Positions 1 to 64,000 of a stretch of DNA of 64,000 nt are shown one piece after another. The notes beneath the pieces were generated by a model. It saw only the letters and a program-made list of their open reading frames with translations, was not told where the DNA came from and made no database searches. The stretch comes from Falciphora oryzae (Eukaryota > Ascomycota > Sordariomycetes > Magnaporthales > Magnaporthaceae). Both the position numbers and the translations under genes were made by a program. Within the stretch, counting starts at the first letter, position 1, and each line of letters starts with the position of its first letter. Location: contig JNVV01000012.1 of NCBI GenBank assembly GCA_000733355.1, forward strand, positions 585,655-649,654, given 5' to 3'.

Positions 1-673
1 GGGCCGACGACCGGGGAGGTACGAATGCGTGCGGCTGCGCAATGTCGTATGCCCGAATAGGCTCGGCCCCTGGCCACCTCCTTTGACATGTGCGGTGCCA
101 CCTCGTTGCCACCCCCTGGCCGGGGCCCTCCCGCCCTTCGAGAAGCTGCTTTTTTCGGAAAATTTGGGGCCCCGCTCCAAGGAGGGCCGGGCACGCCGAG
201 ATAAGATGAACAGTGATTTTTCTTTTCCTATCACTTCCGAAAGAAGAAATTCACTTGCAAGCTTTTCTGGGTTGCCATGTCGACCCGCCCGCTCCCGAAA
301 CTTAAAAAGTCGACATGCAGGTGCGGCGACTCAGGTCTCGTCATGTTCCCTTCGGCGATCCTGCCATTCTGCTTGGCAAAGTAGCGAAGAAAAAAAAGCA
401 TGGCCATGGCGTCGTCCACGGTAGTTCCTCGACCCAGATGTTCATGTGCCTGTCTGCGATCGCGGGTCGAGTTGGCCGAATGCTCCGGCTTCTGGCTTGG
501 GAATGTCCCGACCCTGTAAGTCGGGTTGACCTCCGGGACACAAGCTTCACCAAGCTCTGCTGGCGTGGGGAGGAGGTCGGCGGTGCCCGCTTTAACTCCT
601 GCGGCCGGAGCGTGCAGTTCGCGGGCATGTGTTCCCCTGAAGTCATAATCGATGAAGCAAGGGCCGCTCTCCT
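1..673. other. GC-rich left flank, no recognisable gene
   Basis: Sequence outside the repeat island with balanced, GC-rich composition and none of the stop-codon decay seen further right. Open frames exist on both strands (the longest minus frame, about 231-689, runs into the LTR scrap), but none shows a domain I recognise, so no gene is called. The flank ends abruptly at 673, where a 3' LTR-type sequence in inverted orientation starts with TGTAACA. Confidence 0.6.
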
Positions 674-723
674 TGTAACAAGGGGTCAAAGACGGCTTGG
701 AAAAGGATCTTTATATTGCAGAT
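674..723 (-). mobile_element. Fragment of A-type LTR, inverted
   Basis: These 50 bases match the start of the inverted A-type LTRs at 38429 and 59710 (TGTAACAAGGGG, then the AAGACGGCTTGG stretch and ATTGCAGAT). The remaining ~235 bp of the 285-bp LTR is missing, and LINE coding sequence starts directly at 724. It is either the target of the 5'-truncated LINE insertion or a deletion scar. No matching right half was found. Confidence 0.75.
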
Positions 724-1240
724 CGATAGGGGGGATACCGGCACATTCGGTTTACAAAGCCGTTACAACGGTTATAATCCCTACAGCTTTATACGGGGCC
801 GAAATGTGGTATAGGGGTAAAACCAAACCACACCCGTATAAGCCGGCACAACAGCAAAGTACCCGGCAAGGACATCTAATCGAACGGGTCGATAAAGCCC
901 TACAAGCGTCCCTCCGGGCAGTGGTATCATCTTGGAAAACCATACCGATAAACGCTTTGCACTACGAATTTGGCATTCCTAGCGCCGAAGCGCTTTTGGA
1001 ACAAGCCCGCTTCCGTTTTGCGGCCCGCATAAAAACGGTTCCGGAGGACCACCCCCTAGCCGCAGCGGCCAAACCGATCTTCAACGCCCGGGGGCCTAAG
1101 GCAAGCCTGCCCGGCAGGCTTACGACTTCGCTACAAAGGACGGCCGAACTCCTTCCGGCGTGCACCCGCCCGGCTTACCTCCCTTATAAATATACAGGGC
1201 TTACGGTAACCACAAAAAAAAAAACAAGCAGCCGCTAAAG
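724..1240 (+). pseudogene. LINE (Tad-like) reverse transcriptase, C-terminal part
   Basis: The conceptual product carries the hallmarks of the thumb/connection end of fungal Tad1-clade LINE reverse transcriptases: a PTALYGAEMWYRG motif (about 780-815), HLIERVDKALQASLRAV, then GIPSAEALLEQARFRFAARIKT. The catalytic RT core and the first ORF are absent, so the element is 5' truncated at 723/724, typical of target-primed reverse transcription. The reading frame stops at 1238 and coding similarity resumes in another frame at 1279, so a frameshift is present. The C-terminal part of the same element lies at 28904-29240, separated by gypsy E. Confidence 0.85.
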
Positions 1241-1278
1241 CATTTATAGCGTAGCTCCGCACCCTCCCCCCCACCGAC

Positions 1279-1787
1279 GTTATAGTATATAGCGACGGGT
1301 CCAAAGCGGAAAACGGGGCAGTTGGTTACGGTTGGGTAATCCACCAAGCCGGCTAACGCAAACTTTCCGGGCATAGCCGGCTAGCGCACCCGGCGGAAAT
1401 ATTCGACGGCGAAGCGGAAAGGGGCCGGATAGGCCTCCGTAAAGCCGTTTGGAGCTTCCGCAACTGCATTTTCCACTAGTGCTTTAATAACATTTCGGCG
1501 GCTAACGGCTTTTTAAATACGGCCCCCGACAGCTTATAAAAGGCTTTTAAAAAAGTTTATTACTTTATAAATAAATACCGGGTATACGTCCGCTAGTCCC
1601 CGGGCTACACGGGAATCTCCGGGAACGAAAAAGCCGATACTAAAGCAAAGTTGGGATCGGCTTTGCTGATATTTTAACATTTTAAACCAACGGTAGCCGG
1701 AGTAAAGGCTGCAGCCCGAAAAATAGCCCGCGACGCCCGAAACACCTGGTTCGAAAACAACCTCCCGGACCGGTATAGGGCTATAAG
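1279..1787 (+). pseudogene. LINE RNase H domain
   Basis: The translation contains a VYSDGSKAENGAVGYG strand carrying the first catalytic Asp of RNase H, then GEAERG with the Glu, and SPGYTGISGNEKADTKAK, the usual His/Asn/Asp end of the LINE RNase H domain. Several TAG/TAA codons replace expected Trp or Gln. The frame runs to 1787, where gypsy E interrupts it. The last five bases, ATAAG at 1783-1787, are repeated at 28899-28903, and the same frame continues at 28904 (RYRAI joins SLSPVPRPAP). Confidence 0.85.
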
Positions 1788-1916
1788 TGTCACGGCGCGG
1801 CAGCTAGGTACTAGGTTGAAGGTTTGTTATTGCACGAAGGAGGAAAACCGCTCGCCCCCACGGGGGCCGGCGGATCTTTGGCTAAATACAGGTATGTCGG
1901 GTCTGGTCCCGTAATA
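1788..1916 (-). repeat. Gypsy E LTR (left copy, 3' LTR)
   Basis: A 129-bp direct repeat nearly identical to 28770-28898. It starts TGTCACGG and ends CCGTAATA where the other copy has CCGTGACA, so the inverted TGTCACGG/CCGTGACA ends are still visible. Differences between the copies are mainly transitions. A run of purines on the minus strand (AAAAATGGGG, reading from about 1931 down to 1919) next to the LTR is a plausible polypurine tract. This LTR is very short for a gypsy element. Confidence 0.88.
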
Positions 1917-2430
1917 ATACCCCATTTTTAAACCGCAATTGGTCCTTTAACTGCTAAATAATAACGTCCCTCCGGGTGGCGTCGTTTTTTTAGCGTGGCG
2001 CTATCGCGTTATATATGGCGCCGCGTGTTTGGTTTAGCTGTAAAGCGTGCCTTCCCGAAGCGGAAAGCGCGCCCTCCTATTTGCTTTCGCTTATTTCGAT
2101 ATTTTCCTTCCCATTTTTGGCTTGAAAAATTTTCACCCCCTTTTTTCCTTTTTTTTTTTTCCTTTCCTCCAAACTTCCCTATCGTTAAGCGCGCTTTTTT
2201 TTTATCGTCCTAGCTTTATTCCGCTTGTTTCCCGTTCGCGTTTCGCCATCCTCGTTTATTTTCTTTCGTTTCGTTAATATCCGCCGGCGTTACGATGGCG
2301 CCCATTTAAAGCAAACCCGGCTTGGTTTAGGTTAATCCGCTACGCACGTTAACGTGCATCTTTTGCGTCCGGACGCATATTTTTAAGCTTTAGCGCTGTT
2401 TCCGCCCTTAGGACCGGAACCACCGTTTCG
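1917..2430. other. Gypsy E region between 3' LTR and antisense ORF
   Basis: No clear coding sequence. It includes a long polypyrimidine stretch (about 2130-2175) and CpG-rich but otherwise AT-shifted sequence typical of the decayed element. By analogy with gypsy C and copia F it would hold the 5' leader and promoter of the antisense ORF, but no defined signal can be shown. Confidence 0.4.
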
Positions 2431-2973
2431 ACCCTAGCGTTTCGTTAGCGTTCCTTTGCGCCCGGATTAGCGCCGATCGCGCCAATGGTGCTTTTGTAAA
2501 CTGCGACCAATGCAACACCCGTCGTAAAACGTATGCTAAGGTAAATTCCGCTCACGTTTCGCTTCGTCCCCGCCGGTTTTTGTTTTCGCCCTGTTTCGGG
2601 TCCGGTTCCGCTAACGATACGTTTAGCAGCTTATCGCCTTTATAAAAGGCGATTTTTACGATTTGGTCCAATTAATCGGTAGCGTTAAATTTTTTTAGCT
2701 AATTAGCTATTTTAAACTTTTCGATAAAAGCTACTAATATTTTTTTGCCGCTGATAAAAAGGTTAGGCGTAAATGTAACGAAGTTTTTGTTATGCCGGAA
2801 GCTTATCGCATCGCCGCCAGTTAAACCGTCGCCAAGCTTTTTAGCGCTTTCGTTATTACTAAAACTACCGTCCGCAACTACTATAGCGAAACCGGTTCGA
2901 AAAAGTCCCGCGTCGTAAATGTTCCGCTTCCGGTTCGCTATTTGCTCGTATTTTAACTATTTTCTAAAGCAAT
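2431..2973 (+). pseudogene. Gypsy E antisense ORF, first part (Zn2Cys6-like)
   Basis: A plus-strand frame, opposite to the pol genes of E, reads with only a few TAA/TAG changes. It includes NCDQCNTRRKTYAKV at about 2497-2541, which matches the first half of a fungal Zn2Cys6 cluster (C-x2-C-x6-C) if the Tyr codon TAT came from Cys TGT by G-to-A change. Further on it encodes a Lys/Arg-rich region (ADKKVRRKCNEV). Gypsy D splits the frame at 2973/10157. Its position between chromodomain and 3' LTR parallels the antisense ORFs of gypsies C and D. No start codon is assigned. Confidence 0.5.
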
Positions 2974-3431
2974 TGTTACGACCACACCACGACGCGTGGG
3001 GACGACGCATGGGGACAGGAGGGCTGGGACCAAACCCCAGCGCGAAGCCTCAACCCCGCAATCAAAGGAGGTGGAATCACGTGACACCAACCGGCGATAA
3101 ATACGATATATCGGATTTAAACATATCACTCCTAGCTAAAATGATATGTTAGATCGGGGGTAATCACAACATATCACACCAAGCAAGCATAACGCCAAAA
3201 CTGGCTGGAAATAGGTCGTATATATAAGGAAAAGGTTCTCCAGCAAGTAAATAGCTATTAACTAAGGCCTCGGCATCAGTCAACCTAAGTTAGCTCCAAA
3301 GTACCCCCTTGGGCAAGCAATCTAAGCTTCTATCACCAGTTTCCCAGTTCCCCTAAAGCAACCCCTATCAAATGTACTGTTCAGCACCCTCCCTAAGTAT
3401 CCTACCCTAAAAGCAAAGCCTAATTGTAACA
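2974..3431 (+). repeat. Gypsy D 5' LTR
   Basis: A 458-bp LTR starting TGTTACGACC and ending TTGTAACA. A TATA-like TATATATAAGG lies at 3218-3228. No TGG-type tRNA primer site follows at 3432; the downstream TTTTAACTAATC is shared in form with gypsy C (TTTTGACTAATT), so an unusual or self-priming primer site is possible. Confidence 0.92.
3218..3230 (+). promoter_or_regulatory. TATA-like box in gypsy D 5' LTR
   Basis: GTATATATAAGG in the middle of the LTR, at the same relative position as GTGTATATAAGG in the gypsy C LTRs (about 38876 and 47968) and in the D 3' LTR (about 9938). Conservation across four LTRs supports it as the core promoter of the genomic transcript. Confidence 0.6.
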
Positions 3432-3480
3432 TTTTAACTAATCTTATTCAGCACCTACCGAAGGCGAACAATACGACAAA

Positions 3481-4749
3481 ATGTCGGCGTCCGGTTCCAA
3501 ACAAACGGAGCAGCCCTCCACCGTCGAATACGAAAGGAAAAAGTACAACGAAAACACTTCCCTCAACCTTTTCCAAATGCTCGTAAAAGACCTTACCAAA
3601 GCCAAAGCTCAATTGGCCGCAGTCCAAAGCAAGCCGGACATTGCGACAAAAGCATACAAATTCCCATCTCCCGAAATTTACGACGGAAAAACGGGCAAAC
3701 TTCGAACTTTTTTTACTGAATGCAAGGCCTACTTCTCGTTTTACGAAGCTCATTTCGGTACCAAGGAAAAAAAAGTAGCCTACGCCGCCACACGTCTCGA
3801 AGGAAAAGTCAAAAACTAGTTCCAGCCTACGTAAGCGGACTACCTTTAAAGCGTAAAATCCAAAAAGCAAATACAAATTGTATTTGCTAACTTCGAAAGA
3901 TTCGGAAAAAAAGTCGGCAAAATTTTCGGCCAAATCGACGAACAACTGGTTACGGAAAAAGAAATCCTTAGCCTTCGATAAAAAAGGCCAGCCTTTATAT
4001 ACGCCTCAAAGTTCCAACGCCTCGTAACCAAACTCAATTGGACCGACCAAACCAAAATAGCGCACTTTTACGGGGGTTTCCGCGAGGATATAAAGGACGA
4101 GCTTTCCAAAGCGGACCGACCGGAGGACTTCCCGGATTATATCCAAATAGCCGTCCGTATTAGCGACAAGCTATACAAACGACGATTTAAAAAAAAGGGT
4201 CAGCCAACCAAGGTGGTAAATAACAAAAACAACCACAAAAAAGACAAGTAACAGCCAAACACGGCTTATGGCACACACCCTAGACCTATAAACCTTAACG
4301 CTAAAGCCACCCATTTGCAAAAGCAAAGCAACAAAAAAAGGCAGGACCTTAAAAACGGGAAATGCTTTAAATGTAATTAAAAGGGCCACATCAAACGAAA
4401 TTGCCCGCAACGGCAGGCGGCAATCACCCGACGGGGAAACGCCCAGGCGGAAAACAGCCTGTGCCCCGGAACAGCTTTTAATTAAACCTATTGCTGCGAA
4501 GATTCGTACGCGACGCACCAATTTAACAAAAACGCGACCGGCTGGTACCCCAAAAGGCGGGTAACCGCAACGCGACGGATCCGGACGATCCTTAATAAAG
4601 GTCCCACCAGGATCGAATACGATAGCGAAGGAAAACAAGTTCTCGCTACCGGACTTACGGAATCCGAAAAAAAAAATAATACCGCTACGTAGGTTACCGA
4701 ATCTACCCACGACACCGATAACGAAATCGACAACGAGCCATTAGGTTAA
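3481..4749 (+). pseudogene. Gypsy D gag
   Basis: The structural protein of the virus-like particle. Starts MSASGSKQTEQ at an ATG shared with gypsy C (39138) and runs 423 codons in one frame to a stop at 4747-4749, with several internal TAG/TAA at former Trp or Gln codons. It contains the retrotransposon gag core (AYKFPSPEIYDGKTGKL near 3655, then the DRPEDFPDYIQIA region) and a CCHC zinc knuckle CFKCN-x-KGHIKRNC near 4360-4405. The terminal stop is followed in the same frame by the downstream ORF. Confidence 0.85.
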
Positions 4750-4755
4750 ACCCAT

Positions 4756-5500
4756 ATGGCTAAAAAACGAAAAAAAGCCGAAAGTCTACTTCCAACCACA
4801 AAGCAACAAATATATAACACATTCGATATTAGCAAAGCTTATACCTCGCTCGGATTTTCGGAATCGGACCGATAGTTTTAGGACCAGCTCAAACCTATCG
4901 GAGGACTTATACGGGAAAAGCCAGCACTCGACAATAACGGCAAACCCCTAAACTAGTTCCGGGACGACCAGCAAATTACCTATTACGGGGCTCCGTACGA
5001 AGGAGCGCCCCCGAAAAGAAAACGCAGCACGGAACCACATAACCAAAACCACCCAAATATGGATATCGAAGCAGCAAAATACGACGAGCTCTTTTAGGCC
5101 GAATGCGTAAACGATTGCTGCGAATAGCACCTAGCCGCAAAGCTAAAAAGCGACTTCTTTCCTGAAAAAAAAAAACGGCAAGCCGATCAAAAACCCGAAA
5201 AAGGACTATCAACTCCCTAAATAAAGGATTACCAAAATGGACTACTCGCAATCTAAAGCGACCTTCGCACCCTCACCTTCCTACCCCATACTATGCATTT
5301 CGGGGCTCCTACCATACCTCAACTGCGGAAAGCCCGAATGCAAAATCCACATAAAGGAAAAGGCCCGGGCTTAAACGGAAGGCCGCGTGCGATCAGGCCT
5401 ACCTGGCTACGCAAGCCACAAAACCAAACGATCCATAAAAAAAAGAAAAGCTCCCAAAACAAAAAACTAAAGTGGCCACCCGACACAAAGGCACGGAATG
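4756..5500 (+). pseudogene. Gypsy D linker ORF between gag and protease
   Basis: The frame begins MAKKRKKAESL six bases after the gag stop and in the same frame as gag. The same protein is better preserved in gypsy C from 40855. It has no domain I can name. It includes a Cys-containing segment (AECVNDCCE) and, before the protease, a region that in C reads YLNCGKPECKVHM. It is probably the N-terminal spacer of pol. Multiple stops are present. Confidence 0.6.
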
Positions 5501-5539
5501 GACCCTAATAATAAGCAAAAACCCTAACCGCAACAAACG

Positions 5540-5910
5540 TTAACCAACACCAGCATCTAATAGTAGTACTACGGTACAAAGGAAAAAAACTAAACGCTAT
5601 AATCGACAGCGGGGCCCAAAGCAATTACTTTTCGCCGGAAGTAGTGAAAAGGTACGGCATTTAAGCAAAAAAAAACAGACGCCGTATAGCCTAAAAACTG
5701 TAAAAAGAAAACCGGTTACATTCAACAATGGCCATATCGATAAAAAGATTGATCATTTCAAATTTCGATACCAAAGGAAGAATTTCCGCGTTACCCTAGA
5801 TATTATAAACATAAAAAGGGAAAACGTAATTTTAGGCATCCCCTAACTTAGAAAAAGCAACCCACGAATAAATTGGGTCACCGGCCAAATCCAATAGGGA
5901 AGTTCACAAA
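5540..5910 (+). pseudogene. Gypsy D aspartic protease domain
   Basis: A retropepsin. The active-site motif reads IIDSGAQSNYF, with the catalytic Asp at 5605-5607, followed about 90 codons later by the flap/C-terminal ENVILGIPW-like segment (reads GENVILGIP in D, with Trp lost to a stop). It cleaves the Gag-Pol polyprotein. Stop codons within the domain make it inactive. Confidence 0.8.
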
Positions 5911-6059
5911 ACCCCGTAACGGTTTAACAGCCCCGAACCCCGGATAGTAAACCTACGAAGCCACAAAGGGCAGCCACGATAGTGGCAGGATAAGGCAGTT
6001 AGCCCAGGCAATCGGTATCAACGGAATCGCAACTATTCACAAACGACGTCAACCCTAAA

Positions 6060-6990
6060 AAACGAATAAACCTCGTCGCACAAATGCGGAACGTCCCAAA
6101 AAAGTATTTTCAATACTAGAAACTGTTTAAAAAAAACCTGGAAACAGTACTCTCGGAACATAGGCCATTTAACCACGAAATTAAATTTAAACCAAAAACA
6201 CAACTCAAATACCAAAAGCTATATTAATTAAACCAAAAATAGCAGGAAGTACTAAAGGAATAACTAAAGGAAAACCTGCTAAAAGGACTTATCAAGCTTT
6301 CCAACTCTCCTATTGGATACGGAATACTATTCGTGCCAAAAAAAAACGGAAAAAAGCGGATATATATCAACTACCGACCGCTAAACGAGGCAACCATTAA
6401 AGATCGATATCCTTTGCCTTTTATCGACGAACTACGGAACAAATTTAACAAAGCCAAATATTTTACGGCTTTAAACCTACGCAAAGCTTATAACCTGCTA
6501 CGGATCAAAAAGGGTCAGGAATGGATAACAGCTTTTCGGACGAAATTCGGGGTCTTCGAATTTTTAGTAATAACCTTCGGGCTTACCAATGCGCCAGCCA
6601 TATTCCAGCGGATAATTAACCACGTATTGCGAAAGTACCTTAACATTTTTATGCTCGCATACCTGAACGATATCCTAATCTTTTCGGAAATATTAAAAAA
6701 ATATAAAAAGCATATGCATAAAATACTACAAAAGCTACAGGACGCCAAACTCTTAATTAACCCAGAAAAATGTATGTGGCATACGCAAAAGGTCGTTTTC
6801 CTAGGTTTTGTTATTACACCCAGAAAAGTTCGCATAAACCCTAAAAAGGTGCACGAGGTTAAAAAATAGCTTGCACCTACGAACGTTAGGGAGGTCCGAA
6901 GCTTCCTAAGGTTTATAAACTTTTACCGACGGTTTATCCGCAACTTTAGCAAAAAGGCTGCACCATTTACGAATTTTACCAAAAACAACA
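6060..6990 (+). pseudogene. Gypsy D reverse transcriptase domain
   Basis: RT fingers and palm are readable: [53 protein letters not shown] and the active site, which reads YLNDI at about 6659-6673 instead of YLDDI in gypsy C. Asp to Asn is a single G-to-A change, in line with the mutation pattern of this copy, and abolishes catalysis. A 178-codon stretch (6333-6869) remains open. Confidence 0.9.
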
Positions 6991-7560
6991 CCTAGTTCCA
7001 TTGGGGGAAACAAAAACAAAAAGCCTTCGAGCTACTACGAACAGCCGTTTCGCAAAAACCAGTTTTAGCTATGCCAAACCCAAACAAACCCTTCGAGGTA
7101 AAAACCGATGCGTTAGATTTCGCAATCGGGGGACAATTCGGATAAAAAGACGAGCAAAAAAGGCTGCACTTTTGCGCCTTTTTTTTACAAAAACTCAATA
7201 AACCTAAGTTAAACTACCAAATCCATAATAAGGAGCTCCTCGCCATTATTAAGGCGTTAAAAAAATAGAAACCTTACCTATATGGAGCAAAGCATCAAAT
7301 TATAGTGCATACGGACCACAAAAACCTATTACACTTTACCACCAGCAAAAACTTAAACAAACGGCAAATCCGGTAAAGTAAATTCCTCCAGGATTATAAT
7401 ATCCGGATCGAATACCGCAAAAAATCGGAAAACGGACGGGCGGACGCCCTTAGTTGCCGATTAAACCACGAAATTAATATTCCAAAAGAAACTCGTATGA
7501 TATTCGCCTAGGGCCCAAACGGATCTCTAGTTCCGGCACAACGGGTACTAGCAAAAACAG
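6991..7560 (+). pseudogene. Gypsy D RNase H domain and tether
   Basis: After the RT thumb the translation shows the typical gypsy RNase H pattern: [31 protein letters not shown] with catalytic Asp, [13 protein letters not shown], then VHTDHKNLLHF and the ADALSC-like end (ADALSCRLNH near 7440). Frame breaks and TAG/TAA codons occur throughout. Confidence 0.8.
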
Positions 7561-8465
7561 CTAAATAAAAGGAATAAACTCCTAAAAGGATTCAGCAAAT
7601 CCACGGGCAGTTGGCCCATAGCCACCAAAAAGTAACCAAAACATAAAAAAAGCTATAACAACACCACGGGTTTGTCGGAATTCGAACCGAAATACAAAAA
7701 GCAATTAAAAATTGTAAAAGCTGCGTAAAAAACAAAACCAGCCAACACAAGCCTTATAGGTTATTGCAACCTTTGCCAGCGCCTAACAAAGCATAGCAAT
7801 ATATTACAGCAGATTTCGTCGTTAAACTACCAAAGTTAAAAAAGCCCCTAACGAACGTTTGTTATAATAGCATCCTAATAATAGTAAATAGGCTTACTAA
7901 ATACGCCTTATTTCTACCCTACAAAAAAGCAAGCAACGCCATAAAGTTGGCGTACGTCTTTATCCGGCATGTAATCGCAAAGCACGAAGTACCAAAGCAT
8001 ATCGTCACGGACAGGGATAAGCTGTTTACAAACAAGTTCTAACGCGCGCTCGTATCCAAATTGGAAGCCAAGCACGCCTTATCAACAGCGTACCACCCGG
8101 AAACAAACGGACAAACCGAACGAACGAACCAAACCATAGAATAATACTTTCGCCACTACGTTAATTACAAACAAACAAACTAGGTACAACTGCTTCCTAT
8201 AGCGCAGTTTGCGTACAACAGCTCAAAACACGAAAGTACGGGAACCACACCGTTCTTTGCAAACTACGGGTATACACCTACGGTATACGGAAAACCCAAG
8301 GCAAAACCACACGCCCCAGCAGCGGAAATCCAAATAACGGAACTCACCAAACTGCATAAAAATCTCCAGGTAAAACTCGAAAAACTACGACAACGAATAA
8401 CCACACAAACCAACAAGAAAAGGATCGAAAGACCGACCTTTAAAAAGGGGAATAGCGTTTATCTT
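7561..8465 (+). pseudogene. Gypsy D integrase
   Basis: An HHCC zinc-binding module (HGQLAHSHQK... HHGFVG... CKSC, about 7600-7735) is followed by the rve core with TADFVVK and HIVTDRDKLF (the two Asp), and PETNGQTERTNQT with the Glu (about 8095-8140). It inserts cDNA into the genome. Trp codons in the core have become TAG. The C-terminal part continues into the chromodomain. Confidence 0.88.
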
Positions 8466-8800
8466 TTGCGCCGCAACATCAAAACGAAACGACCAAATAA
8501 CAAGCTAGATCACAAAAAGCTTAAGCCGTTTAAAGTGAAAAAAGTAGTATCAAACGTTAACTACGAACTACAACTCCCCCCAACTATAAAAATCCACCCA
8601 ATTTTTCACGTCTCCTTACTAAAACCAACACCGTTTGGAACGGAAAGCAGCGAATTAATGGAAATCGACCCAAAGCAAAAGTACGAAATCGAAAAAATCT
8701 TAAACAAACGCACGAAGCGACGCTTTAAAAAGTATCTAATCAAATGGAAAAGGTACAGCCACGAAAAAAACACGTAAAAAAAAGCAACAAACCTTAGGAA
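8466..8800 (+). pseudogene. Gypsy D integrase C-terminus with chromodomain
   Basis: An open 103-codon stretch encodes the HPIFHVSLLKP linker found in gypsy integrases and then EIEKILNKRTKRRFKKYLIKWK, the first part of a chromodomain. The Trp of the ENTW motif is a stop here but intact in gypsy C. Chromodomains of this kind steer integration towards specific heterochromatin marks in chromoviruses. Confidence 0.85.
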
Positions 8801-8907
8801 CTGTTAGGAAGCGCTAACGGAGTACCAGCGGAAGCGCCTATCAAAAGGTTAGCAAAAAACATACCAAAAAACCAACCACCGAAATTCGACAATTGGTTCC
8901 CTAATAA

Positions 8908-8979
8908 CGGCCCTACCGGGATTCGAACCCGAAACCTCGGCAAAAGAAGCCAAGGCTACATCCAATATGCCACAGGACC
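8908..8979 (-). tRNA. tRNA-like sequence inside gypsy D
   Basis: On the minus strand 72 nt fold as a cloverleaf: acceptor GGTCCTG pairing with TAGGGCC (G-T at the last pair), D-stem GCAT/ATGT, anticodon stem CCTTGGC/GCCGAGG with loop TTCTTTT (anticodon position would be CTT), and T-arm TCGGG-TTCGAAT-CCCGG. GGTTCGAATCC is a perfect pol III B box. The same sequence occurs at the same site in gypsy C. The missing purine at position 37 and the odd D arm argue against a working decoder tRNA. It begins about 12 nt past the stop of the antisense ORF. Confidence 0.6.
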
Positions 8980-8990
8980 TAAGGAAGTTA

Positions 8991-9578
8991 TTAGGAACTC
9001 CACGACTTACCCGATTGAAAAAAGACACCCAAGTCCAGGTCAGGATTGACCTCCAGAAAGGACCAGTCCGGAGAAACGGTAGCAGGAACGGAAGGCCCGG
9101 CCTCCGGAGCAGCCTGACGGGATTCCTGCTCTGCCTCTTCCCGTTCCACTCGCTCCAACTCCTTAACACTGTCAATACCGCGCCGTACCGCGCGCATCAT
9201 CTTCTTAAACCATAAGTCCTTTTACGCACAAAGCCGTTAAACACGGTCGCTCTCGGCACGCATTAGCTCCTCAGCCTTTCGACGAAACCTTTCAACCGCC
9301 GCGAGCTCAACGTCAAATTTGGAATGCTGTTCTGCAATCTTACGCAGCTGGTTAGACGAGACCCCTAGGACGTCGCAACGGGCGCGTCTTAGGCGAACGC
9401 ATTCCGCGCAACGAAAAAAGTCCTTTTGCGACACCTGGCAAAATACAAGGCCAACGGCCTCGCATACGGAACAGGAAGGCATATCGGAAAAGGATTGAAA
9501 AATAGAAAAAAAAAGGACATCTCAACGAACTGTCAAACGGACGTTGGAAGTTTTGCGTTTCTATACCCAACCAAACAT
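8991..9578 (-). pseudogene. Gypsy D antisense Cys-rich (Zn2Cys6-like) ORF
   Basis: Antisense to pol, between chromodomain and 3' LTR. The best start is MPSCSVCEAVG at 9482; an upstream ATG at 9578 matches the start of the longer gypsy C copy but is followed by a stop and a frameshift. Six Cys at residues 4, 7, 15, 25, 28 and 36 give C-x2-C-x7-C-x9-C-x2-C-x7-C, close to a Zn2Cys6 binuclear cluster. A charged helical region follows, then RAVRRGIDSVKELERVEREEA and a C-terminal NPDLDLGVFFQSGKSWSS. Two in-frame stops interrupt the linker (9237 and nearby). Function unknown; conserved with gypsy C along its whole length. Confidence 0.75.
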
Positions 9579-9693
9579 CTTGTCAGGATAAAAGGGGACG
9601 GGTGAGGTAAGGAAGGAAAGTACTTACCAACTAATAAAGGAAGGGAAAAATCAAGTATGGCCAAAGGGACTTGGCTTAAAAAAGGGGACCTGA

Positions 9694-10151
9694 TGTTACG
9701 ACCACACCACAACGCGTAAAAACAACGCATAAGGACAGGAGGGCTGGGACCAAACCCCAGCGCGAAGCCTCAACCCCGCAATCAAAGGAGGTGGAATCAC
9801 GTAACACCAACCGGCGATAAATACGATATATCGGACTTAAACATATCACTCCTAGCCAAAATGATATATTGGATCGGGGGTGATCACAACATATTACACT
9901 AAGCAGGCATAACGCTAAAACTGGCTGGAAATAGGTCGTGTATATAAGGAAAAGGTTCTCCAGCAGGTAAATAGCTATTAACTAAGGCCTCGGCATCAGT
10001 TAACCTAAGTTAGCTCCAAGGTACCCCCTTGGGCAAGCAATCTAAGCTTCTGTCACCAGTTTCCCAGTTCCCCTAAAGCAACCCCTATCAAGTGTACTGT
10101 TCAGCACCCTCCCTAGGTGTCCTACCCTAGGAGCAGAGCTTGATTGTAACA
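9694..10151 (+). repeat. Gypsy D 3' LTR
   Basis: A 458-bp LTR identical in length to the 5' copy. It is preceded by a purine-rich AAAAAAGGGGACC tract and followed by the target duplication GCAAT. It differs from the 5' LTR mainly by transitions, including clustered G-to-A near the start (GCGTAAAAACAACGCATAAGG against GCGTGGGGACGACGCATGGGG). Confidence 0.93.
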
Positions 10152-10156
10152 GCAAT

Positions 10157-10590
10157 GGATTAAAAGCTACGGTTGCTATCCGGCGTTAAGGTTTAACCGC
10201 TCGTTTAGCCGCGGCGATTTCCCGGCGCGTTATTAAAAACGCCAAAACTTAAAATACTTTAAATAAAGTAAATCGCTAACGCCTTTTTTTTATCGTTTAC
10301 CCGGCGCGTTTATTTTAACTCCCGTTTAAAGTAGCTACGCATCGGCGAAGGCGACCCCGGCTTTAACGCCTGGGTTGCTGCTAAAACGGCTTATAAAGCC
10401 GCGTTTACCGCCGCTTATAGCGAATATATAGATTATTTAATCACTAGCGTTGCGTTAGCGCAAGCCGCTTAAAAAAAGGAGGCCGAGGATACTGATTTTA
10501 GCGATATCCAAAAAAAGTTCGCCTAAATAAGCCGTCGTTACGCTAATTTTTCGCCGCGTTTCCGCGCGTATATCGTTAAAATATGCCGCT
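10157..10590 (+). pseudogene. Gypsy E antisense ORF, second part
   Basis: Continuation beyond gypsy D of the plus-strand antisense ORF of E. From about 10347 a frame broken only by TAA codons that look like former CAA reads GDPGFNAWVAAKTAYKAAFT, then SEYIDYLITSVALAQAA and FSDIQKKFA and FSPRFRAYIVKICR, an Ala/Lys-rich, probably helical protein. The segment just after 10157 is more degraded and in another frame. No known domain. Confidence 0.45.
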
Positions 10591-11559
10591 AAATCTTCCA
10601 TTTATTAATCCCCCCATTTGGGCCCTGGTTCCCAGCTAGCGTTTCGCTTTCCCCTAGCTTTTGTACTAGTTAATTTTATTTAAAAGGCTACCGGCGTGCG
10701 TTTAAAAATTAAGTAAATAGTTTAAAATAAAATAGCCCCGCGTTCTCAAAGCCGTTTTTTTTTCGGGCGGTTTAATTAATTTTCCCCCGCTTTCCGTTTG
10801 TTTTACGTTTTGGTTCCGCCGCTTCGCTTTTCGTTCCCCTTTCCCTTTTACGCCTTACTTTTCGGTTATATTTAAAGTGCCCGTTTGGGCCTGCCTTTAG
10901 GGCGTTTTAATACGGGTTGGTCCTTTTTGGCGCGTTGGGCGAACCCGGCGGTACGTTAGCTTTGCGTTAGCGTTTCGCCCGGGTTTCGCTACCAGTCCGG
11001 TAATCCTAGCTTGTTAAGGTGTTTTTTTATAAAAATCCCGAATCCTATCGTTTACCCCTTTCAGGTCGCGTACCGGCTGCTAAATTAACCTATAAGGTGC
11101 TGCCTATTCCATTTTATATTTTAAAACGTCGGATGTGCTTTTCGAGTTTAAAATGCGATCGAAGTGCCATTTTTTTATTGATTCGCCGTTTACGTCGTTT
11201 TAGTTATCCGCTAATACCGCGCCGGTTGCTTGCTTATCGTATTTATCGTTTATTGCTTTTTAGCTTAGGAAACCCGGGTTTTTTTTTAAATAAGCGAAAC
11301 GTAAAATATTGTGAATAATTTGTAATACGCCGGTAGGTTAACGGCTAAAACTCGGGGGTAAATTTTTGTAATTAGGTAAAGTCCGATCCATTTTTCGCTA
11401 AATTTATTTGTCGGGCGCGAAATGGCTATATTCCTAATATTAACCCAAATTAAATCGCTTTTTAAAAACGTTCCGGCGTCGGTTCGGTAGCGATTTGTTA
11501 CTTTTTCGTACCTTTTTTTGCTAATTTCGGCTAGCGTTTTAACGTAATCCCAAACTTTT
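10591..11559 (-). pseudogene. Gypsy E pol C-terminus with chromodomain-like end
   Basis: On the minus strand the translation of about 11260-11000 resembles the chromodomain-like tail of gypsy integrases: KWHFDRIL-like start, QYK-type strand, then QPVRDLKGVNDRIRDFYKK. A basic tail (RPKGRPKRAL) lies near 10900. Stops are frequent. Plus-strand open frames here are shadows. Confidence 0.6.
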
Positions 11560-12040
11560 TGGACTTTGTCCGTAACGGTGGTAGCGTTATAAACTTCCTG
11601 TTAATACGTTGGCGTTCCGCCGTTTGGTCGTTTACTTTTCGGTTCCGTACCTATATGGGGGTTTTATTTGTAATTGGCGAAAAAAGGGGAAATTCCAGTC
11701 GTTTCCGATATGTAATTATTGCTAGCGAATTTTTTAAATAGGAGCTAATCGATTTAATTGTTTTGGTAATATAAATAAAACGCCCGCAAATATTATTTTA
11801 TATATGCGTTTAGGATTTTTATTTAGCTATCGGATTTCGGGTAAAACGATAACAAATATTTAAACATAACGCCGAGTTTTTTGCTTAACTTTTTCCAAAA
11901 AGTAGATACGAATTATTTGCCGCGATTTGAAACGATAGTATTAGGGGTACCGTATAAACGGTATATTTGCGCGAAAAAAGCGTTTGTTAAGCGGCCCGCG
12001 TCGGTTTTAATTATTAAAATATAATAAAGCATTTTTATTA
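11560..12040 (-). pseudogene. Gypsy E integrase core, C-terminal half
   Basis: Minus-strand translation contains RLYGTPNTIVSNRGK-x-FVSTFWKKLSKKLGV, the second catalytic Asp region (Asp now Asn) of an rve integrase, then a degraded Glu region and the PFFRQLQIKP-type segment corresponding to PFFANYG. MITE M1 splits the domain at 12041. Confidence 0.75.
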
Positions 12041-12468
12041 ACGTGGTTCACAAGCGAGTGACGCACACAAGCGAGTGACGCACTTCCAAATCCCATACTA
12101 AACGCCGTTTTCGACATCCTTGCTAACTCGACCAATTTTGATCTAAATTCGATGCAATTTTGTAAATAACGTTTTAATTATATACCTAATTTCATGTAAT
12201 TATCTTCAATTTTATAACCCTAACCCGGGTGAGATATTAAGAAATTTGCTAATTTCACTCCTGCATTTTCAATATCTCACCCGGGTTAGGGTTATAAAAT
12301 TGAAGATAATTACATGAAATTAGGTATATAATTAAAACGTTATTTACAAAATTGCATCGAATTTGGATCAAAATTGGTCGAGTTAGCAAGGATGTCGAAA
12401 ACGGCGTTTAGTATGAGATTTGGAAGTGCGTCACTCGCTCGTGTGCGTCACTCGCTTGTGAACCACGT
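12041..12468. mobile_element. MITE M1 (pogo-type, 428-bp foldback)
   Basis: Flanked by TA (12039-12040, 12469-12470). Both ends read ACGTGGTTCA followed by two tandem copies of CACAAGCGAGTGACG. The whole element is one long near-palindrome with a short central loop; the arms nearest the centre contain AACCCTAACCCGGGTGAG, a telomere-repeat-like motif. No coding capacity. The TIR motif matches pogo P4, its likely source of transposase. Confidence 0.93.
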
Positions 12469-12470
12469 TA

Positions 12471-12921
12471 ACCGGTTTATTACTATTATAATATAATAAT
12501 AAACGATATTTTAACGTTTGCATAACGGCAGCGGGCTAACGTAATTTACAAATATATCCGCTTATAGCTTAAATAGTATTGCTAACGGTTTTAACAATCC
12601 GTTTGGGGATTTTTTTTTACCTTTAACATTGTGCACATATAGCAATTTTAAATAAATACGCTAATGTTTCGCGATAAACGTAGCTAAATGTAAATTTTAC
12701 GTATTAAATCCCAGGTTTTATTGCGTTTTAAATATTCGTTTGGTAACAAACTGTGCGTTTTATACAAAATTTAAAATCGTAACGTATCGTCGAGCGGAAT
12801 AAACAACCGTTTTTTTGCAATAAATGCGCTTTTATATCGCTTAGTAACTAGCTTTCGCTAGTTTAACCTATTTCTAAATCCAAATAGGGAATTATCACTT
12901 CGTTAAATTTTATAAGCAAAA
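12471..12921 (-). pseudogene. Gypsy E integrase N-terminal region
   Basis: Highly AT-shifted minus-strand sequence between MITE M1 and copia F, in the position of the integrase zinc-binding domain and core start. Only short stretches translate sensibly. The bases CAAAA at 12917-12921 are duplicated at 20806-20810 around copia F, after which E continues with RNase H. Confidence 0.5.
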
Positions 12922-13222
12922 TGTTGGTAGGAGTATGTACTCCTGTGGGCTCGGAAATCTCTAAAACAGGGTGAACAATGATCCCTTATATCAGAGGAAT
13001 CATAATCTATTGTGCACGAAGAGGAAAGGAACCTATCTGCCAGAGAGGGAGCAGAAGGGAGGCTATATATACACGATCCTAATCACCAAAGGGGCCTTCC
13101 CCTGCTCCCAGCCTCCGCAGGCTTGCGGGTCCTCGGATCCCGTAATCTCTAATCACGGGACCGGAGGATCCGACTCTCTCTGGGCTCTGCCGATTGCCTG
13201 CACAGGCCAGTGCAATCCAACA
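12922..13222 (-). repeat. Copia F 3' LTR
   Basis: A 301-bp LTR, nearly identical to 20505-20805. It contains inverted repeats around GATCCC...GGGATC and a TATATATA stretch at about 13064-13072. Open reading frames through it are not genes. Confidence 0.95.
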
Positions 13223-13749
13223 CCGGCAACTCTTTCTTTTATGCAGGCAATTGGGAGATCCTTTCACGTAACAAATCCCGTAATCCAAGCTCTATTGGAT
13301 TTTGTAAAGGTAAATAACAAAGGGAATCTCCGGACCAAGTAGTCCGGATCAGGAAAAAAGTGAATAGCCGCTCTCAAAGCGGCTCGTCGCTCTCAATAGC
13401 GACAATAGGAACGATGACGTAATGGGGTCCACCGGACTTGGCTTGCGGTGCGCGGGCAGAGCGGTGGGTGGTGCAATCAGAGAGCACAATAGCAGTGAAT
13501 AACCTCAACGGGCTATTCAGGTTGTAACTTAATGCGGGACAATAGGAACGCAAATCAAGGACTTTCTGCAGGCCGGGTCCAGGCTTTATAAAAAGCCTTC
13601 CTTCCGGCTCTTAAAAGGTCGGGCAACTTGATCTGGTAAACCTCGTTAATCCAAATCGTCCGCCTATATTGCCCTTTGTTTGCAGCATCTTTTACCCGCT
13701 TTGTTCGATCAATCTTCTATCGGTTGACCTTTCGATCGCTCTCGTCACC
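13223..13749. other. Copia F region between 3' LTR and antisense ORF
   Basis: 527 bp conserved with copia G (56272-56797). It holds the probable promoter and leader of the antisense ORF. A TATAAAAAG stretch lies at 13587-13595 and pyrimidine-rich sequence follows before the start codon. No other feature seen. Confidence 0.45.
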
Positions 13750-14235
13750 ATGGGCAACAAAAAGGGCAACACCAAATCTGGTGCGGTCGCTAAAAAGGCT
13801 CGGAAGCCTCGATCTGTCGCGCGCAGCGGTGGCAGATCCTCAAAGCGGCTCCAAAGCCTTACTGCTAAAGCTCTCGATTTTGCGATGGCCATTCCTGCAC
13901 CTCCAGTCGCGCCTGCGCCCGCGGCTGCCGACGCCGCTGTCGATCAGTTCCTCGACCCGTTCGATAATAACTTCGATCTCGAAAACGCCGATCCTGCGCC
14001 TGCTCCGTCGGACAAAAAGAAGAAGGCGGCTATCAAAATCGTCAGGCCTGCTGTTGGTGGCAAAACGGTTTCTGCACCGGGTCCGCGCGGTGGAAAGGGC
14101 GCCCTACGCGCTGTCCCTTGCCTGGGTTGCCTAAAGTCCGCTCTCGCCGGCAAAATGAAAAAGGGCGATGGTTGTCGGAACACAGTCCCGGTTAAAAAGC
14201 GCTATTGGCTGTACGCGTCGGGCCACACCTGTTAG
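13750..14235 (+). CDS. Copia F antisense basic, Cys-rich protein
   Basis: An open 161-residue ORF opposite to pol, in the 3' region of copia F. The start is chosen because of the strong context CACCATGG and because the ATG is kept in copia G. Composition: basic N-terminus (GNKKGNTKSGAVAKKARK), Ala/Pro-rich middle with an Asp/Phe/Asn patch (DPFDNNFDLENAD), Lys stretch, Gly/Arg (APGPRGGKGALRAV), then a C-terminal Cys module with Cys 124, 127, 142 and 161; residues 152 and 155 are Tyr where copia G has Cys, each one G-to-A change. The full module would be C-x2-C-x14-C-x9-C-x2-C-x5-C. The TAG stop probably replaces a Gln, as G reads on for three residues. Function unknown; nucleic-acid binding is a guess from charge and Cys. 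Confidence 0.75.
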   Translation: MGNKKGNTKSGAVAKKARKPRSVARSGGRSSKRLQSLTAKALDFAMAIPAPPVAPAPAAADAAVDQFLDPFDNNFDLENADPAPAPSDKKKKAAIKIVRPAVGGKTVSAPGPRGGKGALRAVPCLGCLKSALAGKMKKGDGCRNTVPVKKRYWLYASGHTC

Positions 14236-14818
14236 CCTATATAAGCATTTCGATTTTCCCTTATCTCTTTCAAAGCTTATTTTAACTATCCTCCAGTCCC
14301 TCGATCGCGCTGCGTCCGGCGCTTAAATTCATAATAGAATGGGGTCGCGATAACCGCGACAAAAAGGTAAATTTGTTCTCCCAATTTAGTGCTTTGGGTG
14401 CGTTTACTAATGTATATTTTATAATCCTTAAACCTTTAACAAATGGCGTATCGCCACCAAATGCATGTTGCAGCTGGCGGCTAAGGATGGGAAGGGTTAG
14501 GAGGATACCAATGCCGACCTCCTAATGATATCGCGATTAAAGCGGAAGGCGGCGGGCCGCGCGGCCGCTTTAAGAATGTACGAAGCTGCCTAGCTGGGGG
14601 ATGGCAGAAATGACGAGGAGGAGGAATGAAAGGGAATTTGACGGGATATTTGGAAAAGTCTGGTTGTGAAATCGTCTGTTATTTCGGCATGGTCGTTTAT
14701 TGCTCTTTTAATTTAAGCATTTTTATTTTGTCAATCTTTGCGTTATCTTTAAGGATTTTGGCGTTTTAGTACTATGGAAAACGATCTTATATGCACTCCT
14801 TAGCTCTTTTTTATTTGT
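14236..14818. other. Copia F region between pol and antisense ORF
   Basis: About 580 bp between the convergent ends of the antisense ORF and RNase H, conserved with copia G (55213-55776). It contains GC-rich GGCGGGCCGCGCGGCCGC (about 14550-14568). No ORF is recognised. It would hold the two convergent terminators. Confidence 0.45.
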
Positions 14819-15440
14819 AATCCCGCTTCACCCATCCTTCCACTTTCACGGTGGTTGAATTGCTGCTTACAAGGTCCTTTAAAGCTTTGTTTGGCAGCTC
14901 CTTTGTCAAGGCGTCGGCCGGGTTATCTGCCCCTGCGATCCATCTAATCTCGTTAATCTCGCGCGCTTTGTAGAACTCGCGGAGAGCTATAATATCTATT
15001 ATAAAGCGTTTTTCCGTAGTAATCCCAAACTAAACAAGGCATTAGTAAAGCGAAAAGCTGTCGGTGCAAATGATCAACTTGCAGGGGGGCAAATCCAGCC
15101 TTTTACAAATCGTTGCGAGCGTTATTTTCAAAACATAGCCAATATCGAAGCCGCTAACCATACCGTAGATTTCGCTTGCTAAAACGCTTTTTATAACCCT
15201 TTTGCACTTTACGGAGCTCCAATGCAGGATGTTGCCGGTAACCCGGAAGCTGTTTTCCTGCTTTATAGCTCTTTCGTTGCCTAGGACGATTATAAAGCCG
15301 ATTTGTGAACTAAGGTCCTTATTATTAGCGAAAAACCCGCCCATAAACACATACAAGCTGGCTGTTTGCAAATCTAACTGCACGTAATTCAAACCTCTGT
15401 TTGCGTTGTCGATCTGCTATTAGATCCTTTTGTTAAGCTT
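14819..15440 (-). pseudogene. Copia F RNase H domain
   Basis: The minus-strand frame reads GLNYVQLDLQTASLYVFMGG, HWSSVKCKRVIKSVLASEIYG with catalytic Glu, KLIICTDSFSLY with Asp, and IAGADNPADALTKEL near the end, the copia-type RNase H. The first Asp region reads MGGFFAN where copia G keeps VDGSFAN. Ends at 14819 (WVKRDYK-stop). Confidence 0.88.
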
Positions 15441-16430
15441 AAACACGTCTGTATCTACAGGATCTTTAGCTTATGCAGCCACAAAGTAGTCGAAAGCGGC
15501 TTTTAGCTGGCATATCAAGCTTATATATGCCCCTCGTGCGCGTTGTACGACGTACTGCTGTTGGGTATCGTTTAATCCAGCAGTTACCAGCTCCAAACGA
15601 TCTGCCTATCCTTTTTGCTGCATAGTGACAGTGTTTTGTCTAACCAAGATCTTGCATCCGTTAAAGTTGCCTTCGTTTCCTGGGTGCAGAATCGATTTCG
15701 GTTTCGCTTTAAACCCGGCTTCCTAAAGCGCTATTTCCTCCTTTTGCATAAACTCGGCGTTGCCTAAATTCAAAATATCGTCGGTTTACATGCCAATTAT
15801 TCCAAAGCTTTATTCGATCTTTAAAACAAACAAGCACGGATCATATTCCGAAATGGAACAATCCAAACGTTCTTTATAGTGCCTTTGGTACGTGACGAAC
15901 CAGTGCAGCCCTGCTTCGGCCAATCCGTAAAGCGGTTTGATTAGTTGAAAGGTAATGCCTTCCGGGTATCGGTATTCCAGTTCCTTAGGGAGGTGCAAAA
16001 TAACCTCCCTTTGTAGCTCTATTTCGAACTGGGTATACGCTTAGCTAATATCTCTAATTATTAGCATAAAGCCTCGCTTCCTAAAGGACGGGCTAAGCGC
16101 GAGGATTAAGCGTTAGCTGCATCGCATAATCGTCGGGAACTGGGTAAAGAAGCTTTTTTTTTCCCAATCGCTATATTTTTGCACCACAAATCTCAACTTC
16201 TTATAAAGGATCGAATTAGTGCCTTTAACTTTTTTAACAAGGCGGGACCTAAAGACTTTCGCGCTACCAATGCCGCTTAATCTAATCGGTTTAATCATTC
16301 CGGCGGCAAAAAGTGCCTCGATCTCAAACCAGTCGGACTCCTCGAATGGGCGTCCGGGAGCTTTAATTTTGCCCTCCTATCAGTATTAAAGCGCTAAACG
16401 TAGGGATTCCTTCTCTTTTGGGGCTAGGAA
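15441..16430 (-). pseudogene. Copia F reverse transcriptase domain
   Basis: Signature segments: IKPIRLSGIGSAKVF, KLRFVVQKYSDWEKK, LHLPKELEYRYPEGITFQLI, KPLYGLAEAGLHWF and the active site region, which reads GM-x-TDDILNLGN near 15790. The TDD instead of the usual VDD is also seen in copia G. Several stops interrupt it. Confidence 0.88.
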
Positions 16431-17345
16431 TGCCGTTGCTGCTTGGCGCGGGGGTTGTCCTTGTCGTTTAGGGGCTGGTGCCTCGGGTGCCGTTGGTGCC
16501 GGTACCTTTTAGGCAAATGCCCTCCGTGGTTTATCGGGCCTGGCGGGTGCGGGTGCGGGTGCAACTTCGATTTCGGAAAGGGCTTCGCTATCGCTGGACG
16601 CGCTTGCCGTTACCGTTTTCGTAATCTTTGGCGGTCTCCCTTTCCGTTTTGGTTCCGTTTGTAGCGGATATTCGAACGGGGCTGGTTGCTTTTCCGTATC
16701 TGCAGTTTCCTGCTCCTGCGCTCTATGGTATGGCTTGCAGGCAGTGTTCCGGAACGTTAAAGGGCCGTTAACAGTCTCGATCGTTACCTTATTATCTGCC
16801 ACCCAAAGGACTTTATACGGTCCTTTCCATTCGCCGTATTCCCTGTGCATTAACACCTTTGTTCCCAAAGCCAGCGCTTTAGGTAACGTGCTTTCCGTGC
16901 TCGGCCCGTTGCGTATGTTTAATGCGTTTTGTACCTTGCGCTTGGCGTGGAGCTTTCGGAGTTTACCTATAGCTTTAGTAATCGCTGCCGCTTTTTGAAC
17001 TTAGCTTCTCGTTGGAAGGGAGTTGTTATTAATGCGTAGCATGGCTCCGAAAACGAGCAGCGTAAGGATGAGGCCGTTAGGGCCTGCCGTATCGTTTATG
17101 GCTTTAACAGCTCTTTGGAGCGCGGAATCGGGGTGCAAATTAGGACATTCCTTTCGGATTATCTTATAAGTTCGGCGGAATGGTCCGTGGTACCTTTCCA
17201 CTTTGCTTATCGACCAATGCGCCTTTATTAGGACCTGGCTGCAAGTGATCCTAAAAAGCTTTGCTTCCGTTTGAAATTCGCTCGCGGCAAAATTGGTACC
17301 TGCGTCGTAAGATAGCACATTTAGGGGCCCCAAATAGGTATCCAA
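16431..17345 (-). pseudogene. Copia F integrase C-terminal part and linker
   Basis: Contains SYDAGTNFAASEF (second catalytic Asp, about 17300), VLIKAHWSISKVERYHG (Glu-containing helix region), and the C-terminal KVLMHREYGEWKGPYKVLWV fold that resembles an SH3-like integrase tail, then a Pro/Ala-rich linker to RT with a stop at 16509. Confidence 0.82.
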
Positions 17346-18190
17346 CTAGCAGCGCTTAAAAGCTTCCCAAATCTTTTTTGCGCTTATGTCTTTTAGGAAC
17401 GTTGCGGCATTAAATGCTATGCTCGCATCGATTATATAAAGTACTAGTTTGCTATCTAATTGCATTACGTCAGCAACGACCTCGTAATTAAAATCGAAAT
17501 CGTTTTTAAGCGTAAATCGAAAACGCTGTAGTGCGGGTGCCTTAATTTGACAGTAATGGCACACGCGATTGATTATTTCCAAAGCGTTGCGATCGGCTTT
17601 ATGGCCTGCCCGTTGTATAATAGTCCAAAGTTTTTCGACGGAAGGGTGGCCAAAGCGTTTGTGCACGCGTTTAAGCTCAGCCTCCGTTAGGACGGCTGCT
17701 CCTACGCTCTCTGGTTCCGTCATAAACGATACGCCTGTTATTGCATGGCTAACGTCGTCGAGGAAAAACCAAGGGTGGCCGTAACGTCGCATGATCGGCA
17801 CGCGCTTGCCGAGCTTAGTTACCAGCTCGTTGCGGGTATTGTCGAAGTAAACCCCGAGCGCGTCCATATCATCGATACAAAAAAGGAATGGTATAGGCGT
17901 AGGCACCATATGGAACGTGATAAAGCCTATCGGGGTCGAAAGGGTGATCTTTCCGACGCTAGAAATGGCTTCTCCTAATCCAAAACGCATACGTTTTTTT
18001 TTTGCTAGTATCCAGGTCGAGATTAGGCAAATGGCGTTGTAAGGCTCGGAATTGGGTTGTTCCTGCAATTAAAACTTTTGCCGCTCCGGTGTTTAGGATA
18101 ATGCCGTACCATTTGTCGGTGGTTATAAGCATGTACTAAACAAGTACCTGCTCTATTGGCGCGGTGGGTTCCCTTTTGGCTGATTCCAAA
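17346..18190 (-). pseudogene. Copia F protease, pre-integrase and integrase N-terminal part
   Basis: The protease active site reads YGIILNTGAAKVLI (Asp of DTG lost; copia G keeps DTG). HKRFGHPSVEKLW with a downstream CHYCQIK forms the HHCC module of the GAG-pre-integrase domain (about 17660-17550). VVADVMQLD carries the first catalytic Asp of integrase. A 240-codon stretch from 18068 is open. Confidence 0.85.
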
Positions 18191-20175
18191 GTTTCGGGAT
18201 GCAGTCGGTGCAGGAAGGCCTCGTCGGCGAGGTACGTTGCTATAGCCGGTGTTATAAAATGAGTGCTCGCCAAATCAAACTCGTTATCTATTGTTTGATC
18301 GGAATCGTATTCGTCCGTATTTTCCGTATTTTCCTCGTCGCTGCTGCCGGGCTCGTAAGCTGCGAGGAATTGGGTGTATCCCTTCCTTAACTTTCTACGA
18401 GCTTCTTGCCCTCGTCTCCATAGCGCTCTAAATACTTTCTGTTCCTAGGGCGTATGATCTTTGGAGCGGTAACCAGGCTTTCCGCAAATCCAGCACTCCA
18501 ACTTGCGTTTCCATAGTCTGCTGGGACTGTTGCCGGTACGGTTGCCTATCCGCTAATCGAAACGAGCAGCGTTTCCGAACCGGCGCTCCACGAAATGGAT
18601 GCCTAAAGCGTTAACGTTCTCTTCCACTTGCATCGTGCTTCTAAGCTGGGAGGCCAAAGCTTTAAAGGTCTTTTCTGGCCTAAAAAGAGCTATTTTAAGC
18701 TCGGGAACTCCTTGAACTGCCCGGAGGGTGCTCGTTACAAGCTGGTGGTCCTCTTAATATGCCGGACCCAACGCTCGTTAACAGATCTGTAGCTTGTCAA
18801 GGAGGGTTTGTAGGATCTCCATATTGGATTTTCCTGCGTTTTCGCTCTCGGAACGTACAATCTAGAAGGTGATCGAGCTCCAATCCATATAGTACTGCTG
18901 TTTATTAACTTCCGTATCGAAATGCTTTTGGAGGGCCAGATATAATGCCCTAAAGGTTTGGCCTCTACCTATTTTAAAAATGAAGTACTAAGCGGCACGG
19001 CTTTAGAGGGTTAATGGGAATAGCGCATAAAGCTGTGAAAGGGGTATTCCAAACATCTCGCACGTGTTTGTAAAAAACAGGACCTTATCGTCGAGGATAT
19101 CGTATTATTCCCCGGTATAGCTATGGGCTTTATCCCATGCCTGCTTAAATGCCTTTACTGTGCTCGTATCGATCACAGCATTGGGTATCTCGACAGGTGG
19201 GAGCTTCCGGTAGTCCGACAGTGGGGGAGGTGTTGTTTCGTACCGGGCTGGGACCGGGGTTTCGAAGCGAAATCGTTAACGTAGTATCTCGTCCGTTAGC
19301 CGCGCTTGTTGGGCCTCGAGGTAGGTTTGGTGGTGGCGCCTTACTGCTTAAGTAGGCGCCGCGGTGGTCGTTGGTGGCTTTAAAAAGGAATTTCCGAAAT
19401 CATTAAAATCTGCAAACCTCCTTTCCTTTGGCGGCAAGGGCGGCGGAGCTAACCACGAGTAGGTGTTCAGCCCTAACGGTCGGGGTGGCGGTGGGCCTGT
19501 TGGTAGGCCTAATGGTAGGCCTAATGGTAGGCCTGTCTCGCTTGGCGTCGGATCACCGCGATCCCGTTCAGGGGATCGTAAACGCGTCGTTTCGCTTGTT
19601 AATCGTTTGCGAATTAAGGAAAAAGGCGAAGGGGGCGAAGGGGGCGCTCGGGCCGAAGTTCCTACCTCGGGCTGCTTTCCAGCCGAGGCCTTTTCTGTCG
19701 GCTTGTGATCATAGGAAGGGGGTTGACGTGTTCCCTCGATCGCCGCGTTCTATGCCTCTGTCTCTGTAAGGAGTTTTGCGAAGCGGATGGTGACCTTGAG
19801 CGTTGCATGGCCTGGGAGGGTAATCCCTCGCTTGGCCAAAAAGGCTTTGAACGCTCGTATAATCCGGATATCTAAATCCTTAAAATGTTACTGGGTCCAT
19901 CCCTTAAAGTCCTCGAGGTAGGCAGCAAGTAGGTCTTCGCCTTCGTACAACCTATTCGCGATCATCGTTTTAATAATCCAAATATTGCGGCGCTCGTTGG
20001 ATGCCTCGTTCGGTAAGCATCCTAGGGTGAAGTTCTGCTCGTCGTAAAACTGCCGGTCGTACACGGCGAGGACAGTCTTCGGCAGACCGAAATCGACGAA
20101 GGCACTTAGGAGCTCCTGATCTAGGATCCCTTGCTCCCCGCGCTCGTCGTCGTCCGGTTTGGCTGATCCGGGCAT
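18150..20175 (-). pseudogene. Copia F gag
   Basis: Starts MPGSAKPDDDERGEQG at 20175 and reads to a TAG at about 18149-18151 just before pol (VLV-stop-YM). N-terminal region SAFVDFGLPKTVLAVYDRQF; a Pro/Gly-rich section with a short tandem repeat GLPLGLPLGLP (about 19500-19535); CA-like region with KAFKQAWDKAHSYTGE and LYALFPLTL; a knuckle CWICGKPGYRSKDHTP, corresponding to CWTCGKLGHRSKNHTP in G, so C-x2-C-x4-H-x4-H rather than CCHC. Stops at several points. Confidence 0.8.
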
Positions 20176-20220
20176 GTTGTCGGGGTTGGCAAGAAGTATT
20201 GCCCTGTGATCTTCTGGTCC

Positions 20221-20449
20221 AAAAGCCGCTCTGGCCTGCTGGCAGGTCGGGGCTCTCGGGGATCACGCAACGCCCTCCGCGAAGATCGTCAAGTCTCTCA
20301 ACCAAAAGCCGCTCTAGCCTGCTGGCAGGTCGGGGCTTCTAGGAAAGTCTTGCCGGTCTTCCTCAAATGCGCTACTAAGCGGGAGATTTGGGGTCTCCTG
20401 CTCCAAGTCCTTCAGAAAACCGCTCTAGCCTGCTGGCAGGTCGGGGCTT
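20221..20449 (-). repeat. Copia F leader: three stem-loop repeats
   Basis: The motif containing CCGACCTGCCAGCAGG (minus sense) occurs at about 20221-20254, 20304-20337 and 20416-20448, between the 5' LTR and the gag start. Each has a self-complementary CCTGCTGGCAGG core. Copia G has three related copies in the same place. A packaging or translation element in the genomic RNA is likely but unproven. Confidence 0.7.
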
Positions 20450-20477
20450 TCGAAAGAACCCTCTACCTTACTTATCT

Positions 20478-20504
20478 ATGTTGCCCTAAAGCAACACTAA
20501 TCAG
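20478..20504 (-). promoter_or_regulatory. Copia F primer-site stem-loops
   Basis: Just inside the 5' LTR lie two adjacent palindromes, ACACTAATCAGTGT (overlapping the LTR end) and GTTGCCCTAAAGCAAC, also present in copia G at 49563-49593. No tRNA-complementary TGG primer site is seen here, so the hairpins occupy the expected primer-binding position. Confidence 0.5.
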
Positions 20505-20805
20505 TGTTGGTAGGAATATGTACTCCTATGGGCTCGGAGATTTCCAAAACAAGGTGAATAATGATCCCTTATATTAGAGGAATTATAATCTATTGTGCAC
20601 GAAGAGGAAAGGAACCTATCTGCCAGAGAGGGAGCAGAAGGGAGGCTATATATACACGATCCTGATCACCAAAGGGGCCTTCCCCTGCTCCCAGCCTCCG
20701 CAGGCTTGCGGGTCCTCGGATCCCGTGATCAGAGATCACGGGACTGGAGGATCCGACTCTCTCTGGGCTCTGCCGATTGCCTGCACAGGCCAGTGCAATC
20801 CAACA
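20505..20805 (-). repeat. Copia F 5' LTR
   Basis: A 301-bp LTR, same length as the left copy. It carries TATATATACACG at about 20648-20659 as the likely core promoter (minus-sense transcription). Followed by the target duplication CAAAA at 20806-20810. Confidence 0.95.
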
Positions 20806-20810
20806 CAAAA

Positions 20811-21857
20811 TATTATAACTTACGCTAATTCTGAAATAACGTACGCTTTATTTATTAGCACGTTTATATATTTAAACGTATTTAAAACCAGTAATATCGC
20901 TAATGCTTCGTTAAAACCCCACCGTTCCGGGGGCAGCAAAGTTCGCTAGCGAAACGCTACCTTTTCGTTAACTAAATTTCGTATATTCGTTAAACGAACG
21001 CTAAAAAAGCGTAAAAGCGTATCGGGGATTATGGCTGTTTTTTTTAGTTTATATACGATATGGAATTTAAAATCGCTAAGGAATTCCAATCATTTAATTT
21101 GCCGCTGGTTTAGTAATTTAGTAGTAGCAAAAAATTGCAAGTTTTTATAATCCGTCCAAATTTCTATTAGCGATTCGGCGCTTTAAAACTCAGGTTTCCA
21201 TTTTTTAAAAGCTTTAATAATTGCTAAAAGCTTTTTATTATATATTTCGTAATTGCATTCCGCTGGCAAATGTTTACCTAAAAAAAAAGCAACTAGCCGG
21301 CGTATCCCTTTCGCGTTTATTTATAAAAAACCCCTTTTGCCGCCCAATCTAACGCGTCCGCTTTTACGATCGTTTTTAATACCGGGTCGTAAAAAGCTAA
21401 TGTAATTTCCGAAAAAAAGGCGTCGCGGAAACGGCGGAACGCTGCCGCGGCTTCGTTTAATAAATAACCCGGCCAGCTTTTTGCGCTTATTAATGTTATT
21501 AGCGGGCGGGCTATTACTAAAAAACCCCGGATAAACCTTTTATAAAAGTTCGCGAATTTAAAAAAGCGTTACAATTTTCGTAACGTAATTAGTACAGCTT
21601 ATAATTGGATCGCCGCTACTTTATTTAAGTCCATCCGTATTTCTGCTATAAAAACGATAAATCTTAAATATTTCGTTTTTTTAACGTTAAATTCGCATTT
21701 TTAAATATCGATAAATAAGCCGGCGTTAGCGAATTTCCGCACCATTTCTTTAACGTAACGCCGGTATTCCGCTTTAGTTTCGCTATATATTAAAACGTCG
21801 TTAAAATAAACCGTAACGTATTTATTTAAAACGTCCTTTAATATATAATTAATATAG
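20811..21857 (-). pseudogene. Gypsy E RNase H and RT C-terminal part
   Basis: Minus-strand translation: RFIRGFLVIARPLITLISAK, the RT thumb, then DAFFSEITLAFYDPVLKTIVKADALDWAAKGV with the RNase H Asp; and near 21850-21700 YYINYILKDVLNKYVTVYFNDVLIYS, where the RT active site reads YFNDV in place of Y-x-DD. MITE M2 splits the RT at 21860. Confidence 0.85.
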
Positions 21858-21859
21858 TA

Positions 21860-22277
21860 ACGTGGTTCACAAGCGAGTCGGTCACCCAAGCGAGTCGATC
21901 ACCCGTAAACGTATACAAAAAAAGTTGGTGCACTTTATTTAATTTACATTGGAATTTCCTAAAAGTTTAACCAGTTATTATTAAAAATATTTCTTGCGTA
22001 AAAATATTTTTTTTTTAATATTTTATTAAGGTTAGGGTTAAATATTTAAATAAAATTAAATAAAATAAATAATATTTATTAAATTTTTATTATTATACGA
22101 TGTATAAAATGTATAAAAATTTAGAAAAAATATTTTTACCAAAGGAATATTTTTGATAATAACTGATTAAATTTTTAGAAAATTCTACTGTAAATTGAGC
22201 AAAATGCACCGACTTTTTTTGTATGCGTTTACGGGTGATCGACTCGCTTGGGTGACCGACTCGCTTGTGAACCACGT
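21860..22277. mobile_element. MITE M2 (418 bp)
   Basis: TA target duplications at 21858-21859 and 22278-22279. Ends ACGTGGTTCACAAGCGAGTC, with a second copy of the motif (CCAAGCGAGTCGATCA), mirrored on the right. It is a foldback with AT-rich arms and GGTTAGGGTTAAAT near the middle. The right arm is coding-free. The TIR motif (GAGTCGGTCA/GAGTCGATCA) has no transposase partner in this window. Confidence 0.92.
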
Positions 22278-22279
22278 TA

Positions 22280-22735
22280 TTAAAACGAGCTAGTGGCGTT
22301 TGTTATACTAAAGTTAGCTATTAGGCATTTAAATAATCCGAACCTAGTAATAAACGCGGTTGTCCATTCGTCCCCGGGGGCGATACGCAAGCAATTAAAC
22401 GCCGCTATAATATCCATTTTATTAAACCATTTCGCTTTTAACAAAGCTTTTAATATTTCCTTAATAAATGAAATTAGGTACCAGTTTTTAACCGTAATAT
22501 TATTTAGCCCCCGGTAATTTACGCAAACCCTAATCCCGCTTTTTAGCTTTTTAGCGAAAAAAATTAGGGCCGCCGCCGGTAATGTGCTAAAGCGAATAAA
22601 ACTTTTCGCTAAATAGGTATCGAGGTATTTCCGAATTACGCGTAGCTTTTGTTGGGATATAGCGCGGTTATAATAATATAGTAGCGTTTCGCTAGGAAAA
22701 AATTCGATTTTATAGTTAAACGGTTTATATAAGGG
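22280..22735 (-). pseudogene. Gypsy E RT N-terminal part
   Basis: Continuation of the RT after MITE M2. Heavily mutated; short matches to the AYNLVR and KTGT-type palm strands can be read on the minus strand. Interrupted at 22738 by pogo P2. Confidence 0.6.
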
Positions 22736-22737
22736 TA

Positions 22738-24598
22738 ACGTGGTTCACCACCGAGTGCTACAAACCACCGAGTGCCACATTTGACGCGTCCACGCGTCAA
22801 TCCAACTTTATCCGCGAATATCTCCATAACAAACAATGGCAAACAAAAGCGACGAACGCAAGATTGTTCTAGCCCTTTAGGCGATTGCATCGAACCCACA
22901 GTTAAGCATTCAGAGCGCCGCCAAAATCTATAAAGTCGACTTTTCCACTCTCGCCCGGCGGAAGCGCGGTTAACCTGCTCGACGCGATAGCAAGACCAAC
23001 TGTCGCAAATTGATAGAATCCGAAGAGGAGGCGCTTGTTAAATACATACTCGAGCTGGATTCGCGAGCATTCCCTCCCCGGCCTTTTGGTATTAAGGATA
23101 TGGCCAACCGATTGCTTGTTGAACGCAACGCGGGCACCGTCGGGACCAACTGGGTCGCGAGGTTCGTTAAACGCCGCCCAGAGCTCGGCACGCGTTGGAT
23201 TCGAAAGTACGACTACTAAAGGGCCAAATGCGAAGATCCCAAGCTTGTTTTTGCGTGGTTCGACCTTATACGGAACATTGTGGCCAAATATAGCATCCAG
23301 GATAACGACATTTACAACTTCGACGAAACCGGCTTCCTTATAGGCATAATCGCCGCCGTTATGGTCATTACAACGTCGGAAGGCCGTAGCAAAGCAAAGC
23401 TGGTCCAGCCTGGCAACCGGGAATGGGCTACAGTCATTTAAAGGGTTAACTATTGCGGTTAGGCGGTCCCTCCTTTCATTATCGTCAAAAGGCAGTACCA
23501 CCTGGCCAATTGGTACTCGGAAACCGACCTTCCACGCAATTGGGTTATTGCAACGAGCGCTAACGGGTGGATTACGAACGAGCTCGGTTTGAAATGGATC
23601 CAGCATTTCGATAAATACATTGCAGCTCGTTTTACGGGGTCCTATCGTTTGTTAGTGCTGGACGGCCACGAAAGCCACCACTCGACGGATTTCGAGCTTT
23701 ACTGCCAAAAATATAACATCATTACGCTTTGCATGCTTCCGCATTTGTTTTATTTCCTTTAGCCGCTTGACGTCGGGTGCTTCGGCCCAATGAAGCGGGC
23801 GTACGGTCGACAAATCGAAAACCTGATAAGGTTATACGTTAGCCACGTAACCAAAGTCGAGTTCTTTTCGGCGTTTAAAGCGGCATTTTTTGACTCCATA
23901 ACCGAAGGAAATATTTAAAGAGGCTTCCGAGGGGCTGGCTTTGCTCCTTTCAATCCGGATTCGGTTTTGGAAAAGCTGGATGTGAGGTTACGAACTCCAA
24001 CTCCCCCGAAAACGCCTTTAAACGACGCCGAACCTTAGACCTCCAAAACGCCCAGGACAGCCAGGGAAGCAATTTCGCAATCTAAACACATCAAAATTCG
24101 AATCTCCAATTACCAAAGCAGCTTTCCGATACCTATGCTAGCGGCTGTAAACCAGTTTGCGAAAGGGGCTAGGGTAATTATGCATTAGGTTAACCTTTTG
24201 GAAGAAGAGTGCTCCAAGCTACGAAGGGCGAACGAAGCACTAAGCAAACGCCGGAGGGCCAAAAAAACACGTGTCCGACTTGGAGGGTCACTTACTATCG
24301 AAGAGGTACGAAATGTTCTGGACCAGCAGGAGCTGGATGGGCAGTTACAGCAAGAAATGCGCGATCATGGGGGTCAGGAAAAAAGGGCGACGACAACTCG
24401 TCGGCGATGTGGCACCTGCGGCAAGACCGGACACAATGCGCGCACCTGTCAGGAGGAAGTAGAAATGTTTGATGTATACAGTTTTGAGTAGTTTGAATGG
24501 ATTACTGGCGTTGTTGGGTTGGCATGCGCGTCGATTGACTGGAAGTCGGCTGTAAGTGTGGCACTCGGTGGTTTGTGGCACTCGGTGGTGAACCACGT
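22738..24598 (+). mobile_element. Pogo-like DNA transposon P2
   Basis: 1861 bp between TA duplications (22736-22737, 24599-24600). The terminal repeat starts ACGTGGTTCACCACCGAGTG and carries two motif copies at each end (CACCGAGTGCTACA/CACCGAGTGCCACA left, GTGGCACTCGGTGG twice right). Same length as P1. It carries one transposase gene. Confidence 0.95.
22836..24491 (+). pseudogene. P2 pogo/Fot-like transposase
   Basis: A 552-codon frame from MANKSDERK with about a dozen stops. Domain order: psq-type HTH (QSAAKIYKV, near residue 30), CENP-B/Tc5-type HTH (RAFPPRPFGIKDMANRLL), DDE_1 nuclease with NFDETG (around residue 163), VLDGHESHHS and PLDVGCF, and a C-terminal coiled coil plus CCHC knuckle CGTCGKTGHNARTC (last 98 codons, 24198-24491, open). 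It binds TIRs and catalyses cut-and-paste at TA. Stops include the TAG at 23460-23462 shared by all four copies. Confidence 0.9.
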
Positions 24599-24600
24599 TA

Positions 24601-25297
24601 ACGTATCCGCGTTTTAGGGAAAAAAGCATTCCGCTAAATCGTAAAGCTTTTAAAGGAGTTTGTTAAGGATTTTTTCCATTGTTGCAAAAGGTTTCCTTTT
24701 TAGGAACTTTTTATATCTCGTTAAATACCCGGCGTAAATATAGTACCTTTTTAACTTAATCCCTAAAAGCTTAAAGCCTAGGTTTTAATTTCGTACTTTC
24801 GGGAAACTTTTCCGTTTAGAAAATAGCCTGAAAAATTGCTATTAGCGTATCGTTAGCGAAATTATCGGACGATTAGTGGTTAAATAAGGTATTTTTTTTT
24901 AATTAGGGCGAGGAATTTCGCTTATAGCATAATTTAAATATGCATTTTTTTTGCTTATAAAGGGTTAGGAAATTAGGTGCGTTTAAAATGCGGATTTCCA
25001 TATCCGGCGCCCGTGCTCGCTCGGTTTCCGCTATCATAACGCCGTTTATATTTAAAGTTCCCGCTGCCTAATTAATCGTTAAGTTATAATATTTTAACTA
25101 CGGTAGGCCTAAAATAATATCCGGTCCCTTTAGCGGCTAATAATAAAACGTTATAATTTCCGTAATGTTCCCGAACGTGTAAATAGTTTTAACGTAATCG
25201 GTAATATGCTTTGCTAGCGCTCCGTTAACGAAACGGAAAGGTTTTAATTCTAGTAGTTGGAATTTAAATAGGTTATATATATATATATATACGCGAA
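24601..25297 (-). pseudogene. Gypsy E protease-to-RT region
   Basis: Minus-strand translation near 25140-25000 reads DIILGLP then LKYYNLTIN and TLNINGVMIAE, the C-terminal part of the aspartic protease domain (normally GxDIILGxPWL). The catalytic DSG is not seen. Sequence is AT-rich with retained CpG. A run of AT at 25274-25291 follows. Confidence 0.7.
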
Positions 25298-25299
25298 TA

Positions 25300-25729
25300 A
25301 CGTGGTTCACAAGCGAGCGAGACACACAAGCGAGCGAGACACTTCAAAATCCCATATTAAACAGCGTTTTTTTTCGATTAAATAACTCGCTCAATTTGCG
25401 GCTAAATTCTACCAAAATTAAATTAGTTATATTCAACTGTATAATGATTATAACCTGAATTTTCCGCATTTTTATTATTACTCCTTTTAGGTTAGTTGCA
25501 TACTGTTCACAGTGTATTACACAGTGTTGCAAACTAATCCAAAAGGAGTAATAATAAAAATGCGGAAAATTCAAATTATAATCTTTATACAGTTAAATAT
25601 AATTGTTTTAATTTTGGTAGAATTTAGCCGCAAATTGAGCGAGTTATTTAATCGAAAAAAAACGCTGTTTAATATGGGATTTTGAAGTGTCTCGCTCGCT
25701 TGTGTGTCTCGCTCGCTTGTGAACCACGT
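25300..25729. mobile_element. MITE M3 (430 bp)
   Basis: TA duplications at 25298-25299 and 25730-25731. The ends carry two tandem copies of CACAAGCGAGCGAGACA after ACGTGGTT. Near-perfect foldback; the centre contains ACTCCTTTTAGGTTAG and its complement around a TGTTCACAGTGTA loop. Same core family as M4 and M5 but different TIR motif. Confidence 0.93.
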
Positions 25730-25731
25730 TA

Positions 25732-25836
25732 TGTTATTAATAAACGCCTATAAGGAATATTTTATATCGATTAGTAATTAATAAAATACCGGTCGGTTTC
25801 CGTAAAAAAGCAACATTATGTTAAAAAAAAATATTA
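25732..25836. other. Gypsy E fragment between MITEs M3 and M4
   Basis: About 100 bp of AT-rich E sequence with no readable domain; its place corresponds to the gag-protease junction on the minus strand. Confidence 0.5.
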
Positions 25837-25967
25837 ACGTGGTTTACCACCGAGTGCCACACACCACCGAGTGCCACACTTGAAAATCCCATATTAAACA
25901 GCGTTTTTTTCGATTAAATAACTCCCTCAATTTGGAGCTAAATTCTACGAAAATTAAAACAGGTATA

Positions 25968-26398
25968 ACGTGGTTCATCACCGAGCGACACACATCACTG
26001 AGCGACACACTTGCAAAATGCATATTAAACAGCGTTTTTTTTCAGTTAAATAACTCGCTCAATTTAAGCTTAAAATTAACCAAATTTAAACAAGTTATAT
26101 TTAACGATGTAGAAAATTTAATTTAATTTTCTTGAATTTTTATTATTACTCCTTTAATGTTAGTTCGCAACACTGTATAATACACTGTGTAAATATACAA
26201 ACTAACCTTAAAGGAGTAATAATAAAAATTCAAGAAAATTAAATTAAATTTTCTACATCGTTAAATATAACTTGTTTAAATTTGGTTAATTTTAAGCTTA
26301 AATTGAGCGAGTTATTTAACTGAAAAAAAAACGCTGTTTAATATGCATTTTGCAAGTGTGTCGCTCGGTGATGTGTGTCGCTCGGTGATGAACTACGT
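25968..26398. mobile_element. MITE M5 nested in M4
   Basis: A 431-bp foldback with TA duplication (25966-25967, 26399-26400) and TIR motif CACCGAGCGACACA in two copies per end (CATCACCGAGCGACACA). It sits in the left arm of M4. Central core TTACTCCTTTAATGTTAG as in M3. Confidence 0.93.
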
Positions 26399-26570
26399 TA
26401 TTTAATTTTATAATAAATATAATTTGAATTTTCCGCATTTTTATTATTACTCCTTTTAGGTTAGCTTGCACATTTACACAATATAATACACAGTGTTGTA
26501 AACCAAGCTAAAAGGAGTAATAATAAAAATGCGGAAAATTTAAATTATATTTATTATAAAGTTAAATATA

Positions 26571-26996
26571 ACGTGGTTCACCACCGAGTGGATCAAACCA
26601 CCGAGTGGATCACTTCAAAATCCCATACTAAACGCTGTTTTTTAACTCCTTATAACTCCACCAATTTTAATCCAAATTCGATGCAATTTTATATGTAACG
26701 TTTTAATTATATACCCGATTTTATGTAATTATCTTCGATTTTATCACCCTAACCTTGGTGAGATATATAGAAATGCGCTAAAATAATTCCTGCATTTTCA
26801 GTACCTCACCCGGGTTAGGGTTTTAAATTTGAAGATAATTACATAAAATCGGGTATATAATTGAAACGTTATATACAAAATTGCAACGAATTTGAATTAA
26901 AATTGGTGGAGTTATAAGGAGTTAAAAAACGGTGTTTAGTATGGGATTTTGAAGTGATCCACTCGGTGGTTTGATCTACTCGGTGGTGAACCACGT
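26571..26996. mobile_element. MITE M6 nested in M4
   Basis: A 426-bp foldback with TA duplication (26569-26570, 26997-26998) and TIR motif CACCGAGTGGATCA in two copies per end. Its core is the M1/M7 type with CCTAACCTTGGTGAG and CTCACCCGGGTTAGGG. It sits in the right arm of M4, at the mirror image of the M5 site. Confidence 0.93.
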
Positions 26997-27127
26997 TACC
27001 TGTTTTAATTTTCGTAAAATTTAGCTCCAAATTGAGCGAGTTATTTAATCGAAAAAAACGCTGTTTAATATGGGATTTTCAAATGTGGCACTCGGTGGTG
27101 TGTAGCACTCGGTGGTGAACCACGTTA

Positions 27128-28500
27128 TATTAAGGCCGATAAAATGGAAATATATGTCGTTATTTTGCTATTCCTATTATTTTTAATCCCTTTACGGGTT
27201 TTATACGCGATTGTATATAAAACCTAGTTTTTTTTCGCTTGCGATCCGCTAACGTTTTGCTATTTTTTAAATTTCGCTAAACAAACGAAAGCATAATGCC
27301 CCGGTTGTTCGCAATATATATATAAAAGTGGTTATCCCGTTGATGCTATCGCTACGCTTCGGTTAAAGGTCCTTTTAAACCGGTTGAAATTTTGCTAAAA
27401 TTTATAGGGTCGCCGGCGGGCGTAAATATTAGGGTTGTCGCTATTGGCAGTTAATGGTTCCCTAGTTTCGGCGCCGTCGTTCCGCCGTTATAGTATAATT
27501 TATGCGCGTAATTCGCGAAGTTATTAGATAGGTTTTGGTATATTTTAATCTATTCCTTAAAGTTTTCAGGCCCGGGTTTATTAATTTAGTTAATCGCGGC
27601 TTTGGAAAGCTCGCTACTAACCTTGTTTTTTAAGGCTTTTACGCGCATATTCGCCGGGTATCTGTTTATATCCGCTAAGCGAATAAACGCGCTAATAAAA
27701 TTTCCGAACCTAATGTTTTTTTATTTAAAGGTATCAAAATCCCGGCGCGCCGCCGCCTTTGTATTTTATATTTTATATACCAGGTTGAACAAATTGAAAA
27801 GGGAAGCGCAATGGGTAAAGCCGCGGGTTTATAATAAAAGTATGCCCGGGTATTCCGCTACCAAATTGATAGCGTTTCGGACGTATTTGTTCGCGTTTTT
27901 TAAAAGCCGCTAAGCCGCGTATAAAATTTTAATCGCCGGTATGGGGTATAAAACGCTATCAAAGGTAAATTTAATATTAAGGAATAATTTCCACGTAATA
28001 TATTCCTTTTGCCGTTAGGCCTCGTTTGCATATGCCTCTGAAAAAAGGGGTGATTTTGCGTTTACCGGTCGGAACGCCGGGGTAACGCCCGTAAAAGCGG
28101 TTTAGGTCGCCGGCGGGGTGTTAGTAGTTAAGGAAGGTAACGGGGATTGCGTACGGGAAATTCCAAAGGTAATAATAGTTAGGGTGTCGGCGGTATTAGG
28201 GTGGAGCCCCGGTAGCTAAAGGGCTTGTAATAATGCAAATTGCCGGGTTAACCGATCGCACTCCGCGTTTAAACGCGTTATAATAGCGTTGCGTTCCTAA
28301 GCTTCCGCCCTTAACCTAGCGACCTGTTAGGTATTCGCGTTATCGTTACTTTAAAAGGTTATTATTTCGTCCTACAATAAAGCGATTTTGCCGTTTAAAA
28401 AACCCATTAGCTATTTAAACTAGCGGAACGCTAGCGAGGTTTAGCCGTTAACAAAATCGCGATACAATTTTGCGTAATTTTCGCCATTTTTATATGCTAA
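27128..28500 (-). pseudogene. Gypsy E gag
   Basis: Minus-strand translation gives a gag capsid region: DFDTFK then NIRFGNFISAFIRLADINRY and NPGPENFKE-x-IKIYQNL, a spacer with GNHQLP-type residues, then DNHFYIYIANNRGIMLSFV, recognisable as a decayed CCHC knuckle (usual form NLCYYCGQPGHIAxxC). An MAKITQNC start is possible at about 28497. Plus-strand ORFs in this stretch are shadows. Confidence 0.75.
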
Positions 28501-28769
28501 AGCTTACAAAGCTAGGTATCCGGAAAAAAGTCCGAATGCTAGGACGGGGTCAAAAGGTAAAGGGGTTTCGGCTAGGTCTATTATGGTATTGCGCTAATGT
28601 AACGCTGTCGGGTTTTAGGTCAGGCTTCGTTATATCAAAATGGCGGGGATATTAGGGCCTCCTCCGAAATGTCCGGGTTTCGTCGCTGCGGCGCCGCTTT
28701 CGGGGTATCGGGGAAAAAGCGGAACGCTGTAAAATCGTTCCGTATCTTTTGGTTTGAGGTGCAACAAAC
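28501..28769. other. Gypsy E leader between 5' LTR and gag
   Basis: About 270 bp of untranslated leader (minus sense). Next to the LTR, minus-strand GTTTGTTGCACC occupies the primer-site position; it has no TGG start, so the primer is undetermined. Confidence 0.45.
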
Positions 28770-28898
28770 TGTCACGGCGCGGCAGCTAGGTACTAGGTTA
28801 AAGGTTTGTTATTGCACGAGGGAGGAAGACCGCTCGCCCCCACGGGGGCCGGCGGATCTCTAGCTAAATACAGGTGTGTCGGGTCTGGTCCCGTGACA
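28770..28898 (-). repeat. Gypsy E LTR (right copy, 5' LTR)
   Basis: 129 bp, TGTCACGG...CCGTGACA, near-identical to 1788-1916. Followed by ATAAG (28899-28903), the target duplication, after which LINE coding sequence resumes in frame. Confidence 0.92.
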
Positions 28899-28903
28899 AT
28901 AAG

Positions 28904-29240
28904 CCTCTCGCCGGTGCCACGGCCTGCACCCGAAGCTTTACAGCTGCACCGGAAAGTGTTACAGCGGCTAATAGCCGCACGCACGGGGCACGGGGACTTC
29001 GACTGGTACCACTGAAAGTTCCAGCACGAAAACGACAACCCGTACCGTTGCGGAAAAAACAAATCCCCTTCCCACCTTATGTACTGCAAGCTGGCTAAGG
29101 CGGCAAAAAACAAGTGGCCTACAACGGACCCCTCCCCGGCCTTTGATAGGCCCGGATATTGGAAACGGCTATTGCAAAAGCCTTTTCTTTTTTCTTCGTT
29201 CGTTAAAGCTACCAACTATTACACTATCGCTAGGCGGTAG
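28904..29240 (+). pseudogene. LINE C-terminal zinc-binding region
   Basis: Continues the LINE frame of 1787 across gypsy E. Reads QRLIAARTGHGDFDWYH, then CGKNKSPSHLMYC, the C-terminal knuckle common in Tad-like elements, and ends YYTIARR before two stops at 29238-29243. Only one internal stop (after FDWYH). This confirms that 724-1787 and 28904-29240 are one element. Confidence 0.85.
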
Positions 29241-30380
29241 TAACAGGGCCTAAATAGCCCACATATAACTTATTTTCCTTTTTCCTCTGCACTTTTCACT
29301 TTTGCTTAGTACTATTAGGACTAGCAGTAAGCTCGTTAGTCCCCCGCACCTCCGGCCGGGCCTAAAAAAGGTCCCGAAAACCCCCCCGCCCAACCCGGCC
29401 TTGCCCCTTTTCCGGCACACCCGCCGGCCGACAGCACTACTACCACTCACAGCGCTTTATAACGCCCCGGCGTATACATATACGCCCTACCGCCGATTGC
29501 CCGCTTACTAACAAAAAGCGCCGAAATGCGGCCCGATTTCCGTATGCCTACAGGTTTAATCTATTAGCCGCTATAATAGCAACATATAACTTAATATTTA
29601 ACTTAAATAGCGCTAGCACGTCACATGCCCCTTAGGAGGCAAAGACTGGTAAATCTCGATATAATAACGTTAAATAAACTCTTTCTCTCTTTCTTTCTTA
29701 CAAACTACACCTTCCCCCCGAAAAATTTTCCTATCGGACCCACTGTTAGTGGCCGCTAAGAAATCCCGGCCATTTTGGTAATGGTGCCACCAAAAATAAG
29801 CCGGCAGCACAACAAGGTTTAACAAGCCATTTAGCTCTATCTAACCCGCGTTCTCCAACTCCTTTCAATAACGACGTCGGTAACGCAACTGGGCCAAAAA
29901 AGCAAAAAATGGCTAGCAAGAGTATACGGGTACCTATTGCTAGTTAAAAGGAAGGCCTGCACCCTATCGCCTAAAGCGCGCTTCGCGCGCGCCAGAACCT
30001 TCGACAATCGGGCGCTCCAACTTCCGCGCATCACCAAACCGCCCTTCGACTTCCTTTTCGCTTTCGCCTCGCGCATCGAGCCGAAACGATTTCGAAATGC
30101 ATAAAAAGATTGCAAGCCGGCAAGCAGTTAAAACACATTAAACGAATAGCCAGCCCGGCCGCCGCCGTCCCCCGCCACACACGCGACCTTTTCAAGCGTA
30201 CACACACGCGACCCTTTCGGTCGTACACACACGCGACTCCTCCTCGGTCAACCGCATCCTAACGATACGTACGGCGCAAAATTGGCCTGCTTAAGCTTTT
30301 GCTTAAGCACGCACGCGCAAGATTAGCTTAACGCTCGCGCCTCTGTTTGTTGCCACGCGGTGACTATACTAAAGTATAAG
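29241..30380 (+). repeat. LINE 3' untranslated/repeat region, first block
   Basis: Non-coding sequence downstream of the LINE ORF. It includes a pyrimidine-rich TCTTTCTCTC tract (29683-29700), an AAAGCGCGCTTCGCGCGCGC stretch (29972-29991), and three spaced ACACACGCGAC copies (about 30178-30236). Parts recur in the tandem block that follows: 29340-29690 resembles 30568-30920, and 29700-30018 resembles 31525-31843. No gene seen. Confidence 0.55.
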
Positions 30381-30916
30381 TGGCATCGCACGTGCAAAAT
30401 CTTCGTGCGGCTTTGTTTGCCAACCGTAAAGTTGTACGAAACGCCGTGCACCACGTTGGCAAGCCGCGCAGCCTATCGTTTTCGATACGCAATAAACACA
30501 CAAAGAGCACATAGGGTTGGAATTAAGCCCTCCAGCCCTCGAATTTATTTTTCTTTTTTTTTTTAGCCGGGCCCAGGGGGGGTCCCGAAGTCCCTTCCGC
30601 CATACCCGGCCTTACTCTTTTTCCGGCACTTTACCGGCCAACTGCGTTTTTCTACCACTCGCGGCGCTTATTGCGCCGCCCGCAGCGCTTACAGCGCTTT
30701 GGCGTTTACTCGCCCTTCTGCCGATTGCCCGCTCACTAACAAGGAGCGCCGGAATGCGGCCCGAACTTCGTATGCCTTAGGCTTGCCCTTTGGTTTGATT
30801 TTGTTAATCGCTTCGATAGCAACATGTAGCCTAGTGTCAAGCTTAGGTAGCGCTAGCACGTCGTATGCCCCCTGGGAGGCAGGGACTGGTAGATCCCGAC
30901 TTACCGACGTTAAATA

Positions 30917-30960
<44 letters not shown>

Positions 30961-31472
30961 TGGCATCGCACGCGCAAGATCTTCGTGCGGCTCTGTTTGC
31001 CAACCGTGAAGTTGTACGAAACGCCGTGCACCACGTTGGCAAGCCGCGCAGCGTATTCGTTCGATGCGCGATAAACACACAAGGAGCACACAGGGTTGGA
31101 ACTAGGCCCTCCAGCCCCCGAATTTTCTTTCTTTGGCCGGGCCCAGGGGGGGTTTATTGCGATCCCTCCCGCCACACCCGGCCTCACTCTTTTTCCGGCA
31201 CTCTGCCGGCCGACAGCTTTCACTACCACCAACAGCAGCGCTTATAGCGCCCCGGCGTTTATTCGCCCCTTCTTTTGCCGATTGCCCGCTCACCAACAAG
31301 GAGCGCCGGAATGCGGCCCGAACTTCGTGTGCCTTGGGCTTGCCCCTTGGTTTGATTTGTTAGCCGCCTCGATAGCAACATGTAGCCTAGTGTCAAGCTT
31401 AGGTAGCGCTAGCACGTCGTATGCCCCCTGGGAGGCAGGGACTGGTAGATCCCGACTATAACGACGTTAAAT

Positions 31473-31520
<48 letters not shown>
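30381..31520 (+). repeat. 580-bp tandem duplication with (CT)n tracts
   Basis: TGGCATCGCACG begins at 30381 and again at 30961. The two units run in parallel through CCGGGCCCAGGGGGG, GGAGCGCCGGAATGCGGCCC and GGGAGGCAGGGACTGGTAGA to a (CT)n microsatellite at 30919-30955 and 31475-31517. The units are much closer to each other than either is to the diverged copy at 29340-29690, so the duplication is recent relative to RIP. Open frames within are not credible genes. Confidence 0.8.
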
Positions 31521-31524
<4 letters not shown>

Positions 31525-31843
31525 TCAAACTAAATCACCTTCCCCCCGAAAAATTTTCCTATCAGACCTACTGTTAGTAGCAGCTAAAAAATCCCGGCCA
31601 TTTTGGTAATAGTGTTACTAAAAATAAGCCGGCAGCACAACAAAATCTAACAAGCCATTTGGCTTTATTTAACCCGCGTTTTTCAACTCCTTTTAACAAC
31701 GACGTCGGTAACGCAACTAGGCCAAAAAAGCAGAGAATGGCTGGCAAAGGTATGCGGGTGCCTATTACTAATCGAAGGGAAAGCCTGCACCTTATCGCTT
31801 AAAGCGCGCTTCGCGCGCGCCGGAACCTTCGACAATCGGGCGC
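31521..31843 (+). repeat. LINE 3' region, terminal block cut by gypsy A
   Basis: Matches 29703-30018 from ACCTTCCCCCCGAAAAATTT to GACAATCGGGCGC. Ends exactly where the gypsy A 5' LTR begins. Confidence 0.7.
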
Positions 31844-32128
31844 TATCACACGGAAGAACCTGCGGACTCACCTAATCGGCCCCACAAAAGGTCCGGGAAC
31901 TGGTATAAGTGCCCAACGGCCCCGAGACCCAAAGGCCGAAGGCCGGAAGGTCAGTGTGAATCATGTACTTAATACTTCGCACGGATTACAAGGTGGTTTA
32001 TATAAACCCTGCCATCTCCTATGTTTTCTATAAGAGATTCCTTCTTCCTTAAGCATCTTTTAAGCTTATAAAAAGATTATTTGCAATATAGAAATCCTTT
32101 TCCAAGCCGTTTTTAACCCCTTATTACA
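31844..32128 (+). repeat. Gypsy A 5' LTR
   Basis: 285 bp; starts TATCACACGGAAG (other copies TGTTACACGG) and ends CCTTATTACA. Contains the perfect palindrome GGTTTATATAAACC at 31995-32008, overlapping the likely TATA box. Confidence 0.88.
31995..32008. promoter_or_regulatory. Palindromic TATA motif in A-type LTR
   Basis: GGTTTATATAAACC is a 14-bp perfect palindrome, retained in the A-type LTRs at 38551-38564 (inverted), 58728-58741 and 59830-59843 despite heavy mutation around it. It could serve as a TATA box in either direction. Confidence 0.55.
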
Positions 32129-34920
32129 AATAATTTTTTTACGCTTTGCCCCTTAACGAGAACTTTACTATCTTTCTTTTTAAACTTTGGAAAGGCCCTG
32201 TTAGTTAGCACCTTTAAGCCTCAACTATTGCCTTGTTTAGCTAATAAAACCTTGAGGCCACATAATAGATATTTAACTGTTACCGGTGTTTTCGAACGTG
32301 TGAAAGCGAAAAGAATATATAAGAGGGTTGTTTTACCCTCTTAATCGCCTTGGAGAAATTACGGGATTTTAAAAAAGGCCGGAAATTTTCCCTTATATTT
32401 TTGGGATTTTACGCTGCCTAGGAATACAGGGAACGGGACCTTTTTATTTCGTTTATAACGATATCTCCTTCCCTACCAAGCGATTTTAGCATATCGGCTG
32501 CGGAATTAACGGAATCCCCTTTTTTGCCTAACGATTCCGGTATACCTGCCGATACTATACCGGCCTAATTTAAAAAAGCGGCCGGAAAAGCCCCCGAAGG
32601 CCCCTTCCGGTTTGCACTAGAAAAACGTTAAAATACCCCTATACTTAACGATTAAAGGGCATTTATCCATTATTCGGCACCCCCTTTTAACATAGCCTTC
32701 GAATAATAAGCCTTTACGTCCGTAAAACGCTTTTACAACCCCCGGGGCTAAATAACCGAAATTTAACAAAGATTTATTAATACGCACGAAGCAATTTCGG
32801 CTTTATCCTGAAATATAAGCTAAAAAATCCTCGCTAACTGGGAACAAATCCGCGAAATCGGGATTTAGTACTACCGCCTTACCTACGCGTACAATACTGT
32901 CGTTTCTTTATATAAAAAAAGCTTAATCGTTTCCGCCGATTAACAAAAGGCATTCCGGCAACGAATTATCAGAAAAAGCCAGGCATTTGCATAATAAATT
33001 TGGGCTACGGTCGCTATTTTAGCCGAAAAGCAACAAACCCGTTCGGAAGCTTTAGTTTAGCTCCGAAACGTTACTTAAACCTAATAAAACTACCTGCAAA
33101 ACTTATAAATACGGCTTTCCACTTTTAAAAAAGGAATTTCCAACTGGGCCGTTAATAAAAATGCCTAAATCCAGAATCTCCTAACTAAAAAGCATATTTC
33201 GCCTGAAGCTTTTACCAAAACCGAGCGACGTATATTGGCTTAAACTCACCAGCTTGTTAAGGACGCCGTACGGGAAAGCCGGCGATTTGCGGTATAAAAA
33301 AAGCGGCTTAAATCACCTACGGTACTTTCGGCCTTCCAAAGGTCGTCCTTTTTACCGGGCTTACGTAAAGCACTTTCAAAAGGGAAAAACCCGTCGCTTT
33401 CACGGAGAAACCATTGCCCCAATCGGCGTTTAAAACGTCGGTATCATTACGTTAGGGCTTTTAAAACCCCCTATTATCCGATAATTTCTAATGGTAGCAA
33501 ATTCGGGCTATTGCTTTCGCTACCTAATAACAATACAAAGCCGCTACGGCAAATCCTAAACACTTTAGAAAGTTCGGAAAACTCGTTTAAAAGCCTCCCT
33601 AAAGGCTACTTAACGAACTTCCCGAACATATTGCTATTTTTTGGAACTTTTAAAACTTTCGGACTTTTTTTCGGAAAACGATACCCCCGAAAATAACGGA
33701 CGAGCTTCTAAAAACTCCGATTTGCGGGATTTTATTAAAGCTATCTAATAAGGAATTGCTTACCTGTATAATCGGATCCTGTTAATAACAAGCTATATAA
33801 TAGCTCCTGGACTGCATTGCTAATGTAGTCGGCTACACTTTTCAGTGCGCCGTGGCCAGATTGAACTCAACAGATCCTTACGGCCGTTATTAACCCAGTT
33901 TAGCTTAATAAGCTACCTAGTTACGACGGCAAAAACCTGGCTAAATTTAAGTTATAGTAACTTCGCGTTACCTTTTATATGGAAACTTACGTCGAAAGCT
34001 TTCCTAACGATATAGTTAAAATCAATTGGGGTGGGTTTTTATTTACGGAAAACGTATAAATTTGGCATTATTAACGCTTTCGGTCCTTTCGAAACGCGTA
34101 GTTCGAAAATAATTAGCGGGTTTATTTGGCGGCACTATAGGAACGCTTCCCGGACGCTACTAAATACTACCATAACGCTAAAAAAAATGCGGGAGTTTAA
34201 ATATAAAAAAGATACCGTTTAGTACTTTACTAAGCTTTTTAACCTTAACGAAACGGTTTAATAATCCGGCGTTATATTTAAAGAGCATATTTCCCGCACC
34301 TTTCAAAAGGAAATTACCAAATTGGTATATTCCCGTTACGGAAAAGTCCCTAATACGGACGAAAAATTCTTTGCTGTAATCCAAAAGGCCGGCAAAATCT
34401 ACGAGGTTATGTTTTAAAACCCGGGGCTAACCCCGAAAAATAAGGGAAAAAACGAGCCCGTTTTAATTCCGGAGCGCTCGAACGTGGGCCGTCGCTGCGG
34501 TAAAAGCTTTAAAAATAAAAACTCAAATCTATCCTTAAGCTCCCGTTTCGGAAAAAAGGCTAACGATAAAAAGGCCGCCGATAAAAAAAATAACATTTGA
34601 ATTATTACCAAATTGGCACTTAAAGGAATCGAATAACGCGATATTAACGTACGAAAATTGGCTAAAGCCGATTGCTAGCGCTGCGGAAAAGAAGGGCACT
34701 ATACGTTAAAATGCTACGCCAAAAAGGATACCAACGGCAAAGAACTCCCTTTTACACCAGCAAAAACGGCTAGTGCCAAATCCATCCTTAAACGCTTTAC
34801 AACAGACGAATAAAAGGAACAGCTACAAGCTAAAAAGGCTAAAATCGCTGGCTTTACTTTAAAAGCCCCGAGCGAATTACGAATTTGTAAACTATTAAAT
34901 TCGAAATCGTACGATAATTG
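32129..34920 (+). pseudogene. Gypsy A gag
   Basis: Low-complexity, stop-riddled plus-strand coding remnant. The clearest landmark is a CCHC knuckle near 34670-34730, reading C-x-RCGKEGHYTLKC with the first loop Trp now TAG. Upstream segments are Lys- and Leu-rich and compatible with a capsid protein. No start codon can be fixed. Confidence 0.65.
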
Positions 34921-34930
34921 TTAACAACCA

Positions 34931-35290
34931 TTGACCGTCGCTGTTGTACGAAGGCTTTTAACGAATAAGGAATTCGCAAAGCTAATCTTTCGCATGTACA
35001 TACGGGCGAGGGGATCGAAAAAGATACCTATCCGGGTCCTTTTAAATGGAAGCAGCGATACGAAGGTTATATTAAACAAAATAGCGAAGCAACTTCCGGG
35101 TTACTTGGTTAATAAAACTACCACTCGCGTAATAACCTCATTTTTAAAAAAAATCGAACTAAAAGCCGGAAAGCAACTAGTTATTAACGTTACCCTCTGG
35201 TACAAAACGCACTATTTTACGGAAACGTTCGAAATTGGCCCTATAGATCCAAATTACGATATTATCCTGCCTTTCGCATAGCAAAAGTAA
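34931..35290 (+). pseudogene. Gypsy A protease domain
   Basis: An open 116-codon stretch with VLLNGSSDTKVILNKIAKQL, an aspartic protease active site with Asp replaced by Asn (usual form DSGSxxN), and GPIDPNYDIILPFA, the C-terminal protease strand with Gly lost. It ends at a TAG that replaces the Trp expected after it. Confidence 0.75.
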
Positions 35291-35649
35291 TACCCACCGC
35301 TAAGGTTATTAGATCGCGACTTTCGGGATATCCGAATAGATTTGGACAAATGCCGGAAATACAACAAACCCCGGGCACGGAAGCTATAGGATTTACGGCC
35401 GCCTAAAGGTTTACGCTTTCGGGAAAATATAAAAACAGTTAAGTTTGCGATTATTGCCGCTATTAAATACGGGCACGGTATTCCTTCCTTTAACGAAATA
35501 AATAAAGCAGATTCGGACGGCTTCGAATCGGTGCCGTAGGAATTTAGGGAATTTTTCTCTATTATAACGGAAGCAGCTGCTACCCGTTTTTCCGATTATT
35601 AGCTTTAGTACCACGAAATTTATTTTAAAAAAGGAGCTTAATTAACCTA
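35291..35649 (+). pseudogene. Gypsy A protease-to-RT spacer
   Basis: Continues the pol frame (RLLDRDFRDIRIDLDKCRKY and a stretch to about 35640) without a domain I can name. Interrupted by pogo P4 at a TA. Confidence 0.5.
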
Positions 35650-35651
35650 TA

Positions 35652-37511
35652 ACGTGGTTCACAAGCGAGTGACGCACACAAGCGAATGACGCGTTTTCCA
35701 TCGCAACTCGCGTCTCCCACTTCCAACCTCAATTGCTCAACAACCACAAATGGCATCGACATCCAACGAAGCTAAAATTGCTCTTGCCATACGGGCAATG
35801 CAATCTAACGCGCAATTAAACGTGCGTTCGGCCGCCAAAGTTTACGACGTCCCTAAAGCCACGCTGCGTCGCCGACGCGCTAGCCAACCTGCTCGACGCG
35901 ATTGCGTACCGAAATCCCGGAAATTAACGGAATCCGAAAAGGAGGCGCTTGTCAAATACATACTCGAGCTGGATTCTCGCGCATTTCCTCCCCGGCCTTC
36001 TAGTGTTAAAAATATGGCCAACCGATTACTCGCCGAACGCGACGCGCGCGCCGTCGGCAAAAACTGGGTCGCGAACTTCGTCAAACGCCGCGCAAAGCTC
36101 GGTACACGCTGGATTCGAAAGTACGACTACCAAAGGGCCAAATGCGAAAATCCCAAGCTCGTTTCTGCGTGGTTCGACCTTATGCGGAACACTATCGACA
36201 AATATAGCATCTAAAATAACGACATCTACAATTTCGACGAAACCGGCTTCCTTATGGGCATAATCGCCGCCGTTATGGTCATTACAACATCGGAAAGCCG
36301 TAGCAAAGCAAAGCTGGTCCAGCCTGGCAATCGGGAATGGGCTATAGTTATCCAAAAGGTCAACTGTTGCGGTTAGGCGATCCCCCCTTTCATTATCGTT
36401 AAAAGGCAATACCACCTAGCCAATTGGTACTCGGAAACCGACCTTCCACGCGATTGGGTCATCGCAACAAATTCCAACGGGTGGACTACGAACGAACTCG
36501 GCCTGGAATGGATTCGGCATTTCGATAAACACACTGCAGCTTATTCTACGGGGTTATATCGTTTGTTAGTGCTGGACGGCCACGAAAGCCACCATTCGAC
36601 GGATTTCGAGCTTTATTGCTAAAAACACAACATTATTACGCTTTGCATGCCTCCGCATTCGTTTTACTTCCTTTAGCCGCTTGACGTTGGGTGCTTCAGC
36701 CCAATGAAAAAGGCGTACGGTCGACAAATCGAAGACCTAATGAGGTCGCACGTTAACCACGTAACTAAGGTCGAGTTCCTTTCCGCGTTTAAAGCGGCAT
36801 TCTTTGCTTTTATAACCAAAAAAAATATCCAAAAAGGCTTCCGAGGGGCTAGCCTTGCTCCTTTCAATCCAAATTCGGTTTTGGAAAAGCTGGATATAAA
36901 ACACGGACTCCAACTCCCCCGAGGACGCCCCTAAACGACCCCGAACCTTGGACTTCCAAAACGCCCCGGACAGCCAAGGAAGCAACTTCGCAATCCGAAC
37001 ACATTAAAACTCGGATCTCCAATCACCAGGGCAGCTTTCCAACTCCTATTCATACGGCTGTGGACCAAATTGCAAAGGGGGCGAAAGCGATAATGCATAA
37101 GGTGGCCCTTTTTCGAGACGAAATATTTACGCTTTAAAAGGCGAACGAAGCATTAAGCAAACGCCGGAGGGCCAAAAAAACACGTGTCCGACTTGGAGGG
37201 TCACTTACCATCGAAAAGGTACGAGATGTTTTGGACCAGCAGGAGTTAGATGGATAGCTATAGCAAAAAATGCGCGACCATGGGGTCCAGGAAAGGAGGG
37301 CGACGACGACTCGTCGGCGATGTGGCACTTGCGGCAAAACCGGACACAATGCGCGCACCTGTCAGGAAAAAGTAGAAATGTCCGATGTATATAGTTCTAA
37401 ATAGTTTGAATGGATTCCTAGCGTTGTTAGGTTGGCATGCGCGTCGATTGACCGGAGGTCGGGTGTGGGTGCGTTACTCGCTTGTGTGCGTCACTCGCTT
37501 GTAAACCACGT
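35652..37511 (+). mobile_element. Pogo-like DNA transposon P4
   Basis: 1860 bp between TA duplications (35650-35651, 37512-37513). Ends ACGTGGTTCACAAGCGAGTG with two motif copies each; motif CACAAGCGAGTGACG, as in MITEs M1 and M7. It is one base shorter than P1 and P2, matching a 1-bp deletion in the transposase frame. Confidence 0.95.
35750..37404 (+). pseudogene. P4 pogo/Fot-like transposase
   Basis: Starts MASTSNEAK; the first 154 codons (35750-36214) are open and hold the psq HTH (VRSAAKVYDVPKATLRR) and the CENP-B-like HTH (SVKNMANRLLAERDARAVGK). DDE landmarks NFDETGF, VLDGHESHHS and PLDVGCF follow, with TAG at 36374-36376 and before PLDV. The knuckle CGTCGKTGHNARTC can be read at about 37325-37370 in a shifted frame. 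Length is 1655 bp against 1656 in P1 and P2, so a single-base deletion shifts the frame. Confidence 0.88.
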
Positions 37512-37513
37512 TA

Positions 37514-38423
37514 GCCCCTTATACCTAATAAATAAAAAGGAATTAAATGTCCTAAAGCCGTAGCTGGAAAAGCAGGTACGAATCGGTCGGGCTAGGCTAC
37601 ATAAAACTGCTAACAGTTCGCCCTTTATGTTCGCAAAAAAAAACCCCTCGATTTTTTAAAGGTGGTAGTCGATTATAAGGACGTAAACGCTAAAACGATT
37701 CCAATTCGGTGCTTTATCCCGTTTATTACGAAACTTTAGAATCGATTTCGAAATACCAAATGGAAAACGAAAATCTACCTTAAAACCGGGTTTAACCTAA
37801 TTTGGATAAAAAAAGGCACAAATGGCTTACGGCTTTCCGTTGCAAATACGGCGTTTTCGAGTTTACGGTTATGCTTATAAGCTTTATTAACGCCCCCGCC
37901 ACCTTTTAAAGCATAATAAACTATATTTTTATAGATTTTATCGATGCCAGGCTTTTCGTATATTTGGCTAACTTCCTAATATACGTAAAAATTAAAAAAT
38001 AACACGATAGTTTAATAAAGGAGCTGCTTCGCCGCTTTATTAAATATAACCTAGCCGTAGACTTTCGCAAATGCGTTTAAAGGGTGCACGAAATCGAGTT
38101 TTTTAGTTACATAATAGGACCCGAAGGTATCGCAATATCTAAAGATAAAATTAATGCTATTATCTAATAAAAAGCCCCTAACTGCTTTAAAAACTCCCAA
38201 TCGTTTATCGGCTTTGCCAACTTTTATAAAAGGTTTATTAAAGGGTTTTTAGAAATCGTTAGGTTTATAACGACGGCTAACGCCCTGCTTAAAAGCTAAT
38301 AGCGATAAACCCCGGAAATGGAATAAGCTTTCGAAACTTTTAAAATCGCTTTCGTTTCGCTTCCGATATTCCGGCATTTCGACCTATCTTTTCCAATATA
38401 AATTAAAGTAAACGCTTCAGATT
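37514..38423 (+). pseudogene. Gypsy A reverse transcriptase domain
   Basis: Fragments of RT: SPFMFAKKNP near 37620, KVVVDYKDVNAKTIP (fingers), and a palm region with the expected FxDDxL site destroyed. Many stops and shifts. The RT/RNase H frame is interrupted at 38424-38428 (TTGCC) by the solo LTR and resumes at 48250. Confidence 0.75.
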
Positions 38424-38653
38424 TTGCCTGTAACAAGGGGTCAAAGACGGCTTGGAGAAGGATCTCTATATTGCAGATAATCTTTCTATGGGCTCAAAAG
38501 ATGCTTGAGGAAGAAGGAATCTTTCATGGAGGACATAGGAGATGGCAGGGTTTATATAAACCACCCTGTGATCCGTGCGAAGTATTGAGTACATGATTCA
38601 CACTGCCCCTCCGGCCTTCGGCCTTTGGGCCTAGGGGCCGTTGAGCACCTATA

Positions 38654-39088
38654 TGTTACGACCATACAGGTGGCGGGGACAGGAGGCCTGGGTCAAGCCC
38701 CGGGAAGGAAGCACCCTCAACCCCGCACTTGGAAAAGGAAGGGTCATGTGGAAGGACACGTGACCTTAAGGTGATATGTTTGATATGCGACATAGCAGAC
38801 ATAGCACAGGTCTTTAAAGTGATATATCTAATATGCGACATAGCAGATATAGCACAGATTGGGAAAGACCAGGTCGTGTATATAAGGGAAAGGTTTTTCC
38901 ACGGTTAAATAGCTTTAACTAAGGCATCGGCATCAGTTAACTTAAGTTAGTTCTAAGGTACCCCCTTAGGCAAGCAATTTAAGCTTCTGTTACCAGTTTC
39001 CCGGTTCCCTTGAAGCAACCCCTGTTAAGTGTACTGTTTAGCACCTTCCCTAGGTGTCCTACCCTAAGAGCAAAGCCTAATTGTAACA
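38654..39088 (+). repeat. Gypsy C 5' LTR
   Basis: 435 bp. Holds two copies of a 48-bp tandem repeat (about 38769-38866) based on GATATGCGACATAGCAGACA. TATA-like GTGTATATAAGG at 38876-38887. Confidence 0.93.
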
Positions 39089-39137
39089 TTTTGACTAATT
39101 TTGTTTAGCACTTACCGAGGGCGAATAATACGACAAA

Positions 39138-40852
39138 ATGTCGGCGTCCGGTTCCAAGCAAACGGATTAGCCCTTTACCGTCGAGTACGAAGGGAAGAAG
39201 TATTAGTATTGGGAGGTCAAATCGGGGATTTGCAGCGCAGTCACAGTGGCCAGCAGGGTTTCGGTTAGTTGGATTGGGCCCTGACAGGCGCTATAAATAG
39301 CGCTGTCGGGGCTCCAAGCTTAGTGGGTGGAACAGGCTTGTATTGCAGGTGAGGGGCGCCAACAATCGCTTCCCTCATATACCCACCGACATCGATCCCG
39401 CGGGTTCTCCGCCGTGGGGGCTTCTGGTGCCGCAAGCGATTTTCCGAAAAATTATTTTGTATGGGGTTTCCAAAAAATCGACCCACGACCACCAAACCCA
39501 TCTCCGCGTTAAGCCTCCAATTCTGACTTGTGCAAATTGACTCCTGACCAATTCTGTGTAGGGTAGATGTGCAGGGTAGGCGAGTCAGTGCGACCCACAA
39601 CGGCTAACTTGGGTGCTTAGGCATCCTACAGGGGCTACAGGCCACCTTCAGGCTTTTAGTAAGCGCTATAGATGCTGTAAGCCACCCCCGGGTACGCTAT
39701 AAGCCCTGCCCGCTACTCCTGTGCACAACCCCACAACAGTACAGGGTAGATAATCTAATAAGAGTAGTACATGGTAGGTTGGGCCTATGCACCCAACCTA
39801 AGCTAAATACATTAGTTCTTTTAACACCTACTTTTCGTTTTACGAGGCTTATTTCGGTACAGAGGAAAAAAAAGTGGCCTACGCCGCTATACGTTTCGGA
39901 GGAAAAGTTAAAAATTGGTTCCAGCTTACGTAGGCGGACTACTTTTAGGGCGTGGAATCTAAAAAGCAGATACAGATTGTGTTTGTTAATTTCGAAAGAT
40001 TCGGAAAAGAAGTCGGCAAGGTTTTCGGCTAGGTCGACGAGCGATTAGTTGCGGAAAAAGAAATCCTTAGCCTTTGATAAAAAGGGCCAGCCTTTATGTA
40101 CGCTTTAAAGTTCTAACGCTTCGTAACCAAGCTCGATTGGACCGACCAGATTAAAATGGCGCACTTTTACTGGGGTTTCTGAAAAAATGTAAAGGACGAG
40201 CTTTCCAAAGCGGACCGACCGGAGGATTTCCCGGACTATGTCCAAATGGCCGTCCGTATTAGCGACAGGCTGTACGAACGACGATTTGAAAAAAAGGTCA
40301 ACTAACTAAGGTGGTGAATAATAAAAACAACCATAAAAAAGACAAGCAGCAGCCAAATACGGTTTATAACATACACCCTAAACCTATAAACTTTAGCGCT
40401 GGAGCCACCTATTTGCAAAAGCAAAGCAATAAGAAAAGGCAGGACCTTAAGGACGGGAAATGCTTTAAATGTGGTTAAAAGGGCCATATCAAACGAGATT
40501 GCCCGTAGCGGCAGGCGGCAGTTACCCGACGGGGAAACGCTTAAGCGGAAAACAGCTTGTGCCTCGGAGCAGCTTTTAGCTGGATTTATTGCTGCGAGGA
40601 CTTGTGCGCGACGCACTAATTTGATAAGGACGCGACCGGCTGGTACCCCAAAAGGCGGGTAGCCGCGACGCGACGGATCCGGACGATCTTTGATAAAGGT
40701 CCCATTAGGATCGAGTACGATAGCGAGGGAGAATAAGTTTTCGCTACCGGATTTACGGAATTCGAGGAAAAAGATAATACCGCTGCGTGGGTTACCGAGT
40801 CTACCCACGACACCGATAACGAAATCGACAACGAGCTATTAGGTTAGACCCA
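39138..40852 (+). pseudogene. Gypsy C gag, interrupted by filler DNA
   Basis: Starts MSASGSKQTD-like at 39138, breaks at about 39205, resumes at about 39826 with AYFSFYEAYFGTEEKKVAYA-type capsid sequence. The CCHC knuckle CFKCG-x-KGHIKRDC is at 40460-40505. Ends at a TAG (40846-40848) that is in frame with the following MAKKRKEAEG ORF. Compared with gypsy D, about 180 bp of gag are missing at the filler. Confidence 0.85.
39206..39825. other. Non-RIP filler replacing part of gypsy C gag
   Basis: About 620 bp, absent from gypsy D, replacing about 180 bp of gag. Base composition is balanced, with none of the stop-generating transitions of its surroundings. It contains hairpins: GACAGGCGCTATAAATAGCGC (39272-39292) with its arms, and TAGGTTGGGCCTATGCACCC (39774-39793) leading to the complementary CCCAACCTA. 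No duplication beyond a possible ATTAGT at both junctions. Origin not recognised. Confidence 0.7.
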
Positions 40853-40854
40853 TA

Positions 40855-41480
40855 TGGCTAAAAAACGAAAAGAAGCCGAGGGTTTATTTCCAACTACAAA
40901 GCAACGAATGTATAACATATTCGATATTAGTAAGGCTTATACCTCGCTCGGATTTTCGGAATCGGACCGATGGTTTTGGAACCAGCCTAAGCCTATCGGA
41001 GGATTTATGCGGGAAGAGCCAGCACTTAACGACGACGGCAAGCCCCTGGACTGGTTCTGGGACGACCAGCAAGTTACCTACTACGGGGCTCCGTACGAAG
41101 GAATGCCCCCGAAAGGAAAACGCAGTACGGAACCATATAACCAAAACCACCCAGATGTGGATGTCGAGGCAGCAAAACACGACGAGCTCTTTTAGGCCAA
41201 GTGCGTAAACGATTGCTGCGAATAGCACCTGGCCGCAAAGTTAAAAAGCGACTTTTTTCCCGAAAAAAAAAACGGCGAGCCGATTAAAAACCTAAGGAGG
41301 GACTATTAGCTCCCTAAATGGAGGATTACCAAAGTGGACTACTCGCAATTTAAAGCGACTTTCGCACCCTCACCTTCCTACCCCATGCTATGCATTTCGG
41401 GGCTCCTATTATACCTTAATTGCGGAAAGCCCGAATGTAAGGTCCATATGGAGAAGAAGGCCCGGGCTTAAACGGAAGGC
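40855..41480 (+). pseudogene. Gypsy C linker ORF between gag and protease
   Basis: Reads MAKKRKEAEGLFPTTKQRM, with an open stretch 40855-41195, then QAKCVNDCCE, HLAAKLKSDFFPEK and YLNCGKPECKVHM. No known domain. In gypsy D the same protein is more damaged. Probably the N-terminal part of the pol polyprotein, placed after an in-frame stop. Confidence 0.65.
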
Positions 41481-41639
41481 CGTATGCGATCAGGCTTGCC
41501 TAGCTACGCGAGCTACGAAGCCGAACGATCCATAAAAAAGGGAAAAGCTCCCGAAGCAAAAAACTAAAGTGGCCACCCGACATAAGGGCACGGAATGGAC
41601 CCTAACAACAAGCAAAAACCCTAGCCGCAACAAACGTTA

Positions 41640-42060
41640 ACTAACACCAACATTTAATAGTAGTATTACGGTACAAAGGAAAAAGGCTGCACGCTATAAT
41701 TGATAGCGGGGCCCAAAGCAATTACTTTTCGCCGGAGGCAGCGAGGAGGTACGGCATTCCGGCAAGGAAAAAAAAGACGCCGTATAGCCTAAAGATTGTG
41801 GAAAAAAAACCGGTTACATTTAACAATGGCCATATCGATAAAAAGATTAATCATTTCAAGTTTCGATGCCAAAGGAAGAATTTCCGCGTTACTTTGGATA
41901 TTATGGACACAGGAGGGGAAAACGTGATTTTAGGCATCCCCTGGCTTAAAAAAAGCAACCTACGAATAGATTGGGTTACCGGCTAAATCCAATAGGGAAA
42001 TTTACAAAACCCCGTAACGGTTTAACAGCCCCAAACCCCGGATAGTAAACCTACGAAGCC
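41640..42060 (+). pseudogene. Gypsy C aspartic protease
   Basis: IIDSGAQSNYFSPEA active site near 41698, then KPVTFNNGHIDKKI and GGENVILGIPWLKKSNLRIDW (41900-41970 region), a complete retropepsin pattern. A frame break separates the Asp motif from the open 41798-41986 part. Confidence 0.85.
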
Positions 42061-42079
42061 ACAAAGGGCAGCTACGACG

Positions 42080-42812
42080 GTGGCAGGACAAAGTAGTCAG
42101 CTTAGGCAATCGGTATCGACGGAATCGCAACTATTTACAAGCGACGTCAACCCTAAAAAACGAGCAAACCTCGTCGCACGAATGCGGAACGTCCTAAAAA
42201 AGTATTTCCAATACTGGAAACTGTTTAAGAAAGATTTGGAAACAGTACTTCCGGAATATAAGCCATTCGACTACGAAATTAAGCTTAAACCAAAAATACA
42301 GCTTAAATACCAAAAGCTGTATTAATTAAGCCAAAAACAGCAGGAAGTGCTAAAGGAACAATTAAAAGAGGACCTGCTAAAGGGATTTATTAAGCCTTCC
42401 AACTTTCCTGTTAAATACGGGATATTGTTCGTACTAAAAAAAAACGGAAAGGAGCGGATATGTATCAATTACCGACCGTTAAACGAGGCAACCATTAAAA
42501 ATCGATATCCTTTGCTTTTTATCGACAAGCTACGGGATAAGCTTAGCAAAGCCAAATACTTTACGGCTTTGGACCTACGCAAAGTTTATAACCTGTTACG
42601 GATTAAAGAGGGTTAGGAATGGATAACAGCTTTTCGGACGAAATTCGGGGTTTTCGAATTTTTGGTAATAACTTTCGGGCTTACCAATGCGCTAGCCACA
42701 TTCCAGCGGATAATTAACCACGTATTGCGAAAGTACCTCGATATTTTTGTCCTCGCATATTTGGACGATATCCTAATTTTTTCGGGAATATTGGAAAAAT
42801 ATGAAAAGCATA
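42080..42812 (+). pseudogene. Gypsy C RT, part upstream of P1
   Basis: [65 protein letters not shown] and the intact active site YLDDI at 42757-42771. Only scattered stops (TAG for Gln). The RT frame is broken by pogo P1 at 42813 and resumes at 44676. Confidence 0.9.
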
Positions 42813-44673
42813 ACGTGGTTCACCACCGAGCGGCACACACCACCGAGCGGCACACCCACACCCGACCTCCGGTCAATTAACGCGCATGCCAACCCAACAA
42901 CGCCAGCAATTCATTCAAACTATTCAGAACTGTATACATCGGACATTTCTACTTCTTCCTGACAGGTGCGCGCATTGTGTCCGGTTTTGCCGCAAGTGCC
43001 ACATCGCCGACGAGTTGTCGTCGCCCTCCTTTCCTGGACCCCATGGTCGCGCATTTCTTGCTATAGCTGTCCATCCAACTCCTGCTGGTCCAGAACATCT
43101 CGTACTTCGTCGATGGTAAGTGACCCTCCAAGTCGGACACGTGTTTTTTTGGCCCTCCGGCGTTTGTTTAGTGCTTCGTTCGCCCTTCGTAGTTTGGAGC
43201 ACTCTTCCTCCAAAAGGTTAACCCGATGCATGATTGCTTTCGCCCCTTTCGCAAATTGGTCCACAGCCGCTAGCATGGATGTCGGAAAGCTGCTTTGGTA
43301 ATTGGAGATCCGAGTTTTAATGTGTTCGGATTGCGAAGTTGCTTCCCTAGCTGTCCGGGGCGTTTTGGAAGTCCAAGGTTCGGGGTCGTTTAAGGGCGTC
43401 CTCGGGGGAGTTGGAGTCCGTAGCCTCACATCCAGCTTTTCCAAAACCGAATCCGGATTGAAAGGAGCAAGGCCAGCCCCTCGGAAGCCTCCTCGGATGT
43501 TTCCTTCGGTTATAAAGTTAAAGAATGCCGCTTTAAACGCCGAAAGGAACTCGATTTTGGTTACGTGGCTAACGTGTAACTTCATCAAGCCCTCGATTTG
43601 TTGACCGTACGCCTTTTTCAGCGGGCTGAAGCACCTAACGTCAAACGGCTAAAGGAAGTGAGACGAATGCGGAGGCATGCAAAGCGTAATGATGTTGTGT
43701 TCCTAGCAGTAGAGTTCGAAATCCGTCGAGTGGTGGCTTTCGTGTCCGTCTAGCACTAACAAACGATGTGTGCTTTTCGTGCGCGATGTAGTGTGTTTGT
43801 CGAAATGCTGGATCCATTCCAGGCCGAGCTCGTTCGTAGTCCATCCGTTGGAACTTGTTGCGATAACCCAATTGCGTAGGAGGTCGGTTTCCGAGTACCA
43901 ATTGGCTAGGTGGTACTGCCCTTTGACGATAATGAAAGGAGGGACCGCCTAACCGCAACAATTGACCCCTTGGATGATTGTGGCCCATTCCCGGTTGCTA
44001 GGCTGAACCAGCTTTGCTTTGCCTCGCCTTTTAAATGTTGTAATGACCATAACGGCCGCGATCATGCCTATAAGGAAGCCGGTTTCGTCGAAGTTGTAGA
44101 TGTCGTCATCCTGGATGCCATATTTGGCCACAATGTTCCGTACAAGGTCGAACCACGCAGAAACGAGCTTGGGATCTTCGCATTTGGCCCTTTGGTAATC
44201 GTATTTTCGAATCCAGCGCGTGCCGAGCTCCGGGCGGCGTTTGACGAACCTCGCGACCTAGTTGGTCCCGACGGTGGCCGCGTCGCGTTCGGCGAGAAGT
44301 CTATTGGCCATATTTTTAATACCAGAAGGCCGAGGAGGGAATGCGCGAGAATCCAGCTCGAGTATGTATTTGACAAGCGCCTCCTCTTCGGATTCCGTCA
44401 ATTTCCGGGAGTTGGGCTTGCTATCGCGTCGAGCAGGTCGGCCGCGCTTCCGGTACGCGAGACTGCCAAACGCGACGTCGTAAAGCTTTGCGGCACTCCG
44501 GATGCTTAGATTTGGGTCTTTTTGCAAAGCTTAAAGAGCAAGGATTATCCGGCTTTCTTTGTTTTGTTCTGCCATGTTTGTGTGTGGAGGAATTGATCGC
44601 GAAAGGTTGTGTGTCGCGTTGACGCGTTTGGTGTGCCGCTCGGTGGTGTGTGCCGCTCGGTGGTGAACCACGT
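42813..44673 (-). mobile_element. Pogo-like DNA transposon P1
   Basis: 1861 bp in the RT of gypsy C with TA duplications (42811-42812, 44674-44675); the empty site reads GCATATGC in gypsy D. Ends ACGTGGTTCACCACCGAGCG with two copies of CACCGAGCGGCACA per side. It carries the least damaged transposase of the four copies, on the minus strand. Confidence 0.96.
42920..44575 (-). pseudogene. P1 pogo/Fot-like transposase, nearly intact
   Basis: 552 codons from MAEQNKE with no frameshift and about five in-frame stops (44255, 43949, near 43707, near 43650, 43058). Order: psq HTH (LSIRSAAKLYDV), CENP-B-type HTH (SGIKNMANRLLAERD, NW-x-ARFVKRRPELG), DDE_1 with NFDETG at residue 163, VLDGHESHHS and PFDVRCFSPLKKAYG, then LAPFNPDSVLEKLDV, a coiled coil (LLEEECSKLRRANEALNKRR) and a CCHC knuckle CGTCGKTGHNARTC. 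HTH domains bind the TIRs; the DDE catalyses excision and TA insertion. 175 codons at 43061-43588 are open. Confidence 0.92.
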
Positions 44674-44675
44674 TA

Positions 44676-45540
44676 TGCATAAGGTGCTGCAAAAGCTGCA
44701 GGACGCTAAGCTCCTAGTTAACCCAAAAAAATGTGTGTGGCATACGCAAGAGGTCGTTTTTCTGGGTTTTATTATTACACCTGGAAAAGTTCGCATAAAC
44801 CCCAAAAAGGTGCACGAGGTTAAAAAGTGGCTTGTACCTACGAACGTTAGGGAGGTCCGAGGTTTCCTAGGGTTTATAAACTTTTACCGACGGTTTATCC
44901 GCGACTTTAGCAAAAAGGTTGTACTATTTACGAATTTTACTAAAAATAACACCCAATTTTATTAGGGGAAACAAAAACAAAAAGCTTTCGAGCTATTGCG
45001 GACAGCCGTTTCGCAAAAACCAGTTTTAGCTATGCCAAACCCAAACAAACCCTTCGAAGTAGAAACCGATGCGTTAGATTTCGCAATCGGGGGACAATTC
45101 GGATAAAAAACGAGCAAAAAAAGCTGCACTTTTGCGCTTTTTTTTTACAAAAACTTAATAAACCTGAGTTGAACTACCAAATCTATAATAAGGAGCTCCT
45201 CGCTATTATTAGGGCGTTAAAAGAATGGAGATTTTACTTATGTGGAATAAAGCATTAAGTTGTGGTGCATACGGACCACAAAAACCTATTACATTTTACT
45301 ACCAGCAAAAATTTAAACAAACGGCAAATTTGGTAAAATAAGTTCCTTTAGGATTATAATATCCAGATCAAATACCGTAAAGGATCGGAAAACGGACGGG
45401 CGGACGCCTTTAGTTGCCGATCAAACCACGAGGTTGATATTCCAAAAGAAACTCGTATAATATTCGCCTAGGGCCCAAACGGATCTCTGGTCCCGGCGTA
45501 GCGGGTATTAGCAAAAACAGCTAGGCAAAAAGAATGGACT
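44676..45540 (+). pseudogene. Gypsy C RT thumb and RNase H
   Basis: Resumes HKVLQKLQDAKLLVNPKKCV, then [22 protein letters not shown], and RNase H with [35 protein letters not shown] and ADAFSCRSNH. Stops are TAG/TAA at former Gln and Trp codons. Confidence 0.87.
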
Positions 45541-46440
45541 CCTAAAAGGATTTAGCAAATCCACGGGCAATTGGCCCATAGCCACCAAAGAGTAACCAAA
45601 ATATAAAAAAGGCTACGATAACACCACGGGTTTGTCGGAACTCAAGCCGAAATACAGGAAGCAATTAAAGATTGTAAAAGCTGCGCAAAAAACAAAGCCA
45701 GCCGACACAAGCCTTATGGGTTATTGCAACCTTTGCTAGCGCCTAGCAAAGCATGGCAATATGTTACAGCAAATTTCGTCGTTAAGCTATTAAGGTTAAA
45801 AAAGCCTTTAACGAACGTTTGTTATAATAGCATCCTAGTAATGGTGGATAGGTTTACTAAATACGCTTTGTTTTTACCCTATAAAAAGGTAAGCAACGTT
45901 ACAAAATTGGCGTACGTTTTTATCCGGCATGTGATCGCAAAGCACGGAGTGCTAAAGCATATCGTTACGGATAGGGATAAGCTGTTTATAAGCAAGTTTT
46001 GGCGCGCGCTCGTATCCAAATTGGGAGCCGAGCACGCCTTGTTAATAACGTACTACCCGGAAACAAACGGACAGACCGAACGAACGAACCAAACTATGGA
46101 ATAATACCTTCGCCATTACGTTAACTATAAACAAACGGATTAGGTACAATTGCTTCCTATGGCGCAGTTTGCGTACAATAGCTTAGAATACGAAAGTACG
46201 GGAACCATACCGTTTTTTGCAAACTACGGGTATACACCTACGGTGTACGGAAAACCTAGGGCAGGACTATATACCCTAATAGCGGAAATCCAAATAACGG
46301 AGCTTACTAAATTGCACAAAAATCTCCAAGCAAAGCTCGAAAAGCTACGATAACGAATGGCCATATAAGCTAACAAAAAAAGGATCGAGGGACCGACTTT
46401 TAAGGAAAGGGATAGCGTTTATCTTTTACGCCGCAACATT
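45541..46440 (+). pseudogene. Gypsy C integrase
   Basis: HHCC module (HGQLAHSHQRV, HHGFVG, CKSC), core TANFVVK, HIVTDRDKLFISKFWRAL, PETNGQTERTNQTME with the catalytic Glu at about 46075, then [20 protein letters not shown]. 126 codons at 45724-46104 and 67 at 46150-46353 are open. Confidence 0.9.
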
Positions 46441-46800
46441 AAAACGAAACGACCAAATGATAAGCTGGATTATAAGAAGCTTGGGCCGTTTAAGGTGAAA
46501 AAGGTGGTATCAAACGTTAATTACGAACTATAACTCCCCCTAACTATGGAAATCCACCCAGTTTTTTACGTCTCTTTGCTAGAACCAGCACCGTTTGGAA
46601 CGGAAAGCAGCGAGTTAGTGGAAGTCGAGCCAAAGCAAGAGTACGAAGTCGAAAAATTTTTGGACGAACGCACGAGGCGACGCTTTAAGGAGTATTTGAT
46701 TAAGTGGAAAGGGTACGGCTACGAGGAAAACACGTGGGAAAAAGCGACAAACCTTGGGAATTGTTAGGAAGCGTTAGCGGAATACTAGCGGAAGCGCTTG
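46441..46800 (+). pseudogene. Gypsy C integrase tail with chromodomain
   Basis: MEIHPVFYVSLLEPAPFG linker and chromodomain EYEVEKFLDERTRRRFKEYL, then IKWKGYGYEENTWEKATNL with both aromatic cage Trp positions kept. A 73-codon open stretch 46546-46767. Such chromodomains read histone methylation and target integration. Confidence 0.9.
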
Positions 46801-46867
46801 TTAGAAGGTTAGCAAAAAATATACCAAGGAACTAACTACCAAAGTTCGACAATTGGTTCCCTGGTAA

Positions 46868-46939
46868 CGGCCTTGCCGGGATTCGAACCCGAAACCTCGG
46901 CAAAAGAAGCTAAGGCTACACCCAGTGTGCTATAGGACC
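46868..46939 (-). tRNA. tRNA-like sequence inside gypsy C
   Basis: 72 nt on the minus strand, same position as in gypsy D. B box GGTTCGAATCC intact, T-arm and long anticodon stem kept. Differences from D are the strand-specific transitions of each element; the apparent ancestral form has a fully paired 7-bp acceptor (GGTCCTG with CAGGGCC) and discriminator G. Lies 11 nt beyond the antisense ORF stop at 46951. Most likely a captured tRNA-derived element, not a decoder tRNA. Confidence 0.6.
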
Positions 46940-46950
46940 TAAGGAAGTTG

Positions 46951-47535
46951 TTAAGAACTTTACGATTTACCCGATTGAAGAAAAACACCCAGGTCGAGGG
47001 CAGGATTGACTTCGGAACCCGGCCAGTTTAGAAAGGAAAGCGATAGCGGAGGAAAGGAAGGGGCAAATAGGGCAGAAGGCGTAGTAAGGGCTTGCGTGGC
47101 AGCTTTTTCGGCTTCTTCCCGCTTAATCCGCTCTAGCTTTTCCAAACTGTCGATACCCCGACGTATCGCACGCATCTTTTTTTCCAATTACACTTTTTTT
47201 TGTTTTCGCAAACGTTTTATTTTTGCGTTAATGAGGCGACGCTCCTTTTTAGCAGCTTCCAATTTAGTTTTACGTTGTGTGAACTGATGCTGAAGCTCCT
47301 GAAGTTGTGCAAGCGAAGGGCCCAGTACGTCGCAGCGGGAACGGCCTTGACGGATACACTCTACGCATCGGGAAGAGTTTTGAGGAGAAACCTCGCAATA
47401 GGAACGACCTAGGGCCTTGTAAGAAGAACAGGAAGGCATTTCAATTGAAGAAGAAATGAGGGCGGCAAGGAGGTTGTCGCGACGAATAGTCGAACTCGCA
47501 ATAGGAGTTTTTCGTTTTTGCACCCGATCCGACAT
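46951..47535 (-). pseudogene. Gypsy C antisense Cys-rich (Zn2Cys6-like) ORF
   Basis: 195 codons antisense to pol with only two stops (47188-47190, where Gln is likely, and 46960-46962, Trp in gypsy D). Starts MSDRVQKRKTPIASS at 47535, 114 bp from the 3' LTR; MPSCSSYKALG is an internal ATG at 47439. Five of six cluster Cys remain (second is Tyr): SC-x2-Y, SYC, RCVECIRQGRSRCDV. Then a coiled coil (LAQLQELQHQFTQRKTKLEA, RRLINAKIKRLRKQ) and a tail with RAIRRGIDSLEKLERIKREE and NPALDLGVFLQSGKS. A DNA-binding or Gag-interacting regulator is conceivable; not shown. Confidence 0.8.
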
Positions 47536-47648
47536 TTTGTTAGAAGCAAGGGGATGGGAGATGGCAAGGAAGGAAAGTACTTACCATTGATAAAAGGAAG
47601 GGATAGCAGATATGGTCAAAGGGATTTGGCCTAGAAGAGGGGACCTAA

Positions 47649-48179
47649 TGTTACGACCATACAGGTGGCGGGGACAGGAGGCCTGGGTCAAGCCCCGGGA
47701 AGGAAGCACCCTTAACCCCGCATTTGGAAAAGGAAGGGTTATGTGGAAGGATACGTGACCTTAAGGTGATATGTCTGATATGCGACATAGCAGACATAGC
47801 ACAGGTCCTTAAGGTGATATGTCTGATATGCGACATAGCAGACATAGCACAGGTCCTCAAGGTGATATGTCTGATATGCGACATAGCAGACATAGCACAG
47901 GTCCTTAAGGTGATATGTCTGATATGCGATATAGCAGACATAGCACAGATTGGGAAGGACCAGGTCGTGTATATAAGGGAAAGGTTCTTCCACGGTTAGA
48001 TAGCTTTGACTGAGGCATCGGCATCAGTTAACCTAAGTTAGCTCCAAGGTACCCCCTTGGGCAAGCAATCTAAGCTTCTGTCACCAGTTTCCCGGTTCCC
48101 CTGAAGCAACCCCTGTTAAGTGTACTGTTTAGCACCCTCCCTAGGTGTCCTACCCTAGGAGCAGAGCCTGATTGTAACA
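47649..48179 (+). repeat. Gypsy C 3' LTR with four 48-bp repeats
   Basis: 531 bp, exactly 96 bp longer than the 5' LTR because the 48-bp unit (GATATGTCTGATATGCGACA and following) is present four times (about 47764-47955) and not two. Preceded by the purine tract AGAAGAGGGGACC. Confidence 0.94.
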
Positions 48180-48249
48180 CTATACCGGTTCCCGGACCTT
48201 CTGTGGGGCCGATTAGGTGAGTCTACAGGTTCTTCCATGTGATATTGCC

Positions 48250-49267
48250 TTTAAACGGGTGTTATCCCAACGGGACCCCGAAACTAATAAACTGCACCCC
48301 GTTGCCTTTTATTCACGCAAAATATCGCCCGCCGAAATTAATTATAAAATTCACGATAAGGAACTTTTAGCGGTCGTCGACTATTTCGTTAGGTGGAAGT
48401 ATTACTTTAAAAGGGCAAAATACCAGATAAAGGTTTATACGGATTACCGGAATTTCGAATATTTCCTAACGGCCAAAATCCTTAATCGAAAGCAAGTTAA
48501 ATAGGTATAATAACTGGCTGGTTATTGGTTTATAATCAACTACCGGCTAGGAAAGCAAAATAAAAAAGCCGATATGCTATTAAAATTACCCCAGCACAAG
48601 CTTAAAAAAAAGAGGAATAAAAATTAGCCGATTACGACGATCCTGCAAAAAAAACACTTCCCAGCAAAAATTTCGGCTTTGGAAGGATAAAAAAATAACC
48701 TTATAAAAAAAGCTTTAGTACAAAAAGCAACTTTTTTCCTTTTGTTTTTAAGCCGGCTTTGCAATATTCCGGTTTTAAAATGGGCTACGGAATTTACTAA
48801 CAAAATTAAACAAACTAGTATATCGGATTCCGAATACTAAAGCCGCTTTTAAAAGCCCGAAAAGAGTAAAAAAGTTAAAGATAGCTTTTTTTATTATAAG
48901 AAAAGATTGTAGGTGCTAACGGAAACCCTATAAAAGGAAATCCTCGAATTTGAACATAATACAAAAATCGCTGGATATATAGGTATGGATAAAACCCTCG
49001 AGTTAATTACTTGGCACTTTTAATAGCCTAATATCGAAGTAAAAGTCCGGGAATACGTAAAGGGATACCTGGAGTAGTAACGTAATAAGGCCTTAAAGCA
49101 TGCCCCTTTTGGGCCTCTACAACCTATAGAGCTGCATTACCAGCTCTAGAAAACGGTGGCTATGGACTTTATTACGGACTTCCCTTTAAGCGATAAATGC
49201 GATTTAATTTAGGTAATAGTAAACCCCTTTACTAAAATGGCGCATTTCGTCCCTTTTAAAATCGAAG
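48250..49267 (+). pseudogene. Gypsy A RNase H and integrase
   Basis: Reads [52 protein letters not shown] (RNase H), then integrase zinc module remains (HNTKIAGYIGMDKTLELITWHF) and core VAMDFITDFPLSDKCD. 95 codons at 48217-48504 open. Interrupted by copia G after PFTKMAHFVPFKIE. Confidence 0.85.
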
Positions 49268-49567
49268 TGTTGGATTGCACTAGCCTGTGCAGGCAATCGG
49301 CAGAGCTCAGAGAGGGCCGGATCCTCCTGTCCCGTAATCTCTAATCACGGGATCCGAGGACCCGCAAGCCCGCGGAGGTTGGGAGCAGGGGAGGGCCCCT
49401 TTAGTGATCTAAATCGTGTATATATAGCCTCCCTTCTGCTCCCTCTCTGGCAGATAGATTCCTTTCCTCTTCGTGCACAAAAATAAATTGATCCTCTAAT
49501 ATAAAGGATCATTGTTCACCTTCTTTAGAAATCTCCAAGCCCAACAGGAGTACCACTCCTACCAACA
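49268..49567 (+). repeat. Copia G 5' LTR
   Basis: 300 bp. TATATATAG at about 49418-49426 as core promoter. The paired GATCC/GGATC inverted repeats around CCCGTAATCTCTAATCACGGG (split here for length: CCCGTAATC and CACGGG) form a potential hairpin. Confidence 0.95.
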
Positions 49568-49596
49568 CTAATCAGTGTTGCCCTAAGGCAACACAA
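49563..49596 (+). promoter_or_regulatory. Copia G primer-site stem-loops
   Basis: AACACTAATCAGTGTT and GTTGCCCTAAGGCAAC, two hairpins back to back from the LTR end. Same arrangement as in copia F. They replace a recognisable tRNA primer-binding site. Confidence 0.5.
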
Positions 49597-49621
49597 AAAA
49601 GCAAGGTAAAGGGTCCCTTTG

Positions 49622-49856
49622 GAAACCCCGACCTATCCTGCAGGCCAAAGCGGTTTCCGACTGGATCTAAAGCAGGAAACCCCCAATCTCCCGCTCGGTA
49701 GCGCATTCGAGGAAAACCGGCAAGACTCTCCTAAAAACCCCGACCTATCCGGCAGGCTCGAGCGGTTTCCGGCTAAAAGATTTAACGATCTTCGCGAAGG
49801 GCGTTGCGTAATCCCCGGAAACCCCGACCTATCCTGCAGGCTCGAGCGGCTTTTGG
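49622..49856 (+). repeat. Copia G leader: three repeats
   Basis: AAACCCCGACCTATCCTGCA-type units at 49622-49656, 49733-49770 and 49818-49856, each followed by a CGAGCGGTTT-like tail. They correspond to the three copies in copia F, with the CCAGCAGG arm altered by mutation. Confidence 0.7.
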
Positions 49857-49896
49857 ATCAAAAGATCACCCTAGGCAATATCGCTTGCCAACCCCC

Positions 49897-51885
49897 GACA
49901 ACATATCCGGATCAGCCAACCCGAACGACAACGAACGCAAGGAGCAAAAAATCCTAAATTAGGAGCTCCTAAACGCACTCAAAAACTTTGGTCTGCCGAA
50001 AACTGTCCTCGCCGTATGCGATCTACAGTTTTACGACGAGCAGAACTTTACGCTAGGATGCTCACCAAACAACGCATCCAACGAGCGCCGAAACACCTGG
50101 ATCATTAAAACGATAATCGCGAACAAACCATACAAAAGCGAAAACCTACTTGCTACCTACCTCAAAAACTTTAAGGGATGGACCCAGCAACACTTTAAAG
50201 ATATTAATATCCGGATCACACGAGCGTTCAAAGCCTTCTTAACAGAAAAAAGGATCACCCTCCCGGGCTATGCAACGCTCAAAATCACCATCCGTTTCGC
50301 AAAACTTATTACAAAAACAGCGGCACAAAACGCGGCGATCGAAAAAACACAAAACCCCTAGTTTCCCGATTACAAAACGAACGTGAAGACCGAAACCAGT
50401 TAACCGGCCGAGGCCTTTACTTCGGACCAACCCCCTCAGTTACCGCCCCTTTTAAACCCCAAGCGGTCAACAAACGAAATACCGATCTCGCGATCCCACG
50501 AACCAAATCGCGGTAATCCCACGACTGGTGGAACCGGCTTACAACTAGACTTGCCAACCCAACTTTAGGCAACCCCACCACTGCTCCGACAACCAAGGGA
50601 AAAAAGGTTTACAAATCACAACGATCTCGGTAACCCTTTCCAAAGACAGACGAAACCCACGGCCGCGGCGGTCAGCCATAAACGCTACCACCAGGCGTAC
50701 CTGGAAGCCCAGGCGCGGCTAACCGACGGAACAACGCGCTAACGATCACGCCTCGAAACCCCAATGCCAGCCCGGTACGAAATAACACCTCCACTACTAT
50801 TTAACTACCGGAAGCTCCCACCGGTTGAAATCCCTAATGCTATAATCGATACGAGCACAATAAAAGCGTTTAAACAAGCATGGGATAAAAAGCACAACTA
50901 CACAAAAGAACAATACGATATCCTCAACGACAAAGTCCTATTTTTCACGGACATATGCGAGATGCTTGGGATTCCCCTTCCACAGCTCCATGCGCTCTTC
51001 CCATTAACCCTACGGGGCCGTACTGCTCGATACTTTACTTTTAAAATAGGTAAAGGTCATACCTTTAGGGCGATCTACCTAGCCCTCCAAAAGCATTTCG
51101 ACACTAAAATCAACAAACAATAGTACTACACAAACTAAAGCTCGATCACCTTCCAAACTATACGTTTTAAAAGCGGAAACGCAAATAAATCCAACATGGA
51201 AGTACTGCAAATCCTGCTCGACAAACTCCAAGTCTGCCAACGAGCATTAGGACCTGCCTACCAAAAGGATCACCAGCTCGTAACGAGCACCATCCGTGCA
51301 ATCCAGGGAATTCCTAAGCTAAAAATGGCCTTTTCCAAACCCGAAAAAACCTTTAAAGGCTTGGCCTCCCAGCTTAGAAGCACGATGCAAATGGAAAAAA
51401 ACGTCGGTATATCAGGTATCCATTTTATGGAGCGACGATTTGGGAACACTGCTCGCCCCGATCACCGTACAAGCACTCGAAACAACTTCCGATCCGGAAA
51501 ACCCGGGAAGCGAGAGCTAAAGTGCTGGACGTGCGGCAAACTAGGACACCGCTCCAAAAATCACACGCCCGAGGAACAAAGGCAAGCCAAAAAGCTGTGG
51601 AAACGAGGGCGAAAAGCTCGCGGCGAGCCGAGGAAAAGGTACAAACAATTCCTCGCAACCTACGAGCCTGGTAGCAACAACGAGGAAAACCAGGAAGCCG
51701 CGTCTAAAAATACCCCCGATTACACAACGGATGACGAATATGATTTAGCAAGCACCCATTTCATAACACCAGCCACGGCAACATACCTTGCCGACGAAGC
51801 CTTCCTGCACCGCCTCCACGGTACCAAAGCGCCGAGCTCAAACAAAAAGGAACCCACGGTGCCAACAAAGCAGGTACTTGTTTAA
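49897..51885 (+). pseudogene. Copia G gag
   Basis: The initial Met has become Ile (ATA) relative to copia F. Open pieces: 50764-51123 (YEITPPLLFNYRKLPPVEIP, ALFPLTLRGRTARYFTFKIG) and 51196-51885 (LLDKLQVCQRALGPAYQKDH; knuckle CWTCGKLGHRSKNHTPEEQ; acidic tail). The knuckle is C-x2-C-x4-H-x4-H. Ends in TAA at 51883-51885, where copia F has TAG; pol continues with YMLTTTDKW in the same frame. Confidence 0.85.
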
Positions 51886-51888
51886 TAC

Positions 51889-53050
51889 ATGCTTACAACC
51901 ACCGACAAATGGTACGGCATCATCCCCGACACCGGCGCGGCAAAAGTATCAATTGCCGGAACGACCCAATTCCAAACTCTGCAACGCCATTTGCCTAATC
52001 TTTTTTTGGATACTACCAGGAAGAAAAAACGCGTGCGCTTTGGATCCGGAAAAGCCATTTCCAGCATAGGAGAGATTATCTTACCGACCCCGATAGGCAC
52101 TGTTACATTCCATGTAGTGCTTACGCCAACCCCGTTCCTCCTTTGTATCGACGATATGGATACGCTCGGGGTATATTTTAATAACACCCGCAACGAGCTG
52201 GTAACCAGGCAAGGTAAGCGCGTTCCGATTATGAAACGCTACGGCCACCCCTGGTTCTTTTTGGACGAGGTTAGCTACGTTACGATAAGCATTTCGTTTA
52301 TAATAGAACCAAAAAGCGCGGGAGCAACGTATTTCACGGAAGCTAAGCTCAAGCGCGTTTACAAACGCTTTAGGCACCCCTCTATCGAACGACTTTGGAT
52401 TATTCTCCAACGAGCTGGCCACGAGATTGATCGCAACGCTTTGGAAATAATCAAACGCGTATGCCATTTTTGCCAAATTAAAGCACCCGCACAATAACGG
52501 TTCCGGTTTACGCTTAAAAAAAACATCGACTTTAACTATAAAGTTGTCGTTAACGTAATGCATCTGGACGGCAAACCAGTACTTCATGTAATCGATGCGA
52601 GCACAGCATTTAGCGCCGCAACGTTCCTAAAAGACATAAGTGCAAAAAAGATTTGGGAAGCTCTTAAGCGCTGCTGGTTGGATACCTATCTGGGGCCCCC
52701 AGACGTTGTATCTTACGACGCAAGTACCAACTTTGCAGCGAGCGAATTCCAGGCGGAAGCAAAGCTTTTTGGGATCACCTGCAACCAAGTTCCGATTAAA
52801 GCGCATTGGTCGATAGGCAAGGTGGAAAAGTACCACGGACTATTCCGCCGAACCTACGAGATAATCCGGAAGGAATGCCCTAATTTGCACCCCGATTCCG
52901 TGCTCTAAGGAGCTGTTAAAGCTATAAACGATACGGTAGGACCTAACGGCCTCATCCCCACGCTGCTCGTCTTCGGAGCCATGCCACGCATTAATAACAA
53001 CTCCTTTCCAACGAAAAGCCAAATTTAAAAAGCGGCAGCGATTACTAAGG
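51889..53050 (+). pseudogene. Copia G protease and integrase core
   Basis: Protease IIPDTGAAKVSIAGTTQF with an intact DTG. Pre-integrase module KRFRHPSIERLW and CHFCQIKAPAQ. Integrase core: VMHLDGKPVLHVIDAS (first Asp region), SYDASTNFAASEF, KAHWSIGKVEKYHGLFRR. Open stretches 51889-52497 and 52558-52908. The polyprotein is processed in the particle; integrase catalyses insertion with 5-bp staggering. Confidence 0.88.
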
Positions 53051-53610
53051 CCATAGGAAAGCTCCGAAAGCTCCATGCCAAACGCAAGGTACAAAACGCC
53101 CTAAATACGCGCAACGGGCCGAGCACGAAAAACACTTTGCCCAGCGCGCTGGCTTTGGGAACAAAAGTGTTGGTGCATAGGGAAAACGGCGAGTGGAAAG
53201 GACCGTACAAGGTTTTTTAAATGGCAAATAACGAAGTGACGATCGAGACTGTCAACGGCCCTTCAACGTTCCGGAACACTGCTTGCAAGCCATACCACAA
53301 AGCGCAGGAGCAGGAAATTGCAATAACGGAAAAACAACCAGCCCCGTTCGAATATTTACTACAAACGGAACCAAAACGGAAAGGGAAACCGCTAAAAATT
53401 ACGAGAACAGTGGCGGCAAATGCGTCCAGCGATAGCGAAGCCCTTTCCGAAATCGAAGTTGCACCCCCACCCGCACCCGCTAGGCCCGGTAAACCACGGA
53501 GGGCACCTGCTTAAAAAGCACCGGCACTAATGGCACCCGAAGCACCAGCCCCCAAACGACGAGGACGACCCCCGCGCCAAGCAGTAACGGCATTCCTAGC
53601 CTAAAAAAAG
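53051..53610 (+). pseudogene. Copia G integrase tail and linker
   Basis: LRKLHAKRKVQNAL, LALGTKVLVHRENGEWKGPY, then NNEVTIETVNGPSTFRNTACK (open 53221-53514), followed by a Pro/Ala-rich linker (EVAPPPAPARPGKPRR) leading to RT. Confidence 0.8.
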
Positions 53611-54576
53611 AAGGAATTTTTACGTTTGGCGCTCCAATACCGATAGGAGGGCAAAATCAAAGCTCCCGGACGCCCATTCGAGGAATCCGACTAGCTTAAG
53701 ATCGAAGCACTCTTTGCCGCCGGAGTGATTAAACCGATTAAACTAAGCGGCATTGGCAGCGCGAAAATCTTTGGGTCCCGCTTCGTTAAAGAAGTTAAAG
53801 GCACTAACTCGATCCCTTATAAGAAGTCGAAATTTGTGGTGCAAGGATATAGCGATTAGGAAAAAAAAAGCTTCCTTACCTAGTCCCTAACGATTATGCG
53901 ATGCAGCTAACGCCTAATCCTTGCGCTTAGCCCGTCCCTTATGGAACGAAGCTTTATGCTAATGATTAAAAACATTAGCTAAGCGTATACCCAGTCCGAA
54001 ATAGAGCTGCAAAGGGAGGTTATTTTACGCTTTCCTAAGGAATTGGAATATCGGTACCCAAAGGGCACGGCCTTTTAACTGATCAAACCGCTTTACGGAT
54101 TGGCCGAAGCAGGGCTGCACTAGTTCGTTACGTACCAGAGGTACCATAAAGAACGATTGGATTGTTCCATTTCGAAATATGATCCGTGCTTGTTTATTTT
54201 AAAAATCGGCCAAAGCTTTGGAATAGTTGGCATATAAACCGACGATATTTTAAACCTAAGCAACGCCGAGTTTATGCAAAGGGAAGAAACAGCGCTTTAG
54301 GAAGCCGGGTTTAAAGCGAAACCAAAATCGATCCTATACCCCGGAAACGAAAGCAACTTTAACGGGTGCAAAATTTTGGTTAGACAAAACGCTGTTACTA
54401 TGCAGCAAAAGGGATAAGCAAATCGTTTGGAGCTAGTAACTGCGGGATTAAACGATACCCAATAGCAGTACGTCGTACAGCGCGCACGAGGGGCATATGT
54501 AAGTTCGATATGCCAGTTAAAAGCCGCTTTCGACTACTTTGTAGCTACATAAGCCAAAAATCCTATAAACACAAAC
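53611..54576 (+). pseudogene. Copia G reverse transcriptase
   Basis: RT landmarks IKPIKLSGIGSAKIF, KFVVQGYSD, ELEYRYPKGTAF, KPLYGLAEAGLH and the active site area GI-x-TDDILNLSNAEF near 54237. Heavier damage than in flanking domains. As in copia F, TDD stands in place of the YVDD box common in Ty1/copia. Confidence 0.85.
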
Positions 54577-55212
54577 GTGTCTAAGCTTAACAAAAGGATC
54601 CAATGGCAAATCGACAATACAAACAGAGGCTTAAACTACGTGCAATTAGATTTGCAAACAGCCAGCTTGTATGTGTTTGTAGACGGGTCCTTCGCTAATA
54701 ACCAGGACCTTAGTTCACAAATCGGCTTTGTGATCGTCCTAAGCAACGAAGGAGCTACAAAGCAGGAAAACAGCTTCCGGGTTACCGGCAACATCTTGCA
54801 CTGGAGCTCCGTAAAATGCAAAAGGGTTACAAAAAGCGTTTTAGCGAGCGAGATTTACGGCATGGTTAGCGGCTTCGATATTGGCTATGTCCTAAAAACA
54901 ACGCTCGCAACGATTTGTGAAAAGCTGGATCTGCCCCCTTGCAAGTTGATCATCTGCACCGACAGCTTCTCGCTATACCAATGCCTTGTTCAGCTGGGGA
55001 TTATTACGGAGAAACGCCTTATAATAGATATTATGGCTTTCCGCGAGTCCTACGAGGCGCGCGAGATCGACGAGATTAAATGGATCGCAGGGGCAGACAA
55101 CCCGGCTGACGCCATAACAAAGGAGCTGCTAAACAAAGCTTTAAAGGACTTTGTAAGCAGCAATTTAACCACCGTAAGAGTGGAAAGATGGGTAAAGCGG
55201 GATTATAAATAA
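54577..55212 (+). pseudogene. Copia G RNase H, intact frame
   Basis: 211 open codons to the natural stop. SLYVFVDGSFANNQDLSSQI with the first Asp, HWSSVKCKRVTKSVLASEIY with Glu, KLIICTDSFSLYQCL with Asp, and WIAGADNPADAITKEL with the final Asp: a complete copia RNase H catalytic set. It degrades the RNA strand during cDNA synthesis. It is the C-terminal part of the polyprotein, not a separate gene. Confidence 0.92.
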
Positions 55213-55776
55213 AAAAAAGCTAGGGAATGCATACAAAATCGTTTTCTATGGTACCAAAACGCCAAAATCCCTAAAGATAACGTAAAAATCGACAAAATAA
55301 AGATGCTTAGATCAAAAGAGCAACAAACGACCATGCCGAAACAACAAACGATCTCACAACCAAACTTTTCCAAATATCCCGTCAAACTCTCCTTCACTCC
55401 TCCTCCTCGTTATCCCTGCCATCTCCCAGCCAAGCAGCTTCGTACATTTTCAAAGCGGCCGCGCGGCCCGCCGCCTTCCGCTTTGATCGCGTTATCATCA
55501 GGAAGTCGGCATTAGCATCCTCCTAATCCCCATCCTCAGCCGCCAGCTGCAACATGCACTTGGTGGCGATACGCCACTTGTTAAGGGTTTAAAAATCACA
55601 AAACATACGTCAGCAAGCGCACCCAAAGCACTAAACTGGGAAAACAAAATTTACCTTTTTGTCGCGATTATCGCAACCCCATTCCACCATAAACTTAAGC
55701 GCCGGACGCAGCGCAATCGAAGGACTGGAAAATAGTTAAAACGAGCTTTAAAAAAGATATGGGAAAATCGAAATGC
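55213..55776. other. Copia G region between pol and antisense ORF
   Basis: Counterpart of 14236-14818 in copia F. No gene. Contains GCGGCCGCGCGGCCCGCCGCC-type GC-rich sequence (55456-55475) and AT-rich stretches. Holds the convergent 3' ends. Confidence 0.45.
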
Positions 55777-56271
55777 TCACATAGGCTGACAAGTGTGGCC
55801 CGACGCGCACAACCAACAGCGCTTCTTAACCGGGATTATGTCCCGACAGCCATCGCCCTCCTTCATTTTGCCGGCGAAAGCGGACTTTAAGCAACCCAAG
55901 CAAAGGACAGCGCGTAAGGCGCCCTTTCCACCGCGCGGACCCGGTGCAAAAACCGTCTTACTACCAACAGCAGGCCTAACGATCTTAATGGCCGCCTTCT
56001 TCTTCTTATCCGACGGAGCAGGCGCAAAATCGGCGTTTTTAAAATCAAAATCATCATCGAACGGGTTAAGGAACTAATCGACAGCGGCGTCGGCAACCGC
56101 GGGCGCAAGCGCGACCGGAGGTGCAAAAATGGCCATCGCAAAATCGAAAGCCTCAGCGGCAAGGCCTTGGAGCCGCTTTAAGGATCTGCCACCGCTGCGC
56201 GCAACAAATCGAAGCTTCCGAGCCTTTTTAGCGACCGTACCAGATTTGGTGTTGCCCTTTTTGTTGCCCAT
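55777..56271 (-). pseudogene. Copia G antisense basic, Cys-rich ORF
   Basis: 165 codons antisense to pol, one internal stop (VD-stop-FLNPF, a Gln in F) and otherwise collinear with copia F 13750-14235. The Cys module is complete: LGC pair (C-x2-C), GDGC, then RCWLCASGHTCQPM, giving C-x2-C-x14-C-x9-C-x2-C-x5-C. N-terminus MGNKKGNTKSGTVAKKARK. Start context ACTATGG is weaker than in F because of a C-to-T change. Unknown function. Confidence 0.75.
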
Positions 56272-56797
56272 AGTAACGAAAGCGACCGAAAAATCAACCG
56301 ACAAAAAACTAATCGAATAAAGCGGGTAAAAAATGCTGCAAACAAAAGGCAATACAGGCGGACGATTTGGATCAACGAGGTTTACCAGATCAAATTGCCC
56401 GACCTTTTAAGGGCCGGAAGGAAGGCTTTTTATAAAGCCTGGACCCGGCCTGCAAAAAGTCCTTAATCTGCGTTCCTATTGTCCCGCATTGGGTTACAAC
56501 CTGAATAGCCCGTTAAGGTTATTCACTGCTATTGTGCTTTCTAATTGCACCACCCACCGCTCTGCCCGCGCACCGCAAGCCAAGTCCGGTGGACCCCATC
56601 ACGTTATCGTTCCTATTGTCGTTATTAAGGGCGACGAGCCGCTTTAAAAGCGGTTATTCAGTCTTTTCCTGATCCGGACTACTTGGTCCGGAGATTCCCT
56701 TTGTTATTAACCTTACAAGATCCAGTAGAGCTGGGATCACGGGATTTGTCACGTGAAGGGACCTCCCAATTGCCTGCACAAAAAAAAGAGTTGCCGG
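56272..56797. other. Copia G region between antisense ORF and 3' LTR
   Basis: Counterpart of 13223-13749. Non-coding, would contain the upstream region of the antisense ORF. A purine-rich AAAAAAAGAGTTGCCGG lies immediately before the 3' LTR and is the probable polypurine tract. Confidence 0.45.
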
Positions 56798-57097
56798 TGT
56801 TGGATTGCACTGGCCTGTGCAGGCAATCGGCAGAGCTTAGAGAGGGCCGGATCCTCCTGTCCCGTGATCTCTGATCACGGGATCCGAGGACCCGCAAGCC
56901 CGCGGAGGTTGGGAGCAGGGGAGGGCCCCTTTGGTGATCTGGATCGTGTATATATAGCCTCCCTTCTGCTCCCTCTCTGGCAGATAGATTCCTTTCCTCT
57001 TCGTGCACAAGAATAGATTAATCCTCTGATATAAAGGATCATTGTTCACCTTCTTTGGAGATCTCCGAGCCCAACAGGAGTACCACTCCTACCAACA
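56798..57097 (+). repeat. Copia G 3' LTR
   Basis: 300 bp, closely matching 49268-49567, with few transitions. Followed by CGAAG at 57098-57102. Confidence 0.95.
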
Positions 57098-57117
57098 CGA
57101 AGGTAAAAAATCAAATA

Positions 57118-57545
57118 ACGTGGTTCACAAGCGAGTGACGCACACAAGCGAGTGACGCACTTCCAAATCCCATACTAAACGCCGTTTTCGACATCCTTGC
57201 TAACTCGACCAATTTTAATCCAAATTCGATGCAATTTTGTACATAACGTTTTAATTATATACTTGATTTTATATAATTATCTTCAATTTTACAACCCTAA
57301 CCCGGGTGAGATATTGAAAATGCAGGAGTTAAATTAGCGAATTTCTCAATATCTCACCCGGGTTAGGGTTGTAAAATTGAAGATAATTATATAAAATCAA
57401 GTATATAGTTAAAACGTTATGTACAAAATTGCATCGAATTTGGATTAAAATTGGTCGAGTTAGCAAGGATGTCGAAAACGGCGTTTAGTATGGGATTTGG
57501 AAGTGCGTCACTCGCTTGTGTGCGTCACTCGCTTGTGAACCACGT
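57118..57545. mobile_element. MITE M7 (428 bp)
   Basis: TA duplications at 57116-57117 and 57546-57547. Same length, TIR motif (two CACAAGCGAGTGACG copies per end) and telomere-like core as M1. Near-perfect foldback. It sits in the integrase of gypsy A, 16 bp past the copia G insertion. Confidence 0.94.
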
Positions 57546-57547
57546 TA

Positions 57548-58575
57548 ATTTTATCGCATTTTCGCTAAAAAATACTAGCGACTATACGGTGTGCATTTAA
57601 ATATTATTTTTAATAAAAATTCCAAATTTACGAGCCATTTATGGAAGGATTTCCTCCGTTTGGTAGGCATTAAGCCAAAAATAAGCACTGCTTTCCATTT
57701 TTAAACGCATAGATAAACCGAAAGGCTTAATTAAAGGCTAAAAACCTACTTTAGGTTTTTCGTAAATTACGAAATAATTAACTAGGTCAAGCTGTTACCT
57801 ACGGCGGAATTTGCTTATAATAATATATTTTCGGCAAATACCTTTATTACTCCCTTTTTCGCCAACTACGAGTACTACCTAGCTTTTAATAATCCCTTTT
57901 TTCTAAAACAAGTACTTAATCCGGCAAACTAATTTTACCGGCATTAGATAACCTAAATGCACGAAAAAGCCAAATAACCTTTCGAAAAAGCCCGGGAACG
58001 AATAAAGCATTAGGCCGACAAAAAGAAAAGCCCTTCGCCGGTTTTTACTAAAAAACAGTTCGTTATATTAAACGCCCGGCATATAAAAACCCGTCGCCCC
58101 GCTAAAAAACTCGATACCAAAATGCTTAGGCCTTTCCGGATCTTTAAAGTTATTTTTCCCACGGTGGTACGATTGGCCCTACCTAAAACCTGGAAATTTT
58201 ATAACGCTTTTTACGTGTCCTTTATCGAACCCTACCGCTTTAGCATTTAGGCACGACCTAACCCTAACTAGGTATTGCGGGAGGCCCTTTCAGTTATAGG
58301 AAATTTCGTTGTAAAAAAGGTTATAAATTCCATGGATACAGGCGGGAAGGTTCGTTACTTTGTTTAATGGGAAAATTACTTACGAAAAAAGGATTGGACG
58401 TAGGAACTTTGAGAGCATTTCGATACCGACGGATTTGAGTAATACGTTGTTGCTTTTTATTAGCTTAACCCCGATAATCCTAGGGACCCCCGCGTGCTAC
58501 AAGATATAAGAACGGCCGCATCTTTTAAACGGGCTTTAAAAGGTTTCGAAACGCGCCTTAGGAAAAGGAGGATAG
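57548..58575 (+). pseudogene. Gypsy A integrase C-terminus and tail
   Basis: Degraded end of pol: LGQAVTYGGICL (from LxQLLPxAEFA), then KEKPFAGFY and DARHIK-type residues, a degraded FHVSFI-like linker near 58210 and a chromodomain-like region near 58340-58430. A purine tract GGAAAAGGAGGATAG borders the 3' LTR. Confidence 0.65.
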
Positions 58576-58857
58576 TGTTACACGGAAGAACCTGCGGACT
58601 CACCTAATCGGCCTCATAAAAAGTCCGGGAACTGGTATAAGTCCCCAACGGCCCCGAAGCCTAAAGGCCGAAAGCCGAAAGGGCAGTGTGAATCATGTAT
58701 TCGATACTTCGCACGGATTATAAGGTGGTTTATATAAACCCTGCTATTTCCTATATCTTCCATAAGAGATTCCTTTTTTTAAGCATTTTTAAGCCTATAA
58801 AAAGATTATCTGCAATATAAAAATCCTTTTCCAAGCCGTCTTTAACCCTTTGTTACA
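58576..58857 (+). repeat. Gypsy A 3' LTR
   Basis: 282 bp, TGTTACACGG...TTTGTTACA. The right neighbour is pogo P3 sequence starting about 115 bp into that element, so the LTR sits in P3, but the missing 115 bp are not found left of the 5' LTR. Confidence 0.9.
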
Positions 58858-60785
58858 CAAAGCTAAAATTGTTTTTGCTATACGGGCAATTCAATTTAAT
58901 CTAACGTTAAGTGTGCGTTCGGCAGCTAAAATTTACAACGTTTTTAAAACTACGCTGCGTCGCCGACGCGCTGTCCAATTTGCTCGACGCGATAGCATAC
59001 CCAACTCCCGGAAATTAACGGAATCCGAAAAGGAAGCGTTTGTTAAATACATATTCGAGTTGGATTTTCGTGCATTCCCTCCCCGGCTTTTTAGTGTTGC
59101 AAATATAGCTAACCGATTGCTCGCCGAACGCGACGCGCGCGCCGTCGGCGAAAACTGGGTCGCGAATTTCGTTAAACGCTGCGTAAAGTTCGGCACGCGT
59201 TAAATTCGAAAGTGCGGCTACCAAAAGGCCAAATGCGAAAATCCCAAGCTTATTTTTAAGTAATTCGATTTTATCGGAATACTGTAGCTAAATATAGCAT
59301 TTAGGATAACGATATTTACAATTTCGACGAAACCGGCTTTTTTATAAGTATAATCGCGGCCGTTATAGTTATTACAATATCGGAAAGGCGAGGTAAAGCA
59401 AAGCTGGTCCAATTTGGCAACCGGGAATGGGTTACAATTATTTAAAAGGTTAATTGTTGCGGTTAGGCGGTTTTTTTTTATATCGTTAAAAGCAGTACCA
59501 CTTAGCTAATTGGTATTTAGAAACCGACCTCCGACGCAATTGGGTTATCGCAACGAGCGCTAATAAGTGGATTACGAACGAACTCGGCCTGGAATGGATT
59601 CGGCATTTCGATAAACATATTGCAGCTCGTTTTACGGGGTTTTATCGTTTGTTAATACTAAACGGATGCGAAAGCTACTATTTAACGGATTTCGAACTTT
59701 GTTGCCAAATGTAATAAGGGGTTAAAAACGGCTTGGAGAAGGATTTTTATATTGCAAATAATTCTTTTATAAGTTTAAAAAATGCTTAAAGAAGAAGGAA
59801 TATTTTATAAAAGATATAGGAAATAGCAGGGTTTATATAAACCACTTTGTAATCCGTACAAAGTATTAAGTATATAATTCACACTGCCCTTCCGGCTTTC
59901 GGCTTTTAGGCCTCGGGGCCGTTAAGCACTTATACCGGTTCCCGGACCTTTTATAAGGCCGATTAGGTAAGTCCACAGGTTTTTCCGTGTAACACCAAAA
60001 ATATACCATTATTACGCTTTGCATGTTTTCGCATTCGTTTCACTTCTTTCAGCCGCTTAACGTTAAATGCTTCAACTTAATAAAAAAACATACGGTCGAT
60101 AAATTAAAAACCTAATAAAATCGCACGTTAACCACGTAACTAAACTCGAATTCCTTTCGGCGTTTAAAACGGCATTTTTTAATTTTATAACTAAAAAAAA
60201 TATTTAAAAAGGTTTCCGAAAAGCTGGCTTTGCTCCTTTCGATCCGGATTCGGTTTTAAAAAAGCTAGATGTAAGGTTACGGATTTTAACTCCCTCGAGG
60301 ACGCTTTTAAACGACCCCGAGCTTTGGATTTCCAAAACGCCCTAAACAGCCAAAAAAGCAACTTCGTAATCCGAACATATCAAAACTCGGATTTCCAATT
60401 ACTAAAGCAGCTTTCCGACATTTATGCTAGTAGCTATAAACTAATTTGCGAAAAGGGCGAAAGCAATTATATATCAGGTTAACCTTTTGGAAAAAAAAGT
60501 GCTCCAAATTACGAAAAGCGAACGAAGCATTAAACAAACGCTGCAAAGCTAAAAAAAAATACGTGTCCGATTTAAAAGGTCATTTACTATTAACGAAATA
60601 CGAAATATTTTGAACCAGCAGGAGCTAGATGGACAATTATAGCAAAAAATGCGCGACTATAGGGGTTAGGAAAGGAAAGCGACGACGATTCGTTAGCGAT
60701 ATGGCATTTGCGGCAAAACCGGACACAATGCGCGCACTTGTTAGAAAGAAGTGGAAATGTCCGATGTATATAGTTCCGAATAGTT
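58858..60785 (+). pseudogene. P3 pogo-like transposase remnant
   Basis: The first open part (to 59203) keeps VRSAAKIYNVFKTTLRRRRA and RPF/LFSVANIANRLLAERD. Later landmarks: NFDETGF near 59325, NREW, the shared TAG at 59464-59466, and ERKC/CGKTGHNARTC in decayed form near 60710. At the position before the third DDE Asp this copy keeps CAG (Gln) where P1, P2 and P4 have TAG. Split by the solo LTR. Confidence 0.85.
59710..59994 (-). mobile_element. Solo A-type LTR, inverted, in P3
   Basis: 285 bp, TGTAATAAGG...CCGTGTAACA, with target duplication CCAAA at 59705-59709 and 59995-59999 inside the P3 transposase. A full gypsy A family insertion reduced to a solo LTR by recombination. Confidence 0.93.
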
Positions 60786-60875
60786 TGAATGGATTCCTGG
60801 CGTTGTTGGGTTGGTATGCGTGTCGATTGACCGGAGGTCGGGTGTGGGTGCGCCACTCGCTTGTGAACCACGTTA

Positions 60876-63625
60876 TATAATTTTAACAATGGTGGGTCTG
60901 GTCCTATGCATACCACCGGCATAAGACAAGGCACTGGTGCTACCCTGCAGGTGCTTAATGTCCCTGCTAACGCCAAGTGCATCGCATTAGCGAAATGCCC
61001 TGGCATCATACCCGAATATATTCCGCCGGGCTTCAGCGGCGGCATCAGGTGGTCGCTTAACGGGGAAGGGAATCCGGTATGTGGCTTCGGCCCCTGGTTG
61101 TGTGCATGCGGTTCCCGTGGGCCAATGCCGCTGCCGCTGCCGCCGGGCGGTTCAATTGAACATCAAATTCTGGTAGAGGCCAACAGGGATCCCGACCACT
61201 GTGGGGGAGCGCTTCAGCCCTGGTCCTGGTGGCTGCATAGCGTTGGGAATCCCAGCGGACGGGTCGTGTGGCTGAGGCACCCGCTCTGGTGGTCTTCCCA
61301 CACCGTCGGTCGGCGATGATCTGCTGCCGGAACTGCGTTGGTGCAAGGCGAAGGAGTTTGAACTAGGCACAGTCGCTTGGTATTAAGGGTCTATCCAACG
61401 ACGCGCTCGTTCCTAATTATTCGCTTCGGTCTGTGCTGCAGTAAGGGCATCTCCTTCTGGCAGTCTGGAGCTCAGAGGCCCCGGACATGCCGGGTCGCAG
61501 TGCAGCCATGTCCTCGACGGGTGGCATCCAAGACCACGGACGAACACGATGCTGGGGAGCCCGTTAGAAGCCACGCCCAAGCCCTGCCTATCCCGGCGGT
61601 GCTCGGATCTGCTTACTCGACAATGCCGGAACTCGGATCGTCGGGCTCGTACAGGAGCGATATGCCCGATGGCGAGACCGAATCCTGGGACTGCTTCATC
61701 GGGATATGGCTGAGAAGGATGGCGAGACGGATTCCGAGGCAAATGTAAAGCAGACGGTATAGTGCCGACAGCTCTGTTTGTAAGATGGCACAGAACGAAA
61801 TGGAATTTGGAAGGCCCCTCCCAGCGCAACACTTGTTACATCTAGCCCCTCTGCCTTGCCAGCGGATCGGACCTTCGATTTTTGCCGTTCTCCCTGGGCC
61901 TCTTAGAGGCATGCATTCTGCACCGTCACGCGGGTGGCCCGCGGCTGCCATGTCTCGCCACTTTCGAGCCGCCTCTCCAATACTCTATTCGGCTGCTTGG
62001 ACGAGCGGGACAGCCAAAACGTGACAGAACATTGTGTTTGGGAGGATCACGAGGGTTGACCCCGGAGACTTCGCTGCTCGACGGTCGGTGGGCGGGTAGG
62101 AGGAAGCCAGCTGATGGTGAGATAGGCGCCATCCTTCTTTTGGGTCTCCCGTCCACTGGGAGGCATTGGGCGGATTGCCAGGACACAAGGAACAAAGGCG
62201 CTTGCATTTTCCATCTAATTCGCGCTAGGAAATAAGAAGCTCGACTGCATCCCAATAGGCATGAAAAGGCAAAAGAAGTATGATTGCAATAGCGCCGCGA
62301 GGTTCCATTCCCTGCACGCCAGGATATGGGTGGCGACTGCACGCACATGCCCGTGGGCCAGCCTGGTGGCGAGCACGGGAGATGACCAGGGGCTGTGCCG
62401 GTGTTGATGGGGAGCTGAGCTATCACGTGATGGTGCGGGGGAACCAAAGTCAGCCGCGCATTTCCCGCGAGGGAAGCTCCGAGGCTCCAGCGCGGCCGTG
62501 AAGACCCGTCCTCCCCATCAACCGCGCGACTGGCTCCCGTCGTCTCGTCACAATGGCCGACCTATTTCGCCTCTTAATGTTCGTCAAGGGTTTTGCCGCC
62601 ATTGAGGTCTGCCGTCGGACTGCCTGAGGAGGGCTGCATTGTTGGGCGCAATGGAATGGGAATGCTGACTCCCTGCAGGACTCCATCGTCAAAAACGTAT
62701 GTCAACCTCCACCCTCCAAGTCTGCTGCTAGCCCGGCAACCTCAACCTCAACTTGTTCTAACCCGACACAGCTCTTACGCCGGCCCGGCTTGCACCGCTT
62801 CGTGGGGAGAATTCAGCGCGAAGTCGATGAGCTCCAAAACGGCCCGCACCCAAACGCGCCTCATCTGCGCCCTGGGGAAGCCAGCGGTAGTGCGACCATT
62901 TCCCGTCTGACCTTAATTCAGCGAGATTCGCGATGCTAACGAATTCGTCGTGGTCGTCGTCCGTCACCCCTGCTTGTACAAGACCCAAACCGTAGCAGCT
63001 TCCTGAAGCACTTTACAGACGAGATCCGGAATCAGCTGCGAGGAACGCCGAGCGAGATGCCGCCGCCCCATCCCCCTCCGCGCGGGCCCCCGACACGCCC
63101 GAGATGATCCGACCCGCCGAGTTGGTATCTTACCTATGCGCCACTCCTGTCGAGCGAGCGGCATTACAGCAAGCGCCGTGTGCTTCCTCGCATCGTCGTG
63201 CACGACGATTATTCCGAGAGAGCCTGGCTTGCGGAGTCACGACCCGGGCCCACCCCACACCCGATGGCGCCCAGCGAAGGGGCGAGGGCGGTCGGGCTAG
63301 GACTGCCGGTGATGTGTCTTCGGGCGCCGTAATGTCGCAGTCACTCTAGGGGACGTGCGGGGCGGGAATGTGTGAAGCAACCCGGCTGGGTCAGTTGACC
63401 GACCGACCGGCCTGTCGAGCTCGGCCGGCGAGTCCAACCCCTGGACGCTCCTCGAGTCCATTTGTCGTCGCCCGAGGAGAGATCTCAGGTCTCGGTTCAT
63501 GTCACCTAGGTCACAACACCAGATCCATTTCTCGCAGAAGAAGAGCTACACGCCAGAACTCAATTTATCAGATCCCAGTTTAGAGGGCTAGCGGACGAAA
63601 CGGAGAAGACACCGCCCGATGGACG
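60876..63625. other. GC-rich right flank, no gene resolved
   Basis: About 2.7 kb of GC-rich sequence without RIP-like decay. Short overlapping open frames occur on both strands, as expected for GC-rich DNA; none shows a recognisable domain or a convincing intron structure. Part may be the 3' flank of the GFA-domain gene at the right edge. Confidence 0.5.
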
Positions 63626-64000
63626 TTAATGCCCTGCTGTTCCGAGAGGGTCCCCGCCCATCTCCTCCTCCATCTCCCGCCTCCGCCGCACCCAGTCCTC
63701 ACCCTGCTCAACCGCGTCCATCAGACCGTGGCGCCAGCCACCCGCCGTATCCTTCTTCCAGCCGATCTCGCGCAGGTCCCAGGCGAACAGGCTCTCGGAC
63801 AAGCTCCCGCCGCCGGGGACCTGCACGAGCCCTACAGCCAGGTCAACAATGTCGGGCCGCCTGCGTGTGGCGTAGAAGACGGCGGCCGAGCAGGCGCCGC
63901 AAAAGTAGCGATCCACGCCCTCGGAGCTCTTGTAGTACCGCAGCGTGCCGGTTCGGGTGTCCTGCTTATCGTCGACTGCGGCCCTGAGTGCGTCAATGTT
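63626..64000 (-). CDS. GFA/CENP-V-domain protein, C-terminal part
   Basis: The minus-strand frame is open from the window edge to a stop at 63626-63628. It reads IDALRAAVDDKQD, TGTLRYYKSSEGVDRYFCGA, then CSAAVFYATRRRPDIVDLAV, the second half of a glutathione-dependent formaldehyde-activating (GFA, CENP-V-like) fold, whose YFCG-x-C zinc-binding pair is visible (FCGACSA). The tail (LREIGWKKDTAGGWRHGLMD, then a Glu/Arg-rich helix) is typical of fungal members. The N-terminal half and its zinc ligands lie outside the window. It has normal codon use and no RIP stops, so it is a host gene. GFA proteins bind zinc; substrates are generally unknown. Confidence 0.8.
   Translation of the reverse strand, partial: NIDALRAAVDDKQDTRTGTLRYYKSSEGVDRYFCGACSAAVFYATRRRPDIVDLAVGLVQVPGGGSLSESLFAWDLREIGWKKDTAGGWRHGLMDAVEQGEDWVRRRREMEEEMGGDPLGTAGH

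What the first reader, a model, noticed from the sequence alone, without database searches (positions are those of the whole stretch)
46951..47535. Antisense Zn2Cys6-like ORF carried by gypsy C and D
Both copies carry, opposite to pol and next to the 3' LTR, a collinear ORF with six Cys spaced C-x2-C-x7-C-x9-C-x2-C-x7-C (complete in D at 9482-9373, five of six in C), followed by a coiled coil. This resembles the fungal Zn2Cys6-plus-coiled-coil plan of transcription factors. The frame survives in two copies mutated on opposite strands, which suggests it was coding before decay. A retroelement encoding an antisense DNA-binding-like protein could regulate its own LTR, the host, or Gag. The spacing is seen; the function is inference.
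Basis: partly seen in the sequence, partly recalled or inferred. Interest (0 to 1): 0.88.

Follow-up and report, generated by a model that had tools for sequence, protein, structure and literature searches.

The report
Antisense zinc-cluster gene in fungal retrotransposons
A fungal jumping gene carries, on its opposite strand, a conserved gene for a protein that looks like a zinc-cluster DNA binder, and in this genome that gene has been exchanged together with the jumping gene's own promoter, as if the two belong together.

The parts
46939..47535 (-). antisense ORF of element C (decayed; 5 of 6 Cys; several in-frame stops)
   Evidence: relatives
47332..47439 (-). Cys cluster of the C antisense ORF, from MPSC to the last Cys
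   Evidence: alignment
47100..47316 (-). helical, coiled-coil-like region of the C antisense ORF (limits approximate, carried over from a homologue)
   Evidence: model of P0002; alignment
8979..9578 (-). antisense ORF of element D (decayed; all six Cys)
9375..9482 (-). complete six-Cys cluster of D
   Evidence: model, fold comparison
46996..47996 (.). exchanged cassette in C: most of the antisense ORF, leader and U3 (the polypurine-tract island inside it is conserved)
9036..9967 (.). exchanged cassette in D
47577..47584 (-). 5' splice-donor-like GTAAGTAC ahead of the antisense ATG (C)
9620..9627 (-). the same donor-like site in D
46868..46939 (-). tRNA-like sequence (Lys CTT by ARAGORN at a relaxed score) overlapping the last base of the antisense stop codon (C)
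   Evidence: not found at default settings
8908..8979 (-). tRNA-like sequence in D (Rfam tRNA 33.4 bits, gathering score 29)
47759..47948 (+). four 48-bp repeats in the C 3' LTR U3; the unit has TATGTCTG-N13-CAGACATA
38766..38857 (+). about two such 48-bp repeats in the C 5' LTR
3120..3176 (+). three D-type half-sites AACATATCA / TGATATGTT / AACATATCA in the D 5' LTR U3
47649..48179 (+). C 3' LTR
38654..39088 (+). C 5' LTR
9694..10151 (+). D 3' LTR
2974..3431 (+). D 5' LTR
46630..46770 (+). chromodomain at the end of pol (lies in a second mosaic block among copies)

Best explanation
The feature is an accessory gene of a chromodomain gypsy element, read from the strand opposite to gag-pol and starting just inside the 3' LTR. 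Shown: it was protein-coding and constrained, its relatives keep six cysteines and a long helix, it faces pol in 22 of 23 loci of this genome, and it is exchanged between otherwise very similar elements as one block with U3. Supported by prediction: the Cys part folds like a Zn2Cys6 binuclear cluster and is followed by a linker and coiled coil, so the protein is probably a dimer that binds DNA. Inferred: an antisense transcript starts in or beside the 3' LTR U3, carries a short intron that is not always removed, and yields a regulator that binds the repeated inverted TATGT half-sites in U3 and sets the activity of the element's own LTR promoter. Exchanging gene and U3 together would keep protein and target matched. 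The sign of regulation is unknown; I lean to repressor or copy-number control.
Confidence: 0.5

Rival explanations
1. The antisense protein is a real accessory protein of the element but does not act on U3. It works in another step, such as nuclear import, chromatin targeting with the chromodomain, or as a Gag or RNA partner, and it travels with U3 only because both sit at the 3' end and are copied together after the first strand transfer.
For: The breakpoints fit reverse transcription: the stretch after the TATA-like box (taken as R-U5) and the pol end are shared and only the 3' end with U3 differs. A second mosaic block covers the chromodomain, so exchange is not special to the antisense gene. 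For plant antisense proteins nuclear or import roles have been suggested (PMC7264820, passages).
Against: The predicted Zn2Cys6-plus-coiled-coil plan and inverted repeats in both U3 types point to DNA binding at the LTR.
Confidence: 0.3
2. It is a captured host transcription-factor fragment that acts on the host, for example on silencing or stress genes, rather than on the element.
For: The plan resembles fungal Zn2Cys6 factors, of which this genome has at least 126 domain matches.
Against: No named transcription factor is among the hits listed in three protein searches; no PF00172 match at the cut-off; 22 of 23 loci in this genome face a pol end.
Confidence: 0.12
3. The frame is non-functional or chance; only the antisense RNA, if anything, matters.
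For: Window copies carry stops; antisense RNAs of retroelements may act through RNA silencing (PMC7264820, passages).
Against: Codon-position bias of transversions, strongly conserved cysteines and frame-keeping gaps across genera.
Confidence: 0.03

Closest known systems
Boty retrotransposon antisense gene brtn (Botrytis cinerea, Sclerotinia sclerotiorum)
   Same: Fungal retrotransposon with an antisense gene between pol and 3' LTR (known to me from passages and the reference list of PMC7264820).
   Different: The original paper (Zhao 2011) is not held, so whether BRTN is a homologue could not be tested; no Botrytis protein is named among the listed hits.
Plant Retand, Grande, RIRE2 antisense aORFs
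   Same: Antisense ORF between pol and 3' LTR, suggested DNA-binding regulator, tandem repeats nearby (PMC11963269 abstract and passages).
   Different: Retand is a non-chromovirus lineage, and in 97% of its clusters an antisense ORF encodes TRP28 (PF04195), which does not appear among the Pfam matches of the members scanned here; [quoted passage not shown]
HTLV-1 HBZ
   Same: Antisense protein from the 3' LTR side, a bZIP, acting on sense transcription (search listing with abstract starts; bZIP as a coiled-coil dimer is recalled).
   Different: No zinc cluster; the likeness is in how it may work, not descent.
Gal4-type Zn2Cys6 proteins (PF00172; HAP1, PUT3, PPR1)
   Same: Six cysteines in two CxxC pairs, then linker and coiled coil; best structural neighbours of the D piece.
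   Different: First loop x7 rather than x6 in most motif-bearing members; basic residues and the Asp mark sit in the second half, not the first; no match at the gathering score.
Tnt1 / Retrolyc1 U3 subfamilies
   Same: Elements alike in coding regions but different in U3 (PMC1838419 passages).
   Different: There the variability is reported for U3; here the block also takes in an antisense gene.

Membership tests
Zn2Cys6 fungal transcription factor domain (PF00172) | profile match at the Pfam gathering score | tested here: not met
   L002; 14 members; window D 14.4 bits against 21, P0092 11.5; both match their first half to positions 17-35 of the profile
Zn2Cys6 fungal transcription factor domain (PF00172) | C-x2-C-x6-C-x5-12-C-x2-C-x6-8-C spacing (rule recalled) | tested here: not met
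   first loop x7 in 84 of 101 motif-bearing proteins and x8 in 1, but x6 in 16, which do fit the rule; the rest of the spacing fits
Zn2Cys6 fungal transcription factor domain (PF00172) | basic loop between second and third Cys | tested here: not met
   mean 1.35 K/R in the 117 of 148 held proteins that bear the motif, against 4.22 in nine own-genome domains
Zn2Cys6 fungal transcription factor domain (PF00172) | binuclear-cluster fold | tested here: inconclusive
Zn2Cys6 fungal transcription factor domain (PF00172) | binding of two zinc ions and of DNA | not testable with these tools
   needs purified protein
Ty3/gypsy chromodomain element (chromovirus) | RT, a chromodomain at the pol C-terminus, LTRs at both ends | tested here: met
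   PF00078 and PF00385; LTR pairs TGTTAC...GTAACA
LTR retrotransposons with antisense ORF between pol and 3' LTR | conserved ORF, antisense, in that interval, in most copies | tested here: met
   22 of 23 loci; frame traceable over most of its length in 18 of the 20 loci L002-L021 (some in two pieces), only partly in L014 and L021
Boty brtn | sequence homology to BRTN | not tested
   paper not held, no sequence at hand
Retand TRP28 antisense proteins | PF04195 domain | tested here: not met
   not among the Pfam matches of 14 members at E<=1

The most novel reading that the evidence does not exclude
Fungal gypsy elements have immunity groups: an antisense-encoded zinc-cluster regulator and its U3 operator form an exchangeable cassette, like the repressor-operator region of lambdoid phages, so that elements with the same gag-pol escape each other's control by swapping the cassette. 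The reordered half-clusters would be a new layout of the zinc binuclear cluster.
Probability: 0.22. Interest if true: 0.88.

Novelty: new variant of a known kind. Interest (0 to 1): 0.62.

Why it matters
If right, more than a hundred database proteins from Sordariomycetes and metagenomes (143 at E<=1e-3), mostly called hypothetical, are element-encoded regulators and not host genes. It would make a question testable that a review calls open (PMC7264820, passages): what the antisense genes of LTR retrotransposons do. The cassette gives a direct prediction, because each protein type should recognise its own U3 and not the other. It would also be a zinc-cluster-like family that the standard profile does not catch.

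Full report
What is there.

It was a gene. In the same genome another copy, L002, has the frame open for 198 codons, with five of six Cys. A search with that natural protein found 13 relatives; a profile of seven found 143 at E<=1e-3, of which 120 are listed. Most carry the name hypothetical protein or none; a few metagenome entries have automatic names such as septal ring factor EnvC or seryl-tRNA synthetase. A third search with divergent members listed 46, adding Monosporascus and further metagenome proteins. Of the 121 relatives held after, 101 have the six-Cys motif; the 20 without it are truncated forms or forms with Cys changes. Spacing is x2-x7-x9-x2-x7 in 83 and x2-x6-x9-x2-x7 in 15 of these 101. 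RIP makes only transitions (established knowledge; that the transitions here are RIP is inferred), so I counted transversions: between the L002 frame and D they fall 31:21:56 on codon positions (p=1.2e-4), while the rest of the cassette shows 20:22:12 in the same phase (p=0.21). A cruder nucleotide alignment gave 38:23:47, p=0.017.

It belongs to the element. A search with relative P0009 gave 29 matches, which merge into 23 loci; 22 have a pol end facing them within 1.5 kb and one (C50) does not. For relatives in other species I saw no flanking DNA.

The exchanged cassette. I compared 1.3 kb at the 5' end and 1.8 kb at the 3' end of C and D. The pol end, tRNA-like stretch, the LTR part after the TATA-like box (taken as R-U5), leader and gag differ almost only by transitions (transversions 0-3% per 60-base step, apart from the inserted repeat in C and its edges). 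From 46996 to 47996 in C (9036 to 9967 in D), that is most of the antisense gene, the leader and U3, transversions are 12-33% per step, apart from the edges and a conserved step at the polypurine tract. Across 20 loci (L002-L021), the 12 C-type copies have 0% transversions against window C in the coiled-coil part and 0.5-0.9% in the Cys part; U3 is 0-0.4% in 11 of them, while L011 breaks off in the LTR (6.6%). The 5 D-type copies other than the window's show 0-0.6% against D in these parts. Between types the values are 14-25%. L016 is window D itself. L014 and L021 carry third and fourth versions. L002 and L003 carry the C cassette with a different chromodomain block; L004 and L011 show the same raised pol-end value but were not mapped finely. 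So mosaicism is not limited to this cassette. A like contrast appears in proteins of other fungi, in pairs that I chose: P. oryzae P0010 and P0026 are 63% identical in the Cys and linker part and 97% in the tail, while P0031 and P0044 are 94% and 80%, the opposite way; Cordyceps P0062 and P0076 are 62% and 96%. Against this, Gaeumannomyces P0002/P0003 (60% and 73%), P0002/P0100 (58% and 65%) and P0003/P0100 (53% and 63%) show little contrast. U3 of those fungi was not seen.

Signals. Upstream of the antisense ATG stand a donor-like GTAAGTAC, a pyrimidine tract and a branch-like CTAAC. Of the 19 C- and D-type copies, 8 have the donor exactly, 7 in an altered form (such as GTAAATAC), and 4 (L007, L008, L011, L013) gave no match to my pattern; L014, L079 and L086 have it as GTAAATA. 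P. oryzae 70-15 has a 'variant' model that starts at MPSCS (P0016) beside MSSRV (P0010), as expected if this intron is removed; that link is inferred. C U3 has 48-bp repeats, the unit holding TATGTCTG-N13-CAGACATA (10 of 2000 shuffles have arms of 8 or more). D U3 in the 5' LTR has AACATATCA-N13-TGATATGTT-N17-AACATATCA; the 3' LTR copy lacks the pair with arms of 7 or more but keeps two half-sites. L014 has no such half-site and L021 one. A tRNA-like sequence starts on the last base of the antisense stop codon; ARAGORN at a relaxed score calls it in 14 of the 19 C and D copies, and its B box is perfect in 17 of 19 and in L014 and L086, one base off in L075, and not found in L021, L076 and L079 at that place. 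Its role is unknown; a boundary or 3'-end signal between converging genes is possible.

How it may work. Reverse transcription moves minus-strand strong-stop DNA to the 3' end of an RNA genome; if that is a co-packaged different RNA and copying later returns to the first, U3 plus the neighbouring 3' gene is replaced while R-U5 and gag-pol stay (established mechanism, applied here by inference). So a regulator encoded next to U3 would keep its target. This makes self-regulation by a zinc-cluster dimer the best-supported function, but linkage alone could explain the pattern.

Known precedents. Antisense ORFs in this interval are described in plants (PMC11963269 abstract and passages; PMC7264820 passages) and in fungal Boty (brtn; known to me only through PMC7264820). 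U3-defined subfamilies are described for Tnt1 (PMC1838419 passages). The survey of fungal LTR elements (PMC3248453, term search) has no occurrence of antisense in its main text; nor have two P. oryzae papers (PMC10691877, PMC9694575; term searches).

Noticed in passing
46868-46939 and 8908-8979 (minus): tRNA-like sequence between the converging pol and antisense gene in most copies, unlike the host tRNA-Lys(CTT) genes by eye; role unknown.
   Followed up: partly
46615-46824; L002, L003 (probably L004, L011): The chromodomain block exists in two diverged versions on otherwise very similar elements (transversions up to 21% per step), a second exchanged module.
   Followed up: partly
39217-39817: A repeat with at least 40 near-full-length matches at 97-100% identity, inserted in gag of C; looks recently active.
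   Followed up: partly
L075 (G000:C80:37646-38052): Antisense-gene relative in two overlapping open frames beside a chromodomain remnant.
   Followed up: no
L076 (G000:C50:246987-247796): D-like antisense gene plus U3 at 68% identity, the one of 23 loci without a facing pol end.
   Followed up: no
12037-12483, 25297-25732, 57103-57550: Large hairpins with 17-bp tandem motifs at their ends, probably a family of inverted-repeat elements.
   Followed up: no
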